Source: Akkermansia sp. (GTDB lineage Bacteria > Verrucomicrobiota > Verrucomicrobiia > Verrucomicrobiales > Akkermansiaceae). From it: a stretch of DNA of 64,000 nucleotides. The notes beneath the pieces were generated by a model that did no database searches, was not told the DNA's origin, and saw nothing but the letters and a program-made list of their open reading frames with translations. Location: positions 1 to 64,000 of the forward strand of contig JAFQDN010000004.1 in assembly GCA_017415995.1 (NCBI GenBank), read 5' to 3'. The translations under genes were made by a program, and so were the position numbers. Positions 1 to 64,000 of the stretch are shown here, piece by piece; the first letter of the stretch is position 1, and each line of letters starts with the position of its first letter.

Positions 1-12
1 AGAACGAGGTTC

Positions 13-678
13 TTATAGCATAATGAAGAGTGGTCTGTCAATCCATTTTTGGCGCGATTTTGTAGCGTAGATACAGCGTCCCGAGCGTAGCGAGGGCGCG
101 GAGCGAAGCGACGCGAGCTGTATCGAAGCGGAAAAATCGCGCAAAAAATTCGCCGCCAGGGGGTACCCCTTTTGCCGACAATATTCTGATGGACTTAGGT
201 TCCCTAATCGAGCGTGGGGGCGTTCTTGGTTGTAATAGGTTAGCCAACTAGCGGTTAATCGTTGAGCTTCTTCTAATGAGTTGACTTCGTTGAGTAGGAA
301 ACAATCGTGTTTGTAAGTGCGCCAAAAACGCTCTACGCCAATGTTATCTGACAGACTCCGGCCAAGTACTTCACGGCTTGCCCAGTCTAATACGACACAG
401 AGATAGTAATTTTTTGCCCCTATCTTTATGCCGTAGTGTCGGTCCATCATATCCGGTAGCTTTCTCAGCCCCGGACACGGGTCTTTGTGGTAGAGTTCAT
501 TCAGGGCTTTTTCTATAGGTGCTTCATCGGCTTTTGTGCGAGGCTTGTAGTATGTCCCGCTACGATGTACGCCCAGCAGCTCACATTGCCTTTTGCGGGA
601 TATCTCGCTCTTCTCTTTATCTAGGAGCCGGCGTCTCTGCACTAAAGACCCAGCTACTTGGATTTTTTTGAGAGCCAC
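13..678 (-). pseudogene. IS3-family transposase OrfB, internally deleted
   Basis: The reading frame keeps an IS3-type OrfB start (GTG at 678), the helix-rich N-terminus and the C-terminal block VERFWRTYK...YNQERPHARLG...SPSEYC. Two in-frame segments normally found in this family are missing. One lies between GIKIG and AKNYYL and should carry the first catalytic Asp (TDITY-type). The other lies between LGRSLSD and NIGVERFW and should carry the second Asp (TDQGSQ-type). Only the third acidic residue, the Glu of VERFW, remains, so the product cannot be an active DDE enzyme. The last ~45 codons read through a hairpin element and are not transposase. Intact OrfB is about 280 residues; the transposase part here is about 175. 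Confidence 0.85.
46..147. repeat. Long imperfect inverted-repeat (hairpin) element
   Basis: The left arm (46-77) and right arm (117-147) are imperfect inverted repeats. Apart from the T-run ends and one inserted base, 21 of 26 arm positions match, including perfect blocks GATACAGC/GCTGTATC and GCGCGATTTT/AAAATCGCGC. The roughly 40-base loop holds degenerate GAGCGTAGCGAG / GAGCGAAGCGAC repeats. It lies in the 3' read-through part of a dead transposase. The structure resembles small non-autonomous hairpin elements (MITE- or REP-like), but only one copy is in this window, so its mobility is an inference. Confidence 0.6.
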
Positions 679-905
679 TCCAATTCCATTTCTCGTTTAC
701 ATAACAGACTCTTGAGTAGCTCATTTTGTTCTTCCAAGTCTTTTTCTCGACCTTTGCTGCGTTTGAAGATTTGAGATACCCCTTCCGTTGCTTGTTTCTT
801 CCACTGACGCACCGGCTCAGGACTGATGCTGTTCTCGGACGCTATCTGCGGAATCGTCTTTTCCCCTTTAAGGGCTATGTAGGCCTCCGATTTTAGGACA
901 ACAAG
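654..905 (-). pseudogene. IS3-family OrfA, 5'-truncated
   Basis: On the minus strand the frame before the stop at 654-656 encodes an OrfA-type helix-turn-helix and leucine-zipper protein (KGEKTIPQIASENSISPEPVRQWKKQ ending in LEWLSKKSK; quoted in part). The frame opens at a stop at 906-908 with no start codon, so the N-terminus is lost. OrfA and OrfB overlap in -1 register, and a run of seven A (minus strand, 663-669) sits in the overlap. This is the classic position and type of slippery site for programmed -1 frameshifting in IS3 elements. With both reading frames damaged it is a relic. Confidence 0.8.
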
Positions 906-951
906 TTAACCCGCCATAAGCCCCGATTTATGGGATGGCGATGAATTTAGA

Positions 952-980
952 TTGCATAACAGGCATCATGATGCTAGTAT
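952..980 (+). promoter_or_regulatory. Promoter of cutC (TTGCAT-17-TAGTAT)
   Basis: A -35 TTGCAT at 952-957 and -10 TAGTAT at 975-980 are separated by 17 bp. The -10 ends 10 nt before the ATG at 991. It therefore overlaps the upstream in-frame ATG at 979 and argues for 991 as the real start, with almost no 5' leader. Confidence 0.55.
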
Positions 981-990
981 GAATCAACAT

Positions 991-1725
991 ATGAGAAAAA
1001 TAGAAGTTTGTTGCTCATCACTCGACGAAGCGCGCGAGGCTAAAGCCGGAGGAGCCATCCGGATAGAGCTTTGCGCGGCCATCACATGCGGAGGCGTTAC
1101 ACCGAGCCATGGAACCATTCAAAGCATTGTGGAAGCCGGGCTCGGGCTCGATGTCAATGTACTCATCCGAGCCCGCGAAGGCGGATTTTGCTACTCAGCG
1201 GCGGAGATTGACACCATGTGCCGAGATATTGAGTACTGCCGCCGTACCGGCGTAACCGGAGTGGTCATCGGAGCACTCACGCCACAAGCAGATATTGATA
1301 TGGAAGCATGCCGAAGAATGGTAAAAGCCGCCGGAGATATGAGCATCACCTTCCACCGAGCGTTCGACGTCTGCCCTGCCCCCTTCATCGCGTTGGAACA
1401 AATTATATCCTTGGGCTGCCACCGCCTACTCACTTCCGGACAACAAGCCACAGCAGAGCAAGGAGCGGGCTTCATTGCCGAATTGAGGAAGCGTGCGAGC
1501 GGACGCATCATTATCATGCCCGGGGCCGGCGTTAAACCTGCGAACATTGCAGCCATCGAGGCCACTACATCCGCCACGGAGTTCCACTCCACCGCCGCCA
1601 TAGATGCAGCCGACACCGCCTACCGAGGGACGGCAGTATCATTTGCGTCCAATCCGCAGCGAGAAGGCATTATTCGGCGCTCTTCTGCAGAAATTGTAAC
1701 GCAACTGGTGCAAGTGGTGAGCTGA
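991..1725 (+). CDS. cutC: CutC family protein
   Basis: This 244-residue TIM-barrel protein of the CutC/PF03932 family opens with RKIEVCCSSLDEAREAKAGGAIRIELC (in part), matching the family start 'EVCxxS...A...GAdRiELC'. Later blocks FHRAFDV, LTSGQ and IMPGAGV are also family signatures. CutC was linked to copper homeostasis in E. coli, but its biochemical role is unsettled. In-frame upstream starts (TTG 952, ATG 979) exist, but the promoter placement and family N-terminus favour 991. It follows an IS3 relic and is not obviously co-transcribed with the next gene, 117 bp away, which has its own promoter. Confidence 0.9.
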   Translation: MRKIEVCCSSLDEAREAKAGGAIRIELCAAITCGGVTPSHGTIQSIVEAGLGLDVNVLIRAREGGFCYSAAEIDTMCRDIEYCRRTGVTGVVIGALTPQADIDMEACRRMVKAAGDMSITFHRAFDVCPAPFIALEQIISLGCHRLLTSGQQATAEQGAGFIAELRKRASGRIIIMPGAGVKPANIAAIEATTSATEFHSTAAIDAADTAYRGTAVSFASNPQREGIIRRSSAEIVTQLVQVVS

Positions 1726-1759
1726 AGAAAAAAATTAGGCACGATGAACAATTCTACGC

Positions 1760-1788
1760 TTGCGTTGGTAGAGCTAATCATATAAAAT
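1760..1788 (+). promoter_or_regulatory. Promoter candidate for ddh (TTGCGT-17-TAAAAT)
   Basis: TTGCGT at 1760-1765 and TAAAAT at 1783-1788 have a 17 bp spacer. They lie 54 bp upstream of the ddh ATG, which would give a leader of about 48 nt. Confidence 0.45.
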
Positions 1789-1842
1789 AATCGCGCAGCA
1801 AGAGGACATTTTGCTGTAAACAATAAACACAGAATCACTAAG

Positions 1843-2724
1843 ATGATCAAGGTAGCCATCGTAGGATACGGCAATATCGGCAAGTACTCAGTAGACGCGC
1901 TGCGTGCAGCGCCCGATATGGAATTAGTAGGCATTGTGCGCCGTGCAGGCAGCGCCCCCGTACACGGGATAAAAACAGTGTCGAACATCGACGAACTCGG
2001 GGAGGTGGATGTAGCCCTGCTCTGCACCCCGACCCGCAGCGTAGAGGAGACCGCCCTTCCCCTGTTAGCTAAGGGAATCAATACGGTAGACAGCTATGAT
2101 ATTCACGGCGGGATTGTAGCCTTACGCCGCTCACTCGGCAAACAAGCAGAAGCCCATAATGCCGTTGCGGTCATCTCCGCCGGTTGGGATCCGGGCTCGG
2201 ACTCCGTGATGCGTACCATGATGCTGGCTATGGCACCCAAGGGTATCACCTACACCAACTTCGGGCCCGGTATGAGCATGGGCCACAGCGTGGTGGCTCG
2301 CTCCAAAGACGGCGTGAAAGATGCCCTTTCCCTCACCATCCCCACGGGCTCCGGCGTACACCGCCGCATGGTATATGTGCAGCTTGAGGACGGAGCCGAC
2401 TTTGCCACGGTAGAAGCAGCCATCAAGGCCGATGATTATTTTTGCCATGATGAAACGCACGTTCAGCAAGTAGCGGATATAGACGCCCTCAAGGACATGG
2501 GGCACGGTGTGTACATGGAGCGCAAAGGTGTGTCCGGTACCACGCAAAACCAAATCTTCAAGTTCGAGATGCGCATTAACAATCCGGCCCTCACCGCACA
2601 AGTAATGGTGTGCGCGGCCCGCGCGTCTATGCGTTTAGCATCCGGCTGCTACACCCTGCCGGAGATTCCCCCCATGGATTTTTGCCCCGGCGACCGCGAA
2701 ACGCTTATCGCACAGCTGGTATAA
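1843..2724 (+). CDS. ddh: meso-Diaminopimelate D-dehydrogenase
   Basis: This 293-residue NADPH-dependent enzyme converts tetrahydrodipicolinate plus ammonia to meso-diaminopimelate in one step. The route bypasses the succinylase, acetylase or DapL branches and feeds lysine and peptidoglycan synthesis. The N-terminal Rossmann motif VGYGNIG (residues 7-13) is followed by the family blocks DSYDIHG, SAGWDPGSDS and FGPGMSMGHSV, and the length is typical. The start ATG at 1843 is the only sensible one. A strong terminator follows. No other lysine-pathway gene is in the window, so which DAP routes operate cannot be decided here. Confidence 0.93.
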   Translation: MIKVAIVGYGNIGKYSVDALRAAPDMELVGIVRRAGSAPVHGIKTVSNIDELGEVDVALLCTPTRSVEETALPLLAKGINTVDSYDIHGGIVALRRSLGKQAEAHNAVAVISAGWDPGSDSVMRTMMLAMAPKGITYTNFGPGMSMGHSVVARSKDGVKDALSLTIPTGSGVHRRMVYVQLEDGADFATVEAAIKADDYFCHDETHVQQVADIDALKDMGHGVYMERKGVSGTTQNQIFKFEMRINNPALTAQVMVCAARASMRLASGCYTLPEIPPMDFCPGDRETLIAQLV

Positions 2725-2760
2725 AACGCAACGCGCCAACACTACACTTCTCATAAATCA

Positions 2761-2798
2761 ACGACCGAGATAAGCCACCTTATCTCGGTCGTTTTTTT
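2761..2798. terminator. Bidirectional intrinsic terminator between ddh and ffh
   Basis: A perfect 14-bp stem, ACGACCGAGATAAG (2761-2774) and CTTATCTCGGTCGT (2779-2792), is followed by a T run on the plus strand. It lies between convergent ddh and ffh. The plus-strand T tract is the better one. Confidence 0.85.
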
Positions 2799-2816
2799 AC
2801 AAAAGATAAAGAAGAA

Positions 2817-4349
2817 TTACTTACGGCGGAAGAGGTTATTGAAGAAACCGCCGGATTTCTGCTGTTTGGGTTTTCGGGAGCCACCCATAAGAGAAGAGAG
2901 GTCGGGCATACCGCCGGCACCCATCATGGAAGAGAGGTCGGGCATATTGCCGGATTTCATCATCTCATTGAGGTCCGGCATACCGTTGGGGCCGGCAGCG
3001 GGCATATTGGGCATAGCCCCTCCTTGCATACCGCCCATGGCCTTCATAAGGCCTCCCATTTTTCCCTTACCGCCCATCATTTCTTTCATTTCCTTGAAAT
3101 TTTTGATAAAGCGATTCACCTCAATTTCCGAGACACCGGAGCCCTTGGCAATACGGCGACGGCGAGAGGGGATGAGCAGTTTGTAATTAACACGCTCTGC
3201 CGGAGTCATGGAAAGCACAATGGCCTCCATACGTTTAAGGCGCTTGGGATCCAGCGCACCTTCCGGAAGTTGCTTGCGGAGTTTACCGAAACCGGGCAAC
3301 AGTTTGAGGAGCCCCTCCAACGGGCCGAGTTTCTGCATCATGCGCATTTGGTTGAGGAAGTCATTGAAATTGAACTCACCGCTCATCATACGGTTCATGG
3401 AGTTCATGGCGGATTCCTCATCCAGTTTCTCAGCAGCTTTTTCCACGAGCCCGACAATATCCCCCATGCCGAGGATACGGTCGGCCATGCGCACGGGGAC
3501 GAAGTGGCCGAACATGTCTAATTTTTCACCCTCGCCGACAAACTTAATGGGCTTGCCGGTAACGGCACGCATGGAGAGCGCGGCACCACCGCGAGCATCA
3601 CCATCCAATTTGGTGAGGATGATGCCGGTCAGGCCGACGGCTTTATCAAAGGTTTGAGCAACACGTACGGCTTGCTGACCGGTAGCGGCATCTGCCACAA
3701 GCAAAGCCTCCTGAGGAGAAAGGAATTTGGCGAGTTTGCGCAGCTCTGCAACAAGGTCTTCATCCACTTCCTGGCGTCCGGCGGTATCAAAAATAATGAC
3801 ATCGTGCTCCTGAGACTCAGCCCAACGCAAAGCATCCTTGGCCACTCGAATGACATCTTTTTCCGAAGCAGAGGGCGTATACACCGGGACTTCAATCTGG
3901 CGAGCCAGTGTAGCAAGTTGGTCAATAGCAGCGGGGCGAATAAGATCACAGGCAACCAAGAGGGGCTTTTTTCCCTCCATTTTGAGCTTGCGGGCAAGCT
4001 TAGCACTGGTGGTTGTTTTACCTGCACCATTAAGACCGACAACAAGGATGCGAGCGGGGGGTGTCAGATTGAGCTCAGAAGCCTCACCGCCTAACAACTT
4101 GGCAAGCTCATCGCGGAAGATTTTAACAATTTGCTCACCGGGCTTAACGGTTTTGAGCACCTTTTCACCCATTGCCTGAGACTTAACCTCCGCAATAAAT
4201 TCACGCGCCACACTATATTCAACATCAGCGTCCAACAGAGCCATACGGATATCACGCATGGCATCCGCAATGTTTGACTCTGAGATTTTGCTCAGACCGC
4301 GCAGTTTACGAAAAGCATCATCAAGCTTGTCAGAAAGGAGTGAAAACAT
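2817..4349 (-). CDS. ffh: Signal recognition particle GTPase Ffh (SRP54)
   Basis: This 510-residue protein has the N helical bundle, the G domain and the M domain. G-domain motifs are GLNGAGKTTTSAKLA (P-loop), DTAGRQ, TKLDGDARGG and FVGEGEKLD. The methionine-rich M domain follows, with IPSRRRRIAKGSGVS binding the SRP RNA. It targets nascent membrane and secretory proteins to FtsY/SecYEG. The start ATG at 4349 is preferred over an upstream TTG because a promoter -10 ends 6 nt before it. After the M domain comes a long Gly/Met/Pro extension with repeats of MPDL(S/N)...(M/L)M and a basic end (FRRK), longer than in E. coli Ffh. Confidence 0.97.
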   Translation of the reverse strand: MFSLLSDKLDDAFRKLRGLSKISESNIADAMRDIRMALLDADVEYSVAREFIAEVKSQAMGEKVLKTVKPGEQIVKIFRDELAKLLGGEASELNLTPPARILVVGLNGAGKTTTSAKLARKLKMEGKKPLLVACDLIRPAAIDQLATLARQIEVPVYTPSASEKDVIRVAKDALRWAESQEHDVIIFDTAGRQEVDEDLVAELRKLAKFLSPQEALLVADAATGQQAVRVAQTFDKAVGLTGIILTKLDGDARGGAALSMRAVTGKPIKFVGEGEKLDMFGHFVPVRMADRILGMGDIVGLVEKAAEKLDEESAMNSMNRMMSGEFNFNDFLNQMRMMQKLGPLEGLLKLLPGFGKLRKQLPEGALDPKRLKRMEAIVLSMTPAERVNYKLLIPSRRRRIAKGSGVSEIEVNRFIKNFKEMKEMMGGKGKMGGLMKAMGGMQGGAMPNMPAAGPNGMPDLNEMMKSGNMPDLSSMMGAGGMPDLSSLMGGSRKPKQQKSGGFFNNLFRRK

Positions 4350-4355
4350 GAGCAA

Positions 4356-4384
4356 AGGCTAGCATATTTTGCGCTCTGAGTCAA
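4356..4384 (-). promoter_or_regulatory. Promoter of ffh (TTGACT-17-TAGCCT), leaderless
   Basis: On the minus strand TTGACT (4379-4384) and TAGCCT (4356-4361) are spaced by 17 bp. Only 6 nt separate the -10 from the ATG at 4349, which predicts a leaderless transcript. Confidence 0.5.
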
Positions 4385-4432
4385 GGCATTCGCATGGCAT
4401 ACAGCCAAGTTTGGAACGGAAGAAGCAAAAAA

Positions 4433-5074
4433 TCAGCGCAAAAGCGCATAGGAAAGGATATTGGCATTGATTTCCAGCGCATTACCGAGCTCACTACCGC
4501 CACAGCAGCAACAATTGCGAGAGTTGGAACTATCATTGAGACCATCTGCGGAATAAACAACGATTAGCTTACCATTCAGGGTTATCCCCTCCAAAAAACC
4601 TTTGGTGGGTTTCTTACCGGCTTGCAAGGAGGTGATGGGAAAAACAGTGGAGAAGATGGGGTGCGACATCGGGATATTCTCCAATGCAGAATCACCGAAT
4701 ATGAGCTTCATCTCGCGACGGAATGAGGCATCCCACTCTTCACTGGAGCAGCCGGCAGAGGCAAGTAAAAAGCCACCTTCCTGAACGTATTTTTTCAGGT
4801 TTTCACGTTCATGAGAAGTCAGGTTGAAAGAGCCCTCACCGGTCATCACGATAAAGGGGAAGCGGAAGAGCTCTTCATTATCAAGGCGGACAGCGCGGAA
4901 TCTGCGAGCCGTATTGATACTGGTTTTCTGCTGTACCGTACTCAGGAACTCGTCACTGAAGCAGCGGGAGGTTTTGGAACCTGCATAAATAAGGTTGCCA
5001 CACTGCACCACACCCTCCTTGGCAAAAAGGGGGGAGGCAGCCACTGTCATCATGAATAATATTTTTTTTAACAT
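4433..5074 (-). CDS. DUF4159 family secreted protein
   Basis: This 213-residue protein has a signal peptide (LKKILFMMTVAASPLFA). It is followed by the DUF4159 fold, which is related to class-I glutamine amidotransferase/ThuA-like domains: NLIYAGSKTSRCFSDEF, FPFIVMTGEGSFNLT, LKKYVQEGGFLLAS, FRREMKLIFG and ANILSYAL. The start ATG at 5074 is chosen because it begins the signal peptide. The upstream TTG at 5095 would add seven residues inside the previous gene. It is the last gene of the MoxR operon and begins within about 20 bp of the DUF4175 stop. A run of four cysteines (NCCCCGG) near residue 190 is unusual. Its function is unknown; such operons are thought to act in envelope quality control or stress resistance. 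Confidence 0.8.
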   Translation of the reverse strand: MLKKILFMMTVAASPLFAKEGVVQCGNLIYAGSKTSRCFSDEFLSTVQQKTSINTARRFRAVRLDNEELFRFPFIVMTGEGSFNLTSHERENLKKYVQEGGFLLASAGCSSEEWDASFRREMKLIFGDSALENIPMSHPIFSTVFPITSLQAGKKPTKGFLEGITLNGKLIVVYSADGLNDSSNSRNCCCCGGSELGNALEINANILSYALLR

Positions 5075-5091
5075 TGCCGAGTAATGGAGAT

Positions 5092-7827
5092 TCAACGTTT
5101 AAAATAAGAGCGAACAGCATCCCGGTAGGCGGGAGGCACCTGTTCCGTATTGACACCGGAATAATTTTGGTCATCCGGATGAGAGGATGAAGCAGCATCG
5201 GCAGCAGGAGAATCACCGTGCTGAGAAGCAGATTGGCCTGCTTTACCGGGACGCGGAGAACGCCCGGGCTGAGAAGCCTTGCGACCGGGCATATCAGCAC
5301 GACCGGGGCCGATGAGCTTTTGACCTTGCTCACCCGGTGTACCATCTGAGGTCCCGAAGCCGGTTCCACCGCCCGTAGCGCCTTTTCCTTTACTATTGCC
5401 CGTTCCCTTGCGGTTGCCCGTACCCATATTGTTACACATTTGAGAAAGCGTATTCAGGGCGTTCTGTGAGAGCTGATTACGGCATTGGGATTGGGCATCT
5501 TGGCAAGACTGCTCCGAAAGCTCGGATTTGAGGAGCTCATTCATGGCATCTGCCGCCATACGGGCAGCTGCGGCAGCTTCGGCCGATGAATGAGAGGCGG
5601 AAGCCCCCACACATTGCTCCATGAGCTCCTCCACACGAGCACGCTCACAAGCTACGGAGATACGTTTGAGCAACTCCACCGCCTTGGCAAGTTGAGGGAT
5701 TCCATCAGCCTCGGCGGTAAGGGTATGCACATCTTGCAGCCAAGTGCGGTAGGCATCCGCAATGGAAGATTGCTCTTGCCCCAAACCCTCCAAGCGCGAA
5801 GGTTGAGAAGTAACGGGAGCTCCAAACTCTTGTTTGAAGCGTTGCAACAAATCCGCAAAATCGTTTTGTTGCTCAGCAAGCGTCATAAAGCGCTGCTGCA
5901 GTTCATGCAAACGAGCCAAGAGCTCGACGGAACGGGCCTCCTGCGTTTGATCTGCCAACTGCTGATTTTGAGGTTGCAAGGCCGCACGGATGCGCTGCAC
6001 GGACTGTTGCCACTCCGCCTGAGCCATGGAAGTATTAAGCTGTGACAAACTATGCTGTTGTTGTTGCAGGTTATCCGCAATTTGCCCGGCAAGTTGAGAC
6101 AGTTGACCATCCATATCAAAGGCCGGGAAATCCGATGCGATGGATTGAGCAAGTTTTTGAGCCTCGGCCAAGGACTTCATGGCAGCAGCACGGGCGGCTT
6201 CACGAGCTTGCGGAGAATCTGCGTTTTCAGCCGCTTCCAAAGCGCGGTCAGCATCGAGCAAGGCTTGCTGCATGGCCTCATAACGGGCAATAAATGCTTT
6301 GTAGCTGAGTTGCATACGCATAATTGCCGCATATTCGGCACCGGAGATAACCTTAACCTTGGTCGTAGGGGTGGAAACAATGCTGTAGCGGAAGGGATTA
6401 TCATCCCCCACCTCTGCACGGAGCTCAATAGTATCACCGGCGCGAAAACCCAAAGCCAAAGTATTGAACGAGCGTTTGATGCGAGAGGAGCGCGGGCGAC
6501 CGGACATATCCTCAGGGAGACCGTGTTGACGATAGGGAGCCAAAGCTTTGTAAAGCGTAAGCCTGCTGATACCGTAATCGTCAGCAGCCTCCACAAGCAC
6601 ATCCAAGGGGAAGCCTTCCACAACGTAAGCGCCATCCTCAGGACTTGTAATGGCAACACTCGGCGGAGTATCCGGCAGCACAGCCAACCTAGTACGCACG
6701 GGAGAATCCGCTGAACGGCCATTGGCATCAAACACCTGCATTTCCAATACTCCCGGGCTGCGAACCTGCATGGTAAGCTCATAAGAAGAACCGGAAACAA
6801 CACCCTCCACCCGCACAGGCTCACGCGCACCCGTAGCAGTAAAGAGCCCCTCACCGCCGGCAATGGGCATGCTGCACCGGAGAGAGAAAGTCACGGAGCC
6901 GCCGTCCGGCACTCGGATTTCACTACCACCCAACGTCACCTTTTGCGGTTCCTCCCCGGTATACGGCAAGGGTGTGATAATGGCACTGCCGGATAAAATG
7001 CGAGGGCTGTAGTTAACCCGCACCGGCACAAAGCGACTGCGTGCCCTGCCATCAGCAGTAGCAAAAGCTACGGAACAGGGGGAGGTCACTTTTTCCAGAA
7101 CACGAGTGTAGTTACCTTTGTTATCACAAAATATAGGCAAGGTTTGCTCCGGCACGCCTTCCGCGCGCAGCAGCATAACAACCTCGCCGATGTTTTCTGC
7201 ACCGCTGATGCGGCATGACAAGGGTAAATCCTCACCGTAGTGCACCTCCGGAGCAGCCGGAGTAATCTCAAACACCAAGGATGAATACGGAGGAATATCT
7301 GCGTTGGGTGTCAGTAACCTCCCGCCCAATACATTAAACGCAAGCGGAGAGGCCGTATGAGCTCCCATTACAGCAAACGCCGCAACCAGTACCCAGAGCA
7401 ATCCCTTTCCCCACCTACGCAACGCCGGGTGATGAGTATTGGCTTGCAGCACGGCCTCGGTGGCATCTTGTGCGGACTGCCGAGCTAACCAAGCCCCAAG
7501 CCCCTCGGAGGCAGGGGCAGGAATACTGAGCGCTGAGGAAATGGTGGAACGCGCATCGTGATTCAGCGTGTCGAGCTCCGCCGGTAAGTTGCGAGCAACG
7601 CGGCGCGCTGCTACTATGGAATAAAGCAAGCCGCCTATCAAATAAACAGGTAAAAGAAGCCGCAACACCTCACGAGTACCGGAGGATAACACCAAGGCCC
7701 AGTCCAGCAGCAGCATCGGAAGCACCAGCACCGGCAACCAAGCCAAAGTCAGCAAACATATACGTGCAAACTCGGCCACAAAACACACCACGCGGGCGCG
7801 CAGCACTATGAATTTTAAACTACTCAC
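5092..7827 (-). CDS. DUF4175-like large membrane protein of the MoxR operon
   Basis: This protein has 911 residues from a GTG whose bases overlap the upstream stop (GTGA), which implies translational coupling. Two membrane segments occur near the N-terminus (about residues 15-70), and a third lies around residue 145 (LLWVLVAAFAVMGAHTA). A long beta-rich extracytoplasmic region follows, including an Ig-like part (SVAITSPEDGAYVVEGFPLDVLVEAADD, in part). A Gln/Ala-rich coiled coil covers about 530-790, and a Gly/Ser/Pro-rich low-complexity tail ends the protein. The architecture and position match DUF4175 proteins found with MoxR, DUF58 and BatA. No catalytic motif is apparent; a structural or sensory role is inferred. 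Confidence 0.7.
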   Translation of the reverse strand: MSSLKFIVLRARVVCFVAEFARICLLTLAWLPVLVLPMLLLDWALVLSSGTREVLRLLLPVYLIGGLLYSIVAARRVARNLPAELDTLNHDARSTISSALSIPAPASEGLGAWLARQSAQDATEAVLQANTHHPALRRWGKGLLWVLVAAFAVMGAHTASPLAFNVLGGRLLTPNADIPPYSSLVFEITPAAPEVHYGEDLPLSCRISGAENIGEVVMLLRAEGVPEQTLPIFCDNKGNYTRVLEKVTSPCSVAFATADGRARSRFVPVRVNYSPRILSGSAIITPLPYTGEEPQKVTLGGSEIRVPDGGSVTFSLRCSMPIAGGEGLFTATGAREPVRVEGVVSGSSYELTMQVRSPGVLEMQVFDANGRSADSPVRTRLAVLPDTPPSVAITSPEDGAYVVEGFPLDVLVEAADDYGISRLTLYKALAPYRQHGLPEDMSGRPRSSRIKRSFNTLALGFRAGDTIELRAEVGDDNPFRYSIVSTPTTKVKVISGAEYAAIMRMQLSYKAFIARYEAMQQALLDADRALEAAENADSPQAREAARAAAMKSLAEAQKLAQSIASDFPAFDMDGQLSQLAGQIADNLQQQQHSLSQLNTSMAQAEWQQSVQRIRAALQPQNQQLADQTQEARSVELLARLHELQQRFMTLAEQQNDFADLLQRFKQEFGAPVTSQPSRLEGLGQEQSSIADAYRTWLQDVHTLTAEADGIPQLAKAVELLKRISVACERARVEELMEQCVGASASHSSAEAAAAARMAADAMNELLKSELSEQSCQDAQSQCRNQLSQNALNTLSQMCNNMGTGNRKGTGNSKGKGATGGGTGFGTSDGTPGEQGQKLIGPGRADMPGRKASQPGRSPRPGKAGQSASQHGDSPAADAASSSHPDDQNYSGVNTEQVPPAYRDAVRSYFKR

Positions 7828-10013
7828 GGCAATCCCTTTCTTCTGCGTATAAACCACATGGTCCCCAAGCACAAAACCATAAAGGCCAGCACTTGCCATT
7901 TATTCCAGAGCGGGCAATAAACATCCTCCGTAGCACTGACACCTTGAGGAAGTGCAAAGATTCGCGCCAACTCATCATCCGAGATTTCCGCACTGAGCAC
8001 CAAACCACCGGTAGCCTCAGCCACACGCACGGCAGCCTCGGGATCCGCATTCAGGTTATCAGACTCAGACGGCAATGATTTAACACTCAATCGGCATTCC
8101 GGAGCTAATGTATCCGTCCCCGGCACCACAGCACGCAACAAATACTCACCGGCAGGCAGTACGCCCAAGCTGCATTCCCATTGCGGCAAAACTCCACCAT
8201 TTCTTAACACGGCACGGTACTCACCCTGCATCTTACCGTCCTTGAGAGACAGAACCTGAACCGACAACGCGTCCGGACGCCCCAGACCACGCCAGCTCAA
8301 CCGGCAAGATGCGGACTCACCTTCCTGCACGGAAGAGCGCTCCAAATGGAGAGACAAATCGAAACCGGGCATGAACTCTGCCGCCGTCTGCACCCAAGGC
8401 AGGAAACGGCGCCAGAACTCGTGGTACATATTACCGTGTTGCTTGGCCTCCGGGTAAAAATCCCACTTCCACAAGCCCTCACCGTTTATGCAAGCCACGG
8501 CCCCCATACCGTAGCGCATAATTCCCAGCACCGGCAACTGTTCCGACTGTGCCAGCACCACTGTACGGGGGCGCACCTCTGCTACAGGCCACACATCCTC
8601 TAAGGGGGGCAACTCCTGCCACACCCGAGCCTCGGCAGCTGGCAATAACAAGCCGAACAATCCCTGCTCCGTCCCGGCACGAGACGGCAACAAACGGCAC
8701 TCCGCCGCGCCGGAAGAAGCCCACACGAAAGGCTCCAGCTCGGCAAACTGCTCGGACTTACCGGCATAACAACGCCCGCGCGCCAGCACGAGGATTCCCC
8801 CCTGCTCCCGCACATAACTCTGCAAAGCAGCTAAAGACTCAGCATTGAAAAAATGCTCCATTCCTTTGCCGAGCACAATGATGTCAAAGCCGGAAAAGCC
8901 CTCCAAAGTAGTCGGCATATTCGGAGATTCAGACGGAGCACTGTCATCATCCCCGGAATTGATGTGATAGAAGCGTTTTTCGCTGAGGCGGTGAACGGAG
9001 CGGACATCAAAGACCTCCTGTTTACGCAAGTATTGAGCCAAGAACTTGCTATCCCAATACGGGGCACCCTCAGCCATAAACACACGGATGCGAGCATTCA
9101 CGGCGCGCACGGTAATGCGTGTGGCATTATTATCCGTACGGCTTTCACCGGGCTGAGGCACAACGCGTACAACGTATTCACCCTCGGAAGCCAGCAAGGG
9201 GAAACTGACATCTTTCTGCTCACCGGCAGCCAGTTGCAGCGTTTGTGAGCTAATCTTGTTGCCCTGAGCATCCGCAAGCTCTACCTGCAACTGCAAGTCT
9301 CCCATACGGGTATTGCTTATGGTGGAAATGATGCGAGTTTCCACCCCGGGATAAGCATGAACAAAAGGATGCAGTGTATGTACGGCTAAATCCGGCGCTT
9401 GCCACGTTTTGCCCAAAGGCAGCACATGAACCGGACAACCGGAAGCTCCGGCACGAGAAACCAATGCCTGCCACGACTTTGCATTAGTCTCACGGCCGTC
9501 CGTCACCATCACCACTCCGGCCAGCGTACGCCCACGGCGGCGCACGGACTCCGCCTGAGCTGCCAGTCCGGCCATAACGTGTGAAGCCGCGCCACCGGGA
9601 GCCTCTTGTGACAGCAGTGACGCGGAATCCACCGCACGCGCCGACTCTGCGAGCGAAAGCCATATAATTTCGCGGTCACGCACGGAGGAGAAGCGTTGCA
9701 AAGCCTGCGCCGCAAGCTGCGCACGAGAGGGGGCTGCGGGGTCATCCTCAGCAGGAGCTGCCATGGAGGCCGAAGTATCTACCCCGACCAGCCAAACGGG
9801 GGCATTAGCGGAGGGGCGCTGCTCCACATAACCGGGATTAAGCAAAAGAAGACAGCCACACAACGTGGTCAGCACAGACAACAGCACACAGCACCACTGC
9901 AAACCGCGCGACAATTGACGCCCGGCCGCGACACACAACCACCCTACCACCGCGGGTAATGCCACCAGCAGCGGTACCAACAAAGGCCAAGGTAAAACGG
10001 GTTGGATAATCAT
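7824..10013 (-). CDS. VWA-domain membrane protein (MoxR operon)
   Basis: This 729-residue protein has two N-terminal membrane helices and a von Willebrand factor A domain with MIDAS motif DTSAS (near residue 80). It continues with a CARDB-like beta domain, a glutamine-amidotransferase-like alpha/beta domain around 330-440 (FDIIVLGKGMEHFF), another beta domain, and a C-terminal helix followed by RRRKG. The ATG overlaps the previous stop (ATGA) and the stop overlaps the next start, so synthesis is coupled on both sides. It is likely a periplasm-facing partner of the MoxR ATPase. Its cargo is unknown. Confidence 0.8.
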   Translation of the reverse strand: MIIQPVLPWPLLVPLLVALPAVVGWLCVAAGRQLSRGLQWCCVLLSVLTTLCGCLLLLNPGYVEQRPSANAPVWLVGVDTSASMAAPAEDDPAAPSRAQLAAQALQRFSSVRDREIIWLSLAESARAVDSASLLSQEAPGGAASHVMAGLAAQAESVRRRGRTLAGVVMVTDGRETNAKSWQALVSRAGASGCPVHVLPLGKTWQAPDLAVHTLHPFVHAYPGVETRIISTISNTRMGDLQLQVELADAQGNKISSQTLQLAAGEQKDVSFPLLASEGEYVVRVVPQPGESRTDNNATRITVRAVNARIRVFMAEGAPYWDSKFLAQYLRKQEVFDVRSVHRLSEKRFYHINSGDDDSAPSESPNMPTTLEGFSGFDIIVLGKGMEHFFNAESLAALQSYVREQGGILVLARGRCYAGKSEQFAELEPFVWASSGAAECRLLPSRAGTEQGLFGLLLPAAEARVWQELPPLEDVWPVAEVRPRTVVLAQSEQLPVLGIMRYGMGAVACINGEGLWKWDFYPEAKQHGNMYHEFWRRFLPWVQTAAEFMPGFDLSLHLERSSVQEGESASCRLSWRGLGRPDALSVQVLSLKDGKMQGEYRAVLRNGGVLPQWECSLGVLPAGEYLLRAVVPGTDTLAPECRLSVKSLPSESDNLNADPEAAVRVAEATGGLVLSAEISDDELARIFALPQGVSATEDVYCPLWNKWQVLAFMVLCLGTMWFIRRRKGLP

Positions 10014-12061
10014 GATTGCGAAGTTTTACGCTTCATTTTCGGTACACGGCAAATGAGCAATTCCGATATAAAGAACAACAGGGCAAGCCCCAACAAATAC
10101 GGCCACAAATCCACCCTAGCAGAACCGGTAGCGGCATCCAACGCACGCTCAGCGGTCAATACCCCCTCGCCCCCCACCTCCGGGGTATAGGCCCGGAGCT
10201 CGGACTCCTCAATCGGGAAGTTTACGGCAACGGCAGACAACTCTTCATCCCCACCCAACCAGCGGTACACGCCCGGGCATGCCACATTTTCCGCGCGCAG
10301 CACTTGCGCAGCGCCGCCTTGCTGAATAAACGTCGGGAGTTCCTCTCCATTGGCATTTACCAAGCGAATTCGGGTTGGGTCCGCGTGTCCGGGAACCGTA
10401 TATTGCAAGAAATCACGTCCGGCTTCCACAGCGAGGCCATCCTCGGAATCCGTCCTGGACTTCAGCAAGGTTTCAGCCACAACAGGCAAACAAAGCGGAG
10501 AATATCCCCAACGGCTATCACGATCCGTGATAGGCAAATTCCACACCAACAAAGCACCTTTACCCACAGGACGCCGAACGATGGCAGGCACACCATCCGT
10601 ATAACGCAACAAAACCGTGCACCCGGGAGCAAAATGTTGCCCGAACTCTCCGCCCAAACGGCAATAAACACCGGCATCTCCGAGAGCACGCAGTGCGGAG
10701 GGCTCAAACAAAGCAAATACGGAATCCTGCTTTGCCGCGACCTCGGTTTTCCAATAAGTACCGTCAATTTTTCGCTCGGCAGCGTAAGTGGCCTGAGAGT
10801 CCGTCAGCAACGGGGCACAAGCGGTATCCCGCACAGAATCCGGAATAACCATAACACAAGCTCCGGCAGCCAAGCGAGCGCGAATGGCAGGGATATCCTC
10901 CGCCGTAGGAGCCAACCACACGATGAAATCCGCAGCAGATTCCGGCAACGCCGGCAGTTGCAGCGTACTCAGAAAAGGAGTTTTCTCCAAAACGCGAAGC
11001 ATGAACCCCAGCTGGGCGCGATCCGGAGCAATGGCCAAGCACTCCAACTTTGCCGCTATAGGAGCAACCGCATAACGGCAATTATCCTCCGGGAAGGCAT
11101 CCGGCTCCGTACGAGCTTCCAATATCCACTGTTTCTGATGCTGAGGCGCAGTCAACGCAAAACTTACACTCCCCTGCCCGTTACGGGGCAAAGAACAAGG
11201 CTGCGACAAGCGCAAATCTCCGGCGGACAGCGTAACATTGAGTACAATATCCCCGGTTTGCGCCGAGGATTCAGCAGCAAAATGCCGCAAGGCAACCGTT
11301 ACGGTAACATCTTGTCCCGGTAAAGGCTTGGAGGGGGAGAGCGTCAGCGATTCCACAACGGTATTTTCCACAACCGGAGTTTGAGAAACCGTAACACAGC
11401 GCACGCGCAAGCCGGGAAAATCCTGCATGAGTTTTTCCATTGGCTTTTGCATGGTATGTTGCTGAAAGTCAGAAACGATCAACAACTCACCAGTTCTACC
11501 CTCCGGCAGCTCAGATAATTGACGCGCAGCTGCGAGCAGGGCTTCTTGCACACCGGCAGAGGAAAACGGTTTACTTTGCATGCGAGCCAACTCACGCAAG
11601 ACAAGAGGTTTTCCGCATTCAGGGGCATCAAACAATTGAGACGGATAACCGGCCAGAGAAATCAGGTTCACGCGGTCGGCAGGCTGCAAATCATTTAACG
11701 CAGCACGCGCCACGGAGCAAGCACTGTTCATGCGCACATGTTGTCCGTCCGCAGCCCCCATAGAGGCCGTATCATCCACCACCATAATGAGTGTATGGCT
11801 TCCGGACTCTACCGCATTATTCCCCCAATACGGCAGTAAAAAAGCAAACGCCACACACGCGCAAGCCAACGTACGCAGCAGCAACAACAGCCAATCTTTC
11901 GGCCGAGCTCGGCGTGTCTGCAACTTCACCAGTTCTTGCAACATGGTGATGGAGCTGAACTTACGGCGGTGCGGTTTTGCCCTGGCCACCAAATGCACGA
12001 CCAAGGGAATCAGCGAGGCTGTCAGCAACCACCAAGCAGGATTTTCTACATGCAGCATCAT
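10010..12061 (-). CDS. BatA-domain / VWA membrane protein
   Basis: This 683-residue protein has the BatA (aerotolerance regulator) N-terminal segment: ENPAWWLLTASLIPLVVHL, then KFSSITMLQEL and RPKDWLLLLLRTLA. A VWA domain with DDTASMG (near residue 95) and ISDF-type strands follows. An extracytoplasmic region and a last helix (WPYLLGLALLFFISELLI) close the protein. The start overlaps the DUF58 stop by 4 bp. It belongs to the Bat/MoxR systems, where VWA proteins act as metal-dependent adaptors for a MoxR AAA+ ATPase. Confidence 0.85.
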   Translation of the reverse strand: MMLHVENPAWWLLTASLIPLVVHLVARAKPHRRKFSSITMLQELVKLQTRRARPKDWLLLLLRTLACACVAFAFLLPYWGNNAVESGSHTLIMVVDDTASMGAADGQHVRMNSACSVARAALNDLQPADRVNLISLAGYPSQLFDAPECGKPLVLRELARMQSKPFSSAGVQEALLAAARQLSELPEGRTGELLIVSDFQQHTMQKPMEKLMQDFPGLRVRCVTVSQTPVVENTVVESLTLSPSKPLPGQDVTVTVALRHFAAESSAQTGDIVLNVTLSAGDLRLSQPCSLPRNGQGSVSFALTAPQHQKQWILEARTEPDAFPEDNCRYAVAPIAAKLECLAIAPDRAQLGFMLRVLEKTPFLSTLQLPALPESAADFIVWLAPTAEDIPAIRARLAAGACVMVIPDSVRDTACAPLLTDSQATYAAERKIDGTYWKTEVAAKQDSVFALFEPSALRALGDAGVYCRLGGEFGQHFAPGCTVLLRYTDGVPAIVRRPVGKGALLVWNLPITDRDSRWGYSPLCLPVVAETLLKSRTDSEDGLAVEAGRDFLQYTVPGHADPTRIRLVNANGEELPTFIQQGGAAQVLRAENVACPGVYRWLGGDEELSAVAVNFPIEESELRAYTPEVGGEGVLTAERALDAATGSARVDLWPYLLGLALLFFISELLICRVPKMKRKTSQS

Positions 12062-12936
12062 CGGGAAAGTGCGTCAAATATCGGGTAAAAAGATTGATCC
12101 GTACGGGTGGTAAAAAACAGCATTCCTGCAGAGGCAGCCATGGCCCGCAGAGCATGCAAATGCTCAGCCATGCGCGTGGCATACGCCTCTTGCAAATCTG
12201 CCAGATTACAGGTCAGTTTTTCACCGGTTTCCATATCCACATAGCGCGCGACCCCGCTACCGGACAATTGCAGTTCTCCGGCATCCAAGACCTGCACAAG
12301 CACAATCTTACAACCACGGTGCAGGAAGATATTGAGAGAGCGCCGCAGAGCCGCAACATCACACAGAAAATCAGAAACAATGACAAGCGTACCGGCCCGA
12401 GTCAGCAAATGATGAGAAGCCGCCAATGCCTCCGGCAAATCCGTTTTACCGCCCGGTTTGTTGTATTCCAAACAATGCAGACACTGATTCAGATGCGCCG
12501 CGGTGGAGCCGGCCGGAATAAACTTGCGGATTTTTTCATCAAACAGCTGCAAAGACACGCGGTCATTCCCCCTCACTACAAGCCACGCTATGCATGCGGC
12601 TAAGTGGGAGGCATACTGCAACTTGCTGAGGGGGCCTTCCTCTCGGTAGGCCATGGAGGCCGAGCTATCCACAAAAAGGTGACACTCTAAGTGAGTTTCA
12701 TTCTCGAATGTTTTAAGCTGCATCCTGTCCGTGCGCGCGTACACGCGCCAATCGATGAGGCGCAAATCATCCCCGGGGGAGTATTCGCGGTACTCCAAAA
12801 AGTCCGTACTGCCTCCGCGGCCTTTCGCTCTGTGGTGCCCACTCAGCCACCCTTCAGCCATCATCTGCACGGCAAAACGGTAACTCGCCAGCCGTGCCAT
12901 GTCTTCGGGGCGCAGAATGCTTGGTGTATCGGCCAT
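12058..12936 (-). CDS. DUF58 domain protein (VWA-like, MoxR partner)
   Basis: This 292-residue cytosolic protein carries the DUF58 signature GRGGSTDFLEYREYSPGDD followed by LRLIDWRVYARTDRMQLKTFENE (in part). A VWA-like fold with DSSASM follows (near residue 98). DUF58 genes almost always follow moxR, as here with a 27-bp gap, and are thought to be its first adaptor. The stop overlaps the next ATG. Confidence 0.92.
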   Translation of the reverse strand: MADTPSILRPEDMARLASYRFAVQMMAEGWLSGHHRAKGRGGSTDFLEYREYSPGDDLRLIDWRVYARTDRMQLKTFENETHLECHLFVDSSASMAYREEGPLSKLQYASHLAACIAWLVVRGNDRVSLQLFDEKIRKFIPAGSTAAHLNQCLHCLEYNKPGGKTDLPEALAASHHLLTRAGTLVIVSDFLCDVAALRRSLNIFLHRGCKIVLVQVLDAGELQLSGSGVARYVDMETGEKLTCNLADLQEAYATRMAEHLHALRAMAASAGMLFFTTRTDQSFYPIFDALSR

Positions 12937-12963
12937 GGGAGGAGGGGCTCGTCAGTGGTACAA

Positions 12964-13944
12964 TTACAGCAAGCTATCTATCACTTTTTCCATGCTCACG
13001 CCCTCACCGGTTGCCGTATAATTGGCAATCAAACGATGGCGCAACACCGGGTGCAGCACAGCTTTCACCTCCTCCGGGCTTACGCTGGTGCGACCACGCA
13101 ACAGTGCCATGGCGCGAGACGCAGCCAGCAAACACTGCCCCGCGCGAGGACCGGCGCCACAGGACACATACTTCTTAACCATCTCCGGAGCATTCGGATT
13201 TTCCGGGCGTGTACTCTGTACCAACTTCACAATAAGCTTGTAAACATCATCCGGCACAGGAACCTCCGTAACAGCAAGCTGCATTTCCTCAACGCGTTTT
13301 GCATCCAAACAGGCTTGAGCCGAGGGCGCCACGGGGCCGCACGTACGGCGCAACACTTCCTCTTCTTCCGCAGCATCGGGATAATCAATATTAATTTGGA
13401 AGAAGAAACGATCCAGCTGAGCCTCAGGCAGAGGATAGGTACCTTCATGTTCAACGGGATTCTGCGTAGCATACACAATGAATGGCTCTTGCAAGTGCCT
13501 GGTAGTACCGGCAACGGTTACTTGTTTTTCCTGCATAGCCTCCAGCAAAGCTGCCTGAGTTTTGGGGGGAGTGCGGTTAATTTCGTCCGCCAACAGGAGA
13601 TTCGTGAATACGGGACCGGGCACAAACTCAAAGTGGCGAGCCCCCTCGGCATTTCCCTGCAAAATCTCGCTACCGACAATATCCGTCGGCATCAGGTCCG
13701 GAGTAAACTGAATACGGCGGAAGTTCAGGCCCAGCACCTTACCAAGCGTAGATACCAAAAGAGTTTTGGCAAGTCCGGGCACGCCCACCAACAGGCAGTG
13801 CCCCTTACAAAGCAGAGCAGCCAGCATCTGCTCCACCACAGACTCCTGCCCCACGATGACCCGGGCTGTCTCGCGGCGTATTTCTTCAACGGTCTTTTGC
13901 AAACCGTTCCACTGTTCTTCGGGTGTTTCTTCCATGCGTCTCAT
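12964..13944 (-). CDS. MoxR-type AAA+ ATPase
   Basis: This 326-residue AAA+ ATPase has Walker A GVPGLAKT, then FTPDLMPTDIVGSEI, Walker B LLADEINR, sensor 1 ATQNPVEHEGTYPLPEAQLDRF (in part), and a lid domain. MoxR proteins work as chaperone-like remodellers with VWA adaptors. It is the first gene of the operon continuing to 4433: MoxR, DUF58, BatA/VWA, VWA, DUF4175, DUF4159. ATG at 13944 or 13935 could start it. Confidence 0.94.
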   Translation of the reverse strand: MRRMEETPEEQWNGLQKTVEEIRRETARVIVGQESVVEQMLAALLCKGHCLLVGVPGLAKTLLVSTLGKVLGLNFRRIQFTPDLMPTDIVGSEILQGNAEGARHFEFVPGPVFTNLLLADEINRTPPKTQAALLEAMQEKQVTVAGTTRHLQEPFIVYATQNPVEHEGTYPLPEAQLDRFFFQINIDYPDAAEEEEVLRRTCGPVAPSAQACLDAKRVEEMQLAVTEVPVPDDVYKLIVKLVQSTRPENPNAPEMVKKYVSCGAGPRAGQCLLAASRAMALLRGRTSVSPEEVKAVLHPVLRHRLIANYTATGEGVSMEKVIDSLL

Positions 13945-13972
13945 ATGCCGGGGTGATGTCGGCTTAATCCGT

Positions 13973-14000
13973 AGTCTATCAGTTTCCGCTCTCCAGTCAA
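13973..14000 (-). promoter_or_regulatory. Promoter candidate for the MoxR operon (TTGACT-16-TAGACT)
   Basis: On the minus strand TTGACT (13995-14000) and TAGACT (13973-13978) have a 16 bp spacer, 28 bp upstream of the moxR ATG. Confidence 0.45.
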
Positions 14001-14045
14001 GCCGTAAAATCAGTTTTTGTGTATTATTTTCAGCAATCGCGATTT

Positions 14046-14795
14046 TCAGACAAAAAGCTGTGGTAATTTTCTCTCAGCAGCAACAGCCTGCAAACGTTGG
14101 GTAAGCCCGGATAACACCGGAGTGGGCAGCAAGCGGGAGCGGCGCGGGCACACGCTCACACAGCGCATACACAAAATGCACTTTTCAGCATCGGTAGTGT
14201 TAGGCGCGTTCAGCGGAATGGCCCCTACCGGGCATAAACGGGCACATTTACCGCAAGCACCGCAATTCTCTAAAACCAAGGGAACAACCGGCATTACAGG
14301 ACGGTCGCGGTATGGCTCGCCCCCGGGAACGGTCACTTCACTCATATCCTGAGCCACCAATTTCGCAGCAACGGCACGGCCGAACTCTGCGGCTAAGAGT
14401 TTATCCTCGGTATCCGGGCGCCCCGTTGCAACACTGCGAACAATAGAATGTTCTGCAATAAATGCCGCAGCTGCTATAACCCGGAAACCGCACCCGGTAA
14501 GCTCATTTTTCAACTCTGCAAGCGCATCCTCATAAGCACGATTTCCGTACACAACCACTGCCACAGCTGCTTGACCTTGCCCTTTCAAGTGGCGTAAACG
14601 TTCCACTGCAATTTCCGGTAATCGGCCTCCGTACACAGGCAGCACCGCCAGCACCGGAACACCTACCGCCTGAGCTTCCACTTCTCCACACAAATCCACC
14701 TTCTGCATCGGCATTGAACCGGCTATGGCGTCTGCCACGGCTTGCGTTCCTCCCGTCGGACTGAATACGGCCTGAATCATACTCATTTTTTTCAT
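14046..14795 (-). CDS. Flavodoxin-like / 2x[4Fe-4S] ferredoxin protein (EFR1-like)
   Basis: This 249-residue protein has an N-terminal flavodoxin-like domain starting IQAVFSPTGGTQAVADAI, whose SPTGGT loop would bind the FMN phosphate. It also has PVYGGRLPEIA and VYGNRAYEDAL. The C-terminal bacterial ferredoxin domain has two clusters, CGACGKCARLCP and CILCMRCVSVCP. This fits EFR1-type ferrodoxins, which act as soluble electron carriers. The ATG at 14795 (MKKMSMIQ) is preferred over a longer frame that would cross the promoter. Palindromes in the promoter suggest repression by a dedicated regulator. Confidence 0.88.
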   Translation of the reverse strand: MKKMSMIQAVFSPTGGTQAVADAIAGSMPMQKVDLCGEVEAQAVGVPVLAVLPVYGGRLPEIAVERLRHLKGQGQAAVAVVVYGNRAYEDALAELKNELTGCGFRVIAAAAFIAEHSIVRSVATGRPDTEDKLLAAEFGRAVAAKLVAQDMSEVTVPGGEPYRDRPVMPVVPLVLENCGACGKCARLCPVGAIPLNAPNTTDAEKCILCMRCVSVCPRRSRLLPTPVLSGLTQRLQAVAAERKLPQLFV

Positions 14796-14801
14796 ATGTT
14801 G

Positions 14802-14845
14802 ATTGTTAGCTAACCGACTATATGCTAACAATTAGTTAAAACTAA
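14802..14845. promoter_or_regulatory. Operator-like palindromes in the flavodoxin-ferredoxin promoter
   Basis: Three inverted repeats with TTAG/CTAA half-sites overlap. They are GTTAGCTAAC (14805-14814), ATTGTTAGC...GCTAACAAT (14802-14810 and 14824-14832), and TTAGTTAAAACTAA (14832-14845). They flank and overlap the proposed -10/-35 of the minus-strand gene. Such half-sites are reminiscent of MarR-family operators; the regulator is not in the window. Confidence 0.5.
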
Positions 14846-14850
14846 GTCAA
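14822..14850 (-). promoter_or_regulatory. Promoter candidate for the flavodoxin-ferredoxin gene (TTGACT-17-TAGCAT)
   Basis: TTGACT (14845-14850) and TAGCAT (14822-14827) on the minus strand have a 17 bp spacer. The -10 is embedded in palindromic TTAGC elements. Confidence 0.4.
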
Positions 14851-14884
14851 TACATTATTTTGTAAATAGGGCAAAAAACGAGGC

Positions 14885-14912
14885 TTGCAATTATGAAAAA
14901 AGAGAGTAGAAT
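14885..14912 (+). promoter_or_regulatory. Leaderless promoter of the small membrane protein-pdxA pair
   Basis: TTGCAA (14885-14890), a 16 bp spacer, and TAGAAT (14907-14912) are followed after 6 nt by the ATG at 14919. A leaderless mRNA is predicted. Confidence 0.55.
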
Positions 14913-14918
14913 GGGGGC

Positions 14919-15173
14919 ATGAAGACGTGTTTGGGAGGAGTTTTGTTACTACTGGCGGTTATATTTGTAGTCGTCACGGTAGCGTACCACACCTCGGTAA
15001 ACAGCACCCTTTCCTTTGAACCGAAAGACGCCGGAGCGGATTACATTAACACACAGCGCTCATACAGACCGCCGCGCGTGGCAACCCCGAAGCCAAGAGC
15101 TGCAGCAAAACCGCAATTCTGCGACGATGAAGAAGCAGAAGCCGTAGGCGAGCCTGCGCATTCCACCCCATGA
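14919..15173 (+). CDS. Small single-pass membrane protein upstream of pdxA
   Basis: This 84-residue protein has one hydrophobic segment (GGVLLLLAVIFVVVTVAY, about residues 6-23). A hydrophilic Pro/Ala/acidic tail follows. I do not recognise a family. Its stop overlaps the pdxA start (ATGA), so the two are translationally coupled. A promoter sits directly before it. Function unknown. Confidence 0.6.
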   Translation: MKTCLGGVLLLLAVIFVVVTVAYHTSVNSTLSFEPKDAGADYINTQRSYRPPRVATPKPRAAAKPQFCDDEEAEAVGEPAHSTP

Positions 15174-16036
15174 GCTTGCAAGCCCCCATCATCGGTTACA
15201 CCTTGGGAGACCAGGCCGGTATTGGGCCCGAGGTCATCCGCAAAGCTCTGGCACACTGTCCGGCCGGAGCAGAATACAAACTCATCGGTAAGCGCATCAG
15301 CTGCACGCCCGGCATACCGACGCAAGAGACCGCCAAAGCAGCATATGAGCACTTGGAACAAGCGGCAGAGGCTCTGCGAACCGGACAAATAGATGCCGTT
15401 GTAACAGCACCGGTATGCAAGGAAAGCTTGCACGGAGTCGGTTTTACCTACCCGGGACAAACAGAATTTTTTGCAGATAGGCTGGGGGTAAAAGACTTTG
15501 CCATGTGCCTGACGGGCCAACGGCTTACCGTTGCACTTTGCACAACGCACGTATCCATAGCCGAGGTGCCGCAACTGCTGCGCAGGGAAGAAATTGTACG
15601 CATCAGCAAGCTACTGAGCAACTTTCTGCAACAACAAGGAAAAACGACCCCACGTTTGGCCATAGCAGGGCTGAATCCGCATAACGGAGAGGCCGGAGCA
15701 TTCGGCGATGAGGAAAGCCGCATCATCGCCCCCGCAGTGCAAGAACTACAAGCCTCGTTAAGAAATTGTGAGGTAGAGGGCCCCTGCGTGCCGGACTGTG
15801 TGTACCGAGACGCAGCACAGGGCATGTATGACGGAATCGTAGCGCCGTACCATGACCAAGCACTCATTCCCCTCAAGTTACTGGATTTTGACAACGCAGT
15901 CAACGCAACCATCGGTTTACCGCGACTAAGGGTAAGCCCGGATCACGGAACCGCCTTCAACATTGCAGGCAAAGGCATTGCCAACCACTCCAGCACACTC
16001 CGGGCGTTCCGTGTAGCCCTGAGTAGCGTCCACTGA
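15170..16036 (+). CDS. pdxA: 4-Hydroxythreonine-4-phosphate dehydrogenase PdxA
   Basis: This 288-residue NAD-dependent enzyme of the DXP-dependent vitamin B6 pathway is recognised by GDQAGIGPEV, VTAPVCKE, ALCTTHVSI, GLNPHNGEAGAFG, APYHDQALIPLK and SPDHGTAFNIAGKG. The last motifs carry the three metal-binding His residues. It is about 40 residues shorter than E. coli PdxA (329). The substrate loop reads PGQTEFF where most PdxA have GHTEF, so a substrate-contacting His is replaced by Gln. It starts at an ATG inside the stop of the preceding small gene. No other pdx gene is in view. A PdxA2-like activity on a related substrate is possible. Confidence 0.87.
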   Translation: MSLQAPIIGYTLGDQAGIGPEVIRKALAHCPAGAEYKLIGKRISCTPGIPTQETAKAAYEHLEQAAEALRTGQIDAVVTAPVCKESLHGVGFTYPGQTEFFADRLGVKDFAMCLTGQRLTVALCTTHVSIAEVPQLLRREEIVRISKLLSNFLQQQGKTTPRLAIAGLNPHNGEAGAFGDEESRIIAPAVQELQASLRNCEVEGPCVPDCVYRDAAQGMYDGIVAPYHDQALIPLKLLDFDNAVNATIGLPRLRVSPDHGTAFNIAGKGIANHSSTLRAFRVALSSVH

Positions 16037-16070
16037 AAAACCGGAGCGTTAACATTTTATAAAAAGCTGT

Positions 16071-16099
16071 TTGACTTACAGCAAATATTATGTTAAAGT
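16071..16099 (+). promoter_or_regulatory. Promoter candidate for the OlsF-like gene (TTGACT-17-TAAAGT)
   Basis: TTGACT (16071-16076) and TAAAGT (16094-16099) have a 17 bp spacer. The GTG start is at 16133, so the leader would be about 27 nt. Confidence 0.5.
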
Positions 16100-16132
16100 A
16101 CACTCCACAAGCAAAACAACGATAATTATTTT

Positions 16133-17938
16133 GTGAGCGGAAAACAAAGACAGAAGATAGCAGACCTCTCAGAGCTGATTAAAGGCGGAAAACATCTGCC
16201 GGGTTGGCTGGTTCTTTGGGGAGAGAAACGACTGGGGCTGCATGCGCTGAATGTGGCACACGCTAAAATTGAAGACGAGTGGGATGAAGGCAGTCAAGAA
16301 AACTTCTTTAAATTAGCGTGCAAGCATCTTAACCTGCTCTACGATTTGGAAGGGGTTGAAAACATTCCCAAGGAAGGGCCGTGCATCATCGTCAGCAACC
16401 ACCCTCACGGCATGTCGGACGGAATCATGTTCGGCGACATTGCCATGAAGGCACGAGAAGATGTCCGCATCGTCGTCAACGAGTTTTTGCACTGCGTACG
16501 AGGCATGCGCCCCTACCAGATAACGGTGGACGTGTACGGAGGAGACTCTGCAAAACGAGCCAATATGAACGGCATGCGAGAGATTCTCAAATGGCTCAAG
16601 GGCGGGCACTGCTTACTGGTATTTCCCAGTGGTTCAGCGGCAACGTGGTCCTGGAAAGACGGGCGTGTTATTGATGACCCGTGGCAAACAAACATTGCCA
16701 CCATCGTCCGCAAAACAGGAGCCACGGTTGTACCGATGCACTTTTCCGGCCATAACGGACTGTTTTTCCAGACGCTTTCCGTCGTCGCAAAAGGAGCTCG
16801 CTCCAACTTTTTGGCACGCGAAATCATACGCGACGGCAAGACTCGGCATAAAGTCCGCATCGGTAAGCCCATACCGGCCTCCACACTCGCACTCTTGCCC
16901 ACGGATGATGCGCTCTCAGACTTCATGCGCCTCAACAGCATGATGCTGCGCTACCCGAGCCAAGCAACGGCAAACGCTGCTACAAGTCCGGAAGCCGAGA
17001 AAGAACCGATTGAGCTTAGCGTGGCACCGGAAATCCTGCAAGCGGAAATTGATGCACTGCCGGATGAATGCCTTTATGTGGAAAACACCCACGCCCACCT
17101 CAACGTATATGCAGCGGAGGCGGCACAGATACCACAACTGCTCCGAGAAATAGGAATCCGCCGAGAACACACCTTCCGCGCAGTCGGAGAAGGTACCGGA
17201 AAATCATTGGACTTGGACGAGTACGACCCCCACTATATTCACCTCATCATGTGGCACACAGAGGAGAAACAGTTGGTGGGGGCTTACCGCATCGGCCGCA
17301 CGGACAAAATTACTGACAGTTTGGGAATCAAGGGAATATACAACGCAGCATTCTTCAAGTTCAGTCCCAAACTGCAACAAACATTGCGCGAAGGGATTGA
17401 AATGGGCAGAGCCTTTATTTGTCCGGAATACCAAAGACTTACGGCATCTCTGGACACCCTTTGGATGGGCATCGGGCATTACTTGGCCAGGCACAAAGAA
17501 TACCGCTACATGTATGGCACAGTCAGCATATCCGGAGAGTACTCACCCGCCACGCGTTCGCTCATTCTCTCCTATCTGCAAGCCCACAACATGAATGAAA
17601 CCTTGGCAAAAGAAGTCAAGGCATATTTCCCGCCTAAAGCTCTTGGTTTAAACAGTGAAGACAAACGCTTACTCAAAACGGCGCTACCCGATTTACGCTT
17701 ACTTAATGGCATGGTAAGTGCATTGGAGAGTGACGGAAAAGGCATACCGGTGCTGCTGCGACAATACCTGCGACTCGGAGGGGAGATGATTTCCTTCGGC
17801 ATCGATGAAGGCTTCGGAGGCACCTTGGACTGCTTGGTTGTGGTGGATTTGCAAAAGACACCGAAACGCATGCTACAGCGCTATTGCGGAAAAGACTACA
17901 CCCCACCGGGAATCGACGCCCAACCAAGTCTCAGCTGA
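16133..17938 (+). CDS. Two-domain acyltransferase, OlsF-like (PlsC-type plus GNAT-type)
   Basis: This 601-residue protein starts at GTG 16133. The N-terminal half is a PlsC/LPLAT acyltransferase with SNHPHGMSDG (HX5D variant, near residue 88), FPSGSAATW and TVVPMHFSG. The C-terminal half (about 300-590) is an OlsB-type GNAT domain with LVGAYRIG, EMGRAFICPEYQ, LWMGIGHYLARH, YGTVSISGEY and VDLQKTP. The same domain order occurs in the bifunctional enzyme OlsF, which makes ornithine lipids by N-acylating and then O-acylating ornithine. An aminolipid product is therefore the best guess; the amino acid used cannot be read from sequence. It is monocistronic, with its own promoter and terminator. Confidence 0.8.
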   Translation: MSGKQRQKIADLSELIKGGKHLPGWLVLWGEKRLGLHALNVAHAKIEDEWDEGSQENFFKLACKHLNLLYDLEGVENIPKEGPCIIVSNHPHGMSDGIMFGDIAMKAREDVRIVVNEFLHCVRGMRPYQITVDVYGGDSAKRANMNGMREILKWLKGGHCLLVFPSGSAATWSWKDGRVIDDPWQTNIATIVRKTGATVVPMHFSGHNGLFFQTLSVVAKGARSNFLAREIIRDGKTRHKVRIGKPIPASTLALLPTDDALSDFMRLNSMMLRYPSQATANAATSPEAEKEPIELSVAPEILQAEIDALPDECLYVENTHAHLNVYAAEAAQIPQLLREIGIRREHTFRAVGEGTGKSLDLDEYDPHYIHLIMWHTEEKQLVGAYRIGRTDKITDSLGIKGIYNAAFFKFSPKLQQTLREGIEMGRAFICPEYQRLTASLDTLWMGIGHYLARHKEYRYMYGTVSISGEYSPATRSLILSYLQAHNMNETLAKEVKAYFPPKALGLNSEDKRLLKTALPDLRLLNGMVSALESDGKGIPVLLRQYLRLGGEMISFGIDEGFGGTLDCLVVVDLQKTPKRMLQRYCGKDYTPPGIDAQPSLS

Positions 17939-17956
17939 CCGGAAAAGAAGAAAAAC

Positions 17957-18000
17957 AAGCGCATCATAGCAGAAAAGACCCTCAAATGATGCGCTTTTTT
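17957..18000 (+). terminator. Intrinsic terminator after the OlsF-like gene
   Basis: The stem AAGCGCATCAT (17957-17967) pairs with ATGATGCGCTT (17986-17996) and is followed by TTTT. It stops the upstream transcript just before the hemC promoter. Confidence 0.8.
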
Positions 18001-18001
18001 C

Positions 18002-18030
18002 TTGCAGATACCGCCCGGACAAGGTAGTAT
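18002..18030 (+). promoter_or_regulatory. Leaderless promoter of hemC (TTGCAG-17-TAGTAT)
   Basis: TTGCAG (18002-18007) and TAGTAT (18025-18030) have a 17 bp spacer. The ATG at 18038 follows after 7 nt. Confidence 0.5.
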
Positions 18031-18037
18031 AAAAGGC

Positions 18038-18973
18038 ATGAAAAATACGCTCAAAATCGGCACGCGTGGCAGTGAGCTGGCGCTCAAACAAACGGAGCTT
18101 ACCATCTCTGCACTTAAACAACACCATCCGGAGCTGGAAACGGAGGTTGTCATCATCCGCACAGACGGAGATGTACACACGGATATTCCGCTTTGCAAGG
18201 TAAACAAGACAGCAGGCACGCAGGATAAGGGTGTATTCGTTGCTGCGATTGAGCAAGCTCTCAGCCGGGGGGAAATAGACTGCGCCGTACACAGCCTCAA
18301 AGATGTGCCCGGGCAATTGGACGCGCAATTCGAACTGTCAGCCATTCTCCCGCGTGAGGAGATATGGGACACCCTCATTCTCAAACCCGGAGCAAAGCTG
18401 CACAGCCTCACCATCGGCACCAGCAGTGTACGCAGAGTGCAGCTGGTAAACAGCTATTGGAGTGGCACAGCCAAAACCGTTTCCATACGGGGCAACGTAC
18501 ACACGCGCCTGCGCAAACTGGTTGAGAGTCCGGATTTAGACGGCATTATTCTGGCACGTGCCGGGCTGAACCGCTTAGGCATAACCGGCAACAGCGTAGA
18601 GGTAGATGGCACCACCCTCAACATCGTGGACATGGGGCGAGATTCCTTCATGCCCGCGCTCTGCCAAGGTGCCATTGCCGTAGAAACCCGTAAAGGAGAC
18701 ACGGCCACCCAAGACTTGATTAAGCTCATAAATGATAGAGAAAGCGAGCTTTGCGTGAGAGCCGAACGGGCATTTTTAGCTATGCTGCAAGCAGATTGTT
18801 CCGTTCCCGTGGCAGGCTACGCCGCCATTAACGGAGACTTCATGATGTTCCGAGCCATCTATTTTACCCCCAACGGCATGCCGATTCGCATTACCCACCG
18901 AGGAGAAACAGAATCACCGGAACAGGTGGCTGCAGACGCATTCCTCAAGCTCCAAACGGTACTACAAGGCTGA
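18038..18973 (+). CDS. hemC: Porphobilinogen deaminase (hydroxymethylbilane synthase)
   Basis: This 311-residue enzyme polymerises four porphobilinogens into hydroxymethylbilane for haem and related tetrapyrroles. Signatures are KIGTRGSELALKQ, RTDGD, FVAAIEQAL, DCAVHSLKDVP, TSSVRR, SIRGNVHTRLRKL and the cofactor-cysteine region ADCSVPVAGYA. The ATG at 18038 fits both the family N-terminus and the promoter; the longer frame from 18002 would contain the promoter. Haem supply is consistent with the c-type cytochromes encoded elsewhere in the window. Confidence 0.96.
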   Translation: MKNTLKIGTRGSELALKQTELTISALKQHHPELETEVVIIRTDGDVHTDIPLCKVNKTAGTQDKGVFVAAIEQALSRGEIDCAVHSLKDVPGQLDAQFELSAILPREEIWDTLILKPGAKLHSLTIGTSSVRRVQLVNSYWSGTAKTVSIRGNVHTRLRKLVESPDLDGIILARAGLNRLGITGNSVEVDGTTLNIVDMGRDSFMPALCQGAIAVETRKGDTATQDLIKLINDRESELCVRAERAFLAMLQADCSVPVAGYAAINGDFMMFRAIYFTPNGMPIRITHRGETESPEQVAADAFLKLQTVLQG

Positions 18974-19010
18974 CTCCATAAGATTTTTTACACAAACACT
19001 GCGTTTTTAC

Positions 19011-19042
19011 TTGAAAGGAAGTCACAAAAAAAGTAGTATAAT
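19011..19042 (+). promoter_or_regulatory. Promoter candidate of the STAS-DUF2851 pair
   Basis: A perfect TATAAT at 19037-19042 lies 15 nt before the ATG at 19058. The best -35 (TTGAAA, 19011-19016) is 20 bp away, which is longer than usual, so the -35 is uncertain. Confidence 0.4.
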
Positions 19043-19057
19043 ACAAAATTCAGGTAT

Positions 19058-19609
19058 ATGACTACGACCAATCTTACGCACCACCACTTTGAGAATTTCT
19101 TATGGATTCGATGTTCCGGCAGAGGCAGCTTTGTAAACAGCCCGGCTCTCAAAACAATTGCGGATAAGTATCTGGAGAGCAACTGTGGCACCATCGTCAT
19201 CGACTTAGAGATATGCCCCGGAGTAGACTCCACGTTCATGGGAACACTCGCCGGATTAGCTCGCAAAGCCATGGCCGTCGGCAGCACGCTACAGGTAGCC
19301 TCCCCCACGCAGAGAACCCGCGCAGCAATGGAAAGCTTGGGGCTGGACATGATTATTGACCTAGACCCTGCAGACGCCCCTTGGCAGGCAAAATTAGATG
19401 AAATACGGGCCACACTGGCACAAGCCCATGCACCAAGCAATGAGGGAACGGTGGAAGACCTTTCGGAGGTAGAGCGCACACGCCATGTTCTGGAAGCCCA
19501 TAACACCCTGCGCTCCATGAACAAAAAAAATGATGAAACATTCGGCTACGTCTGCGAAACGCTGGAAGAGGATTTGCAGAGACATGAATCCGAAGAAAAC
19601 AACAAGTAA
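19058..19609 (+). CDS. STAS-domain protein (anti-sigma-factor antagonist-like)
   Basis: This 183-residue protein has a STAS fold in residues 1-110: IRCSGRGSFVNSPALK, IVIDLEICPGVDSTFMGTLAGLARKA (in part), then LQVASPTQRTRAAMESLGLD. The Ser of VDSTFMG is at the position phosphorylated in SpoIIAA-type antagonists. An acidic helical C-terminal tail of about 70 residues is extra. Its partners (anti-sigma kinase or phosphatase) are not nearby. The stop abuts the ATG of the DUF2851 gene, so they form an operon. Confidence 0.83.
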   Translation: MTTTNLTHHHFENFLWIRCSGRGSFVNSPALKTIADKYLESNCGTIVIDLEICPGVDSTFMGTLAGLARKAMAVGSTLQVASPTQRTRAAMESLGLDMIIDLDPADAPWQAKLDEIRATLAQAHAPSNEGTVEDLSEVERTRHVLEAHNTLRSMNKKNDETFGYVCETLEEDLQRHESEENNK

Positions 19610-21007
19610 ATGACCATCGACTGCCAGCGTGGAGCAGAAGCATACACAAGCCTACACCGCGCTGTGCTGCATGGGTGCGGTGACTGCTTGGCCGGAGATA
19701 ACGCGGCAGACATTCCTCTGAAGCTAAACGAGATTGAGGTTCAGAGCCTTTGGATGGCCGGACTGCTCGGGCATGAGGGAGAGACCGCACGCCACGGGCA
19801 TGTGCGCATTCTCGACGTCGGCGAATGGAACCGCAGCGTCGGACCGGATTTTCAGCGTGCCGAAATAGAAATTGACGGCGTGCGCATGCGTGGTGATATT
19901 GAGCTGGACCCCAAAGCACAGGATTGGGAACACCACGGACACGGAGCAAACCCGTCCTATAACGGCGTCATCCTCCATGTTGTATTATCGGACGTCCCCG
20001 AGGGATGGTACACACGAGATTCCGGGCACCGAGACATACCCATTCTGCACATCCGAAAAGAGGTTCTGCAAGAAGCAATCGGCGCCTCACCGAGCATACA
20101 GGCAGAAAAGACAGAGCTGTGCCGAGAACCCCTTGCCGCCATGCAAATGGAAGAGCTCACCCGCTTGCTCCAAGCGGCTGCAGCATACAGAATCACAAAC
20201 AAACGCCGCATATTCCGTAAAAAAGCAGCCAATCTGGGTATTCGGCAAGCTTGGTATGAGGCGCTGGCAGAAACGCTGGGCTACAAGGTAAACAAACAGG
20301 CTATGCAAATACTGGCGCGCCGAGCCCCTATCAGAGAATTAGGAGGTAATGCGGAGAGCATTCTCTTCGGCACGGCCGGATTTTTGGTTCCGGTGCTGCC
20401 GGAACAGGCAAACACCGAGGCCCGCAGCTACCACCGCAATGTTTGGGATGCTTGGTGGGCGGTACGCTCGCGGTATGAGCTGGAGCCCCCGCGAGCCATC
20501 AACTGGCAATACGCTCCGTTACGCCCCGGCAACCATCCGCACCGCAGAGTGGCAGCCTTAGCGGTATCAGCAAAGCACTGGAAAAATATAGAGTCCCTGC
20601 TCTCCGCAGCATGCGCTGAAAGACTGCTCAAAACACTCACCTCGCTGAGCCATCCATATTGGAGCCACCACTGCACGTTGCCGTCCGCCCCGCTCGGCAA
20701 CAAAATGGCACTCATCGGGGAATCCCGAGCCAAGGATTTTCTCATTAACCACGTATATGTGCAGGATGACACTCCTTCAGCTTGGCACACCTACCTGAGT
20801 ATCAAGAGCAAAGACATCCCCTCAGCCGTTCGGAAAACAGCCATGCACCTCTTCGGCTCAAGAGAAGATATTGCACCGTTGCTGAACCGAGCCTACGTAC
20901 AACAGGCACTTTTGCAAATAGACGCGGATTTTTGCGCACAATCCCCTTGCCGAGAATGCCTGTTCCCCGCACAACTTTGCCAAGGGCTGAAAGGGCACCT
21001 TAACTGA
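19610..21007 (+). CDS. DUF2851 family protein
   Basis: This 465-residue protein matches DUF2851 (PF11013), with LNEIEVQSLWMAGLL, ILDVGEWNRSVGPDFQRAEIEIDG, GDIELDPKAQDWEHHGHGANPSYNGVILHVVL (all in part), and a C-terminal CPCRECLFPAQLC-like Cys motif. The acidic and His residues of the first blocks resemble a metal-dependent nuclease core, but no activity is established for the family. The gene starts immediately after the STAS stop. Confidence 0.85.
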   Translation: MTIDCQRGAEAYTSLHRAVLHGCGDCLAGDNAADIPLKLNEIEVQSLWMAGLLGHEGETARHGHVRILDVGEWNRSVGPDFQRAEIEIDGVRMRGDIELDPKAQDWEHHGHGANPSYNGVILHVVLSDVPEGWYTRDSGHRDIPILHIRKEVLQEAIGASPSIQAEKTELCREPLAAMQMEELTRLLQAAAAYRITNKRRIFRKKAANLGIRQAWYEALAETLGYKVNKQAMQILARRAPIRELGGNAESILFGTAGFLVPVLPEQANTEARSYHRNVWDAWWAVRSRYELEPPRAINWQYAPLRPGNHPHRRVAALAVSAKHWKNIESLLSAACAERLLKTLTSLSHPYWSHHCTLPSAPLGNKMALIGESRAKDFLINHVYVQDDTPSAWHTYLSIKSKDIPSAVRKTAMHLFGSREDIAPLLNRAYVQQALLQIDADFCAQSPCRECLFPAQLCQGLKGHLN

Positions 21008-21013
21008 AGAGAC

Positions 21014-21817
21014 TCAGAGGATATTTTTAAGTGATTGCAGATAATCCGCAGTGTTTTTATACTGCAAGAAAGTGTTGAGGCGCTCATTTTCCAACAGAGA
21101 CACAAAACGCTCCTCTGCAACAAGCTTGCGCAGACCGGGGTCAGCAAACAGCTCCAAAAAACGCCCGGGATGAGGAATACCGGAGTTCTTCAACCTAGCT
21201 TCATAGAACTGCCTATACTCACGTTCTGAAAGAGTACAACCGTATGCCACAATGCAAGCCAAATTGCTCTGGGTAGGGGATTCCAGAGGGTCAATGGACT
21301 CTAACCAAGCAAGCCCATCCGTAGAACGAATAGAATTTTTGGCAACGGTAAACATGGGCATGGGAGGAGCCGGCTGCCCCTGCTGATGAGCCAAGGCCAA
21401 ATCATGGTAGTAATTGACTCTGGAAATAGTTCCGCGGTACGATATAGCAATGGTAGAAACCCACATCATAAGCACACACATGAGGGACGTGGTGATGATA
21501 CTGCAAGCTCCGGTTTTGCCGGAACGGAAGGAAAACAGCTGGGAGAACCAGCTCATGCCATGGAAAAATATGGCCAACACCAGCAACGCTAAAGTCCACG
21601 CCAAGGTCTGCACCATCCAAGGTGCGGGTGATGATGTAATGAATGCCAGCAGGGTAAACCCCTTACTCTGAACGAATATCCATACCCCGATGGCTGAGAT
21701 GACGGCAATCGCCAATAAAAGCATTTTGATGAGCCCCTTAATGGCAGAAAACACAATTACGGCAAGCAAAATAATGCCGACTATAACATAAATACTCATC
21801 TGGTAATCCGGTTCCAT
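21014..21817 (-). CDS. CvpA-like inner membrane protein
   Basis: This 267-residue protein has four predicted membrane helices in the first ~125 residues (IVGIILLAVIVFSAIKGLIKML, LLAIAVISAIGVWIFV, TLAWTLALLVLAIFF, SLMCVLMMWVSTIAI; in part), a layout like CvpA/colicin V production proteins. A cytoplasmic helical tail without recognised motifs follows. It begins 12 bp after the octahaem cytochrome gene and is the third gene of that operon. ATG at 21817 or 21799 could start it. The CvpA assignment rests on topology and the Gly-rich start and is tentative. Confidence 0.55.
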   Translation of the reverse strand: MEPDYQMSIYVIVGIILLAVIVFSAIKGLIKMLLLAIAVISAIGVWIFVQSKGFTLLAFITSSPAPWMVQTLAWTLALLVLAIFFHGMSWFSQLFSFRSGKTGACSIITTSLMCVLMMWVSTIAISYRGTISRVNYYHDLALAHQQGQPAPPMPMFTVAKNSIRSTDGLAWLESIDPLESPTQSNLACIVAYGCTLSEREYRQFYEARLKNSGIPHPGRFLELFADPGLRKLVAEERFVSLLENERLNTFLQYKNTADYLQSLKNIL

Positions 21818-21829
21818 GGCAATGACTTT

Positions 21830-23884
21830 CTATTTTTGACTATGAGTCTGCAAAAATTGTTCAAGTTGTAATTTATTTTTTTGGGCTCGTGCATGCGAGG
21901 GATCCAACTGCAAAGCTCGCTCAAAAGCGGCTAATGATTCCTCAAAGCGGCGCAGCTCTGCCAACACCAACCCAAGGCGGTAATGCACCTCGGCATTATC
22001 CGGCGCAACAGCAGCGCACGCCTGCATCTGAACCAGAGCATCCTCTATACGCCCCAGCTGAGCCAAAAACACGGCGTAATCGATGTAACCGACAATGCCG
22101 GAGGGGTCTAAGGTAATAGCGCGCTTGTAATAGCGCTCCGCCTCATCGAATCTGCCACGCGCAGTAGCTAACTCCGCAAGCAGCATGGCGCCGGTGGGCT
22201 GGTCGGATTGGTGCCGGGCTATCCCTTCCATCTCTTGCACCACAGATTGAGCTTGTGGCATGTGTACAAGATAATGCAAGTTCGGCCACGCAGCTGCTCT
22301 GCGTACGATTTTGACGGGATCCTGAACCATTGACAGGGCCTCCCTGCCCAGCACACGCGCAGCAGCTGCCCGCACCAACGCATCCGCGTCACGAGAAGCC
22401 ACACGCGCCGCCTGCATGACAGCCGGAGTGCGTGGCTGTTGCGCCAAAAGCTCCAAAATAGTGGCACGCCAAGCGGGCACAGGCTCATTGGCAAGCACCT
22501 GCAACAATTCATCCACATTGAAGCGTCCGTTAAGGGCATGATGCACAGCACGCGTACGGGGGCGGTACTCCGCATTCTTCTGCTTTGGGTATAACTTGCG
22601 CACCACCTCTGCAGCCCAGGCATGATCCTTGTCGGAATGGCAACGCAGACAAGTATTCGGCAGACCAAGCTCAGCACTCAACTCCGGATCCGGAGAGTTG
22701 AAAGAATGGTCGCGGCGGGGGTCGCGTGCCATATACGGACTTTCCGGCATGTGGCATTCCACACAACGAGCCCCGGCACTGCCCTCCGGGCACGGACTAT
22801 GCTCTGCGGGATTGATAATGGGAGTAGGCGTGCTGTGCACCATGGTGCCTGCTGCATGGCAACGCATACACAGGGAATTATCCTCCTGAGGCAGCTTCAG
22901 CTCAGCCGTGTGCGGGTTATGACAATCCAAACACGTAACCCCGGCAGCCCCCATACGGCTCAAGCGCAAACCGGTTTCACAATAATCCTCATCACGTTGC
23001 ATGCCATTCGCCCAAAACACACCGTTAATCACCGGAAGCTCCAGACGGAAGTGGTTGTCAAAGCGATTACCGACAACAAAGTTTTCATCCAATTCTTCAC
23101 GGCGGGCATGGCATGTAGCACAATTATCATGCATTTGTTGCTGAGTCAACGTGCGCTGCGCGGGCGCTACCATGCAACCATCTGCTGAAGGCGCGTCTGC
23201 CAACTTATGGCACTGAATACAGCTAACCCCCGGCTCCTTCCAAGCGGAGGCATACCGATTCGCAGTGGCATCATAATTTTTTCGGAAATGTGAGGTATGG
23301 CACCACGCACATTGAGAGTTCCAGTTCATTCCTCGCCCCAGCCAGTGTCCCCAATCTCCGGCTTGGCGAGCCGCTAAGCCCTCCGCGCTCAGGCGAGCAT
23401 CCCCCTCAAACATATCGAACCACTCGTGGCGCGTTACGTCCCATGCTGCACTGGGGGTATGATAACCACCGTCTTCCGCCGGCACCAAGTACTGTACCAG
23501 AGGTCGGCGTCCCAACACATACTGAGCCTCAAACGTACGCCCGCTCTGACTATCAAACAACAACAGCTTGCCCTCGCGATTGGCGGTGAATGTTATCTCG
23601 GAACCGTGAGCCTTGAGTTTTTGGCGATGGAAGGGCTCAAAATCAGACTCTGCTGAGAGTTCGCGCAGAGCCCACGCGTGGTCACTGCCGGCCCATTCTT
23701 CAAATTCCTTCACGTGGCAAGCACCACATTGCAAGGATACAGGAACAGCCTGCTGATTCCAGTGTGCACTTTGCCCGGAATACACGGCAGGCGCCGCCAC
23801 TGCGCCTCCGCCATCGCCATCCCGGCAGGAGACCAGCACCGACGCAGCCAACAAAGTCAACACTGGGAGCCACTTGATTCTCAC
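21830..23884 (-). CDS. Octahaem c-type cytochrome lipoprotein with TPR tail
   Basis: This 684-residue protein has a lipoprotein signal (LLAASVLVSC). It contains eight CXXCH haem motifs, in order CGACH, CAWCH, CIQCH, CATCH, CLDCH, CMRCH, CVECH and CLRCH (about residues 50-410). HEAT-like helices follow, then TPR repeats (FDEAERYYKRAITLDPSGIVGYIDYAVFLAQLG and FEESLAAFERALQLDPSHA, in part). The family resembles the multihaem/TPR cytochromes of Planctomycetes and Verrucomicrobia and is distantly like cytochrome c554 or nitrite-reductase-type proteins. Whether it is an enzyme or an electron carrier is unclear. The GTG start overlaps the channel gene stop (GTGA). Confidence 0.85.
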   Translation of the reverse strand: MRIKWLPVLTLLAASVLVSCRDGDGGGAVAAPAVYSGQSAHWNQQAVPVSLQCGACHVKEFEEWAGSDHAWALRELSAESDFEPFHRQKLKAHGSEITFTANREGKLLLFDSQSGRTFEAQYVLGRRPLVQYLVPAEDGGYHTPSAAWDVTRHEWFDMFEGDARLSAEGLAARQAGDWGHWLGRGMNWNSQCAWCHTSHFRKNYDATANRYASAWKEPGVSCIQCHKLADAPSADGCMVAPAQRTLTQQQMHDNCATCHARREELDENFVVGNRFDNHFRLELPVINGVFWANGMQRDEDYCETGLRLSRMGAAGVTCLDCHNPHTAELKLPQEDNSLCMRCHAAGTMVHSTPTPIINPAEHSPCPEGSAGARCVECHMPESPYMARDPRRDHSFNSPDPELSAELGLPNTCLRCHSDKDHAWAAEVVRKLYPKQKNAEYRPRTRAVHHALNGRFNVDELLQVLANEPVPAWRATILELLAQQPRTPAVMQAARVASRDADALVRAAAARVLGREALSMVQDPVKIVRRAAAWPNLHYLVHMPQAQSVVQEMEGIARHQSDQPTGAMLLAELATARGRFDEAERYYKRAITLDPSGIVGYIDYAVFLAQLGRIEDALVQMQACAAVAPDNAEVHYRLGLVLAELRRFEESLAAFERALQLDPSHARAQKNKLQLEQFLQTHSQK

Positions 23885-24723
23885 GCAGAGGTCTCGTTTT
23901 TGTCTTCCAACGTACGATTCCGCTGAGCGTCCATCACAATCTGATAGTTATTCAGAATAGCACCGACTACGAGATTCAGCAGCAAGAATGCCGAAATGAT
24001 AAACCACAGCACATGGTAAACCGTGATGACGGATTTGGAAGCCTTCACCATTCCGTAATCACTGGCTGTCATTAAATTATAACGCACATCCGTCCAGTCG
24101 TCACCCGTCATTACGCGGAACAGCGTAAACATGGATTCATGCAAGGAACCGAACGGCTCCGGGGAATTTGTCGGAGCATGTGGCGCTTCTGCCATGAATT
24201 GCTCGTATTTTACTCGCTCTGCAGGAGCAAGCTCATCCGGATTCGGCAACTTAAACAATGCCACACCCACTATTGCAAACAGGTACAGGAAAATCCCGAA
24301 AAACGCTACATTGTAAAACAACGCACTCAGCGATTTCACAAAAACAGTTACTATCAACTTAATTTCATTGCAAAAACGCAACAAGCGCAACACTCGGAAC
24401 ACGCGCAACACTCGCACGGCCATCACCATGGAGGCATTGGCAAACAACGTTTCCGGGACATAACCTACTAATACCAATGACAAATCAAACCAATTCCAGC
24501 CACTGGTGAAAAAGCTTTTGTTACTCTCCGCTGCAATGTAGCGTATTAAAATTTCCAAGGTAAAAATACCGAGAATTACCGTTTGAACAACAGATATTCC
24601 ACTGTTGCCACCATAGGTTTCAATACCTATCAAAACGGAGTTTGCAATGATGATGAGAGAGATCGCAAACTCAAATATCCTGTTCTTACAAACAGTATCA
24701 CAAACTTGTTTAATGGCTGTCAT
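23881..24723 (-). CDS. Voltage-gated cation channel (Ion_trans family), calcium-type filter
   Basis: This 280-residue protein has the six-helix single-domain architecture of bacterial Nav channels. The S4 segment AVRVLRVFRVLRLLRF has Arg at every third position. The pore contains LFRVMTGDDWTDVRYN, aligning with the NavAb pore LFQVMTLESWSMG, so the filter is TGDDWTD. After S6 (FLLLNLVVGAILNNY) comes a short cytoplasmic tail. An S5-P loop of about 45 residues (from LPNPDELAPAERV) is longer than in NavAb. ATG at 24723 is preferred; 24759 is also possible. The gene overlaps the octahaem cytochrome gene by 4 bp and leads that operon. Confidence 0.9.
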   Translation of the reverse strand: MTAIKQVCDTVCKNRIFEFAISLIIIANSVLIGIETYGGNSGISVVQTVILGIFTLEILIRYIAAESNKSFFTSGWNWFDLSLVLVGYVPETLFANASMVMAVRVLRVFRVLRLLRFCNEIKLIVTVFVKSLSALFYNVAFFGIFLYLFAIVGVALFKLPNPDELAPAERVKYEQFMAEAPHAPTNSPEPFGSLHESMFTLFRVMTGDDWTDVRYNLMTASDYGMVKASKSVITVYHVLWFIISAFLLLNLVVGAILNNYQIVMDAQRNRTLEDKNETSA

Positions 24724-24781
24724 AATTATAAAGGGGATAACGGAAGATAATCTAAACACTCATTATGAGATGTCTTGACAC

Positions 24782-24810
24782 TTTATAGCCCTATCACATG
24801 CAAATGTCAA
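24782..24810 (-). promoter_or_regulatory. Promoter of the channel-cytochrome operon (TTGACA-17-TATAAA)
   Basis: On the minus strand TTGACA (24805-24810) and TATAAA (24782-24787) have a 17 bp spacer, close to the sigma-70 consensus. The leader would be about 50 nt to ATG 24723, or about 15 nt to ATG 24759. Confidence 0.65.
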
Positions 24811-24846
24811 CCTTTTTCAACTGTAAATCAGCAAATGGGCGGAAGT

Positions 24847-24876
24847 AAAAACAGCCCGGAATATACGGGCTGTTTT
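24847..24876 (-). terminator. Intrinsic terminator of hisG-hisIE
   Basis: The stem ACAGCCCG (24851-24858) pairs with CGGGCTGT (24865/66-24872/73). It is flanked by A runs on the left and T runs on the right, so it works in both directions. It lies 30 bp beyond the hisIE stop on the minus strand. Confidence 0.75.
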
Positions 24877-24904
24877 CTGAAAACGGAATAATGACAAGGT
24901 TGTG

Positions 24905-25519
24905 TCAGTGTTTCTTCCATCCCGGTTTATGGCGCGAGGCCAGTTCATCAATCACCTGCTCGATGCGCAGCCCCTTAGAGGTCAGCAGGACAATCAGGTG
25001 GTACAACATATCGGAGGCTTCATAAATTAAGCGTTCATTGGAGCCGTTACAAGCTTCAATGCAGGCTTCCAAGGCCTCTTCCCCCACCTTTTGAGCCATG
25101 CGGTTGACACCGTCGCGGAAAAGGGACGTAGTGTAAGAGCCCTCGGGCATTTCCTCATGGCGTTTATTGATAAAATCCTGCAATTCCGTAAGGAACAACA
25201 ACGGAGAAGCCACATTTTGCTCACTCCAGCAGGTATCCGCACCGGTATGGCATACCGGGCCACAGGGGGAGGCTTTAATCAACAGAGTATCAGCATCACA
25301 ATCCAAAGCAATGCTGACAACATTCAAAAAATTACCGCTAGTTTCCCCTTTTGTCCACAAGCATTGGCGGCTGCGACTGAAAAAGCAAACCTTGCCGGAC
25401 TCCTGAGTACGGGCAAAGGCCTCTTCATTCATATAGCCGAGCATAAGCACCTTACCGGTAACGGAATCCTGAATGATAGCAGGTACCAAACCGCCACTCT
25501 TTTCAAAATCAATAGTCAT
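24905..25519 (-). CDS. hisIE: Bifunctional phosphoribosyl-AMP cyclohydrolase / phosphoribosyl-ATP pyrophosphatase
   Basis: This 204-residue fusion catalyses steps 2 and 3 of histidine biosynthesis. The HisI part (1-115) has LMLGYMNEEAF, WTKGETSGNFL, DCDADTLL and CGPVCHTG, with the metal-binding Asp and Cys residues. The HisE part (115-204) has SYTTSLFRDGVNRMAQKVGEEALE and EASDMLYHLIVLL (in part). It follows hisG by 15 bp on the same strand, so the two form a short his operon. hisD is about 10 kb away. Confidence 0.95.
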   Translation of the reverse strand: MTIDFEKSGGLVPAIIQDSVTGKVLMLGYMNEEAFARTQESGKVCFFSRSRQCLWTKGETSGNFLNVVSIALDCDADTLLIKASPCGPVCHTGADTCWSEQNVASPLLFLTELQDFINKRHEEMPEGSYTTSLFRDGVNRMAQKVGEEALEACIEACNGSNERLIYEASDMLYHLIVLLTSKGLRIEQVIDELASRHKPGWKKH

Positions 25520-25534
25520 AGAACAAGAAAAAGG

Positions 25535-26389
25535 TTATAGAATCATCTTCTCAATAGGCAACACCAAAATTCCTTGGGCACCGGCTTCTTTAAGGCGTCC
25601 GATGATGTCCCAGAAGCACTGTTCATCCAAAACGGTGTGAATACTACACCAACCGTCCTGAGCCAATGGCATAATAGTAGGGCTCTTGACGCCGGGCAGC
25701 ACGGACACAATCTGATCCACACATTCAGCCGGAGCATTCATCAATACATAGCGTTTATCGGCAGCCGTCATTACGGCATCCATGCGGAACAACAACTGCT
25801 CCAAAACAGCGCGTTTCTCATCGCTCAGATTCTTGTTGGCAATAAGCACCGCCTCACTCTCCAGCACAACTTCCACCTCCTTAAGGTTGTTGCTCACCAA
25901 GGTAGCACCGCTGCTGACGATATCGAAAATAGCATCTGCCAAGCCAATGCCGGTGGAAATCTCAACGGAGCCCATGATAACGTGAATGTGAGCATTTACC
26001 CCCTTCTCTTTGAGCCACTTACGCAAAATGCAGGGGTACGATGTAGCAATACGTTTACCTTCCAGCCATTGGGGTCCATCGTAAGCATGCTCCTTGGGAA
26101 CAGCAATGCTGAGGCGGCACCCGCCGAACCCGAGTTTCTTGACAATGTCGGCATCCCCCTCACGCTCCAAGTACTCGTTGAGGCCTACAACCCCGATGTC
26201 GGCCACGCCATCCGTCACCGTCTCGGGAATATCATCATCCCTCAAATAAAGTACCTCCATGGGGAACTTACGCGCACTTACCAACAAGGTACGCTTGGAG
26301 GAGCTAACCTTAATTCCGGCTTCCGCCAGTATTGCCATCGTATCTTCATTCAGGCGGCCCTTAGACTGTACTGCTATTCTCAGTTTCAT
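25535..26389 (-). CDS. hisG: ATP phosphoribosyltransferase, long form
   Basis: This 284-residue enzyme catalyses the first, feedback-regulated step of histidine synthesis. It starts LRIAVQSKGRLNEDTM, with DIGVVGLNEYLE, RIATSYPCIL and SGATLVSNNLKEVE. The length and the C-terminal ACT-like block (SPTIMPLAQDGWCSIHTV...CFWDIIGRLKEAGAQGILVLPIEKMI; in part) mark the HisZ-independent long form. ATG at 26389 is chosen; the frame extends upstream without a good start. Confidence 0.95.
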   Translation of the reverse strand: MKLRIAVQSKGRLNEDTMAILAEAGIKVSSSKRTLLVSARKFPMEVLYLRDDDIPETVTDGVADIGVVGLNEYLEREGDADIVKKLGFGGCRLSIAVPKEHAYDGPQWLEGKRIATSYPCILRKWLKEKGVNAHIHVIMGSVEISTGIGLADAIFDIVSSGATLVSNNLKEVEVVLESEAVLIANKNLSDEKRAVLEQLLFRMDAVMTAADKRYVLMNAPAECVDQIVSVLPGVKSPTIMPLAQDGWCSIHTVLDEQCFWDIIGRLKEAGAQGILVLPIEKMIL

Positions 26390-26442
26390 ACTATCGGAAC
26401 GTATTGATTCACCCCCCGTCACCGGGAGCAGAGTGATTCTAG

Positions 26443-26470
26443 CTTATATTCCGGCACTTGTCGCGTCAAA
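26443..26470 (-). promoter_or_regulatory. Promoter candidate for hisG (TTTGAC-16-TATAAG)
   Basis: TTTGAC (26465-26470) and TATAAG (26443-26448) lie on the minus strand, about 54 bp upstream of the hisG ATG. No His-rich leader peptide or attenuator is evident. Confidence 0.4.
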
Positions 26471-26525
26471 AGTGCGTCAACTCTTATTTTTTTAGAGCAA
26501 AAGAATAAGGACGTATTCATAACAA

Positions 26526-26560
26526 TCCCCCACAAGAGCCTGCAACGCTCCGGTGGGGGA
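26526..26560 (-). terminator. GC-rich hairpin downstream of folD
   Basis: The stem TCCCCCAC (26526-26533) and GTGGGGGA (26553-26560) lies 30 bp past the folD stop. The following minus-strand sequence (ATTGTTATG) is only moderately T-rich, so termination is plausible rather than certain. Confidence 0.45.
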
Positions 26561-26589
26561 AGAATTGGTTGAACAAAGCAGAAATAAAA

Positions 26590-27471
26590 TTAGCGGGTAA
26601 GCTGTCGGCAAGCCTTAACCGTGTTAGCCATCAGCAGAGCAATGGTCATAGGACCAACACCACCGGGCACCGGAGTAATAGCAGAGCACCTATCCTTTAC
26701 GGATTCAAAATCAACATCTCCTACAATACGATAGCCACGGGGACGCGTGGCATCCGCAATGCGGTTGATACCGACATCCAGCACAACAGCCCCCTCCTTC
26801 ACATAATCAGCAGTCACCATTTCGGGACGACCGACGGCGGCAACAATAATGTCAGCAGTACGGCAAAGCCCCGGCAAATCCTTAGTACGGGAGTGAGCAA
26901 TAGTGACTGTGGCATTAGCCTTTTTGCTCACCAACAGATTTGCCATCGGCTTTCCGACAATCATGCTACGACCGATAACAACGGCATGCTTTCCTGCCGT
27001 TTCGATACCATAAGCCTTGAGGAGCTCCATGCAGCCCTGCGGGGTACAGGGTACAAAGCCTTCCTCATCTTCCAACACAAGCTTGGCAACATTGATGGGG
27101 TGGAAACCATCCACATCCTTACGGGGGTCAATATTGAGGATAACGGCTTCCTCATCAATATGAGTCGGGGGCGGGCTCTGCACCAGGATACCGTGTATGC
27201 GTTCATCTGCATTCAAACGGTGAATAAGAGCCACCAGCTCCTCCTGCGTTGTTTCCGTGGGAAGCTCCCATTTTTGGGAATAGATACCGAGCTCCTCACA
27301 CGCGCGGACTTTGGAGCCGACGTATACTTGGGAGGCGGGGTCCTCACCGACAAGAACGACGGCCAAGCCGGGTGTGTGCCCCTGCTCTTTGAGTGCTGTA
27401 ATCTCTGCAACAAGACCGGCACGGAGGTCTTGAGCAACTTTCTTACCGTCAATAATAGTAGGAGTCATCAT
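26590..27471 (-). CDS. folD: Methylenetetrahydrofolate dehydrogenase / cyclohydrolase FolD
   Basis: This 293-residue bifunctional one-carbon enzyme interconverts 5,10-methylene- and 10-formyl-tetrahydrofolate. Signatures are the YVGSK catalytic Lys region, [12 protein letters not shown] (family QLPLP is here QSPPP), [30 protein letters not shown] and [15 protein letters not shown]. The ATG doublet at 27471/27468 starts it, 6 bp after the acyltransferase stop, so it is the last gene of the secretin operon. Confidence 0.96.
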
Positions 27472-27477
27472 GGTAAA

Positions 27478-28164
27478 TTATTTCTTATCAGGAGGGGGGA
27501 TAGGTTCAAAATCCGGGGTTCCGTGAGCAAGCGCTTGTTCCAACAACTGAGTATACTCAGTCTGTTGCTCCGCCGTAAGGTCTGACGGCACAGTCAGCGG
27601 TTTGCCTATGCGTACCACAACCTTGGAGAAAGGTTTGGGTATAACAAAGCCATCCCAAGCTTTCTTAATACGCCAGTATGAAGAGTAGCTAATACACAGC
27701 GGGATAATGGGCAGACCACTTACGGAAGCCAGTTTGAGCACACCGGGATGGCAACGGTAGATGGGACCTTTAGGTCCATCCGGGGTAATGCACATGCTGC
27801 AACCGTCTTTGAGTTCACGCAGCATATCCAGGAATCCGGCAACGCCGCGGCGCCGACTGGAGCCACGTACGGCGCGCATACCGTAGTCTCCGGCAACAGT
27901 GGCCAGCATAGCACCGTCTTTGCTGGCACTGGTCAGCATACTCATCGGCACCTTTTTGCCTTTGAGCACATAGCGGTACACATAGCAGGGAACAAATACG
28001 CGATTGTGCCACAGTGCAATAATGCACTGGAAGCTCCCCATCGGCTTTTCCTCATCCTCAACAATAACTCGCTTGCGCAATGTAAAGCATATGAGCGTGA
28101 TAAAAAACCACACCAAATGCCCCACCGGAACAGTCCACCATTTTTTACGTAATTCGCTCGACAT
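27478..28164 (-). CDS. DUF374 / LPLAT-like acyltransferase
   Basis: This 228-residue protein of the DUF374 family has IIALWHNRVFVPCYVYR (family 'WH...', replacing HX4D), LTSASKDGAMLATVAGDYG, RGSSRRRGVAG and ITPDGPKGPIYRCHPGVLKLA. A hydrophobic N-terminal segment probably attaches it to the inner membrane. The family is related to lipid A and phospholipid acyltransferases. It lies between an anchored periplasmic protein and folD in one operon, consistent with an envelope lipid role. Confidence 0.85.
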   Translation of the reverse strand: MSSELRKKWWTVPVGHLVWFFITLICFTLRKRVIVEDEEKPMGSFQCIIALWHNRVFVPCYVYRYVLKGKKVPMSMLTSASKDGAMLATVAGDYGMRAVRGSSRRRGVAGFLDMLRELKDGCSMCITPDGPKGPIYRCHPGVLKLASVSGLPIIPLCISYSSYWRIKKAWDGFVIPKPFSKVVVRIGKPLTVPSDLTAEQQTEYTQLLEQALAHGTPDFEPIPPPDKK

Positions 28165-28190
28165 AAATGCTCGGAGACTGACGCAAGGAA

Positions 28191-30098
28191 TCAGAATTTA
28201 ACGGACGGATCCACAGGCACCGTAGAGGGAGGAGTCGGCACGGACGAGCTGCCACCGGTCGGGGTCTTAAAGATGTCGTCCGGATCCTCATGCTTAAAGA
28301 AATCCTTATCGGAAGTGCTATCGGGAGACTTAAAGATGTCATCCTGCGGAGCAGAAGACGAGGAAGAAGCACCCTGAGAGACATCGGTCTTGCCGGTTGC
28401 GGCAGCGTTCTTGGCATCTGCGGCAGATTGCTCATGCTGGCGCAGGATTTCCTCCACATTGATAGTTTTACGGCGGACAAGAGAACCTCTGGCTCCGTTT
28501 GCAGCAGCCATATCAAGAGCCTCACTATCATCCTGCGGCAAGATGGCAGACCCGGAGAGCTTGGTCACAAAAACACAACGATGCTTATTATCGGGGTCTT
28601 CGGCAAAAATCGGGTCAATAGCGCCACCCTCATACTCATGGCTGAGCACCTTTTTGGGCATGGAGTAGGTCAAACCACCGGAGAGAGGATAATCCCCGGC
28701 CGCTGCAGCAGAGGTATTGACGGAAACAGAACCATGGAGGGAAATATCGCTCGTTCCCTTCTCTTCCATAGCGCCTTTATCAATAACGAGTGAAAGGCTT
28801 GTGCCATCATAATTAAGATGGACGAGCGCTTGAGTAAACTGCAGAGATGCATACTTGCGGTGCTGGATTTCATCCACAATATGGCGACTGTACACCAGTC
28901 TGGCCTTCAAATCCGTGTCCTTAAAGTTCACATTACCCAAGAGCAAATCCCCGCTGAACACAACCGGTGAACCATCCTGAGAAAGAGTCAGATCCAACCG
29001 AGGCTCGCTGTCTATGGCATTGGAAAGCACTGTTGCATCCAATATACGCTCAAATAAGCCATGAGTCAGCAAACTGAACGGCAAGGCAGAAACATCCACT
29101 TTATACGGGCCATACAGACTCTCTCCACTACCAATACGCCCGGTAAGAGTAAAGTCGGATACGGCAAGCTCGCGGTTATCCGAAATTCCACCGTGTGATT
29201 GGGCGGCGTTGACCACAGCCGTTTTGGTGGGTTCTTGGCAGTTAATGCGGATATCCTCCACGCAAACAGAAGTCACGAATGCTTTGGCATCCAAAAGGTT
29301 AAATTTGTACACCTTATTTTTATTCAAATCCTTGCCCATGCCTGCAAAGGAAATGGAACCGCCATTGAGAGTCACCACGTGATTAGAGGAGGAAGACTCA
29401 TACATGCGAGCCTCGGTATTGCGGATTGTTACAGAAGAAGTATTCGGATCCCCGATAGAAAGGTTAAACTTCTTGCACAACACATTACCGAAGCGCCACA
29501 AAGATTCATCACTCTGCCAACGCGGTACGGAGAGCTTTTTGACTGCCGGATTCAGACGAATATTGGCCACACCAATCTCCACATCATCGGCCCGATAACA
29601 ACCGGTGAAGAACGAAGAGAGAGAAAGTGAAGCATTGATTCCATCCAGCTCAACCATCTGTATCATGGAAGTCTCGGGGAATTCTGCCACAACTCGGTCT
29701 ACGCTCAGAGCCATACCATCCAATCGGGCATTCACGAGCTGCACACTCTTGGCTCCCCACGCCATGCAAAGCTCTTGCTGCTTTTCAGCCAAGTAAGACT
29801 CCGATGACATGGCCGACATGCGGTATGCCATAAAAGCAAATACGCCACCCACCAACACAACAAGGGCTATCAAAGAGAAAAGGAACTGACGACGAGCGCG
29901 GTGTTTCTTTTCCTCACTCGTTATCATCACCTTGCGTTTCTTGGTAACGCGCACTACTTTTGTACCATCGGGGCGCACGACAACCTCACGGGATTTTTCC
30001 TTAGAGGGGCGGTCACTGTTAAGCTGATTGATAATGCTGCGCACCTGAGAGTCATCATCACCCTCACGTGTGTACTTCTCGTCTTCTATTTTACTCAT
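28191..30098 (-). CDS. Anchored periplasmic protein, AsmA-like (secretin operon)
   Basis: This 635-residue protein has a basic cytoplasmic N-terminus (about 1-70), one membrane helix (FLFSLIALVVLVGGVFAFMAY, in part) and a large periplasmic part. The latter is rich in beta strands with repeated 'vddVeIgvaniRLn', 'ltGriGsG' and 'lLlGnvnFkDtdl' style elements, reminiscent of AsmA-like proteins. The C-terminal ~100 residues are low-complexity Ser/Asp/Pro-rich with repeated DDIFK(S/T)P motifs. I do not recognise it with certainty. It starts 12 bp after the secretin gene, so an assembly or lipid-transfer role near the secretin is an inference. Confidence 0.55.
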   Translation of the reverse strand: MSKIEDEKYTREGDDDSQVRSIINQLNSDRPSKEKSREVVVRPDGTKVVRVTKKRKVMITSEEKKHRARRQFLFSLIALVVLVGGVFAFMAYRMSAMSSESYLAEKQQELCMAWGAKSVQLVNARLDGMALSVDRVVAEFPETSMIQMVELDGINASLSLSSFFTGCYRADDVEIGVANIRLNPAVKKLSVPRWQSDESLWRFGNVLCKKFNLSIGDPNTSSVTIRNTEARMYESSSSNHVVTLNGGSISFAGMGKDLNKNKVYKFNLLDAKAFVTSVCVEDIRINCQEPTKTAVVNAAQSHGGISDNRELAVSDFTLTGRIGSGESLYGPYKVDVSALPFSLLTHGLFERILDATVLSNAIDSEPRLDLTLSQDGSPVVFSGDLLLGNVNFKDTDLKARLVYSRHIVDEIQHRKYASLQFTQALVHLNYDGTSLSLVIDKGAMEEKGTSDISLHGSVSVNTSAAAAGDYPLSGGLTYSMPKKVLSHEYEGGAIDPIFAEDPDNKHRCVFVTKLSGSAILPQDDSEALDMAAANGARGSLVRRKTINVEEILRQHEQSAADAKNAAATGKTDVSQGASSSSSAPQDDIFKSPDSTSDKDFFKHEDPDDIFKTPTGGSSSVPTPPSTVPVDPSVKF

Positions 30099-30110
30099 GG
30101 GAATATGGCA

Positions 30111-32630
30111 TCAGGGATTATCCGTTACCTGGGACGGGCGCACGCCGGTGCGAACATCGCGACCGGTCGGGTCTACAACATCCACCTTAGCGAAGTAAAT
30201 CAAAGCCTTACGTATGCGTTGCTCACCTTCGGAGCGGAAGAGCCGACCAACGAGGGGCAAATCCCCCAACACGGGGACCTTATCCTCAAAACGCACGTGC
30301 TTGGCTTCCTTTAATCCACCCATTACCAACACGGACCCCGGAACAAGCGTTATCTTGGTGTTTTGTACGTAACGCTTAATCATGGGTTGCAGGATGTAGT
30401 TGGGTGAAAGCTCAATAAATTGGATTTCGCCGGAACCATCCCACAAAGCGGAATTAATGGGTGAGCCCCAGTTAATGAAGCCCTCAAACTCGTTTGTGGT
30501 CGTGGTCATCGCCAGCGTTACAAATTGTCCGTTCTCGGAAATCTCGGCACTGTGCACCTGCAAAATCGTGCCAAAACCACCGATGGCATCGTCCGTCATG
30601 CCAAAGCGCACAAAATCCGTTGGGATAGCACCGGTCGCAACGGAAGCACCACTGTGACCGTTGTTATTGTTTCCGTTATTATTGCCGTTATTATTGTTAT
30701 TGTTGTTATTATTTCCGAAATTGGCATTAGTAGAGGCAATTTCGGAAGGGTCCCAAGTTTCCGGGAAGAACATTTCCGTAACATCGGCAAAGGTCACCTG
30801 CTCATCCATACCCGGGCTGAAAATAATGCGCGGGTTACGGAGGATATCCACTCCCTTCTTCTGAGCAAGACCATTCATCATGAAGGTAACGTCCACGGCG
30901 TTCCAAACACCGCGCACGCCGAAGATGGAGGGAGAGCGGGATGCAATGGAATTCTTGTAGTCATGTACGCTACCCCGGGAAATCAGGTGTTCCATACCAT
31001 CCGGAGAAAGCACCTGTGCACCACTGCGCAAACCACTGGTAACACCTTGCGGCATATTGTCAGGCTGCCCTGCACCTGCAAACATGGGCACACCCGTAGC
31101 AGTGGAAGCAGCATGCTCAGCACCGCCGGCAGCCTGCAAATCACCTTGAAGGTTCACATTGAAAAGCCAGTCGAAGCCGAGTTGCTCCAAGTCATTCTCG
31201 GAAATCTCCATGACAATGACATTGAGGACAATCTGGCGTTGTTCTTCAATGGGCTGATTGAGAAGGTCCTGGATTTCTTCCAAATTATAGGCCGTATTGC
31301 GAACATGCAATTGACGAGAGGAGGGCGAATAGCGAGCCGTGGCGCCTTCCGGGAATGAGATACCCATGGATTTGAGCACTTGGGCAGGATTCACCCGATG
31401 TACGACTATACGCCCGGAATCATCATCATCAAAGCCTTCCTCCTCATCATCGGACTCTTCACTACCGGCCTGAGCCCCATCAAAGAAGTGCGGTGGTACC
31501 GTGAATGTTCTGTCCAGCAGCGGGCCGAAATCCTTGCCGGAGAATGACAACTCCACACCTGTGGGGGTGTAGTAATAACTCACGCCAAGCTGGGACGTCA
31601 GGATATCCAAAACCTCCTTCACGGAAACATCCGTCAGTTTAAGCGTGATGGTACGGCTCATGATTTCCTTATAACCATCGGAATCAGGCTTACCGAAGTT
31701 TGTGGTCAGGTTGATGGGGCGATCGGAGGAGGTGCCGTTACTCTCAAAACGGCGAATCTGGTTTTGCAAGGCCTCCAGCACATCCATCACCCCGGCATCT
31801 TCAAAAACAATGCTCGGTATGCGCATCTCGGAAACGGCGGTCGCAAATGCATCTTGCACCTCGGAGTCAACAGATGAAGAGGGAGCCGAGCCGGATGAAT
31901 CCATATCCGTCGGGCGTCCGTCTACATTTGTCTTATCCCACAGTTTATCAACATCTGCCAACATCCCGGCGCGCACAGCATTGCGAGCGTCCCTATAATA
32001 TGCGGCTTTGCGCTTGGTAGCCAGTTCTATACCCTGTTGGGCAGCACTGTTGTATGCGTCATACTTAGCAACGGCTTGGAATGTTGAGATGGCCTCATCA
32101 TACTTACCGAGGTCCAAATAACCGTATGCTAAATCCAACAAGCGCTTTACTTCCTCCACGTCTCCGACGTGGCGGGGGGTCAAGGCCGGGTTGGTACGCT
32201 GAGCATCTAAGGTGTAGGAGAGCTCCACCTCTGCTCGCTTATTGTTGGGGGAAAGTTTAATAGCCTCACGCAAGAATGATATGGCCTCATCGCGACGTCC
32301 GACCAAACGATAATCTATCGCTTTGGCAATAAGGGCATCCGAAAGGCTATCCCGAATGAATTGCGCAAATGCAGCCGTGGACGGAGAGTTCGGCAACACC
32401 GCCAATGCATCCCGATAGTGCTTCTCTGCATCGGAATAGCGCTTGGCTTGGTACGCAAGGCGTGCTTCCTGTACGGATTGGCGAGCATCACGCACTGCCA
32501 TTTCATGGCGCGCAGCTTCGGCTCGGGCAGATGCATCGGTGGATTCCTGAGCGAACGTCATCGGCGCTGTGGACAAGCAGCCCATAGCGATGAGGGAAAG
32601 AACTGAGGCGCGAGAAAAATGTCTCATCAT
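30111..32630 (-). CDS. TPR-secretin outer membrane protein (Amuc_1098-like)
   Basis: This 839-residue protein has a signal peptide to about residue 28 and TPR-type helices (about 50-220). Short N-domains follow (IVFEDAGVMDVLEALQNQI; ITLKLTDVSVKEVLDILTSQLGVSYYY, in part; LHVRNTAYNLEEIQDLLN). The secretin domain runs from QIVLNVIVMEISENDLEQLGFDW to the hallmark VPVLGDLPLVGRLFRS. An Asn/Gly-rich stretch of about 20 residues interrupts the secretin domain (coding 30657-30718). The architecture fits the Akkermansia Amuc_1098-type pilus secretin, but the usual Amuc_1099-1102 neighbours are absent. It is the first gene of the operon with 28191, 27478 and folD. Confidence 0.85.
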   Translation of the reverse strand: MMRHFSRASVLSLIAMGCLSTAPMTFAQESTDASARAEAARHEMAVRDARQSVQEARLAYQAKRYSDAEKHYRDALAVLPNSPSTAAFAQFIRDSLSDALIAKAIDYRLVGRRDEAISFLREAIKLSPNNKRAEVELSYTLDAQRTNPALTPRHVGDVEEVKRLLDLAYGYLDLGKYDEAISTFQAVAKYDAYNSAAQQGIELATKRKAAYYRDARNAVRAGMLADVDKLWDKTNVDGRPTDMDSSGSAPSSSVDSEVQDAFATAVSEMRIPSIVFEDAGVMDVLEALQNQIRRFESNGTSSDRPINLTTNFGKPDSDGYKEIMSRTITLKLTDVSVKEVLDILTSQLGVSYYYTPTGVELSFSGKDFGPLLDRTFTVPPHFFDGAQAGSEESDDEEEGFDDDDSGRIVVHRVNPAQVLKSMGISFPEGATARYSPSSRQLHVRNTAYNLEEIQDLLNQPIEEQRQIVLNVIVMEISENDLEQLGFDWLFNVNLQGDLQAAGGAEHAASTATGVPMFAGAGQPDNMPQGVTSGLRSGAQVLSPDGMEHLISRGSVHDYKNSIASRSPSIFGVRGVWNAVDVTFMMNGLAQKKGVDILRNPRIIFSPGMDEQVTFADVTEMFFPETWDPSEIASTNANFGNNNNNNNNNGNNNGNNNNGHSGASVATGAIPTDFVRFGMTDDAIGGFGTILQVHSAEISENGQFVTLAMTTTTNEFEGFINWGSPINSALWDGSGEIQFIELSPNYILQPMIKRYVQNTKITLVPGSVLVMGGLKEAKHVRFEDKVPVLGDLPLVGRLFRSEGEQRIRKALIYFAKVDVVDPTGRDVRTGVRPSQVTDNP

Positions 32631-32743
32631 GGTAAGTGCACATATCTTACCAAATTACACATGCAAAGTCACTCATAAAGTGAGGCAGAAAGAAAAAAAA
32701 TTACACAAAAACGTACTATTGACTTGAAGACAGGCAATTTCAA

Positions 32744-32807
32744 CAAAAAAAAGATACCGCAATCCCCTCCCCCCGGTTTGTAAAAAAGCGGAAGAGAATT
32801 GCGGTAT
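32744..32807 (-). terminator. Intrinsic terminator of rpoD
   Basis: On the minus strand a perfect 10-bp stem ATACCGCAAT/ATTGCGGTAT (arms 32798-32807 and 32754-32763) has a 34-nt loop and is followed by a run of eight T. The loop contains a G-rich motif seen again near 46815. Confidence 0.65.
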
Positions 32808-32832
32808 TCAAACAGGCTTACTGAGGCAACAA

Positions 32833-35244
32833 TCAGTTATTCGTCGTCTCAAGGAAACCCTTAATACAACTGATACGCGTAGGATGACGCAGCTTACGCA
32901 GGGCTTTGGCCTCAATCTGACGAATACGCTCACGCGTTACGTTGAACTGGCGTCCCACTTCTTCCAGAGTACGGGGATTGCCATCACGCAGACCGAAGCG
33001 TTGCTCAATCACGGCGCGCTCACGCTCATTGAGCGTATTGAGCACACCGGAAAGTTTCTCACGCAAGGAGTTAAATGCGGCTCCATCCATGGGATTTTCC
33101 GCACTCTTATCTTCCAAGAAGTCACCGAAGGACGTATCATCGGAATCACCCACAGGCTGCTGCATAGAGATGGGCTGCTGCGCCATCTTGAGCACACCGC
33201 GCACACGTTCCACCTGCATACCGCTCTCGGCTGCAATCTCTTCCGGCGTAGGCTCGCGACCGAAGTCCTGCACCAACTTCTTCTGTACGCGCATGAGCTT
33301 GTTAATGGTCTCAATCATGTGCACCGGTATGCGAATTGTACGCGCTTGGTCGGCAATGGAGCGGGTGATAGCCTGACGAATCCACCATGTTGCATAAGTG
33401 GAGAACTTGTATCCGCGGCGGTACTCAAACTTCTCCACAGCCTTCATCAAGCCCATGTTACCCTCCTGAATGAGGTCCAAGAACGCAAGCCCACGGTTCG
33501 TGTACTTTTTGGCAATGGAAATCACCAAGCGCAAGTTTGCCTCAATCATTTCCTTTTTGGCATCCTTCGCCTGCTTCATAGCAGTCTTCATGGCTTGGTA
33601 GTTTTCCATGAACTCGGAGACGGGCATCCAGAGCTGCACTTCGTACTCAGCAAGAGCATCCTTATACTCCTTGCTGTCCTGAGCGCCTTCATACTGGCGG
33701 CGCAGCTTCATGATTCTCTGGCGCACCTCGCGAAGGTGAGCCACAAAGTCCTCATAGACTTTACCCTTGAACGAGAACTTGCGGTACATAACATCCAGCG
33801 TCTCCAGAACGGCATTAAACTCCTTCTGAGCAGCCTCCACCCCCTTGTTACGGCGGCGCGCACGGCGCAACTCCTTATAGGCAGCCTGCGCGGAGTCATG
33901 GAGATCATACACTTTGTTAATCAGCGGCTGAATCTCCTTAAAGTACTGCTCGCGGTGGTCGATATTTTTATCTGCCACCACGCGGTCAAAGCGCTCTTTA
34001 TTTTGCAGAATACGCTGAGCCGTCTCCAAATACAGCATGGCAACCACACCGAACTTGTGCAAGCGTTCCTGCAACTCATTTTCCGCGTGGTCGATACGAA
34101 TGGAAAGACTGACCTCCTGCTCACGCTTAAGGAGATCCTTCTGTCCCATTTGCTTGAGGTACATGCGTACGGGGTCGTCCAAGATATCCAGCTTAGCCTC
34201 CATCTTCTCCGTCTCATCCTCATCGCCGGAGTTAATGAGATTCTGGCGAGCAGCGATAATATCAACATCGGAGGCATCAATGATAGCAAAATCATAACCA
34301 CGCAGACGCTCCATAATCTCCTCGTGGTCAGCGGGGTTAATCATGGAGTTCGGCAAGGCATCATTAATGTCATCATACGTCAGATACCCCTGCTCAGTAG
34401 CCAAGCCGATAAGCTCGCGCACCTTATCCTGCACCTCTTTGCTATCCACAACGCTGCCGTTCTTCCCGGCTTTTCCTTTGAGGGAAATCGCGGAAATGGG
34501 AGAGATAGCCACGGACTCATCACGCACCTCCACGCCAATGGAGTGCAAACGCTCAAACAGACGCTCCGTATCCTGCTCCTCATATCCATCCATAGGCAGT
34601 GAGGCAAAGATATCATCATCTGTTACATAGCCGTTGTTCTTCTTGGCCAGAGCCAACAAGTTTTTGAACGCCGCTTTCAGCGTTATGTCATCCGGAAAGA
34701 AGTCCTGCAACTCCTTTGCGGTTATACGGGGCGGCGAAAACGTTTTACGACGACGAGAACGGTTCTTAGAGGACGCAGATTCCTCTTCAACGAGCTCTGC
34801 CACAGCATCAAGCTCAGGGGCTGATAATTCGGCTGCCACAATTGACTCAGAGGATTTTTTCTCAGCCGTGGGTTTCTTCTCCGTCACAGGCTTTTTGTCA
34901 GCCGTGGTCTTCTTCTCAGCCACAGGCTTTTTGTCCGAAACAGGCTTTTTGTCAGCCGGAGTCTTGACGGAAGCTTTCTCGGAAGATGGCTTCTTCGGAG
35001 CAGCTTTGGGGGAGTTTTCCTTTTTCGCGGGAGCTTTCTTAGTAGAAGCAGCTTTTGCAGCAGCAGGGGTCTTTGCTACGGTCTTTTCAGTTTTGGCAGG
35101 TGCAGTTGCCTTCTTGTCGGCAGACTTACTCACTGCGCTTTTATTGCCGGAAGTCGTTTTTCCGGACTTACCGGAAACACCCTTACCTGCGGTCTTTGCC
35201 GCCTCTTTCTTGTCGGAATCCGCTTTTTTCTTGGAAGTAGACAT
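32833..35244 (-). CDS. rpoD: Primary sigma factor RpoD/SigA with duplicated region 1.1
   Basis: This 803-residue protein starts at [14 protein letters not shown] (ATG 35244). Residues 1-150 are Lys/Ala/Pro/Ser-rich with DKKPV and EKK(P/T) repeats, like a histone-H1 tail. Two region 1.1-like modules follow: about 185-240 ([15 protein letters not shown]...DTERLFERL) and 270-323 ([15 protein letters not shown]...DHEEIMERL). Then come region 1.2 ([22 protein letters not shown], in part), a large non-conserved region, and regions 2 ([51 protein letters not shown]), 3 ([21 protein letters not shown]) and 4 ([43 protein letters not shown], in part). The -10 and -35 recognition helices are canonical, matching the promoters seen. 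Confidence 0.97.
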
Positions 35245-35263
35245 GTGTTGCGAAATAAATTTG

Positions 35264-35294
35264 ACTATAGTCCTAGCCTTACACATTTTGTCAA
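35264..35294 (-). promoter_or_regulatory. Second promoter candidate of rpoD (TTGACA-19-TATAGT)
   Basis: TTGACA (35289-35294) and TATAGT (35264-35269) have a 19 bp spacer. The -10 lies inside the palindrome GACTATAGTC (35263-35272). Confidence 0.4.
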
Positions 35295-35317
35295 GTGTTT
35301 GGCAAAATGCGTTGTCG

Positions 35318-35346
35318 CTTATATCATACTCACAAAACTTTGTCAA
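35318..35346 (-). promoter_or_regulatory. Promoter of rpoD (TTGACA-17-TATAAG)
   Basis: On the minus strand a perfect TTGACA (35341-35346) and TATAAG (35318-35323) have a 17 bp spacer. It is one of the strongest sigma-70-type promoters in the window. Confidence 0.65.
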
Positions 35347-35366
35347 CCCACTTAAACACATTATGA

Positions 35367-35389
35367 CACACTTTTCTCACAAAAGTGTG
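35367..35389. promoter_or_regulatory. Inverted repeat upstream of the rpoD promoters
   Basis: A perfect 9-bp inverted repeat CACACTTTT/AAAAGTGTG has a 5-nt loop. It lies 20 bp upstream of the first rpoD -35 and 28 bp past the hisD stop. No clear T tract follows on either strand. It could be an operator or a weak terminator for hisD. Confidence 0.4.
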
Positions 35390-35416
35390 ATAATAATACT
35401 ATTTTTTACGATTTTT

Positions 35417-36709
35417 TCAGAGAGTACGCAACTCCAAGGAACGGCCGTGAGCATCCAAGCCCTCCACACGAGCGAAAGTTAGCACGTGAGGCAGAGACGC
35501 CTTAGCAGCCTGTGGCGACATGCGCACAATGGAAGTGCGGCGTTGGAACTGATCCGCCCGAATACCGGAGAAAGATTTACCGGAACCACCCGTTGGCAAA
35601 GTATGGCTGGGTCCGGCAAGAAAATCGCCACAAGCAACAGTAGAATACGTACCGGCATAAATAGCACCGGCCGTACGTATACGAGCCAGAGCAGCGGACT
35701 CCACAGCATCATCCACCACCAACACAAGGTGTTCCGGCGCAAAGGCATTCACAATATCAGCGCCCTGCTCCACAGAGGAAACCAAGAAGCAATCCGTGTT
35801 TTCATCCAACACCTGTTGCAAGTACGCGGCGCGAGAAAGAGTTGCAGCCTGCTCGGCAATTTGCTGCTGCACGGCAAGCAACAAATCCTCATCAGTCGTT
35901 ACAAAAGCAATGGCACTATCGCCCCCGTGCTCGGCCTGAGCCAACAAATCAGCAGCTACAAAAGCCGGATTCGCTGTATGGTCAGCCAGCACCATCACCT
36001 CACTCGGGCCGGGCAACAAATCTATGGCAACAGCCCCTACAAGTTGGCGCTTAGCCTCTACCACAAAACGATTACCCGGACCGAATATTTTTTGCACGGG
36101 CGCAACGGATTCCGTCCCGAGAGCCAATGCCGCAATACTTTGCGCGCCACCAACACGGTAAATTTCCGTCGCGCCCACGGCCTGCAGCGCCACCAACACG
36201 GCAGGATTCACCTTTCCGTCAGGTCCGCACGGAGTCATAGCCACGATTTCAGGCACTCCGACAGCCTTGGCAAAACCGCCGGTCATCAGCGCGGTGGAAA
36301 CCAGAGGGGCCTTTCCCCCCGGCACGTAAATACCCACACGTTCATAAGGGACAAAGCGTTCCCCGACCTCGCAGCCCTGAGCATTCACCCCGGACCAATC
36401 CTGCCGCATGCTGCGGCGAGAAAAATAGGCAATATTTTCCAAAGAAGCGGCAATGGCATCTTTCACATCCTGAGGGACTGAGGCTTGAGCAGCAGCCAAC
36501 TCAGCATCCGTAACACGGAGTTGAGCCGGAGTGAGTTGCACCCTATCAAAACGAGCAGCAAAATCACACAACGCGGCATCTCCGCCACTCTGCACGGTTG
36601 CAATAATCTCTGCCACCGTCTCACGCACCTCAGCTCCGGGAATTGCCCTACGATTCATCTTGCGCACAGCTTCCGTAAAACCGGCCTCGTTCTCTCGGAA
36701 AATATTCAT
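35417..36709 (-). CDS. hisD: Histidinol dehydrogenase
   Basis: This 430-residue NAD- and zinc-dependent enzyme makes the last two oxidations to histidine. Signatures are YVPGGKAPLVSTALM, PEIVAMTPC, GAQSIAALALGTESV, VGAVAIDLLPGPSEVMVLAD, LAQAEHGGDS and GPSHTLPTGG (all in part). ATG at 36709 is supported by the family start and by a promoter 8 nt upstream. It stands alone, away from hisG-hisIE. Confidence 0.96.
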   Translation of the reverse strand: MNIFRENEAGFTEAVRKMNRRAIPGAEVRETVAEIIATVQSGGDAALCDFAARFDRVQLTPAQLRVTDAELAAAQASVPQDVKDAIAASLENIAYFSRRSMRQDWSGVNAQGCEVGERFVPYERVGIYVPGGKAPLVSTALMTGGFAKAVGVPEIVAMTPCGPDGKVNPAVLVALQAVGATEIYRVGGAQSIAALALGTESVAPVQKIFGPGNRFVVEAKRQLVGAVAIDLLPGPSEVMVLADHTANPAFVAADLLAQAEHGGDSAIAFVTTDEDLLLAVQQQIAEQAATLSRAAYLQQVLDENTDCFLVSSVEQGADIVNAFAPEHLVLVVDDAVESAALARIRTAGAIYAGTYSTVACGDFLAGPSHTLPTGGSGKSFSGIRADQFQRRTSIVRMSPQAAKASLPHVLTFARVEGLDAHGRSLELRTL

Positions 36710-36717
36710 CGCAAATG

Positions 36718-36746
36718 AGTATAGCAAAACCCTCCCGCTATGTCAA
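36718..36746 (-). promoter_or_regulatory. Leaderless promoter of hisD (TTGACA-17-TATACT)
   Basis: On the minus strand TTGACA (36741-36746) and TATACT (36718-36723) have a 17 bp spacer. The ATG at 36709 follows after 8 nt. Confidence 0.65.
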
Positions 36747-36867
36747 CGGAATGTCGGCTGTTATCACCGCCACACCGCCTGATTATGACAAAGACAGAGA
36801 ACCGACAACAAAAAAATCTCCGGATAATCAATATTATCAGAAGCCCCATAACGCAAGTGGAAATGGC

Positions 36868-36896
36868 TTGCAAAGGCACAGGAAACGTGCTAAAAT
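36868..36896 (+). promoter_or_regulatory. Leaderless promoter of aguB (TTGCAA-17-TAAAAT)
   Basis: TTGCAA (36868-36873) and TAAAAT (36891-36896) have a 17 bp spacer. The ATG at 36903 follows after 6 nt. Confidence 0.55.
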
Positions 36897-36902
36897 CGGC
36901 GC

Positions 36903-37757
36903 ATGCCTAAAATCGCACTGATTCAGCAAGAAGCCGTGGCAGACCCGGCAGAAAACAAGCGCATGCAAATGGAATCCATACGCACTGCTGCGGCAGGTGG
37001 CGCTCAAATTATTTGCACGCAGGAAATGTGCACAACACTGTATTTCTGCCGCACTCAGGATTGTGATTTATTTGACACGGCAGATTCCATACCCGGAGAG
37101 TGGACAGATGAGCTGTGCAAGCTGGCCAAAGAGCTGGGAGTAGTAATCGTTGCAGCCGGATTCGAAAAACGTGCAACCGGCATATACCACAACACGGCCT
37201 GGGTCATCGATGCGGATGGCTCATTCCTGGGCATGTACCGCAAGATGCACATTCCGCAGGATCCCGGCTTTGAGGAAAAGTTCTATTTTACCCCCGGCGA
37301 CTTGGGCTACAAATGTTTTGAGACGCGCTACGGGCGCATCGGCGTGCTGATTTGCTGGGACCAGTGGTACCCGGAAGCCGCACGCCTTACCGCCATGCAA
37401 GGAGCGGAAATCATCTTTTACCCCACGGCAATCGGTTGGCTTCCCGGGGAAGAACCACTTTACACTGCCCAACATTGTGCTTGGGAAACCGTACAGCGTG
37501 GACATGCTGTAGCCAACGGCTGCTACGTGTGTGCCGTAAACCGCTGCGGAGTTGAGGGAGAAACCACTTTCTGGGGACAAAGCTTTGTGGCAGATTACTG
37601 TGGCCAAATTGTAGCAAAAGCACCGGTGAACGAGCGCAGCATCCTGTACGCAGACTTAGACCTCGGTGCTTTGGAAGCCCACCGCCGCATATGGCCGTTT
37701 TTCCGGGACAGACGCATCGACTCATATTCCGGCATTACTCAACGTTGGAGCAAATAA
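36903..37757 (+). CDS. aguB: N-carbamoylputrescine amidase
   Basis: This 284-residue nitrilase-superfamily amidase hydrolyses N-carbamoylputrescine to putrescine, CO2 and ammonia in polyamine synthesis from agmatine. The catalytic triad is readable: Glu in CTQEMC, Lys in YRKMHIPQDPGFEEKFYF, and Cys in VLICWDQWYPEAARL. The PQDPGFEEKFYFTPGD block is typical of AguB-type enzymes. The agmatine deiminase partner (AguA) is not in the window. An oxidoreductase gene follows after 17 bp on the same strand. Confidence 0.93.
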   Translation: MPKIALIQQEAVADPAENKRMQMESIRTAAAGGAQIICTQEMCTTLYFCRTQDCDLFDTADSIPGEWTDELCKLAKELGVVIVAAGFEKRATGIYHNTAWVIDADGSFLGMYRKMHIPQDPGFEEKFYFTPGDLGYKCFETRYGRIGVLICWDQWYPEAARLTAMQGAEIIFYPTAIGWLPGEEPLYTAQHCAWETVQRGHAVANGCYVCAVNRCGVEGETTFWGQSFVADYCGQIVAKAPVNERSILYADLDLGALEAHRRIWPFFRDRRIDSYSGITQRWSK

Positions 37758-37774
37758 CACTGAACACCATCGCA

Positions 37775-39082
37775 ATGCAAGACGCTGCACAGCCCCCCCG
37801 CAAAGCACCAATACGAGTCATCGTAGTGGGCATGGGGGTTCGCTCTATGATATACAGCAGCGTAGCCCTCACCAATCCGGAGTTGCTGAAAATCGTGGGC
37901 GTGGTGGATGTAGATGCCAAGCGCCGAGAATACGCAAGGCTTACATTCGGGCTGGAAGACGAACAGTGTTTTGAAACCGTTGAGGATTTGGTTGCCGTCC
38001 CCAAATATGCGGATGCTGTGATTAACGGCACCATGGATCGGCTACACGTCAGCACCTCCATACCGTTATTACGCAACGGGTATGACATGTTGCTGGAAAA
38101 ACCCTTTGCGCAAAATGAGGAAGAAGCCGACAAACTGTTGCAGTGTGCGCGTGAAACGGGACGCACTGTGATGGTTTGCCATGTGTTGCGTTACGCCCCG
38201 TTCTACCAACGCCTCAAGCAGGTGATGGATTCCGGAGAAATCGGGCACGTCATCAATATACACATGGCGGCGCAGGTCAACTACTTCCATGAAAGCGTCT
38301 CCTTTGTCCGAGGGAAGTACGCATCATCGGAGATATGTGGCTCCGGTATGTTGCTGACAAAATGCAGCCATGATTTAGACCTCATGGCTTGGCTGATGGG
38401 CAACAACCACCCGCAGCGCATTGCCAGCGTGGGCTCCATGTACCAATTTGTGCCGGAGCATGCACCCGCCGGGGCCGGCAGCCACTGCCTGCTCAACTGC
38501 CCGGTGGAGCGCGATTGCCCCTACTCTGCCCGTCGGCTCTACATTGAAAACCCGCAACGCTGGGCAGACAATGTGTGGTATGACAGCAACTGTGCCCCCC
38601 CGGAAACCGATGAACAAAAAGAGCAACTCCTCAGCAGCATCGACAACCCTTACAGCCGCTGCGTTTACCGCTGCTCAACGGACATCGTGGACCACCAATC
38701 CGTATTACTACACTACAAAGACGGCGCCACCGGCACTTTCTCCATGACGGGCGGAGCCTCCGTCTCAGCTCGCAGCGTACACGTCATCGGCACCCGCGGT
38801 GAAATCTACGGCACCTTTGAGACCGGACGCTTTACCATATCCCACATTGCCCCCGGAGCCCCCAACGGACGCGTACAGCACATGATAGACGTAGCAGCCG
38901 AGCAAGAAGGACGCCACCACGGCGGCGGAGATAGAGAGGTAGTGCTGGACTTCATTGCCCACCTGAGAGGAGACCCGACCTCCCCCGGCAAAACACTGCT
39001 GGAAGATTCCGTTTGCGGGCATCGCATCGTTTTCTTGGCAGAAAAATCGCGACTGTCCAACGGTGCCATGCAGGAGTGGTAA
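37775..39082 (+). CDS. Gfo/Idh/MocA family oxidoreductase
   Basis: This 435-residue NAD(P)-dependent dehydrogenase has the Rossmann start IRVIVVGMGVRSMIYS, then GTMDRLHVSTSIPLLRNGYDMLLEKPFAQNEEEA (in part, with the EKP catalytic Lys), VCHVLRYAPFY, and KCSHDLDLMAWLMG with an active-site His/Asp. The C-terminal domain contains a Cys-rich insertion (HCLLNCPVERDCPYSARR ... SRCVYRCSTDIVDHQ), a feature of one sugar-oxidoreductase subgroup. The substrate is probably a sugar or sugar acid and is not determinable here. The longer upstream frame overlaps aguB, so ATG 37775 is used. Confidence 0.88.
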   Translation: MQDAAQPPRKAPIRVIVVGMGVRSMIYSSVALTNPELLKIVGVVDVDAKRREYARLTFGLEDEQCFETVEDLVAVPKYADAVINGTMDRLHVSTSIPLLRNGYDMLLEKPFAQNEEEADKLLQCARETGRTVMVCHVLRYAPFYQRLKQVMDSGEIGHVINIHMAAQVNYFHESVSFVRGKYASSEICGSGMLLTKCSHDLDLMAWLMGNNHPQRIASVGSMYQFVPEHAPAGAGSHCLLNCPVERDCPYSARRLYIENPQRWADNVWYDSNCAPPETDEQKEQLLSSIDNPYSRCVYRCSTDIVDHQSVLLHYKDGATGTFSMTGGASVSARSVHVIGTRGEIYGTFETGRFTISHIAPGAPNGRVQHMIDVAAEQEGRHHGGGDREVVLDFIAHLRGDPTSPGKTLLEDSVCGHRIVFLAEKSRLSNGAMQEW

Positions 39083-39099
39083 CAGCTCCACCATATCAC

Positions 39100-42000
39100 A
39101 TGAATACAGCCCCCACGCAACCGCACTTTTCCTACCCGGATCTTCCCATCTCGCGTCGCAGGCGCGAGATAGCGGAAGCCTTGCGCAAAAACCGGGTCAT
39201 CGTTGTCGTGGGTGAAACCGGAAGTGGCAAAACGACCCAGCTGCCGAAAATAGCATTGGAGGTAGCCGGCAATCGCCGAGGCATGTTGGGCTGTACGCAA
39301 CCGCGCAGACTGGCAGCCGTGGCCGTAGCAAGACGCATCGCGCAAGAGGTGGGGTGTGATGCGGGTGGTTACGTAGGCTACCAGGTACGCTTTGATGACA
39401 AAACCGGTAAGGACACCAAACTGAAACTGATGACAGATGGTATTCTGCTGGCAGAAACGCAAGACGACCGCGACCTTCGAAAATACCACACCATCATTTT
39501 GGATGAGGCACATGAACGCAGCCTCAACATTGATTTTTTGCTCGGGTACATGAAGCTGTTGCTGCAACGCCGCACGGATCTCAAACTCATCATATCCTCT
39601 GCCACCATGGATGCCGGAGCCTTCTCGGAGTTCTTCGATAATGCACCGATTATCAATGTAGAGGGGCGCACCTACCATGTAGACCACCACTACATGCCCC
39701 GCCGCCATGAGGAGGAAGAGCTGCCACGCCATGTGGCACGCGCCGTGCAATGGCTCTCCGAGTATGATGACAAGGGAGATGTGCTCGTTTTCCTGCCCGG
39801 AGAACGAGAAATCCGCGATTGTGCGGATGAGCTCAACGCCCTTCAGCTACCTCACACGGATATTCTGCCCCTCTTTGCACGCTTGGGGCTCGGGGAACAA
39901 CAACGCATTTTCCACCCCACTCGCGGAACGCGCCGTATTGTCTTGGCTACCAATGTTGCGGAAACATCCCTTACCATTCCCGGGATTATCTACGTGGTAG
40001 ACAGTGGCTTGGCTCGTATCTCACGCTACTTACCGGGACGCCAGATTCAGCGTTTGCAAGTAGAGCCAATCTCGCAAGCCAGTGCTCGCCAACGAGCAGG
40101 TCGCTGCGGTCGCGTTACGGAGGGTGTCTGCATACGCCTGTACTCACAGGAGGATTTTGAACAACGAGAACCCTACACGGACCCGGAAATCAAGCGCAGC
40201 GCCTTAGCAGGAGTCATCCTACGCATGGCAGACCTACATTTGCCACCTCTCGGAGAGTTTCCTCTACCGGATCCACCGGGGCCACGCCTCATCAATGAAG
40301 GGTATAAAACCCTCCGCGAAATCGGCGCAATAGACCGCCATAAAAAGCTTACCCCCACAGGGCGCAACTTGGCACGCTTACCCCTGGATCCACGCTTGGG
40401 ACGCATGCTGCTGGAGGCAGAGCAACGGCACTGCCTACCGGAGCTGCTCATCATCGTAGCAGGGCTCAGCATCATGGATCCGCGAGAGCGCCCGCAGGAA
40501 TTTGCTACACAAGCGGACCAAGCCCATGCACAATGGAAGAATGCGGACAGCGATTTTCTTTCCATGCTTTCACTCTGGCGCAGCTCACTGGAGTTCAAAA
40601 CAAAGCGCAATCTCAATCGCAATCAGTTGCGTAAGTGGTGCAGCAAGAATTACCTCAGTTACCTGCGCATGGTGGAGTGGCACAACCTGGAGCAGGACCT
40701 TGCCGCTGCCCTACAGGACACCATGAGGCTGAGCATTCCTTCCCTGCCCCCTGAGGCGGAGCAAGCTCCGCCGGACATGATTCACCGGGCTCTCTTGGCG
40801 GGGTCACCGCTTCAATTCGGTTTTTGGCGAGCAGATGACAAAATATACCGAGGCGCAGGAGGACGAGATTTCTCCATTTTTCCGGGCAGCGGGTTATTCC
40901 GGCGCAACAAGCGCGCCGAATGGATATTCGGCACGGAGCTGGTAGAGACCAGCCGCTTATTCATGCGGCGTTGCGCTCTGCTGGATCCGGCGTGGGTGGA
41001 GCAAATTGCCCCGCATCTGTGTTCTCACCACGCCTACGATGCCACTTGGGATGAAACTGCGGGTGTTGTTTTCGCAAAAGAACGCGTTACCTGCGGAGGA
41101 CTCACCATTGTAGACGGCCGCCGCATCAGCTACGCACGAGTCAACCTCCCCGCAGCACGCGAAATCATGATTCGGGATGGCATCATGGAACGCAAACTAC
41201 GCAGTAAACCGCCCTTCATCAAACATTTGGCAGAAATGAGGGAAGAGGTACGCACCGTGGAGGCAAAACTGCGTCGGCGCGACCTTATATGGTGTAGTGA
41301 GGGAGTTTTCCGATTCTTTGCGGACAAACTGCCCAAGGATTGCGCCTCCGAGAAAGCCCTGCACAACTGGCGAGAGAAAGAGGAAAGACAAAACCCGCAA
41401 CTTCTGTTCATTCCGTATGAAGATTGCGTGTACCCCGGGGAAGACGCAGCACCGGCGGATCTTTATCCGGATGAACTCTGCGTAGCGGGAGGAGAATACC
41501 CGGTGTACTATAGCCACGCACCGGGCGAAGCGGATGATGGAGTAACCCTCGGCGTACACATTGACCAATTGGCAGATTTCCCGGACTGGTTGCCCTCATG
41601 GGGGGTGCAGGCGCACTTGGCAGACCGAGCGGAAATACTCCTGAGAACACTCCCCAAGGATATTCGTAACTATCTGATGCCCATAGCGCAAACGGCGGAT
41701 GATTTTGCAGAGGATTGGTATGACCGAGAACCGGACCGACCACTCGGGCAGGCCTTGGCTGAGTTCGTCATGCGCCGCACTCAGAAATTCTGCAATGCCG
41801 GACAATTCGATTTCTCCCGACTACCCGCCGAGCTTGTCACTAAAATTTGGGTTTGTGATGATAATGGGAATGAACTCGCCCTCGGTACGGATGCAGCAGC
41901 CCTGCGCGAGCACTTAGAGCAATACCGGCAAAAACGTTTCCGCAAACAAGCATCACGCAGCTTCTCCTCCACCCCCATGACCCGCTGGGATTGCGGGAAC

Positions 42001-42813
42001 CTGCCAACCTCGGTGGATGTGGGTACGGGCAAAGGATTCCCGGGGTTGCTGGATGACGGGAACCGAGTGAGCATCAAGGTTTTCCCCTCAGAGGAAGAAG
42101 CAGAAAGAGCCCACCGCTTCGGGGTGAGACGGCTTGCTCTCATACGCCACGGGGATTTCATCAACAGCATCCGCAAACGCCTACCACTCAAATCCATGGA
42201 GGCAAAACTGGCACTCACCACCCTCGGCACTGTCCCCAAAAACAACGTGGCAGATACCATTTACGCAGCCATAGACATAGCACTTGGCACCCCCCTTCCC
42301 CGCACGGTCGAAGAGTTTGACGCAGCCTGCATGCGCATGCGAGAAAACCTCTACGATACCATTGCAGGCCCGCTTTGCAAAATTTGGGAACAACTTGCTG
42401 AGGCAGATAGCGCCCGGCGTGAGTTTTGTCTTACCGCAGCAAGGGATCGCTATGCCTCACTCATTGCAGAGGATATAGAGCGCGAGTGGCAATGGCTCAC
42501 GCGCCCCTTCTTTCTCTCCGATGCAGCCCCCGGTTCCCTGCAAGACCTCTCACGCTTTGCCCGTGGTTTCACCATGCGCCTCCAAAAAATAGCCCAACAA
42601 CCGGCCGCCCGCGAGTTGGAGCGCATTGATAGCCTCAATACTGCTATCGCGGCCGATTTTTACGAACAATACCCCCGCCATGCCAATTCCCCGGCATGGT
42701 TGGCATACGGGCTCATGATTCAGGAGTACCGATTATCCATTTTTGCCCCCACATTGGCGGTCAAGGGACGAGCATCTGCAAAAAAACTTGCACAAGCCCG
42801 GGAAAATCTATAA
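39100..42813 (+). CDS. hrpA: ATP-dependent RNA helicase HrpA (DEAH family)
   Basis: This 1237-residue helicase has motif I GETGSGKTTQLPK, motif II DEAHERSLNIDFLLGYMK, motif III SATMD, motif V NVAETSLTIPGI and motif VI QRAGRCGR. The helicase-associated and OB-fold domains follow, then the long DUF3418 region typical of HrpA (DIRNYLMPIA; VDVGTGKGFPGLLDDGN; RRLALI). HrpA rescues stalled ribosomes and processes RNAs. ATG at 39100 lies 17 bp after the oxidoreductase stop; the frame further upstream overlaps that gene. Confidence 0.94.
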   Translation: MNTAPTQPHFSYPDLPISRRRREIAEALRKNRVIVVVGETGSGKTTQLPKIALEVAGNRRGMLGCTQPRRLAAVAVARRIAQEVGCDAGGYVGYQVRFDDKTGKDTKLKLMTDGILLAETQDDRDLRKYHTIILDEAHERSLNIDFLLGYMKLLLQRRTDLKLIISSATMDAGAFSEFFDNAPIINVEGRTYHVDHHYMPRRHEEEELPRHVARAVQWLSEYDDKGDVLVFLPGEREIRDCADELNALQLPHTDILPLFARLGLGEQQRIFHPTRGTRRIVLATNVAETSLTIPGIIYVVDSGLARISRYLPGRQIQRLQVEPISQASARQRAGRCGRVTEGVCIRLYSQEDFEQREPYTDPEIKRSALAGVILRMADLHLPPLGEFPLPDPPGPRLINEGYKTLREIGAIDRHKKLTPTGRNLARLPLDPRLGRMLLEAEQRHCLPELLIIVAGLSIMDPRERPQEFATQADQAHAQWKNADSDFLSMLSLWRSSLEFKTKRNLNRNQLRKWCSKNYLSYLRMVEWHNLEQDLAAALQDTMRLSIPSLPPEAEQAPPDMIHRALLAGSPLQFGFWRADDKIYRGAGGRDFSIFPGSGLFRRNKRAEWIFGTELVETSRLFMRRCALLDPAWVEQIAPHLCSHHAYDATWDETAGVVFAKERVTCGGLTIVDGRRISYARVNLPAAREIMIRDGIMERKLRSKPPFIKHLAEMREEVRTVEAKLRRRDLIWCSEGVFRFFADKLPKDCASEKALHNWREKEERQNPQLLFIPYEDCVYPGEDAAPADLYPDELCVAGGEYPVYYSHAPGEADDGVTLGVHIDQLADFPDWLPSWGVQAHLADRAEILLRTLPKDIRNYLMPIAQTADDFAEDWYDREPDRPLGQALAEFVMRRTQKFCNAGQFDFSRLPAELVTKIWVCDDNGNELALGTDAAALREHLEQYRQKRFRKQASRSFSSTPMTRWDCGNLPTSVDVGTGKGFPGLLDDGNRVSIKVFPSEEEAERAHRFGVRRLALIRHGDFINSIRKRLPLKSMEAKLALTTLGTVPKNNVADTIYAAIDIALGTPLPRTVEEFDAACMRMRENLYDTIAGPLCKIWEQLAEADSARREFCLTAARDRYASLIAEDIEREWQWLTRPFFLSDAAPGSLQDLSRFARGFTMRLQKIAQQPAARELERIDSLNTAIAADFYEQYPRHANSPAWLAYGLMIQEYRLSIFAPTLAVKGRASAKKLAQARENL

Positions 42814-42875
42814 CCGGGAACAAGCTCAACTTATCTTCGGAGTGAACTTTTTTTGCAATTTATCGCGCTTTTATC

Positions 42876-42904
42876 TTTACGGCAACTTAACATAAGTATA
42901 GAAT
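42876..42904 (+). promoter_or_regulatory. Promoter of the lipoprotein-radical SAM cluster (TTTACG-17-TAGAAT)
   Basis: TTTACG (42876-42881) and TAGAAT (42899-42904) have a 17 bp spacer. The first ATG (42920) follows after 15 nt. Confidence 0.5.
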
Positions 42905-42919
42905 ATCAGGTAGTGTGTC

Positions 42920-43186
42920 ATGAAAATCTCTCCCACCACAACACATTCCTTGGCGTACCCCACTCTGGCAGGTATCTCAGCCGGCCTTATTGCCGTAACG
43001 GTGGCATCCTGTAGTCCCGGAGCCCCCTCCGAGCCACCGGCAACAACGGAAAGCCACGCTCTGCAGCTTCCCGGCACCTATACCTACGTACCACCACGTT
43101 ACCGCAACCACGAGGACATCATCCGAGAATACGCGCGCAAGCGCAAAGAACGCCAAGCTCAGGCTGCAAAAAACGCACAACACTGA
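42920..43186 (+). CDS. Small lipoprotein, first gene of the radical SAM cluster
   Basis: This 88-residue protein has a lipoprotein signal ending AVTVASC (Cys near residue 31). The short mature part contains LPGTYTYVPPRYRN and a Lys/Arg/Gln/Ala-rich helix at the end (REYARKRKERQAQAAKNAQ). No family is recognised. It is followed after 15 bp by a second small lipoprotein and then a radical SAM gene on the same strand. It may be a structural lipoprotein or a substrate of the enzyme; there is no direct evidence for either. Confidence 0.6.
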   Translation: MKISPTTTHSLAYPTLAGISAGLIAVTVASCSPGAPSEPPATTESHALQLPGTYTYVPPRYRNHEDIIREYARKRKERQAQAAKNAQH

Positions 43187-43201
43187 ACGTTGACTCCATC
43201 C

Positions 43202-43606
43202 ATGCTTATTTTCCCGACACTCAGCATTCGTAAAGCAGCGTATCCATCACTCGCGGCTCTGGCAGCATCGGCCTTGCTCAACTCCTGCACGAATTCCGCT
43301 CCACAACACGAGACGAACGAACCTGCCCTATTCACCCCTGACAAACAACGCTCACAGAGTGCCAAAAAAGCGTCCTCTCACAAACGAAAGATAAGCACTC
43401 CTACCACTCCTCGTGACCCCCAATTGATTCCCGGTAGGGCTCGCCTCGACCCTCAAACAGGTGAGCTCATTCAACCCGGTTCCGAGCCTCACTCACAACC
43501 GGATTCGCCGGAACCGGCAATAGAAGACCAAATAGAGCTTGGAGAAGTCGATCCTGATTGTGTCCGACATTACCCCTCGCTCCACCTCCGAAATCGCACA
43601 TGTTAA
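43202..43606 (+). CDS. Small lipoprotein ending in Cys, overlapping the radical SAM gene
   Basis: This 134-residue protein from ATG 43202 (a TTG at 43190 is also in frame) has a lipobox-like ALLNSC. The mature part is hydrophilic and Pro/Ser/Lys-rich, and the end reads VDPDCVRHYPSLHLRNRTC, with two Cys and a C-terminal Cys. Its last 7 bases overlap the radical SAM start codon, so translation is coupled. A segment PGRARLDPQTGELIQPG resembles 'DPxTGxl' linkers. Family unknown. Confidence 0.6.
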   Translation: MLIFPTLSIRKAAYPSLAALAASALLNSCTNSAPQHETNEPALFTPDKQRSQSAKKASSHKRKISTPTTPRDPQLIPGRARLDPQTGELIQPGSEPHSQPDSPEPAIEDQIELGEVDPDCVRHYPSLHLRNRTC

Positions 43607-44739
43607 GAGTTCTGACCTGCACTCTGTGTCTTACGCATGATTGCACCCTGCGCTGCAACTACTGCTACGCCGGGCGTAAGTACCGACATGCTATGCGCCA
43701 CGAGACAGCCCGCCGAGCCATCGATATTTGCATTGACGAAGCAGAACGCCTCCGTCAAGGCATGGATCTTTCTTTCTTCGGCGGAGAGCCTCTCATGGAA
43801 TGGGAGCTGCTTCAATGGTGCTACGAATACTTGGAATCACAAGCACACAGGCTCATAGTGCGGCCGCGTTACGGAATTACCACCAACGGCACACTGCTTA
43901 CCCCCAAGCGCCTGGAGTGGCTGGCAGAACGCGACTTCCTCATCGGCATTTCCGTGGACGGCTCCCCTGCTATGCACAATACAAACCGGTGCTACGCGGA
44001 CGGTTCCGGAAGCCACTCCTCAGTGGCTCGGGCAGTTGCGCTCATAAATGAGCACCCGACAGTCCGTTCCAAAGCAATTTGCGTGGTCAGCCCCAACACT
44101 GTACACCTCCTTGCGGAGGGAGTACAGTGGCTGAGTTCACACTTTCGGCGAGAAATCGGGCTCAACATCGACTATTGGAGTAATTGGACGGATGAGCAGT
44201 TTGAAATCCTCTGCAAGCAATACGCGCGCGTGGCGGAGCTCGTTCTGGATTCCTACCGCATGGACACTCCCATTCGTCTCAGCAACTTGGAACACAAAAT
44301 ACTTTCCCACATCCACGCTCATGCAGACAACAAGGATTGCGTGAAGTGCTCCATCGGCGAGCGTGAAATCGGCGTCTCCGTAGACGGCAATTTCTTCCCG
44401 TGCTCCCGCCTCATCGGCATCGGTGATGAGCCGGAACTCAACTTCGGCAATGTGCACGACGGCATCAACCGAGCACGTCAAAATTACATTATTGCAACCC
44501 GTGGCAATACTACCCCGGAATGCAAACTATGTGAGTTCCGCTCGCGTTGCCTCAACTCATGCGGTTGCACCAATCACGCAGCGTCCGGCTACATCAATCG
44601 AGTATCACCCTTCCTCTGCTGCTCGGAAAAGCTTTTCATAGAAACTGCAGACACCTTGGCGGAAACGCTTTACGCGGAACAAAATCCGGCTTTTCTGAAG
44701 CTATTTTATCAAAAATCTCCCGGCCGAGCAGAAAATTAA
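43600..44739 (+). CDS. Radical SAM / SPASM-domain enzyme
   Basis: This 379-residue protein begins with the radical SAM cluster motif CTLRCNYCYAG (CX3CX2C, near residue 20). It continues with FFGGEPLMEW, ITTNGTLLT and GISVDGSPAMHNTNR. A SPASM domain follows with CSIG...VDGNFFPCSRLIGIGD, FGNVHDGI, CKLCEFRSRCLNSCGC and a late CC pair, which can bind two auxiliary [4Fe-4S] clusters. Relatives mature peptides or sulfatases (anSME, sactipeptide and ranthipeptide maturases). No sulfatase and no classic precursor peptide is adjacent; the two small lipoproteins upstream are the only cotranscribed candidates. Confidence 0.87.
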   Translation: MLRVLTCTLCLTHDCTLRCNYCYAGRKYRHAMRHETARRAIDICIDEAERLRQGMDLSFFGGEPLMEWELLQWCYEYLESQAHRLIVRPRYGITTNGTLLTPKRLEWLAERDFLIGISVDGSPAMHNTNRCYADGSGSHSSVARAVALINEHPTVRSKAICVVSPNTVHLLAEGVQWLSSHFRREIGLNIDYWSNWTDEQFEILCKQYARVAELVLDSYRMDTPIRLSNLEHKILSHIHAHADNKDCVKCSIGEREIGVSVDGNFFPCSRLIGIGDEPELNFGNVHDGINRARQNYIIATRGNTTPECKLCEFRSRCLNSCGCTNHAASGYINRVSPFLCCSEKLFIETADTLAETLYAEQNPAFLKLFYQKSPGRAEN

Positions 44740-44822
44740 CCCACGAGTACCGGTAATACTCGAGCATGGCTCGTAGCTCTGTATTTGCTCCGGTATTTTA
44801 CCCATCGCAAAACGGAATTCAC

Positions 44823-44850
44823 AAAGCCTGCCCCATATGGAGCAGGCTTT
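44823..44850. terminator. Hairpin between the convergent radical SAM and GGGtGRT genes
   Basis: The perfect 9-bp stem AAAGCCTGC (44823-44831)/GCAGGCTTT (44842-44850) lies between convergent genes. Only three T follow the stem on each strand, so it is probably a modest bidirectional terminator. The rest of the 155-bp gap shows no gene. Confidence 0.6.
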
Positions 44851-44894
44851 GCTGTAATTTGCTGTATGTATAAGTAAAACCCGAGGAGGGAGGA

Positions 44895-45896
44895 TTACTT
44901 ATTCATGGCTTCCTCGATGGCAACAGCCACGGAAACGGTGGCACCGACCATGGGGTTGTTACCCATGCCGATAAGGCCCATCATTTCCACGTGTGCAGGC
45001 ACGGAGGAAGAACCGGCGAACTGAGCATCGCTGTGCATGCGGCCCAAGGTGTCAGTCATGCCGTAAGAGGCGGGACCTGCAGCCATGTTATCCGGGTGAA
45101 GAGTACGGCCCGTGCCACCACCGGAGGCAACGGAGAAGTACTTCTTACCGGCAAGGACACACTCCTTCTTGTAAGTACCGGCAACGGGATGCTGGAAGCG
45201 GGTGGGGTTGGTGGAGTTACCGGTGATGGATACGTCCACACCCTCCAACCACATGATGGCAACGCCCTCACGCACATCGTCAGCACCGTAGCAGTTCACC
45301 TTAGCGCGCTCACCGTCGGAGAATGCCTTGCGGCTTACTACTTCCACCTTACCGGTGGCGTAGTCGAACTTGGTCTGGCAGTAGGTGAAACCGTTGATAC
45401 GGGAGATGATGTAGGCGGCATCCTTACCGAGGCCGTTAAGGATAACGCGCAGCGGCTTCTGGCGCACCTTGTTAGCGGAACGAGCAATACCGATGGCACC
45501 CTCAGCAGCGGCGAAGGACTCGTGACCGGCGAGGAAGCAGAAGCACTCCGTCTCCTCACGCAGAAGCATGGCGGCAAGGTTGCCGTGGCCCTGGCCTACC
45601 TTGCGGTCATCAGCCACGGAGCCGGGAATGCAGAATGCCTGCAGACCTTCACCGATAGCCTCGGCAGCGTCAGCAGCCTTGGTGCAACCTTTCTTGATAG
45701 CAATGGCAGCACCTACGGTGTAAGCCCAACCGGCGTTCTCGAAAGCGATGTTCTGGATGCCGCGGACAATCTCGCGCACGTCAATACCCTTGGCAAGGCA
45801 GACCTGCTCGGCTTCCTCACAGGAGTTGATACCGTACTGAGCAAGAACCGGAAGGATCTGGTCGATGCGGCGGGAGTAGGATTCAAAAAGAGGCAT
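44895..45896 (-). CDS. GGGtGRT protein
   Basis: This 333-residue protein matches the family named for its GGGTGRT motif (here SVASGGGTGRTLHPDNMAAGPASYGMTDTLGRMHSD, in part). Other strong blocks are QGHGNLAAMLL, FLAGHESFAAAEGAIGIARSANKVRQKPLRVILNGLGKDAA (in part) and GSSSVPAHVEMMGLIGMGNNPMVGATVSVAVAIEEAM (in part). The biochemical role is unknown. Such genes are regularly paired with a NifU-like scaffold gene, which is the case here with a 26-bp gap. A role tied to Fe-S metabolism is inferred from that pairing. Confidence 0.9.
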   Translation of the reverse strand: MPLFESYSRRIDQILPVLAQYGINSCEEAEQVCLAKGIDVREIVRGIQNIAFENAGWAYTVGAAIAIKKGCTKAADAAEAIGEGLQAFCIPGSVADDRKVGQGHGNLAAMLLREETECFCFLAGHESFAAAEGAIGIARSANKVRQKPLRVILNGLGKDAAYIISRINGFTYCQTKFDYATGKVEVVSRKAFSDGERAKVNCYGADDVREGVAIMWLEGVDVSITGNSTNPTRFQHPVAGTYKKECVLAGKKYFSVASGGGTGRTLHPDNMAAGPASYGMTDTLGRMHSDAQFAGSSSVPAHVEMMGLIGMGNNPMVGATVSVAVAIEEAMNK

Positions 45897-45922
45897 AATC
45901 TTGTCTGTGTGTTAAGGGTTCT

Positions 45923-46615
45923 TTACTCGTGGCGGGGGTCAATGTACTTGGCGGCATCAGCAAAACGGCCGTAGGAGCCGGTGTGCTTCTTGAGCGCCTC
46001 ATTTGCGTCCATGCCCTTCTTGATGTCTTCCATCATCGGGCCCATCTTGACGTACTGGTAACCGGTAATCTCACCATCAGCGTCCAAAGCAAGCTTGGTG
46101 ATGTAGCCCTCAGCGAGCTCCAAGTAACGCGGTCCCTTGGCCAGCGTGCCGTACAGCGTACCCGTCTGGGAGCGCAGGCCCTTGCCCAAGTCCTCCAAAC
46201 CGGCGCCGATGGGCAGACCGCCCTCAGAGTATGCGCTCTGGGTGCGTCCATAGACAATCTGAAGGAAAAGCTCGCGCATGGCGGTGTTGATGGCATCGCA
46301 CACAAGGTCTGTGTTGAGTGCCTCCTGAATGGTCTTGCCGGGAAGAATCTCACTGGCCATAGCGGCAGAGTGAGTCATGCCGGAGCAACCGATGGTCTCC
46401 ACAAGAGCCTCCTGAATAACGCCGTTCTTTACGTTGAGCGTCAGTTTGCAGGCACCCTGCTGAGGGGCGCACCAACCCACACCGTGGGTCAGGCCGGAAA
46501 TTTCCTCGGTCTTCGTGACTGCGGTCCATGCCCCCTCCTGCGGGATGGGAGCCGGGCCGTGATTGCAGCCCTTCTTGACGCAACACATGTGTTCTACTTC
46601 GTGTGTGTACTGCAT
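45923..46615 (-). CDS. NifU-like iron-sulfur cluster assembly scaffold protein
   Basis: This 230-residue protein has a Cys-rich N-terminus (MCCVKKGCNHG). The NifU/IscU-like core follows, with GVGWCAPQQGACKLTLNV, VETIGCSGMTHSAAMASEILPGKTIQEALNTD (in part) and a last Cys in TDLVCDAI. This gives the three-Cys arrangement expected for a scaffold. The C-terminal ~90 residues are specific to the GGGtGRT-associated subfamily. It precedes the GGGtGRT gene in an operon. Confidence 0.85.
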   Translation of the reverse strand: MQYTHEVEHMCCVKKGCNHGPAPIPQEGAWTAVTKTEEISGLTHGVGWCAPQQGACKLTLNVKNGVIQEALVETIGCSGMTHSAAMASEILPGKTIQEALNTDLVCDAINTAMRELFLQIVYGRTQSAYSEGGLPIGAGLEDLGKGLRSQTGTLYGTLAKGPRYLELAEGYITKLALDADGEITGYQYVKMGPMMEDIKKGMDANEALKKHTGSYGRFADAAKYIDPRHE

Positions 46616-46849
46616 AGTTTCTTATTGTTTTTGGAGAAAACGAAGGTTGCCACCACACCTATACGCGGCAGCGTTCTTAGTCACTGTCTATATTAACCCG
46701 AGAACGCGCAGTTAGGCAAGACTAATCTTCTTTTTTTTGTTTATACGGACAAATTGCGAGGATAAGCGAACAAAAAAAACAACGCTGAAGGCACGAAAAG
46801 CGACAAGCAACATCCTCCCCCCCCGGTTTTCCCGACAGACAATTTATCA

Positions 46850-48442
46850 TCAATCAGAAGAAACGTTCCAGCTAGAGCCATGATAAGGTGAACCACCCCA
46901 ATAATTACGCGAAGACTCTCCCGGGTACAGGATTTGTCGCAGCCGGGTCTCGTAGGCATTCGACACCTCATTATCAATATTCCACGGTATCAAACAGTAC
47001 TCACTCAACTGTTCACTCAGCCGCGCACTGAGGAGAGGGAGGAGCAATTTTTGAGAAAGCGAAGCAGTCGGCATATTTTGCTCAGGAGCATTAACCAAGT
47101 TCATTATTTTATAACCACTTTTATAAGAGGAATGAATCCTCTTATACTCTTCTGAATACACATCATACAACATTCTTAGTTTTTCCTCATATGAGTTTTT
47201 CAGAGAATCAGGCATTTCCTCTTCCTGTTGCATGGCAGCCTTTGCCTCTGCAATGCACTTTTCGCTTTTCTCGACAAAATCAGCCTTCAGGGCTTCAAGC
47301 GCTGAAAGACATTTGTTATACTCTTCTTTGGCCTTAATAATATCAGCCTCATGATAAGCCAAGTAGGCCGTGTAAAGTGCCTCTAAATCCTCATTATCCG
47401 GGGCAAAAACAGGTGTTGTGTCAGACGCAGTGTGCTGCTGTTCCGGCAAGGGCGAATCATCCGCCGGGCGCAACAAAAATACGCCCCCGACGCCTGCAAG
47501 TAATGCAGCGGCAGCACACCAAGCAAATAGCCGCCGTTTATGGTGGGGGGTGCTCTTGCGCGGAACAGGCAACAGCTCAGCCACGCAATCACGCCAGTAA
47601 CGAGCACTTAAGTTACGCGCCTCCGGACGGATCTGCAAGTTGAACATGATAAACTCATGCAGCGGAGGCGACACGGACTGCATGCCCGGGAGCTGATTAA
47701 GAGGCAGCAGTTCATCTTTCAGCATGCGTTTGATGGTTTCTTCCGGCAAGCAACCGCTCACCAGCTCATACCAAGATGCGGCCAAGGCGAATAAATCCGT
47801 ACCGGCAAACGGCTTACCCTTACCGCTTATTTGCTCCGGGGCAGCATATTTGAATGAAAAAGCCCCTTGAGTAATACTGTTGGAGGAGCACAGGACAGCC
47901 GCACCGAAGTCTATGATAACGGGCTTATCATCCTCATCAAACAAGATGTTATCCGGTTTGATGTCGCGGTGTATAACCCCTTTTTCATGCAAATAACAGA
48001 GTCCTTCCAAAACGTCAACGAGCCATTTTGCAGCACATTGAGCATCCACATGTTCCCCGCGGTCCTCGGCAGCATCCATACGCTCGCGCAGGGAGCCACC
48101 GCTCAGCCACGGCATGACATAGAACAAGCAACCGTTCGATTCAAAGACCTCATACACACGCACCACACGCTCATGGTTCAGCTTGGCGAGGGTGCGAGCC
48201 TCGCGCCGCATGTCTTCCATGGCCTGAGCATACATCGGAGCCAGCTCCTCTCTCAAAGGTTGAATAGCACCGTTTTCCGCACGTTTGCAAATAGACGCGG
48301 GGAAACACTCTTTGAGCACCACATTTCGCTGCAACTGAGCATCCCATGCTATGTAAGTAATGCCAAAACCACCCTGCCCCAATTCTTTGAGGAGTTTGTA
48401 GTTGCCGATTATTGTAGCAGGCGGTAGAGCGAGCATTTCCAT
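46850..48442 (-). CDS. Membrane-anchored Ser/Thr protein kinase
   Basis: This 530-residue PknB-type kinase has GQGGFGITY (Gly loop), VVLKE (ATP Lys), VIHRDIKPDNILF, IIDFGAA and KYAAPEQ, then a GTDLFALAASWYELVSG segment. A single membrane helix (RRLFAWCAAAALLAGVGGVFLL, about 305-326, in part) leads to an external helical domain of about 200 residues with Lys/Glu-rich coiled coil and no PASTA or known sensor motif. ATG at 48442 has a promoter 9 nt upstream. It is divergent from an S11 peptidase gene, so a link to wall state is conceivable. Confidence 0.92.
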   Translation of the reverse strand: MEMLALPPATIIGNYKLLKELGQGGFGITYIAWDAQLQRNVVLKECFPASICKRAENGAIQPLREELAPMYAQAMEDMRREARTLAKLNHERVVRVYEVFESNGCLFYVMPWLSGGSLRERMDAAEDRGEHVDAQCAAKWLVDVLEGLCYLHEKGVIHRDIKPDNILFDEDDKPVIIDFGAAVLCSSNSITQGAFSFKYAAPEQISGKGKPFAGTDLFALAASWYELVSGCLPEETIKRMLKDELLPLNQLPGMQSVSPPLHEFIMFNLQIRPEARNLSARYWRDCVAELLPVPRKSTPHHKRRLFAWCAAAALLAGVGGVFLLRPADDSPLPEQQHTASDTTPVFAPDNEDLEALYTAYLAYHEADIIKAKEEYNKCLSALEALKADFVEKSEKCIAEAKAAMQQEEEMPDSLKNSYEEKLRMLYDVYSEEYKRIHSSYKSGYKIMNLVNAPEQNMPTASLSQKLLLPLLSARLSEQLSEYCLIPWNIDNEVSNAYETRLRQILYPGESSRNYWGGSPYHGSSWNVSSD

Positions 48443-48451
48443 TGCATCAGC

Positions 48452-48480
48452 ATTCTAACCGCGCATATACCCATTGTCAA
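48452..48480 (-). promoter_or_regulatory. Near-leaderless promoter of the Ser/Thr kinase gene (TTGACA-17-TAGAAT)
   Basis: On the minus strand TTGACA (48475-48480) and TAGAAT (48452-48457) have a 17 bp spacer, and the ATG at 48442 follows after 9 nt. Confidence 0.65.
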
Positions 48481-48579
48481 TGCAAATATAGTGAAAAAAA
48501 TACAGCAAGTCTCTGCTTTCCCGAAGCTTAAAAAATAATAGCCATGATGCACGCAAAAGCGTCACATTCTATTTCAGGC

Positions 48580-48608
48580 TTGTCAAGCAGTGTTTGAAAT
48601 GATAGAAT
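48580..48608 (+). promoter_or_regulatory. Leaderless promoter of the S11 peptidase gene (TTGTCA-17-TAGAAT)
   Basis: TTGTCA (48580-48585) and TAGAAT (48603-48608) have a 17 bp spacer. The ATG at 48616 follows after 7 nt. Confidence 0.6.
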
Positions 48609-48615
48609 ACGCTCC

Positions 48616-49569
48616 ATGCGTTTTCTTGCACTCCTCACAACCATGGGTTCCGCATTATTGCTGGGCCAGTGCCAGCAGACATTCGCCGGCAACCAATACC
48701 GGGGCGGAGCTTCCCAAAACCAAGGAGCACCCGTTACTCACTCACAAACTCCCGCTCCGCACATATCCGGGGGGGCGTTCGGAGCACTGAGCAGCGAGCT
48801 GGTTCCCTCGCGCCCCTTGGCAAAACCGACCACTCCCGCACCACGCCCGATTTGTGAAGCAGTTTGTGTTATTGATCCCCGCACGGGACGCATTCTCTAT
48901 GGGCATAATGAAAATGTACGGCGACAAGTGGCCAGCACTCAAAAAATTATAACAGCGCTGTGTGTATGCGATGCCGGAAATCTGGACAAAATCGTTACCA
49001 TTCAGAAAGAGGATAAAACGCGCGTTACCCCTATCCGGCTTAATCAAGTAAAACCGGGCGAGAAATACACACGCAGGGCACTGCTGCAAGCCATGCTCAC
49101 CGGTAGCTACAACGACATTGCCCACGCCTTGGCTCGAGATACAGCCGGCAGCATGGAGGCTTTCGTTCACCGCATGAATGCCCGTGCCCGCCGCATGAAC
49201 ATGCACAACTCTCACTTTGCCAACCCCCACGGATTGCCGGCGCCGCAGTACTCCACGGCTCGCGATATGGCCATTGCAGCATGCCACGCATACATCAATC
49301 CAACCATCCGCTACTTCGTGGACATCCCCTCCTTCAGCTTTACGTTGGCCAACGGAGCACCTCGCCACATGAATAATACCAACAAATTGCTCAGTAAGTA
49401 CGCATGGGTTAACGGCATGAAAACGGGGTATACCAATGCCGCCGGCAGATGCCTCATCTCCAGCGGAGCCTACAATGGTCAGGCGGTCATTGTTGTTGTG
49501 CTCGGCTGCCCCAAAAGCAAAATTTGGGCAGAGTCTGAAAAATACCTGCGCTGGGCACTCGGGGTATAA
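48616..49569 (+). CDS. D-alanyl-D-alanine carboxypeptidase (peptidase S11)
   Basis: This 317-residue penicillin-binding-protein-type enzyme has an N-terminal secretion signal (MRFLALLTTMGSALLLGQC; the Cys context is not a good lipobox). A Pro-rich linker to about residue 75 precedes the S11 domain with SxxK (ASTQK), SxN (GSYND) and KTG (NGMKTGYTN). It trims the terminal D-Ala of peptidoglycan stem peptides in the periplasm. It lacks the C-terminal PBP5 beta domain and membrane anchor helix. It is monocistronic with its own promoter and terminator. Confidence 0.9.
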   Translation: MRFLALLTTMGSALLLGQCQQTFAGNQYRGGASQNQGAPVTHSQTPAPHISGGAFGALSSELVPSRPLAKPTTPAPRPICEAVCVIDPRTGRILYGHNENVRRQVASTQKIITALCVCDAGNLDKIVTIQKEDKTRVTPIRLNQVKPGEKYTRRALLQAMLTGSYNDIAHALARDTAGSMEAFVHRMNARARRMNMHNSHFANPHGLPAPQYSTARDMAIAACHAYINPTIRYFVDIPSFSFTLANGAPRHMNNTNKLLSKYAWVNGMKTGYTNAAGRCLISSGAYNGQAVIVVVLGCPKSKIWAESEKYLRWALGV

Positions 49570-49592
49570 TCCTTCCAATCCATTCTTTTCAG

Positions 49593-49622
49593 AAAAAACG
49601 CTGCCGCTCGGCAGCGTTTTTT
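49593..49622 (+). terminator. Intrinsic terminator of the S11 peptidase gene
   Basis: The stem ACGCTGCC/GGCAGCGT with a 4-nt loop (GCTC) is preceded by an A run and followed by TTTTTT. It works best on the plus strand. Confidence 0.85.
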
Positions 49623-49687
49623 CATGTAAGGCACAAACTCAGCTCTTGATTTAACGGTATTTTTGTGTATACTGAAAAAGGCATTTA

Positions 49688-49716
49688 TTGTATTAAGAAC
49701 ATCTTACAAATATAAC
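49688..49716 (+). promoter_or_regulatory. Leaderless promoter of the 867-residue protein (TTGTAT-17-TATAAC)
   Basis: TTGTAT (49688-49693) and TATAAC (49711-49716) have a 17 bp spacer. The ATG at 49724 follows after 7 nt. Confidence 0.5.
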
Positions 49717-49723
49717 ACACGAT

Positions 49724-52327
49724 ATGAACAAACGCACCTTATTATCTTTCCGGGATTGGATAGAAAGGCTGATGACAGGAGGCACCGCGGACAAATATAC
49801 AGCCATACTGGAACCGCTACTTGCAGATGCCCGCAAATTATCGTATATTGACAAACAATACGAAACAAAAGATAAATGGCAGCAAAATGCCCGGCAATAC
49901 ACACCCACGGAGCAACACAGCAAGGAAACAAACAAAGTTCTTATACACTACTTGGCTTATTTGTTGGAACAGCGCCCGGCTACGGAAGAGGCGGAACTGT
50001 TGATTGCGCCGACAATCTCGGATTTCGAGTTTTGGCTGCAAACAAAAGGTGGTCTTTCCCAGCAATTAATCAGAAAGCAGAGTACACTCTATGAGGAACT
50101 GGCAAAACGGGGATTGCAGCTGTTCAACTGCTCAACACTTAGTGAAGTTCAGGAGATACAAAACATGGTTTTGTATTCTGACTCAGCGGATAAAAATACG
50201 ATACGCTTTATCATCAGGTTCAGTGCCTTTGCAGTTACGTTAGCCACCGGAGCCCACCTTTCCGACAAGGGCGATGTTCTGAACAAAGAAAAAGCCTATG
50301 AAACGTGGGGGGTCAAACGCGGATTTATCAAAAATACCGTACGTTTGCAATCTGAATTCATTCAGCGAATAGATGAATACTTGGCGGAAGAATACGGATA
50401 CGCCTTGGTAAACACCCCGGAAAAAAGATTGGAACAAATGCTGCATTTATATGCAGATCCCAAAGCGCACGCCGTACATTTCAGAGCACAAGGGCAGAGG
50501 TCGTACATTGATACTTATTGCACGTACCTGATGGAGCAAATACCGGATATAACCCCGGTTGTGCAAGGTATATCCTCACCTCAGCATCGGGAACATCTGC
50601 CGGCATTACTGATGGGCGATGCCAGAAAAGTAGTGGAGGCCTACAAAGCGTGGTTACAACAGAACAACGTCTGTTCGACCTCAAGTCTGCGTACGTTCGC
50701 ATCATCTTTGTACACCTGCAATGACATAGCAGAAGAGGAATTTGGCTTGTCATTATTTTCTGCCGGCAACACGGAAGTGGCCGCTCTCATTAAGCTACGC
50801 ATTATTCTCAGCCACCTCTACCGCCCCGAACACGGACGCTCCATGTGGTGTTACCTTAACTTCCTTGCAGAACATGATTTATACGACAAACAAAGACAAC
50901 GGGAAACAGAGGAACGTATTCGAACCATTTTAACGGAAGAATCCGATGGGAGAATCACTCCGCACCATATCCCAACGCTATATTCGAGCTGGGAGCAAAG
51001 ATTCGGGCATCGGCTCAATTACTCGGAACCCGTTCTCCTTAATTGCATTGAACAAATGACGATTTCTGCTAATAAAAACGCAGATTTCATCCTTCCGGAA
51101 CGATTGATTTCCACCCAACATCACCTTTTGCTCAAAAACTTCATAGAAAACGGTTTCCGCAGTGGCACTCCTGCAATTGATTACGTCAAAATACAGGAAC
51201 ATCTGCCTAAAGGGGACATCCTCCTGACCCCAGCCATGATGCACCGCTACCTTGAACTGACAAATGATGGCAGCTATGAATGCGAGAAGAAGCGCATCAG
51301 ACCCGCCGGAGCAGCTAAATTGGAGCAAAAGGACATCGGTGAGTACATCTGCCGAAAACTCCGAGAATTTGACCGTCCCGTTTCTAATAGTGAACTTTTA
51401 GATGCTATTCCCTACTTGGATAAAGATAACCTGACCACCTGTTTAAATCGTAATGAAATGGGATGGAATATGGGCATCATCAACCCCAAGAGAAAAAAGC
51501 TTTTTCATGCCGATATCATCCGTCTTAATGAAGAAGAATGGGAGGATATTGTCAATGAAATAAAACTATACCTCAAAAATCATGATTACATGACATCCGG
51601 AGCACTGTATGATTGTATGAGCAGCCGCAGGCTGGATATTTTCTTGCGCTATCCGTATTTGGACGGTTCCTCCCTTTACAGCGTACTCCGCTATAAATTA
51701 GGACATATGTTCACCTTCGGATTATCTTACATCACAACAGGAAAGCAAATGGACACCCCCGGCATATTCTGTGACTTCTGCAAAGAGCATGATGTGTTCA
51801 AATTGCAGGATTTGCTGGATTTATCCGCTAAACTCTCCAAAAGCACCATCCCATTCGAGAGTATTTATAACATTTCTGCCAGAATCAACAAAACGGACTT
51901 CGTGAACAGAAGCCTTCTTCATTTTGATGTCTCTGCCACGGATAATGAACTGGAACGCTTATGTACTCATCGCTTTACCCAACTTGCGGATTTGATGAAA
52001 AAGTGGGCTCAACCCATGGTATCCGGCTTCGAATGGACGGACTTTCTCATGCAACATTACCTTTGCTTCCACAGCAAAAAATTCCGCATGCTATACCGCA
52101 ACTTTGTAAAGGGCTCTCACTGCAACGGATTTATCGTGTCTGCACAGGATGAAACTGCCGATTTCGACGAAGCCATTGCTCAATATCTTGCAACATTGCA
52201 GTTTCTGCCTACCTGCGAGCAGGCACTGGATATTCTACACAGCAAAAATCTCATCGGTGCCCGCCGTTACGACAATATTGAGGAGGTTCTCAAACGCACA
52301 CGAGAAATACAATCATCAACCTCATAA
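49724..52327 (+). CDS. Unrecognised 867-residue protein with winged-helix-like repeats
   Basis: This is a long soluble, helix-rich protein with no signal peptide, no membrane segment and no motif I can assign. The C-terminal half seems to hold at least three ~65-residue units with a common pattern of two helices and a 'LLD...L...L' core. The units begin near residues 535 (IGEYICRKLREFDRPVSNSELLDAIPYL, in part), 608 (IKLYLKNHDYMTSGALYDCM) and 678 (FCDFCKEHDVFKLQDLLDLS). They look like tandem winged helices. The N-terminal half is also alpha-helical. The coding sequence is AT-richer than its flanks and the next gene is similar, suggesting an accessory origin. It has its own promoter and no co-oriented partner. 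A DNA- or RNA-associated role is only a guess. Confidence 0.75.
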   Translation: MNKRTLLSFRDWIERLMTGGTADKYTAILEPLLADARKLSYIDKQYETKDKWQQNARQYTPTEQHSKETNKVLIHYLAYLLEQRPATEEAELLIAPTISDFEFWLQTKGGLSQQLIRKQSTLYEELAKRGLQLFNCSTLSEVQEIQNMVLYSDSADKNTIRFIIRFSAFAVTLATGAHLSDKGDVLNKEKAYETWGVKRGFIKNTVRLQSEFIQRIDEYLAEEYGYALVNTPEKRLEQMLHLYADPKAHAVHFRAQGQRSYIDTYCTYLMEQIPDITPVVQGISSPQHREHLPALLMGDARKVVEAYKAWLQQNNVCSTSSLRTFASSLYTCNDIAEEEFGLSLFSAGNTEVAALIKLRIILSHLYRPEHGRSMWCYLNFLAEHDLYDKQRQRETEERIRTILTEESDGRITPHHIPTLYSSWEQRFGHRLNYSEPVLLNCIEQMTISANKNADFILPERLISTQHHLLLKNFIENGFRSGTPAIDYVKIQEHLPKGDILLTPAMMHRYLELTNDGSYECEKKRIRPAGAAKLEQKDIGEYICRKLREFDRPVSNSELLDAIPYLDKDNLTTCLNRNEMGWNMGIINPKRKKLFHADIIRLNEEEWEDIVNEIKLYLKNHDYMTSGALYDCMSSRRLDIFLRYPYLDGSSLYSVLRYKLGHMFTFGLSYITTGKQMDTPGIFCDFCKEHDVFKLQDLLDLSAKLSKSTIPFESIYNISARINKTDFVNRSLLHFDVSATDNELERLCTHRFTQLADLMKKWAQPMVSGFEWTDFLMQHYLCFHSKKFRMLYRNFVKGSHCNGFIVSAQDETADFDEAIAQYLATLQFLPTCEQALDILHSKNLIGARRYDNIEEVLKRTREIQSSTS

Positions 52328-52361
52328 TCGCCACCGCCCCTCTGCCATAACAGGTAGTTCC

Positions 52362-53924
52362 TTACGGCCCTACTTTTACGATTATGTTACCGTCGTATTC
52401 TTCTACACTCCCAAGAGCGGGCCATGTGGGCATTTCTTTTATGACTTCACCATACCGTTCCCTATCAGCAACATTTTCAACTCTCATATAATTCAAACGC
52501 AGATAACGAATATAGGAAGGCAACCATGACCTTCCTCCCCTAAAAATGTGGGGATGAACACTCTCCGGATAAAGAGAATCAGCATTCATGTAAAACAACG
52601 ATTCAGCAGATTCCGCAAAAGAGGGTTCTCCGACAATAATGATATTAAAATTCTTTAATCCGGCAGTTCGAGCGACTTCCATTCCTCGACTATGCATGGA
52701 AATCAACTCCATTGTAGCGCGTTCGTAATTATACGCCTCGGTTCTTGCATATGCGCCGACTGCGTAAATTGCCGATAATACGGCTACAGATAAAAATGCA
52801 ATAAAACATTTTACCATATGCGGGTGCCAGCACTTTGTACGACATATTAAAAGCGCCCAAACACACGCAGCAGCCAAAGGCTCTGCTATATTAACACGGT
52901 CAGGCATTTTACATACAAATACAACACCTATCAAGAAAGGAACATACAATAGAAACAACAACATCCCCCCTACAATAAACGCCAACTTTTTGGTGCCTCG
53001 TTTCCACACAGAATAAACAATCAGAGCAACCGGAACTAATGAAGCTGCGTATATCCATTGGCCTTGGTGCGACAATCCCAACATATTGGAAAAAGGAACC
53101 GTAAACATATACCTCGCTAAACACCGGACTTGCAACTCCGGAGGCAACCCGTCCAACCTCGACCACTTTACAAAATCCCCCTGATATTGTACGATACTCT
53201 CTAAAATCGGAGACGAAACTAGAGGGGAACACATTAATACTCTACCAACAACAAACCACAGAACAGTGCCCGCGAGTGCCACAAGCAATGCCCTGAACAC
53301 ATTCTTAGCACTCATAATGCTACCATTCAGAATAAGCATGATATAGTACCCTCCCCACAGCACAAAAATGTACAGCAACATGGACTGGTAGCACGCAGCA
53401 GATAAAGCAACAAGCAATGAAGCAATCAGTCCGCTCACCCAACCTCTATTTTTTATCATGAGATATACTGAACCGGAAGAAAGCAAGAACCCCAGCGCGA
53501 CGACATCACTCTGGTTAGAATACATCAATTGGTACAACCACTGTATTCCACACAGGTAGATACAACCGTATGCCAATCGCTTTTTGTACGAATTAATGTT
53601 AAAAATACGGACATGAAGCAGCAAGCTCAGAGAGATTGCTGCGCCTGCAACTAAACCGGCAACCAAAGGCAACGCTCCAAACCCGAGAATTGACCTCCAC
53701 AAGGCCACGCCCCACCGCATATTGGCAATATACAATTCATGATGGACAGTCACACCTTCGTGAACCTCCTCCATAACATAGCCTAAACGAAAACTAATGA
53801 GCCCATAAATAGTACAATATAAGAAAAAAACAGACAAACAAAAAATATAGTCTTTCTGTTTATCGCTCAATAATGAGCTTAACGAATCATTATGATTATT
53901 GATATTCATATCTGCATTTGCCAT
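52362..53924 (-). CDS. Polytopic membrane protein, GtrII-like glucosyltransferase domain
   Basis: This 520-residue protein has about 10-11 predicted membrane helices and a C-terminal extracytoplasmic stretch of about 110 residues (from YARTEAYNYERATMEL). The layout and blocks such as YGLISFRLGY, MRWGVALWRSILGFG, YSNQSDVVALGFLLSSG and AACYQSMLLYIF are like the Glucos_trans_II (GtrII) family. That family adds glucosyl residues to O-antigen or other surface polymers using a lipid-linked donor. No gtrA/gtrB partner lies beside it. Base composition is AT-rich like its convergent neighbour. Confidence in the family is moderate; in membrane location it is high. Confidence 0.62.
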   Translation of the reverse strand: MANADMNINNHNDSLSSLLSDKQKDYIFCLSVFFLYCTIYGLISFRLGYVMEEVHEGVTVHHELYIANMRWGVALWRSILGFGALPLVAGLVAGAAISLSLLLHVRIFNINSYKKRLAYGCIYLCGIQWLYQLMYSNQSDVVALGFLLSSGSVYLMIKNRGWVSGLIASLLVALSAACYQSMLLYIFVLWGGYYIMLILNGSIMSAKNVFRALLVALAGTVLWFVVGRVLMCSPLVSSPILESIVQYQGDFVKWSRLDGLPPELQVRCLARYMFTVPFSNMLGLSHQGQWIYAASLVPVALIVYSVWKRGTKKLAFIVGGMLLFLLYVPFLIGVVFVCKMPDRVNIAEPLAAACVWALLICRTKCWHPHMVKCFIAFLSVAVLSAIYAVGAYARTEAYNYERATMELISMHSRGMEVARTAGLKNFNIIIVGEPSFAESAESLFYMNADSLYPESVHPHIFRGGRSWLPSYIRYLRLNYMRVENVADRERYGEVIKEMPTWPALGSVEEYDGNIIVKVGP

Positions 53925-53962
53925 TGAATCAAAGCGAAGTGAGACTATCCCTCCGCGACTTC

Positions 53963-53992
53963 ATTCTAACACGTAAAAACAGTGATATGCAA
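53963..53992 (-). promoter_or_regulatory. Promoter candidate of the GtrII-like gene (TTGCAT-18-TAGAAT)
   Basis: On the minus strand TTGCAT (53987-53992) and TAGAAT (53963-53968) have an 18 bp spacer. They lie 38 bp upstream of the ATG. Confidence 0.4.
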
Positions 53993-54044
53993 GCTCAAAA
54001 ACGAACAAAGGCCGCAAAAGTTCACAGATAAAGAAAGTTCAGGC

Positions 54045-54073
54045 TTTACGAAGCAGAGGCAATGTGCTAGAAT
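54045..54073 (+). promoter_or_regulatory. Promoter of typA (TTTACG-17-TAGAAT)
   Basis: TTTACG (54045-54050) and TAGAAT (54068-54073) have a 17 bp spacer. The leader to the ATG at 54111 would be about 31 nt. Confidence 0.5.
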
Positions 54074-54110
54074 GGGGCGACGCGCGTGACACCGACGCGC
54101 CAGAAAAGAT

Positions 54111-55943
54111 ATGAGTGATCCCACAAAGTTCCGCAACCTTGCCATCATCGCCCACGTAGACCATGGAAAAACCACGCTGGTGGATCAACTGTTGAAAGCA
54201 GGTGGCACCTACCGAGAAAACCAAGAAGTGCAAGACCGCGCCATGGACTCCATGGATTTAGAGCGGGAAAAAGGAATCACGATTAAAGCAAAAAACACGT
54301 CCATCCACTGGAACGGCTACACCATCAACATTGTAGATACCCCGGGGCACGCAGACTTCGGTGCTGAGGTAGAACGCGTAATGAAAATGGTGGATGGAGT
54401 CATCTTGGTCGTGGATGCCTATGAGGGTCCCCAAGCACAAACACGATTTGTATTAAGAAAAGCCTTAGAAGAAGGATTGTTGCCCATTGTTGTCGTCAAC
54501 AAGATAGACCGCCCTCATGCAGACCCGATGAAGGTGCATGACCAGGTACTGGAGCTGCTCTTGGAGCTGGACGCCACGGAGGAGCAATTCGAGGCTCCTT
54601 TTGTATATGGCTCTGCACGCGATGGCTACTTCATGAACAGCCCGGAGAACGAGCCGCCGGTGGATTGCACTCCCCTTCTTTACCGAATCGTCAAGCACAT
54701 ACCGGCACCCAAAGATGCCGATGCGGAGCAACCGTTCAAGATGCTCATATCCAACATCGATTGGGATGATTACGTGGGGCGTGTTGCCGTGGGACGCATT
54801 ACCAGCGGACGCGTGCAAAAGGGAGACACTCTTTACCTGCTCCGACAGGACGGCTCGCGCATACAAGGCAAAGTCACCAAACTTTTTGAATACAGCGGGC
54901 TACAAACAACGGACTCCGCAATCGGCGAAGCCGGCAACATCATCGGTCTTTCCGGGTTTGAAGACGCAGACATCGGACAAACCCTTGCAGCCGATGCAGA
55001 GGCGGAGGCCATGCCCTTTGTACAGATAGACCCGCCTACCGTTCAAATGGAGTTCAGCATCAATGACGGTCCGTTGGGTGGTAAAGATGGCAAAAATGTC
55101 ACCAGCAGAGTCATCCGAGATCGCCTGATGCGAGAGATGCGCACCAACATCTCCATCAAAGTAGAAGACACGGATTTGGCAGGCGTATTCATGGTATCCG
55201 CTCGTGGCACCATGCAAATTGCCATCTTGGTGGAACAAATGCGCCGCGAAAATTACGAGGTACTCGTATCGCGCCCCAAAGTCATTACCCGAGAAATTAA
55301 CGGCAGCATCTGCGAGCCGTTCGAAACCGTCTTCATAGAAGTACCGGATGACTGCGCCAACGGCACTGTGCGAATTCTCGGCAACCGGCGCGGTATATTG
55401 GAAAACATGGAAACAACGGGAAACGGGCGCACTTTCATACAGGCAACCATACCGACCCGTGGTCTTATCGGCTTTGAGTTTGAGCTGGTGAACCTGACGA
55501 GCGGTCACGGCATATTTTCCCATCTTTTTAAAGAATACGCACCTTATGCCGGGGAGATTGTCACGCGACAAAGCAGCACTCTTATATCTATGGAAAACGG
55601 CATTGCCCGCCCCTATGCACTGCAAGCAATGGAGGAGCGAGGCTCCCTCTTCATTGCCCCGGGAGACGAAGTATATGAGGGCATGATTGTGGGAGAAAAC
55701 CCCAAACCCATTGATATCCCTGTCAATCCCACACGAGAAAAGCACCTCACAAACCACCGTTCTGCCACAAAAAATGATTCCATACAGCTTACGCCCCCGC
55801 GTATTTTTTCATTGGAGCGAGCTATTGAGTACATTGAACCGGATGAGCTTGTAGAAGCAACGCCACACTTTATCCGAATGCGCAAGCGTATTCTGGATGC
55901 CACGGCGCGCAAACGTGCGGAAATTAAGCTCCAAGGGAACTGA
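54111..55943 (+). CDS. typA: Ribosome-associated GTPase TypA/BipA
   Basis: This 610-residue translational GTPase has G1 [12 protein letters not shown], switch [10 protein letters not shown]3 [17 protein letters not shown]4 VVNKIDR, and the EF-G-like domains II, III and V. The BipA-specific C-terminal domain follows (SRGLIG-like [41 protein letters not shown], in part). It assists 50S assembly and stress or low-temperature growth. An ankyrin gene follows 11 bp downstream. Confidence 0.97.
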
Positions 55944-55954
55944 GTTTCTCTACC

Positions 55955-56590
55955 ATGGATAACGAAGCATTCCAAATATCAACCCCTCTTTTCCGAGCCA
56001 TCACCGGAGGAGATACGGAAAAAGTACGACAACTACTGCTCAACGGAGCGGACCCGAATGAGTGCGACGGGTTGGACGACGAAACAGCACTTCTCATAGC
56101 AGCAGTAGAGGGACGTACGGAGATAGTCAGACTTTTGCTGGAAGCAGGCGCCAACCCCGAGCAGTACGACATTCATGGATATTCAGCCCTGATGGCGGCA
56201 GTATGCGCCGATTCCCTTCCGATAGTGCAATTGCTACTGGCAGCCGGAGCAAATGTGCATGCGAGGTGTTCCCGCAGCGGAGCCGAAGCCTTACATGATG
56301 CCGCCGCCGGATGCCATACTGCCATAACCCGTGAGCTGCTACAGGCCGGAGCAGATGCGAATGGCGGAGAGACAAAAGAAGGGCTTACCGCTCTGATGTG
56401 TGCCGTACAGGCACTTTGCCCGGACATTGTTGAGATGCTGCTGGAGCACGGAGCCAAAGCCGACACCCGCAGCAGCAAAGGGTTCACCGCTATCGAGCTC
56501 TTAAACCACAAGGAAACAGAGCTTTGGCAGCCCATACACCTTACCCGAGCTGCTAAAATACGCACTCTTCTGGCGCACGCCCCCCGGTAA
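55955..56590 (+). CDS. Ankyrin-repeat protein
   Basis: This 211-residue protein consists almost wholly of ankyrin repeats (five to six). Typical units are GDTEKVRQLLLNGADPNECDG, GRTEIVRLLLEAGANPEQYD and ALCPDIVEMLLEHGAKADTRS (in part). It has no signal peptide, so it is probably a cytosolic protein-interaction module. It lies 11 bp after typA on the same strand and is likely co-transcribed with it. Its partner is unknown. Confidence 0.9.
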   Translation: MDNEAFQISTPLFRAITGGDTEKVRQLLLNGADPNECDGLDDETALLIAAVEGRTEIVRLLLEAGANPEQYDIHGYSALMAAVCADSLPIVQLLLAAGANVHARCSRSGAEALHDAAAGCHTAITRELLQAGADANGGETKEGLTALMCAVQALCPDIVEMLLEHGAKADTRSSKGFTAIELLNHKETELWQPIHLTRAAKIRTLLAHAPR

Positions 56591-56592
56591 AC

Positions 56593-56916
56593 TTACTGCT
56601 GGGATTCCAACAACTCGGCCGCCACGCGTACGCAATCTTGGCAGGCTACTCTCGGGGTGCCTCCCTTCAGGTCACGGCAACACGTTGCCCCCAGCTTCTC
56701 TGCAAATGCAGCTTTCAGTGCCTCAGCCCTTTCCGGAGCCACCATCAGAGCTCCGTACAATGCGCCGCATGTTCCCTCCGGGGCGCGACCTCCTCCACAC
56801 GTCTTCATCTCCTCCAACAAATCCATTCGCCCGAAGGCTGCGCAAATTGTTTGTGCACAGTTATACATGTAAGGCGGTTCACGGAAGGTGGATAATGCTT
56901 TCTCTGCTGTGTTCAT
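56593..56916 (-). CDS. C_GCAxxG_C_C family protein
   Basis: This 107-residue Cys-rich protein carries YNCAQTICAAFG, then KTCGGGRAPEGTCGALYGAL, matching the C-x(n)-GCAxxG-C-C family pattern, and further Cys in GATCCRDLKGG and VACQDCVR. The family is thought to bind a redox cofactor or metal cluster and is sometimes fused to or found near oxidoreductases. The ATG at 56916 is supported by a promoter 10 nt upstream; the longer frame would include the promoter. It is convergent with the ankyrin gene. Confidence 0.85.
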   Translation of the reverse strand: MNTAEKALSTFREPPYMYNCAQTICAAFGRMDLLEEMKTCGGGRAPEGTCGALYGALMVAPERAEALKAAFAEKLGATCCRDLKGGTPRVACQDCVRVAAELLESQQ

Positions 56917-56926
56917 GGCTAAGGTT

Positions 56927-56955
56927 AGTATAATATCCCCCGATTTTATTGTCAA
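56927..56955 (-). promoter_or_regulatory. Near-leaderless promoter of the C_GCAxxG_C_C gene (TTGACA-17-TATACT)
   Basis: On the minus strand TTGACA (56950-56955) and TATACT (56927-56932) have a 17 bp spacer. The ATG at 56916 follows after 10 nt. Confidence 0.65.
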
Positions 56956-57043
56956 CGCTAATTTTAAGCTTTTATCTTTCGATAGAACTCAGCATTACCT
57001 ACTCAGCGTTTGAGCCTTACAAAATTCAGAAAAAAATAATTGT

Positions 57044-57071
57044 TTGACATTCTGAACAAAAGTATTACAAT
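57044..57071 (+). promoter_or_regulatory. Promoter of the small secreted protein gene (TTGACA-16-TACAAT)
   Basis: TTGACA (57044-57049) and TACAAT (57066-57071) have a 16 bp spacer. The leader to ATG 57100 would be about 21 nt. Confidence 0.65.
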
Positions 57072-57099
57072 AGGGGCAACTAAACAAACTGTATAAGAG

Positions 57100-57519
57100 A
57101 TGAAAAACACTGTACTTTTAGCCGCAGCCCTCTGCGCACCGCTCGCCATGGCACAGGAAATCACTGATCCGTCAGCCTCCGCAGCCGACACACAAACCCA
57201 GAAAGTGGAAGCCGCCATCGATGAATTGTGCGAACTACAAGTCAAGATTGTAGAGCAGCTGGAGAGCGCGAAAGACCGCGACAGCGCCGATGCAGCAGCC
57301 GAGCAACTTTTCGCAATCATCAGCCGCGTGCAGGAATTGCAAGGCGATGCAAGAGCCATCAAAGATTGTGACCAAGCTACTCAGCAACGCTTGCTCAAAA
57401 AACTCCTTGTTGTAACATTCAGCATCGATAAGCGCAAAAAAGCCGTTGGCAAGTCCTTGGTGGAAAACGAATTCTACGGCAGTGAAAATCTCAAGAACGC
57501 CGTACGCATGATGCTGTAA
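57100..57519 (+). CDS. Small secreted helical protein
   Basis: This 139-residue protein has a clear signal peptide (MKNTVLLAAALCAPLAMAQ, cleavage after AMA). The mature part is mainly helical and charged (KVEAAIDELCELQVKIVEQLESAKDRDSADAAAEQL, in part), with two Cys (one in DELCEL, one in IKDCDQ) that could pair. No family is recognised. It has a strong promoter and a strong terminator of its own, so it is probably well expressed in the periplasm. Confidence 0.7.
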   Translation: MKNTVLLAAALCAPLAMAQEITDPSASAADTQTQKVEAAIDELCELQVKIVEQLESAKDRDSADAAAEQLFAIISRVQELQGDARAIKDCDQATQQRLLKKLLVVTFSIDKRKKAVGKSLVENEFYGSENLKNAVRMML

Positions 57520-57545
57520 TCTCTTTTTAGCAAACTAAGTTTATT

Positions 57546-57584
57546 AAAAGCCCCCTGCTTTCGCTAAAAGCAGGGGGCTTTTAC
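57546..57584. terminator. Strong bidirectional terminator
   Basis: The 16-bp stem AAAAGCCCCCTGCTTT/AAAGCAGGGGGCTTTT (57546-57561 and 57567-57582) lies between convergent genes. It is flanked by T-rich sequence on both strands. Confidence 0.9.
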
Positions 57585-57610
57585 TTTAGGCAAAATGCTG
57601 AAACACGCCC

Positions 57611-58855
57611 TTATTTAGCAGGAGGAGCCGGAGCATCACCGTACATGTTAGGTCCTGTTGATTTGGAGAACAAATAAACATAACCGAGTACGGGAGTAAA
57701 AGCAGCTGAACCGGATTTACCGACATCATGCATGCGCCGAATCGTAACCGCTGCCATCGGCAAGGCAAATGCCAGCAGGGCTAATAAGAAAACTACTGCC
57801 ACTGCAATTAATACAAGCGAATATTCTGTCCCTAATATAAAAAATATTAAGAAAGCAACAAGTAACAGCTGATTAACAGCAAAAAACCACCAATATTCAC
57901 TTCGGGAGGCGCGACCGCTAAACTGAGCATAACGCTTCAGACAAGAAACTGTGGCACTGATGAGATTATACCCATTGTTCTGCGGATACCCGGCCGTAGC
58001 TCCATACGGAGCAGAAGCGCTATACGACTGCTGTGCCCCATAAGGATTGGGAGGAGGTGCGCCATACGGCTGCGGTGCACCGTAAGGATTGGGAGAAGGC
58101 GCACCATACGGCTGCGGTGCACCGTAAGGATTGGGAGGGGGCGCACCATACGGCTGCGGTGCACCGTAAGGATTGGGAGGGGGCGCACCATACGGCTGCT
58201 GTGCCCCATAAGGATTGGGAGGAGGCGCAGCATACGGCTGCTGTGCTCCATAAGGATTCGGAGGCGGTGCGCCATACGGCTGCGGTGCACCGTAAGGATT
58301 GGGAGGGGGTGCACCATACGGCTGCTGTGCACCGTAAGGATTGGGAGGGGGCGCACCATACGGCTGCGGTGCTCCATAAGGATTCGGAGGCGGTGTTGCA
58401 CTCGGAAGTTTGGCAATTTTCGGCCGAGGAGCAACGTGAGCACCGGGTTGTTGCGGGTGGTTGGGAGCTACTGTCTTTTTGCGAGGAGCGGGAAACAGAG
58501 TTTCCAGAGGCTCCCATGAGGAAGAACCGACAGGACAAGCTTTTGTGCCCTTCGGCAACTTACCGGAATCAACAAGAGAACGCACCTCAGCCTCAGTTTT
58601 AGGTCCTAAAGTCTTACCGTCAACTGTGTAAATATAATATGATTTTTGCTCCTGAGTTGCAGGAGGTTGCTGCGGTTGTGGCGTCTTCTGAGGAGCGGGG
58701 AACAGAGTTTCCAGAGGTGACCAAGACTCAGAACCAACCGGGCAGACTTGCGTACCCTTCGGCAATTTTTGCTCGTCTATGAGAGAACGCACCTCGTGTT
58801 CTTCCATAGGGCCTAGAGTTTTGCCTTCCACTGTATAGATGTAGTATGACTTCAT
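57611..58855 (-). CDS. GYF_2 x2 / PYGA-repeat / DUF805 membrane protein
   Basis: This 414-residue protein begins at ATG 58855. It has two GYF_2 domains (SYYIYTVEGKTLGPMEEHEV... and SYYIYTVDGKTLGPKTEAEV..., each ending SWxPLETLFPAP). A Pro/Tyr/Gly-rich linker of nine 14-residue repeats (PPPNPYGA(P/Q)QPYGA) follows. A C-terminal DUF805 domain with several membrane helices completes it (YAQFSGRASRSEYWWF, in part; VTIRRMHDVGKSG). GYF_2 modules are taken to be cytosolic interaction domains and DUF805 an inner membrane domain of unknown role. A linker this regular in DNA suggests repeat-number variation between strains. Confidence 0.88.
   Translation of the reverse strand: MKSYYIYTVEGKTLGPMEEHEVRSLIDEQKLPKGTQVCPVGSESWSPLETLFPAPQKTPQPQQPPATQEQKSYYIYTVDGKTLGPKTEAEVRSLVDSGKLPKGTKACPVGSSSWEPLETLFPAPRKKTVAPNHPQQPGAHVAPRPKIAKLPSATPPPNPYGAPQPYGAPPPNPYGAQQPYGAPPPNPYGAPQPYGAPPPNPYGAQQPYAAPPPNPYGAQQPYGAPPPNPYGAPQPYGAPPPNPYGAPQPYGAPSPNPYGAPQPYGAPPPNPYGAQQSYSASAPYGATAGYPQNNGYNLISATVSCLKRYAQFSGRASRSEYWWFFAVNQLLLVAFLIFFILGTEYSLVLIAVAVVFLLALLAFALPMAAVTIRRMHDVGKSGSAAFTPVLGYVYLFSKSTGPNMYGDAPAPPAK
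58017..58394 (-). repeat. In-frame 42-bp tandem repeat (9 units) in the GYF/DUF805 gene
   Basis: Plus-strand units beginning GGATT(G/C)GG start at 58044, 58086, 58128, 58170, 58212, 58254, 58296, 58338 and 58380, exactly 42 bp apart. They encode the 14-residue PPPNPYGA(P/Q)QPYGA unit. Units differ at a few positions, mostly P/Q and silent changes. Confidence 0.92.
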
Positions 58856-58882
58856 AAGCAAATTCGATATCCGATGGGCACT

Positions 58883-58911
58883 AGCATACACCATCAATCA
58901 TATGTTAACAA
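58883..58911 (-). promoter_or_regulatory. Promoter candidate of the GYF/DUF805 gene (TTGTTA-17-TATGCT)
   Basis: On the minus strand TTGTTA (58906-58911) and TATGCT (58883-58888) have a 17 bp spacer, with a leader of about 20 nt. Confidence 0.4.
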
Positions 58912-59001
58912 GCATTTTTATCACACATATAACTTTTTTTATATTTCATCATCTATTCTTCGATTTCAGTCAAGATTCCGAGCGTCAAATAAAATAAGGG
59001 A

Positions 59002-59029
59002 TTGCAAAACAAGAAAAAAGGAGTATACT
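59002..59029 (+). promoter_or_regulatory. Leaderless promoter of the ABC-F gene (TTGCAA-16-TATACT)
   Basis: TTGCAA (59002-59007) and TATACT (59024-59029) have a 16 bp spacer. The ATG at 59038 follows after 8 nt. The frame extending back to 59002 would contain the promoter. Confidence 0.6.
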
Positions 59030-59037
59030 ATTCGCGC

Positions 59038-60642
59038 ATGCTGACCATCAAAAAACTGACAAAAGCACACGCAGGGCGCACCTTATTCTATGAGACCGAA
59101 CTCATCGTCAACTGGGGAGAGCGCATAGCACTGGTAGGACCGAACGGGGCGGGAAAATCCACCCTTTTCCGCATGATTTTGGGCGAAGACAGCCCCGATG
59201 AAGGTCAGATTATCATGGACGAATACGGAGTAGTAGGCTACCTGCCGCAAGAGGCAGGCGACCCGAGCGACCGCACCGTATTGGAAATCGCCATGAGCAT
59301 TACGCCGGAAATGGGCCAAGCAATCCGCACAATACAAGAGTGCGATGCCAAAGGCGATAACACCAGTGATGACTATGCACATGCCATGGACGTCTTCATT
59401 GCCAACAACGGCTACCAACTGGAACCCAAGGCAAAACGAATATTGAAGGGACTGGCATTCAAGGACGAGGATTTTCACCGTCCGGCACGCGAAATGAGCG
59501 GAGGCTGGGTAATGAGAGCCCACTTGGCACAACTGCTGGTAGCGGAACCGGATTTGCTGATGCTGGACGAACCGACTAACCACTTGGATTTGATGAGTCT
59601 GCTGTGGTTACGCCGTTACCTGATGAATTACCCGGGAGCCATCTTCATGATTTCCCACGACCGAGACTTCATGGACGAGCTGGTGGAAACCGTGTATGAC
59701 ATAGAGAACCAAGAGCTGGTACGCTATACCGGCAATTACAGCAAATTCTTGGAGCTTAAAGAGCAACGCTATGAAATACTGCTGGCGGCGTGGCGCAATC
59801 AGCAGCGCGAAATTGCCCACATGGAATACTTTATTGAGCGTTTCCGTTCCGTTGCTTCTAAGGCCGCTCAAGTGCAAAGCCGTATTAAACAGCTGGAAAA
59901 AATCAGACGCATAGAAAAACCAAAACAAGCACGGCGAGTATTCAAATTTATCTTCCCACAACCACCGCGTGCCATGCAGCGTGTAATGGAGCTGGAAAAG
60001 GTCGGGCAAAGTTACGGCGACAAACGTATCTACAAAAATCTGGATTTACTGATAGAGCGTGGAGACCGCATCGTATTGGTTGGGCCCAACGGAGCAGGCA
60101 AATCCACCTTGCTCAAGATACTCGCAGGAGTGGTCCCCATTGACGAAGGCAAACGAATCTTAGGCACAACAACGCGTATCGGATATTTCTCCCAGATGAG
60201 GTCGGAAAACCTCACACCCAACTTCACCGTATTGGAGGAAATCATGAATGCCGACCCGGAACTGAGAGAAGAAGAAGCGCGCGCCGTGCTGGGCTCTTTC
60301 ATGTTCCGCAAGCTGGACTGCGAAAAACGCGTGGAGGTGCTCAGTGGTGGAGAAAAATCGCGCCTGAGTTTGGTTAAATTCTTGGTGAATCCGCCCAATC
60401 TACTGCTGATGGACGAACCGACCACCCACTTGGACATCATGAGCGTGGAAGCACTCTCGCAGGCCCTCAAACGCTATGAAGGAACATTAGTGTTCATCTC
60501 ACACGATGTACACTTCATCCGAGCCTTAGCAGAGAAGACACTGCACATAGCCCACGGAACCGTAACGCCCTATGCGGGTGGCTATGATTACTATCTGGAA
60601 AAATCCGGGTTAATGGATAACCCGGATGCCATGAACATGTAA
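59038..60642 (+). CDS. ABC-F family ATPase
   Basis: This 534-residue protein has two ABC ATPase domains and no membrane part. Both Walker A motifs read GPNGAGKST. The signatures are MSGGWVMRAHLAQ and LSGGEKSRLSLV. The Walker B regions are LLMLDEPTNHLDL and LLLMDEPTTHLDI. The helical P-site tRNA-interaction linker is basic (about 240-320). ABC-F proteins act on the ribosome as translation factors or antibiotic-protection proteins. The family subgroup cannot be fixed by eye, so no symbol is given. Confidence 0.93.
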   Translation: MLTIKKLTKAHAGRTLFYETELIVNWGERIALVGPNGAGKSTLFRMILGEDSPDEGQIIMDEYGVVGYLPQEAGDPSDRTVLEIAMSITPEMGQAIRTIQECDAKGDNTSDDYAHAMDVFIANNGYQLEPKAKRILKGLAFKDEDFHRPAREMSGGWVMRAHLAQLLVAEPDLLMLDEPTNHLDLMSLLWLRRYLMNYPGAIFMISHDRDFMDELVETVYDIENQELVRYTGNYSKFLELKEQRYEILLAAWRNQQREIAHMEYFIERFRSVASKAAQVQSRIKQLEKIRRIEKPKQARRVFKFIFPQPPRAMQRVMELEKVGQSYGDKRIYKNLDLLIERGDRIVLVGPNGAGKSTLLKILAGVVPIDEGKRILGTTTRIGYFSQMRSENLTPNFTVLEEIMNADPELREEEARAVLGSFMFRKLDCEKRVEVLSGGEKSRLSLVKFLVNPPNLLLMDEPTTHLDIMSVEALSQALKRYEGTLVFISHDVHFIRALAEKTLHIAHGTVTPYAGGYDYYLEKSGLMDNPDAMNM

Positions 60643-60662
60643 AGGAACTACACAACCGTCAA

Positions 60663-60703
60663 CGCCCAAGCCTGTAGACTCATATTCCCCACAGACTTGG
60701 GCG
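60663..60703 (+). terminator. Weak hairpin after the ABC-F gene
   Basis: The stem CGCCCAAG (60663-60670)/CTTGGGCG (60696-60703) has a 25-nt loop, which can be partly closed by CTGT/ACAG. No T run follows, so termination would have to be assisted. Confidence 0.35.
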
Positions 60704-60756
60704 AGTTAGGTTGTGGTAAAATCACATATTTTTGTACGCACAGGCCGATTTCCGGC

Positions 60757-60784
60757 TTGAAGTGAAAGAAAAATATGATAAACT
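60757..60784 (+). promoter_or_regulatory. Promoter candidate of the cytochrome c peroxidase gene (TTGAAG-16-TAAACT)
   Basis: TTGAAG (60757-60762) and TAAACT (60779-60784) have a 16 bp spacer. The leader to ATG 60811 is about 20 nt. Confidence 0.4.
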
Positions 60785-60810
60785 GACAGAGTACGTACGA
60801 TGCCTCACTT

Positions 60811-62775
60811 ATGAACAAGAAAATAACCCCTTACATATATGGCGTAACAACGGCGGCTGTTACCATTGCCGCAGCGGGTGTCATTTCTGCTATCATTCTG
60901 CGTCCCGGGGAGAAGGACTTTCCCGTACCGGTGGATGCTGCTGCGGCAAAAGAAATGGCTAACGTGATTATGAATCAAAAATGCGCAGCATGCCACGGAG
61001 AAAATCCGGACTATAACGGATTCCTGAATTTTTGCTCATTCGGAAAAATCAAGCGAGACATAGACGGTGCGCAAAAAGCATTCACCATATCCGCAGACGG
61101 CAGCATACGCAGTGACTTGGTGAACATGGTGAAAATGGATTACGTTTTGCGCACACGTCGCATGCCCCCGACCCTGTACACCATCATGCACCCGGGATCC
61201 AAGCTGACCATGAATGACGTAAAAGCCATGCGCTACTACTATGATGAAGAGCTCATCAACCGCATCGCTTTTTCACCGATTACGCCTAATAAGGCAAATA
61301 AAGCCAAGCAAGCTAAGGATAACAAGCTGCTGTTAGGGCACATGCTCTTCTTTGACACCAGATTGTCCACAACCGGCACCGTATCCTGCGCGAGTTGCCA
61401 TGATTTGACTAAAGGTGGCACAGACAATTTGCCAAAGTCGGAGGGAGTGCCCGGAGCAGACGGCAAACCGCAGTTGGGAGGCGTGAATGCCCCCACGGTC
61501 TTTAACGCTGAGACACACATCCGTCAATTCTGGGACGGACGAGCCGCTGATTTGCAGGAGCAGGCAGGCGGACCTCCCCTCAACCCGGTAGAAATGGGCT
61601 ACAGCAAACCGGAAGACTGGGGACTCATCATAGCCAAACTCAGCGAAGAACCGGCCTATCGGTTGCTATTCGAGAAGGTATATGGGCAAGAAGGTATAAC
61701 TCAGCGAACCATTACGGATGCCATCGCCCACTTTGAAAAATCGCTTGTAACTCCCTTCTCTGCATTTGACCTGTACCTGATTGGAGAAAAGGATGCACTT
61801 ACCGCGCAACAAATCCGAGGCATGGAGACATTCCGAAATCTTGGTTGCGTAACCTGCCACGCCGGGGCCAATTTAGGGGGACAAAGCTTTGAGTACATTA
61901 ACACCGATGCCGACCTCCGAGAACTTGCCACACAAGATTACACGGAAGGAGCATATGGCCTCATGGACTTCACCAAGAACGAGAAGCACAAGGACATGTT
62001 CCGAGTTCCTTCTCTGCGCAACGTAGCACTTACAGCGCCCTATTTCCACACCGGTACAGTTACGGATTTGTCGGAAGCTGTCAGCATCATGTTCCGTACG
62101 CAAACAGGTATTACCCCCTCACCTTCTACCGTTGCGGATGTTACGGAGTTCCTGAACGCGCAGACCGGCAGATATAACGGCAAACCACTTAACGAGCTTA
62201 CCATCAGAGACATCAGCCCCAACAGTATCAAAGCATACAACATGGTAATCAAGGCGAAAAAGGCGGCAGAAGCTGCGCGGCTGAAAGCTGAGGCAGAAGC
62301 CCGTGCCAAAGCTGAGGCAGAAGCCCGTGCCAAAGCTGAGGCAGAAGCCCGCGCCAAAGCTGAGGCAGAAGCCCGTGCCAAAGCTGAGGCAGAAGCCCGC
62401 GCCAAGGCTGAGGCAGATGCCCGTGCCAAGGCTGAGGCAGATGCCCGTGCCAAAGCTGAGGCAGAAGCCCGTGCCAAGGCTGAGGCAGAAGCCCGCGCCA
62501 AGGCTGAGGCAGAAGCCCGCGCCAAGGCTGAGGCAGATGCCCGTGCCAAAGCTGAGGCAGAAGCCCGCGCCAAAGCTGAGGCAGAAGCCCGCGCTAAAGC
62601 TGAGAATCAACAACAAGCATGGGAAGCTGCACGAGCACGTGCGCGAGAGGAACGAGCTAGGTATCGCGCGCAGATGCTTCAAGAAATCGGGCAGCAGAGT
62701 GGCTTCATCATCCCTATCCCCGGAGAAGTAACAGATACCACCTCATCGGAAAGTAAAGAAACTCCGAAAAACTGA
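60811..62775 (+). CDS. Three-haem cytochrome c peroxidase with repetitive helical tail
   Basis: This 654-residue protein has an N-terminal membrane anchor (about 8-30). An extra haem-binding domain with CAACH at residues 58-62 (Haem_bd-like) comes first. A complete di-haem MauG/CCP module follows, with CASCH (193-197), [24 protein letters not shown] (in part), CVTCH (346-350) and [19 protein letters not shown]. It reduces periplasmic H2O2, probably anchored to the inner membrane. Residues 493-596 are 13 copies of AEA(E/D)ARAK, predicted to form one long charged helix like TolA or ER/K helices, followed by a short tail. The last base overlaps the next gene's ATG. Confidence 0.9.
62287..62598 (+). 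repeat. In-frame 24-bp tandem repeat (13 units) in the peroxidase gene
   Basis: There are thirteen 24-bp units of the type GCTGAGGCAGAAGCCCGTGC + CAAA, encoding AEAEARAK or AEADARAK. Differences are silent (CGT/CGC, AAA/AAG) or Glu/Asp. Confidence 0.93.
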
Positions 62776-63545
62776 TGCAATTTTCTGTACTTGCAAGCAG
62801 CAGTAAGGGTAATGCCACTGTCATCAGCAGTGGCATTACTCACATATTGGTGGACACCGGAATCAGCGCACTACGCATACGCAAAGGCTTGCAGGAGTGC
62901 GGGTTGACCGGCAAACAGCTGGCAGCCATTCTCTTTACCCATGAACATACAGACCACGTGTGCGGATTGGGACAACTGGCAAAAAAAGAAGACCTGAGCA
63001 TTTACTGTACCCGCTACATGGGACAAGAGCTACGCCCTATTGCCCCCCATGCACGCTACACATATTTGGAGCCCGGGAGCCCCGTACAAATAGGGGACAT
63101 TACAGTCACGGCATTCTGCGTCAGCCATGATGCCACGGATCCTGTCGGTTATATCTTTGAAAGCAACAACAAAAAGCTGGGATACATCACAGACACGGGA
63201 AAAATCCCCAATGGTCTCACGGAACTGTTGCAAGGAGTGGATGCCTTGTATTTGGAATCCAATTATGACCCCTCCATGCTCCGCAACTCGGGCAGACCTC
63301 TTTACCTCATTGAGCGCATAGCAAGCCACTTCGGACACCTTTCTAATGAACAAGCCGGAGATTTTGTTCGCAGCATTGCTCACAATGGCTTGCAGCACTT
63401 GGTACTGGCACACCTGAGCCAAGATTGCAACACGCCGGCAATTGCAAGCGCAGCCATGCGCAAAGTTCTCGATGAATTGAAGCTGCCGACGGTGCTACAC
63501 TGCGCCCCCGCAGCAACAAGATTACCATGGCTAAGCATAAACTGA
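62775..63545 (+). CDS. Metallo-beta-lactamase-fold hydrolase, WalJ/YycJ-like
   Basis: This 256-residue protein starts [17 protein letters not shown], as WalJ/YycJ/ExoIX-like proteins do (SxxSGS/KGN). It has the metal motif THEHTDH, then CVSHDATDPVGYIFE, YITDTGKI, LESNYD and LAHLSQDCNTP. The family comprises MBL-fold exonucleases implicated in DNA mismatch or strand processing and in cell-wall/division coordination in Firmicutes. The ATG overlaps the peroxidase stop (TGATG), so translation is coupled. Confidence 0.88.
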   Translation: MQFSVLASSSKGNATVISSGITHILVDTGISALRIRKGLQECGLTGKQLAAILFTHEHTDHVCGLGQLAKKEDLSIYCTRYMGQELRPIAPHARYTYLEPGSPVQIGDITVTAFCVSHDATDPVGYIFESNNKKLGYITDTGKIPNGLTELLQGVDALYLESNYDPSMLRNSGRPLYLIERIASHFGHLSNEQAGDFVRSIAHNGLQHLVLAHLSQDCNTPAIASAAMRKVLDELKLPTVLHCAPAATRLPWLSIN

Positions 63546-63613
63546 GCCTCAATCCTTCATCATCATCCGCTTTTCACAACAAGCAACAACACCGAATCGG
63601 CATAAGCCACAAT

Positions 63614-64000
63614 ATGTTACAAAAACATCAACACAACGTTTCAAATACCCTGCTCGGTATATGTGTAACAGCCCTCACGCTTATCGGCTGCGAACCACAA
63701 GAAAAACAAACAGCCTCTGCAACGCCCAAGCAAATTGCCGAACCGGCTCAAGATACAGTCTCTGAGCAACAAACAGCTTTCCAACCGCAAGCGGAAGTTA
63801 ACACGATTGAGACTCCGAGTGAAGACTCCCCGGAAAAACAGGACGTAACCGATGATTCTGCAGCTCCGGATGAGCCCTCTACACAAGATGAACAGAGTGA
63901 GCCTGAAGAAATCCCGCCCCCTGCCCCGGAACAACTCCCGGTATTAGTCAAAGCAGGTGGTGCAATAGAGCCCCCCTCTCAAGAAGAATTACTTGCAGCA
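63614..64000 (+). CDS. Lipoprotein, truncated by the window end
   Basis: An open frame from ATG 63614 runs off the window. The signal MLQKHQHNVSNTLLGICVTA continues to a lipobox-like TLIGC (Cys near residue 26). The mature part seen so far is acidic and rich in Pro, Glu, Gln and Ser, such as a flexible linker (PDEPSTQDEQSEPEEIPPP). Nothing more specific can be said without the rest. It follows the WalJ-like gene by 68 bp on the same strand. Confidence 0.7.
   Translation, partial: MLQKHQHNVSNTLLGICVTALTLIGCEPQEKQTASATPKQIAEPAQDTVSEQQTAFQPQAEVNTIETPSEDSPEKQDVTDDSAAPDEPSTQDEQSEPEEIPPPAPEQLPVLVKAGGAIEPPSQEELLAA

Follow-up and report, generated by a model that had tools for sequence, protein, structure and literature searches.

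What does a radical SAM/SPASM enzyme do when its gene ends a row of small lipoprotein genes? The question is raised by three genes on the + strand of the window (the whole 64,000-nucleotide stretch of Akkermansia DNA analyzed here), which encode lipoprotein A (88 aa), lipoprotein B (134 aa), and a SPASM radical SAM enzyme. The original prediction was that an exported lipoprotein is modified by the enzyme, as part of an undescribed system, or else that the target lies elsewhere. The coordinates (Table 1) and the enzyme's cysteine set confirm the layout it described, including the 7-bp overlap between the gene for B and that for the enzyme (43600-43606), and the enzyme start at the ATG at 43600 agrees with an alignment of 25 relatives. 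The promoter that had been placed ahead of the lipoproteins did not hold up: a scan for sigma-70-like sites gave 2 matches versus 1.6 expected in shuffled sequences, and the site at 42876-42904 is not above chance. After the enzyme, on the − strand at 44895-46615, two adjoining genes resemble a GGGtGRT-type protein and an iron-sulfur scaffold protein (judged by eye only). Our best explanation is that this row of genes is a compact operon for RiPP-type maturation.

Table 1. Features of the three-gene row, with positions in the window; precursor, core, and maturase are inferred roles.
Feature	Position	Strand	Remarks
Precursor A, 88-aa lipoprotein	42920..43186	+	Leader MKISPTTTHSLAYP, lipobox VASC, one core; leader profile E=2.5e-11
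YP leader of precursor A (n-region of signal peptide)	42920..42961	+	MKIxP...YP, kept in homologues
Hydrophobic signal region and lipobox Cys, precursor A	42965..43012	+	LAGISAGLIAVTVASC
Core motif of precursor A, LQLPGTYTYVPP	43061..43096	+	PHI-x-G core class, above shuffles
Precursor B, 134-aa lipoprotein	43202..43606	+	Leader MLIFPTLSIRKAAYP, lipobox LNSC; leader profile E=9.5e-12
YP leader of precursor B	43202..43246	+	
Hydrophobic signal region and lipobox Cys, precursor B	43247..43288	+	SLAALAASALLNSC
Core motif of precursor B, QLIPGRARLDP	43421..43453	+	Similar to relatives' cores QAVIGRAR and MVIGKAQIDPQTG
Possible second core, precursor B, ELIQPGSEP (weaker)	43463..43489	+	
Possible third core, precursor B, QIELGEVDP (weaker)	43529..43555	+	
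Radical SAM/SPASM maturase, 379 aa	43600..44739	+	Radical_SAM PF04055; nearest NCBIfam PapB, below cut-off; AlphaFold CteB-like fold
CxxxCxxC [4Fe-4S]/SAM motif, CTLRCNYC	43642..43665	+	Three Cys invariant in 25 relatives
SPASM auxiliary-cluster cysteines C250 to C340	44347..44619	+	All invariant in alignment of relatives

The enzyme qualifies as a radical SAM/SPASM peptide maturase, for which CxxxCxxC and the SPASM cysteine pattern are required. Its set is complete (CxxxCxxC plus C250-x12-G-x4-C268, C308xxC311x5C317x3C321, and C340), and all of these SPASM cysteines, like the CxxxCxxC, are invariant across the 25 relatives. In Pfam, PF04055 was above its cut-off and the SPASM model PF13186 was below (17.2 versus the 21.5 bits needed). 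No NCBIfam model names the enzyme; the nearest was PapB (NF047865), with 212 bits versus a cut-off of 340. Six further enzymes from both phyla sampled (see below) gave 183 to 218 bits to the PapB model, also below the cut-off, and reached no other NCBIfam family at E≤1e-45. Because of this, the enzymes appear from their sequences to behave as a coherent sister group that has no name in NCBIfam.

The AlphaFold model of the enzyme (pLDDT 90.8) matched the structure of CteB (5WHY/5WGG) best, with a TM score of 0.80, followed by anSMEcpe, ChlB, and TigE, all of which mature peptides. Residues 9 to 351 align to residues 100 to 445 of CteB. Unlike CteB, the enzyme starts at the radical SAM core, and its predicted model begins at the barrel; the ∼90 N-terminal residues that precede the barrel of CteB, which form its RRE, are absent. 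Thus, the enzyme does not meet the requirement for an N-terminal RRE, and if it recognizes a leader, it must do so with a different surface. The presence of anSMEcpe among the structural matches, and a score of 96 bits to TIGR03942, would fit an anaerobic sulfatase-maturase-like enzyme with a distant target of the formylglycine type. However, that score is far under the 349-bit cut-off, and the neighbor that recurs across phyla is not a sulfatase but an exported protein with a YP leader, which makes this reading highly improbable.

Two other identities were considered and discarded. A search for anti-phage defense genes gave only viperin matches that are generic to the radical SAM barrel, and a defense role was dropped. 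In the TIGR04133 rSAM/lipoprotein system of the Bacteroidales, a radical SAM enzyme is associated with a lipoprotein. When the genome was searched with TIGR04133, the window enzyme was not among the matches even at E≤1; the matches were elsewhere only and below the cut-off. This family, that of Haft, was ruled out because the model does not match the enzyme. The same genome has more radical SAM genes (L002-L004 and L126-L127, contigs C66 and C31); two on C66 are neighbors, and C31 has two weak TIGR04133-like matches.

We examined enzyme relatives drawn from the family, from the phylum, and from the phylum of a deltaproteobacterial genome. The gene pairing recurs across species and in both phyla (Verrucomicrobiota and that of the deltaproteobacterial genome), and because it does, the arrangement of enzyme and exported protein is, on sequence grounds, not due to chance. 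The relatives adjoin from one to about fourteen exported YP-leader proteins, and in most close relatives small exported proteins with the shared leader are encoded directly upstream of the enzyme. An upstream exported YP-leader ORF was present at 37 of 66 enzyme loci, versus 3 of 66 when the antisense strand at these loci was read; among control stretches, 239 of 2,000 (12%) had an upstream YP-leader ORF. Leaders were variant at L014, L036, L048, and L049, and partners were downstream at L026, L055, L079, L080, and L086. For several more distant enzymes (e.g., L073-L076, L082-L085, L087, and L088), there was no clear partner within the stretch examined. A different conserved partner for homologous enzymes would have refuted the original prediction, but the opposite was found; the YP-leader exported protein recurs across two phyla, which supports an undescribed system acting on an exported lipoprotein, the modification itself being inferred.

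The co-occurrence that the prediction implied was also found within the genus. With thresholds of E≤1e-3 for the leader profile and E≤1e-50 for the enzyme, the two agreed in 69 of 76 genomes (44 with both and 25 with neither), leaving 7 discordant (3 with the leader only and 4 with the enzyme only). Fisher's test gave p = 8e-13, or p = 9e-11 when the 11 genomes from which the leader profile had been built were set aside; because the species are related, the genus counts are not phylogenetically independent and these values overstate independence. Three of the four enzyme-only genomes have adjoining lipoproteins with variant YP leaders, and the enzyme of the fourth is at a contig end. Two of the leader-only genomes have a distal precursor cluster near ruvB, and their enzymes may be missing through incompleteness. 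In the third, G189, the precursor (L130:2828-3109) has no enzyme gene beside it and no enzyme was detected; recent loss of the enzyme is possible.

Precursors can also be distant from the enzyme. Two genomes have solitary enzymes and, elsewhere, precursor clusters that adjoin ruvB (L123 and L124); one of these clusters has an RtcB-like gene on its other flank. Such ruvB-adjacent precursors were seen in several Akkermansia-like genomes (L123:2658-3619, L124:2762-3848, L131:2880-3645, and L132:2487-2654). A third precursor of the window's genome lies on a different contig (L125), so the suggestion that the target lies elsewhere was right in part, but the adjoining lipoproteins remain the recurring partner. 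At the other extreme, an array of about fourteen YP-leader precursors lies beside one enzyme in G825 (L122:3593-12413). Several members of this array are similar lipopeptides of 57 to 67 aa that end in KDKK, two of them nearly identical; others are longer.

What the partner proteins have in common is a bipartite leader, MK[VI]xP-x5-P[GA]YP[TS], ahead of a Sec/Tat signal peptide that begins immediately after it. With YP as the reference point of an ungapped alignment, M-K-[VI]-x-P and P-[GA] were at fixed spacing in both phyla; examples are MKISPTTTHSLAYPT (window), KTGYPTRREM (L020), KVEPVRRYRRPGYPT (L026), and IPGYPTRREL (L037). Both window precursors and most relatives carry a lipobox, and some relatives use other signals; at several loci of the second phylum (L069 and L070), the signal resembles that of Tat. 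Lipobox and Tat calls were made by eye, without a signal-peptide predictor. The precursors at L046, L047, L052, and L058 have no lipobox and retain both leader and core; in such proteins, a signal peptidase I site is likely. Because some precursors lack a lipobox, the lipid-bearing Cys is not the shared target.

Compared with NCBIfam and Pfam, the precursors gave nothing above cut-off except LysM domains in two proteins encoded beside the enzyme (L052:818-1321 and L061:947-1435), and the window pair had no match in PHROGs. The predicted LysM domains suggest an envelope location, and such partners may hold modified segments (the modification being inferred) at the peptidoglycan. Folded or LysM domains on some partners, together with the lack of direct modification data, leave room for the lipoproteins being partners of the enzyme (a membrane anchor, chaperone, or scaffold) while its true target is elsewhere. 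We consider this very unlikely, since the sequences vary freely outside leader and core, paralogues accumulate in arrays (up to ∼14 at L122), and their predicted export would take the proteins away from a cytosolic enzyme. Free variation, arrays, and predicted export are the pattern of substrates.

If the lipoproteins are substrates, where would they be modified? The core of most mature parts is [KR]-PHI-x-G-[KRDE]-[VI]-x-x-P. In 52 precursors with 3,826 mature residues, PHI-x-G-x-[VIAPML] was observed 90 times versus 29.7 ± 5.2 in shuffled sequences. Before the core Gly, aliphatic residues were enriched at −2 (z = 8.5), K/R at −3 (z = 4.0), and Q at −4 (z = 8.3); after it, K/R were enriched at +1 (z = 5.3), V/I at +2 (z = 7.5), and P at +5 to +7. 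Most mature parts have at least one short PHI-x-G-x-[VI/P] core, and up to several, within linkers rich in Pro, and the same core is found in both phyla, e.g., RLRGDIAVEP (L047), LEGDIAYPTPP (L054), and QIDGDIAEPE (L072). Core spacing is loose, and the strict pattern is absent from 12 of the 52. These precursors were gathered by leader and adjacency and then assembled by hand, so a bias toward core-bearing proteins is possible; the L011 precursor, which has no glycine in its mature part, was excluded.

These cores bear on the chemistry. PapB, like the enzyme described here, combines radical SAM and SPASM domains with repeated short cores, and it was the best NCBIfam match for all seven enzymes scanned, in two phyla; moreover, CteB, the nearest solved fold, is a thioether-forming enzyme. 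A PapB-type enzyme would make ranthipeptides, in which a thioether links the thiol of a Cys to an acidic or aliphatic residue close by, and some cores do contain Cys (GSVPCP and FGCVAVNPP). Precursor B has DPDC and ends in Cys, a terminal residue to which the original prediction had drawn attention; it is not conserved in homologues and was rejected as a core. However, Cys was not enriched at positions beside the core Gly in the 52 precursors, many precursors have their only Cys in the lipobox or contain no Cys, and every PapB score was far under the cut-off. PapB substrates have a Cys-X3-Asp type motif (PMC9413430); here, neither that motif nor the 340-bit requirement is met, and the partners are exported lipoproteins whose cores are of the PHI-x-G type rather than CX3D. 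Because the cores are mostly Cys-free, thioether chemistry is unlikely.

A parallel for such cores is TvgA/TvgB, in which a SPASM enzyme converts TVGG to cyclopropylglycine, repeatedly and without Cys (PMC9062424). The action inferred here is likewise repeated on short aliphatic-Gly motifs that lack Cys; in TvgA, however, Val directly precedes Gly in tandem TVGG motifs, and the genes are in a dedicated five-gene cluster with transporter/peptidase genes (PMC9062424). By analogy with TvgB and with TigE (8vpo), the Cys-free aliphatic-Gly motif favors a side-chain or backbone change over a thioether.

Partners with Cys in their repeats or cores were also encountered. The ORFs upstream of the enzyme at L056, L057, L059, L060, and L063 encode proteins of ∼280 to 300 aa that have a YPT leader and share an invariant FGC motif (GRGSFGCVAVNPP); this is a core variant with Cys, found in a larger protein family that has no name. 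The predicted model of the partner domain (L056 group) has a pLDDT of 54, too low for its fold to be interpreted. Beside the enzyme at L066:123-1475 are lipoproteins with repeated CEPCNPSSxCYDExxPECKLGGDLP units, a Cys-rich precursor type. Downstream of the enzyme at L079:3-1454, on the − strand, is a long lipoprotein with Cys-rich repeats and leader EVRPVKRYDGAQYP, which differs from the short Pro-rich precursors.

We think it probable that the enzyme, bound to the YP leader, alters the PHI-x-G cores in the cytosol before export, although the modification is inferred and none has been observed. Because there is no N-terminal RRE domain, the enzyme would recognize the leader directly. A 5'-deoxyadenosyl radical, with two auxiliary [4Fe-4S] clusters, would change an aliphatic residue near the core Gly, most likely by taking 2 Da off each core (through cyclopropanation, desaturation, or a new aliphatic C-C or C-X bond) or by epimerization. 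The modified precursor would then leave by ordinary export. In lipobox forms, Lgt, signal peptidase II, and Lnt would remove leader and signal together and lipid-anchor the modified protein; in other forms, signal peptidase I would take off both in one step. With general export and signal peptidase doing this work, the system would need no peptidase or transporter of its own, and none is encoded. The smallest of the predicted products are peptides that are anchored by a lipid and ∼18 residues long (CEQEQVPQALGGVFPAQK, L015).

Lipidated RiPPs have been described. In the DAG-RiPPs (DybA/DybH and NedA/NedB), precursors modified by MNIOs can travel the lipoprotein pathway; DybH recognizes a motif at the C terminus, and leader-independent pathways were what the authors, who mined MNIOs, expected (PMC12636315). 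The system described here meets two tests of membership, a lipobox on the precursor (by eye, in the window precursors and most relatives) and a modifying enzyme encoded with it (by adjacency and co-occurrence). As in DAG-RiPPs, the precursor has a lipoprotein signal, and a cytosolic enzyme would act before the general lipoprotein pathway lipidates the precursor and removes the signal. Unlike in DAG-RiPPs, the enzyme is a radical SAM/SPASM protein, not an MNIO, and a conserved leader is fused before the signal peptide. Given this parallel, the failure of PapB membership, and the lack of a TIGR04133 match, we therefore regard the system as a new form of lipidated RiPP, one that uses a radical SAM enzyme and, by inference, depends on a leader, with neither modification nor lipidation demonstrated. 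The open-licence literature that we searched on radical SAM enzymes with lipoproteins, lipoboxes, Akkermansia, or Verrucomicrobia does not describe the system, nor did we find a leader-dependent radical SAM lipidated RiPP in it.

The broader proposal is of a multi-phylum class in which a RiPP leader is fused before a Sec/Tat signal, general secretion replaces protease and exporter, and a new Cys-free modification is made at PHI-x-G-x-PHI cores of envelope proteins, including the ∼18-residue lipid-anchored peptides; we consider it about as likely as not. The YP leader plus the PHI-x-G core provides a search handle for a class that is unnamed in the family libraries searched and that occurs in gut Akkermansia relatives and in other phyla. 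If the proposal is true, RiPP-type peptide modification would be joined to lipoprotein export, a link previously made only for MNIO enzymes, and only recently; this would be a radical SAM version, in which leader and signal peptide are lost in one cut, and it would bring a testable Cys-free radical chemistry to surface proteins.
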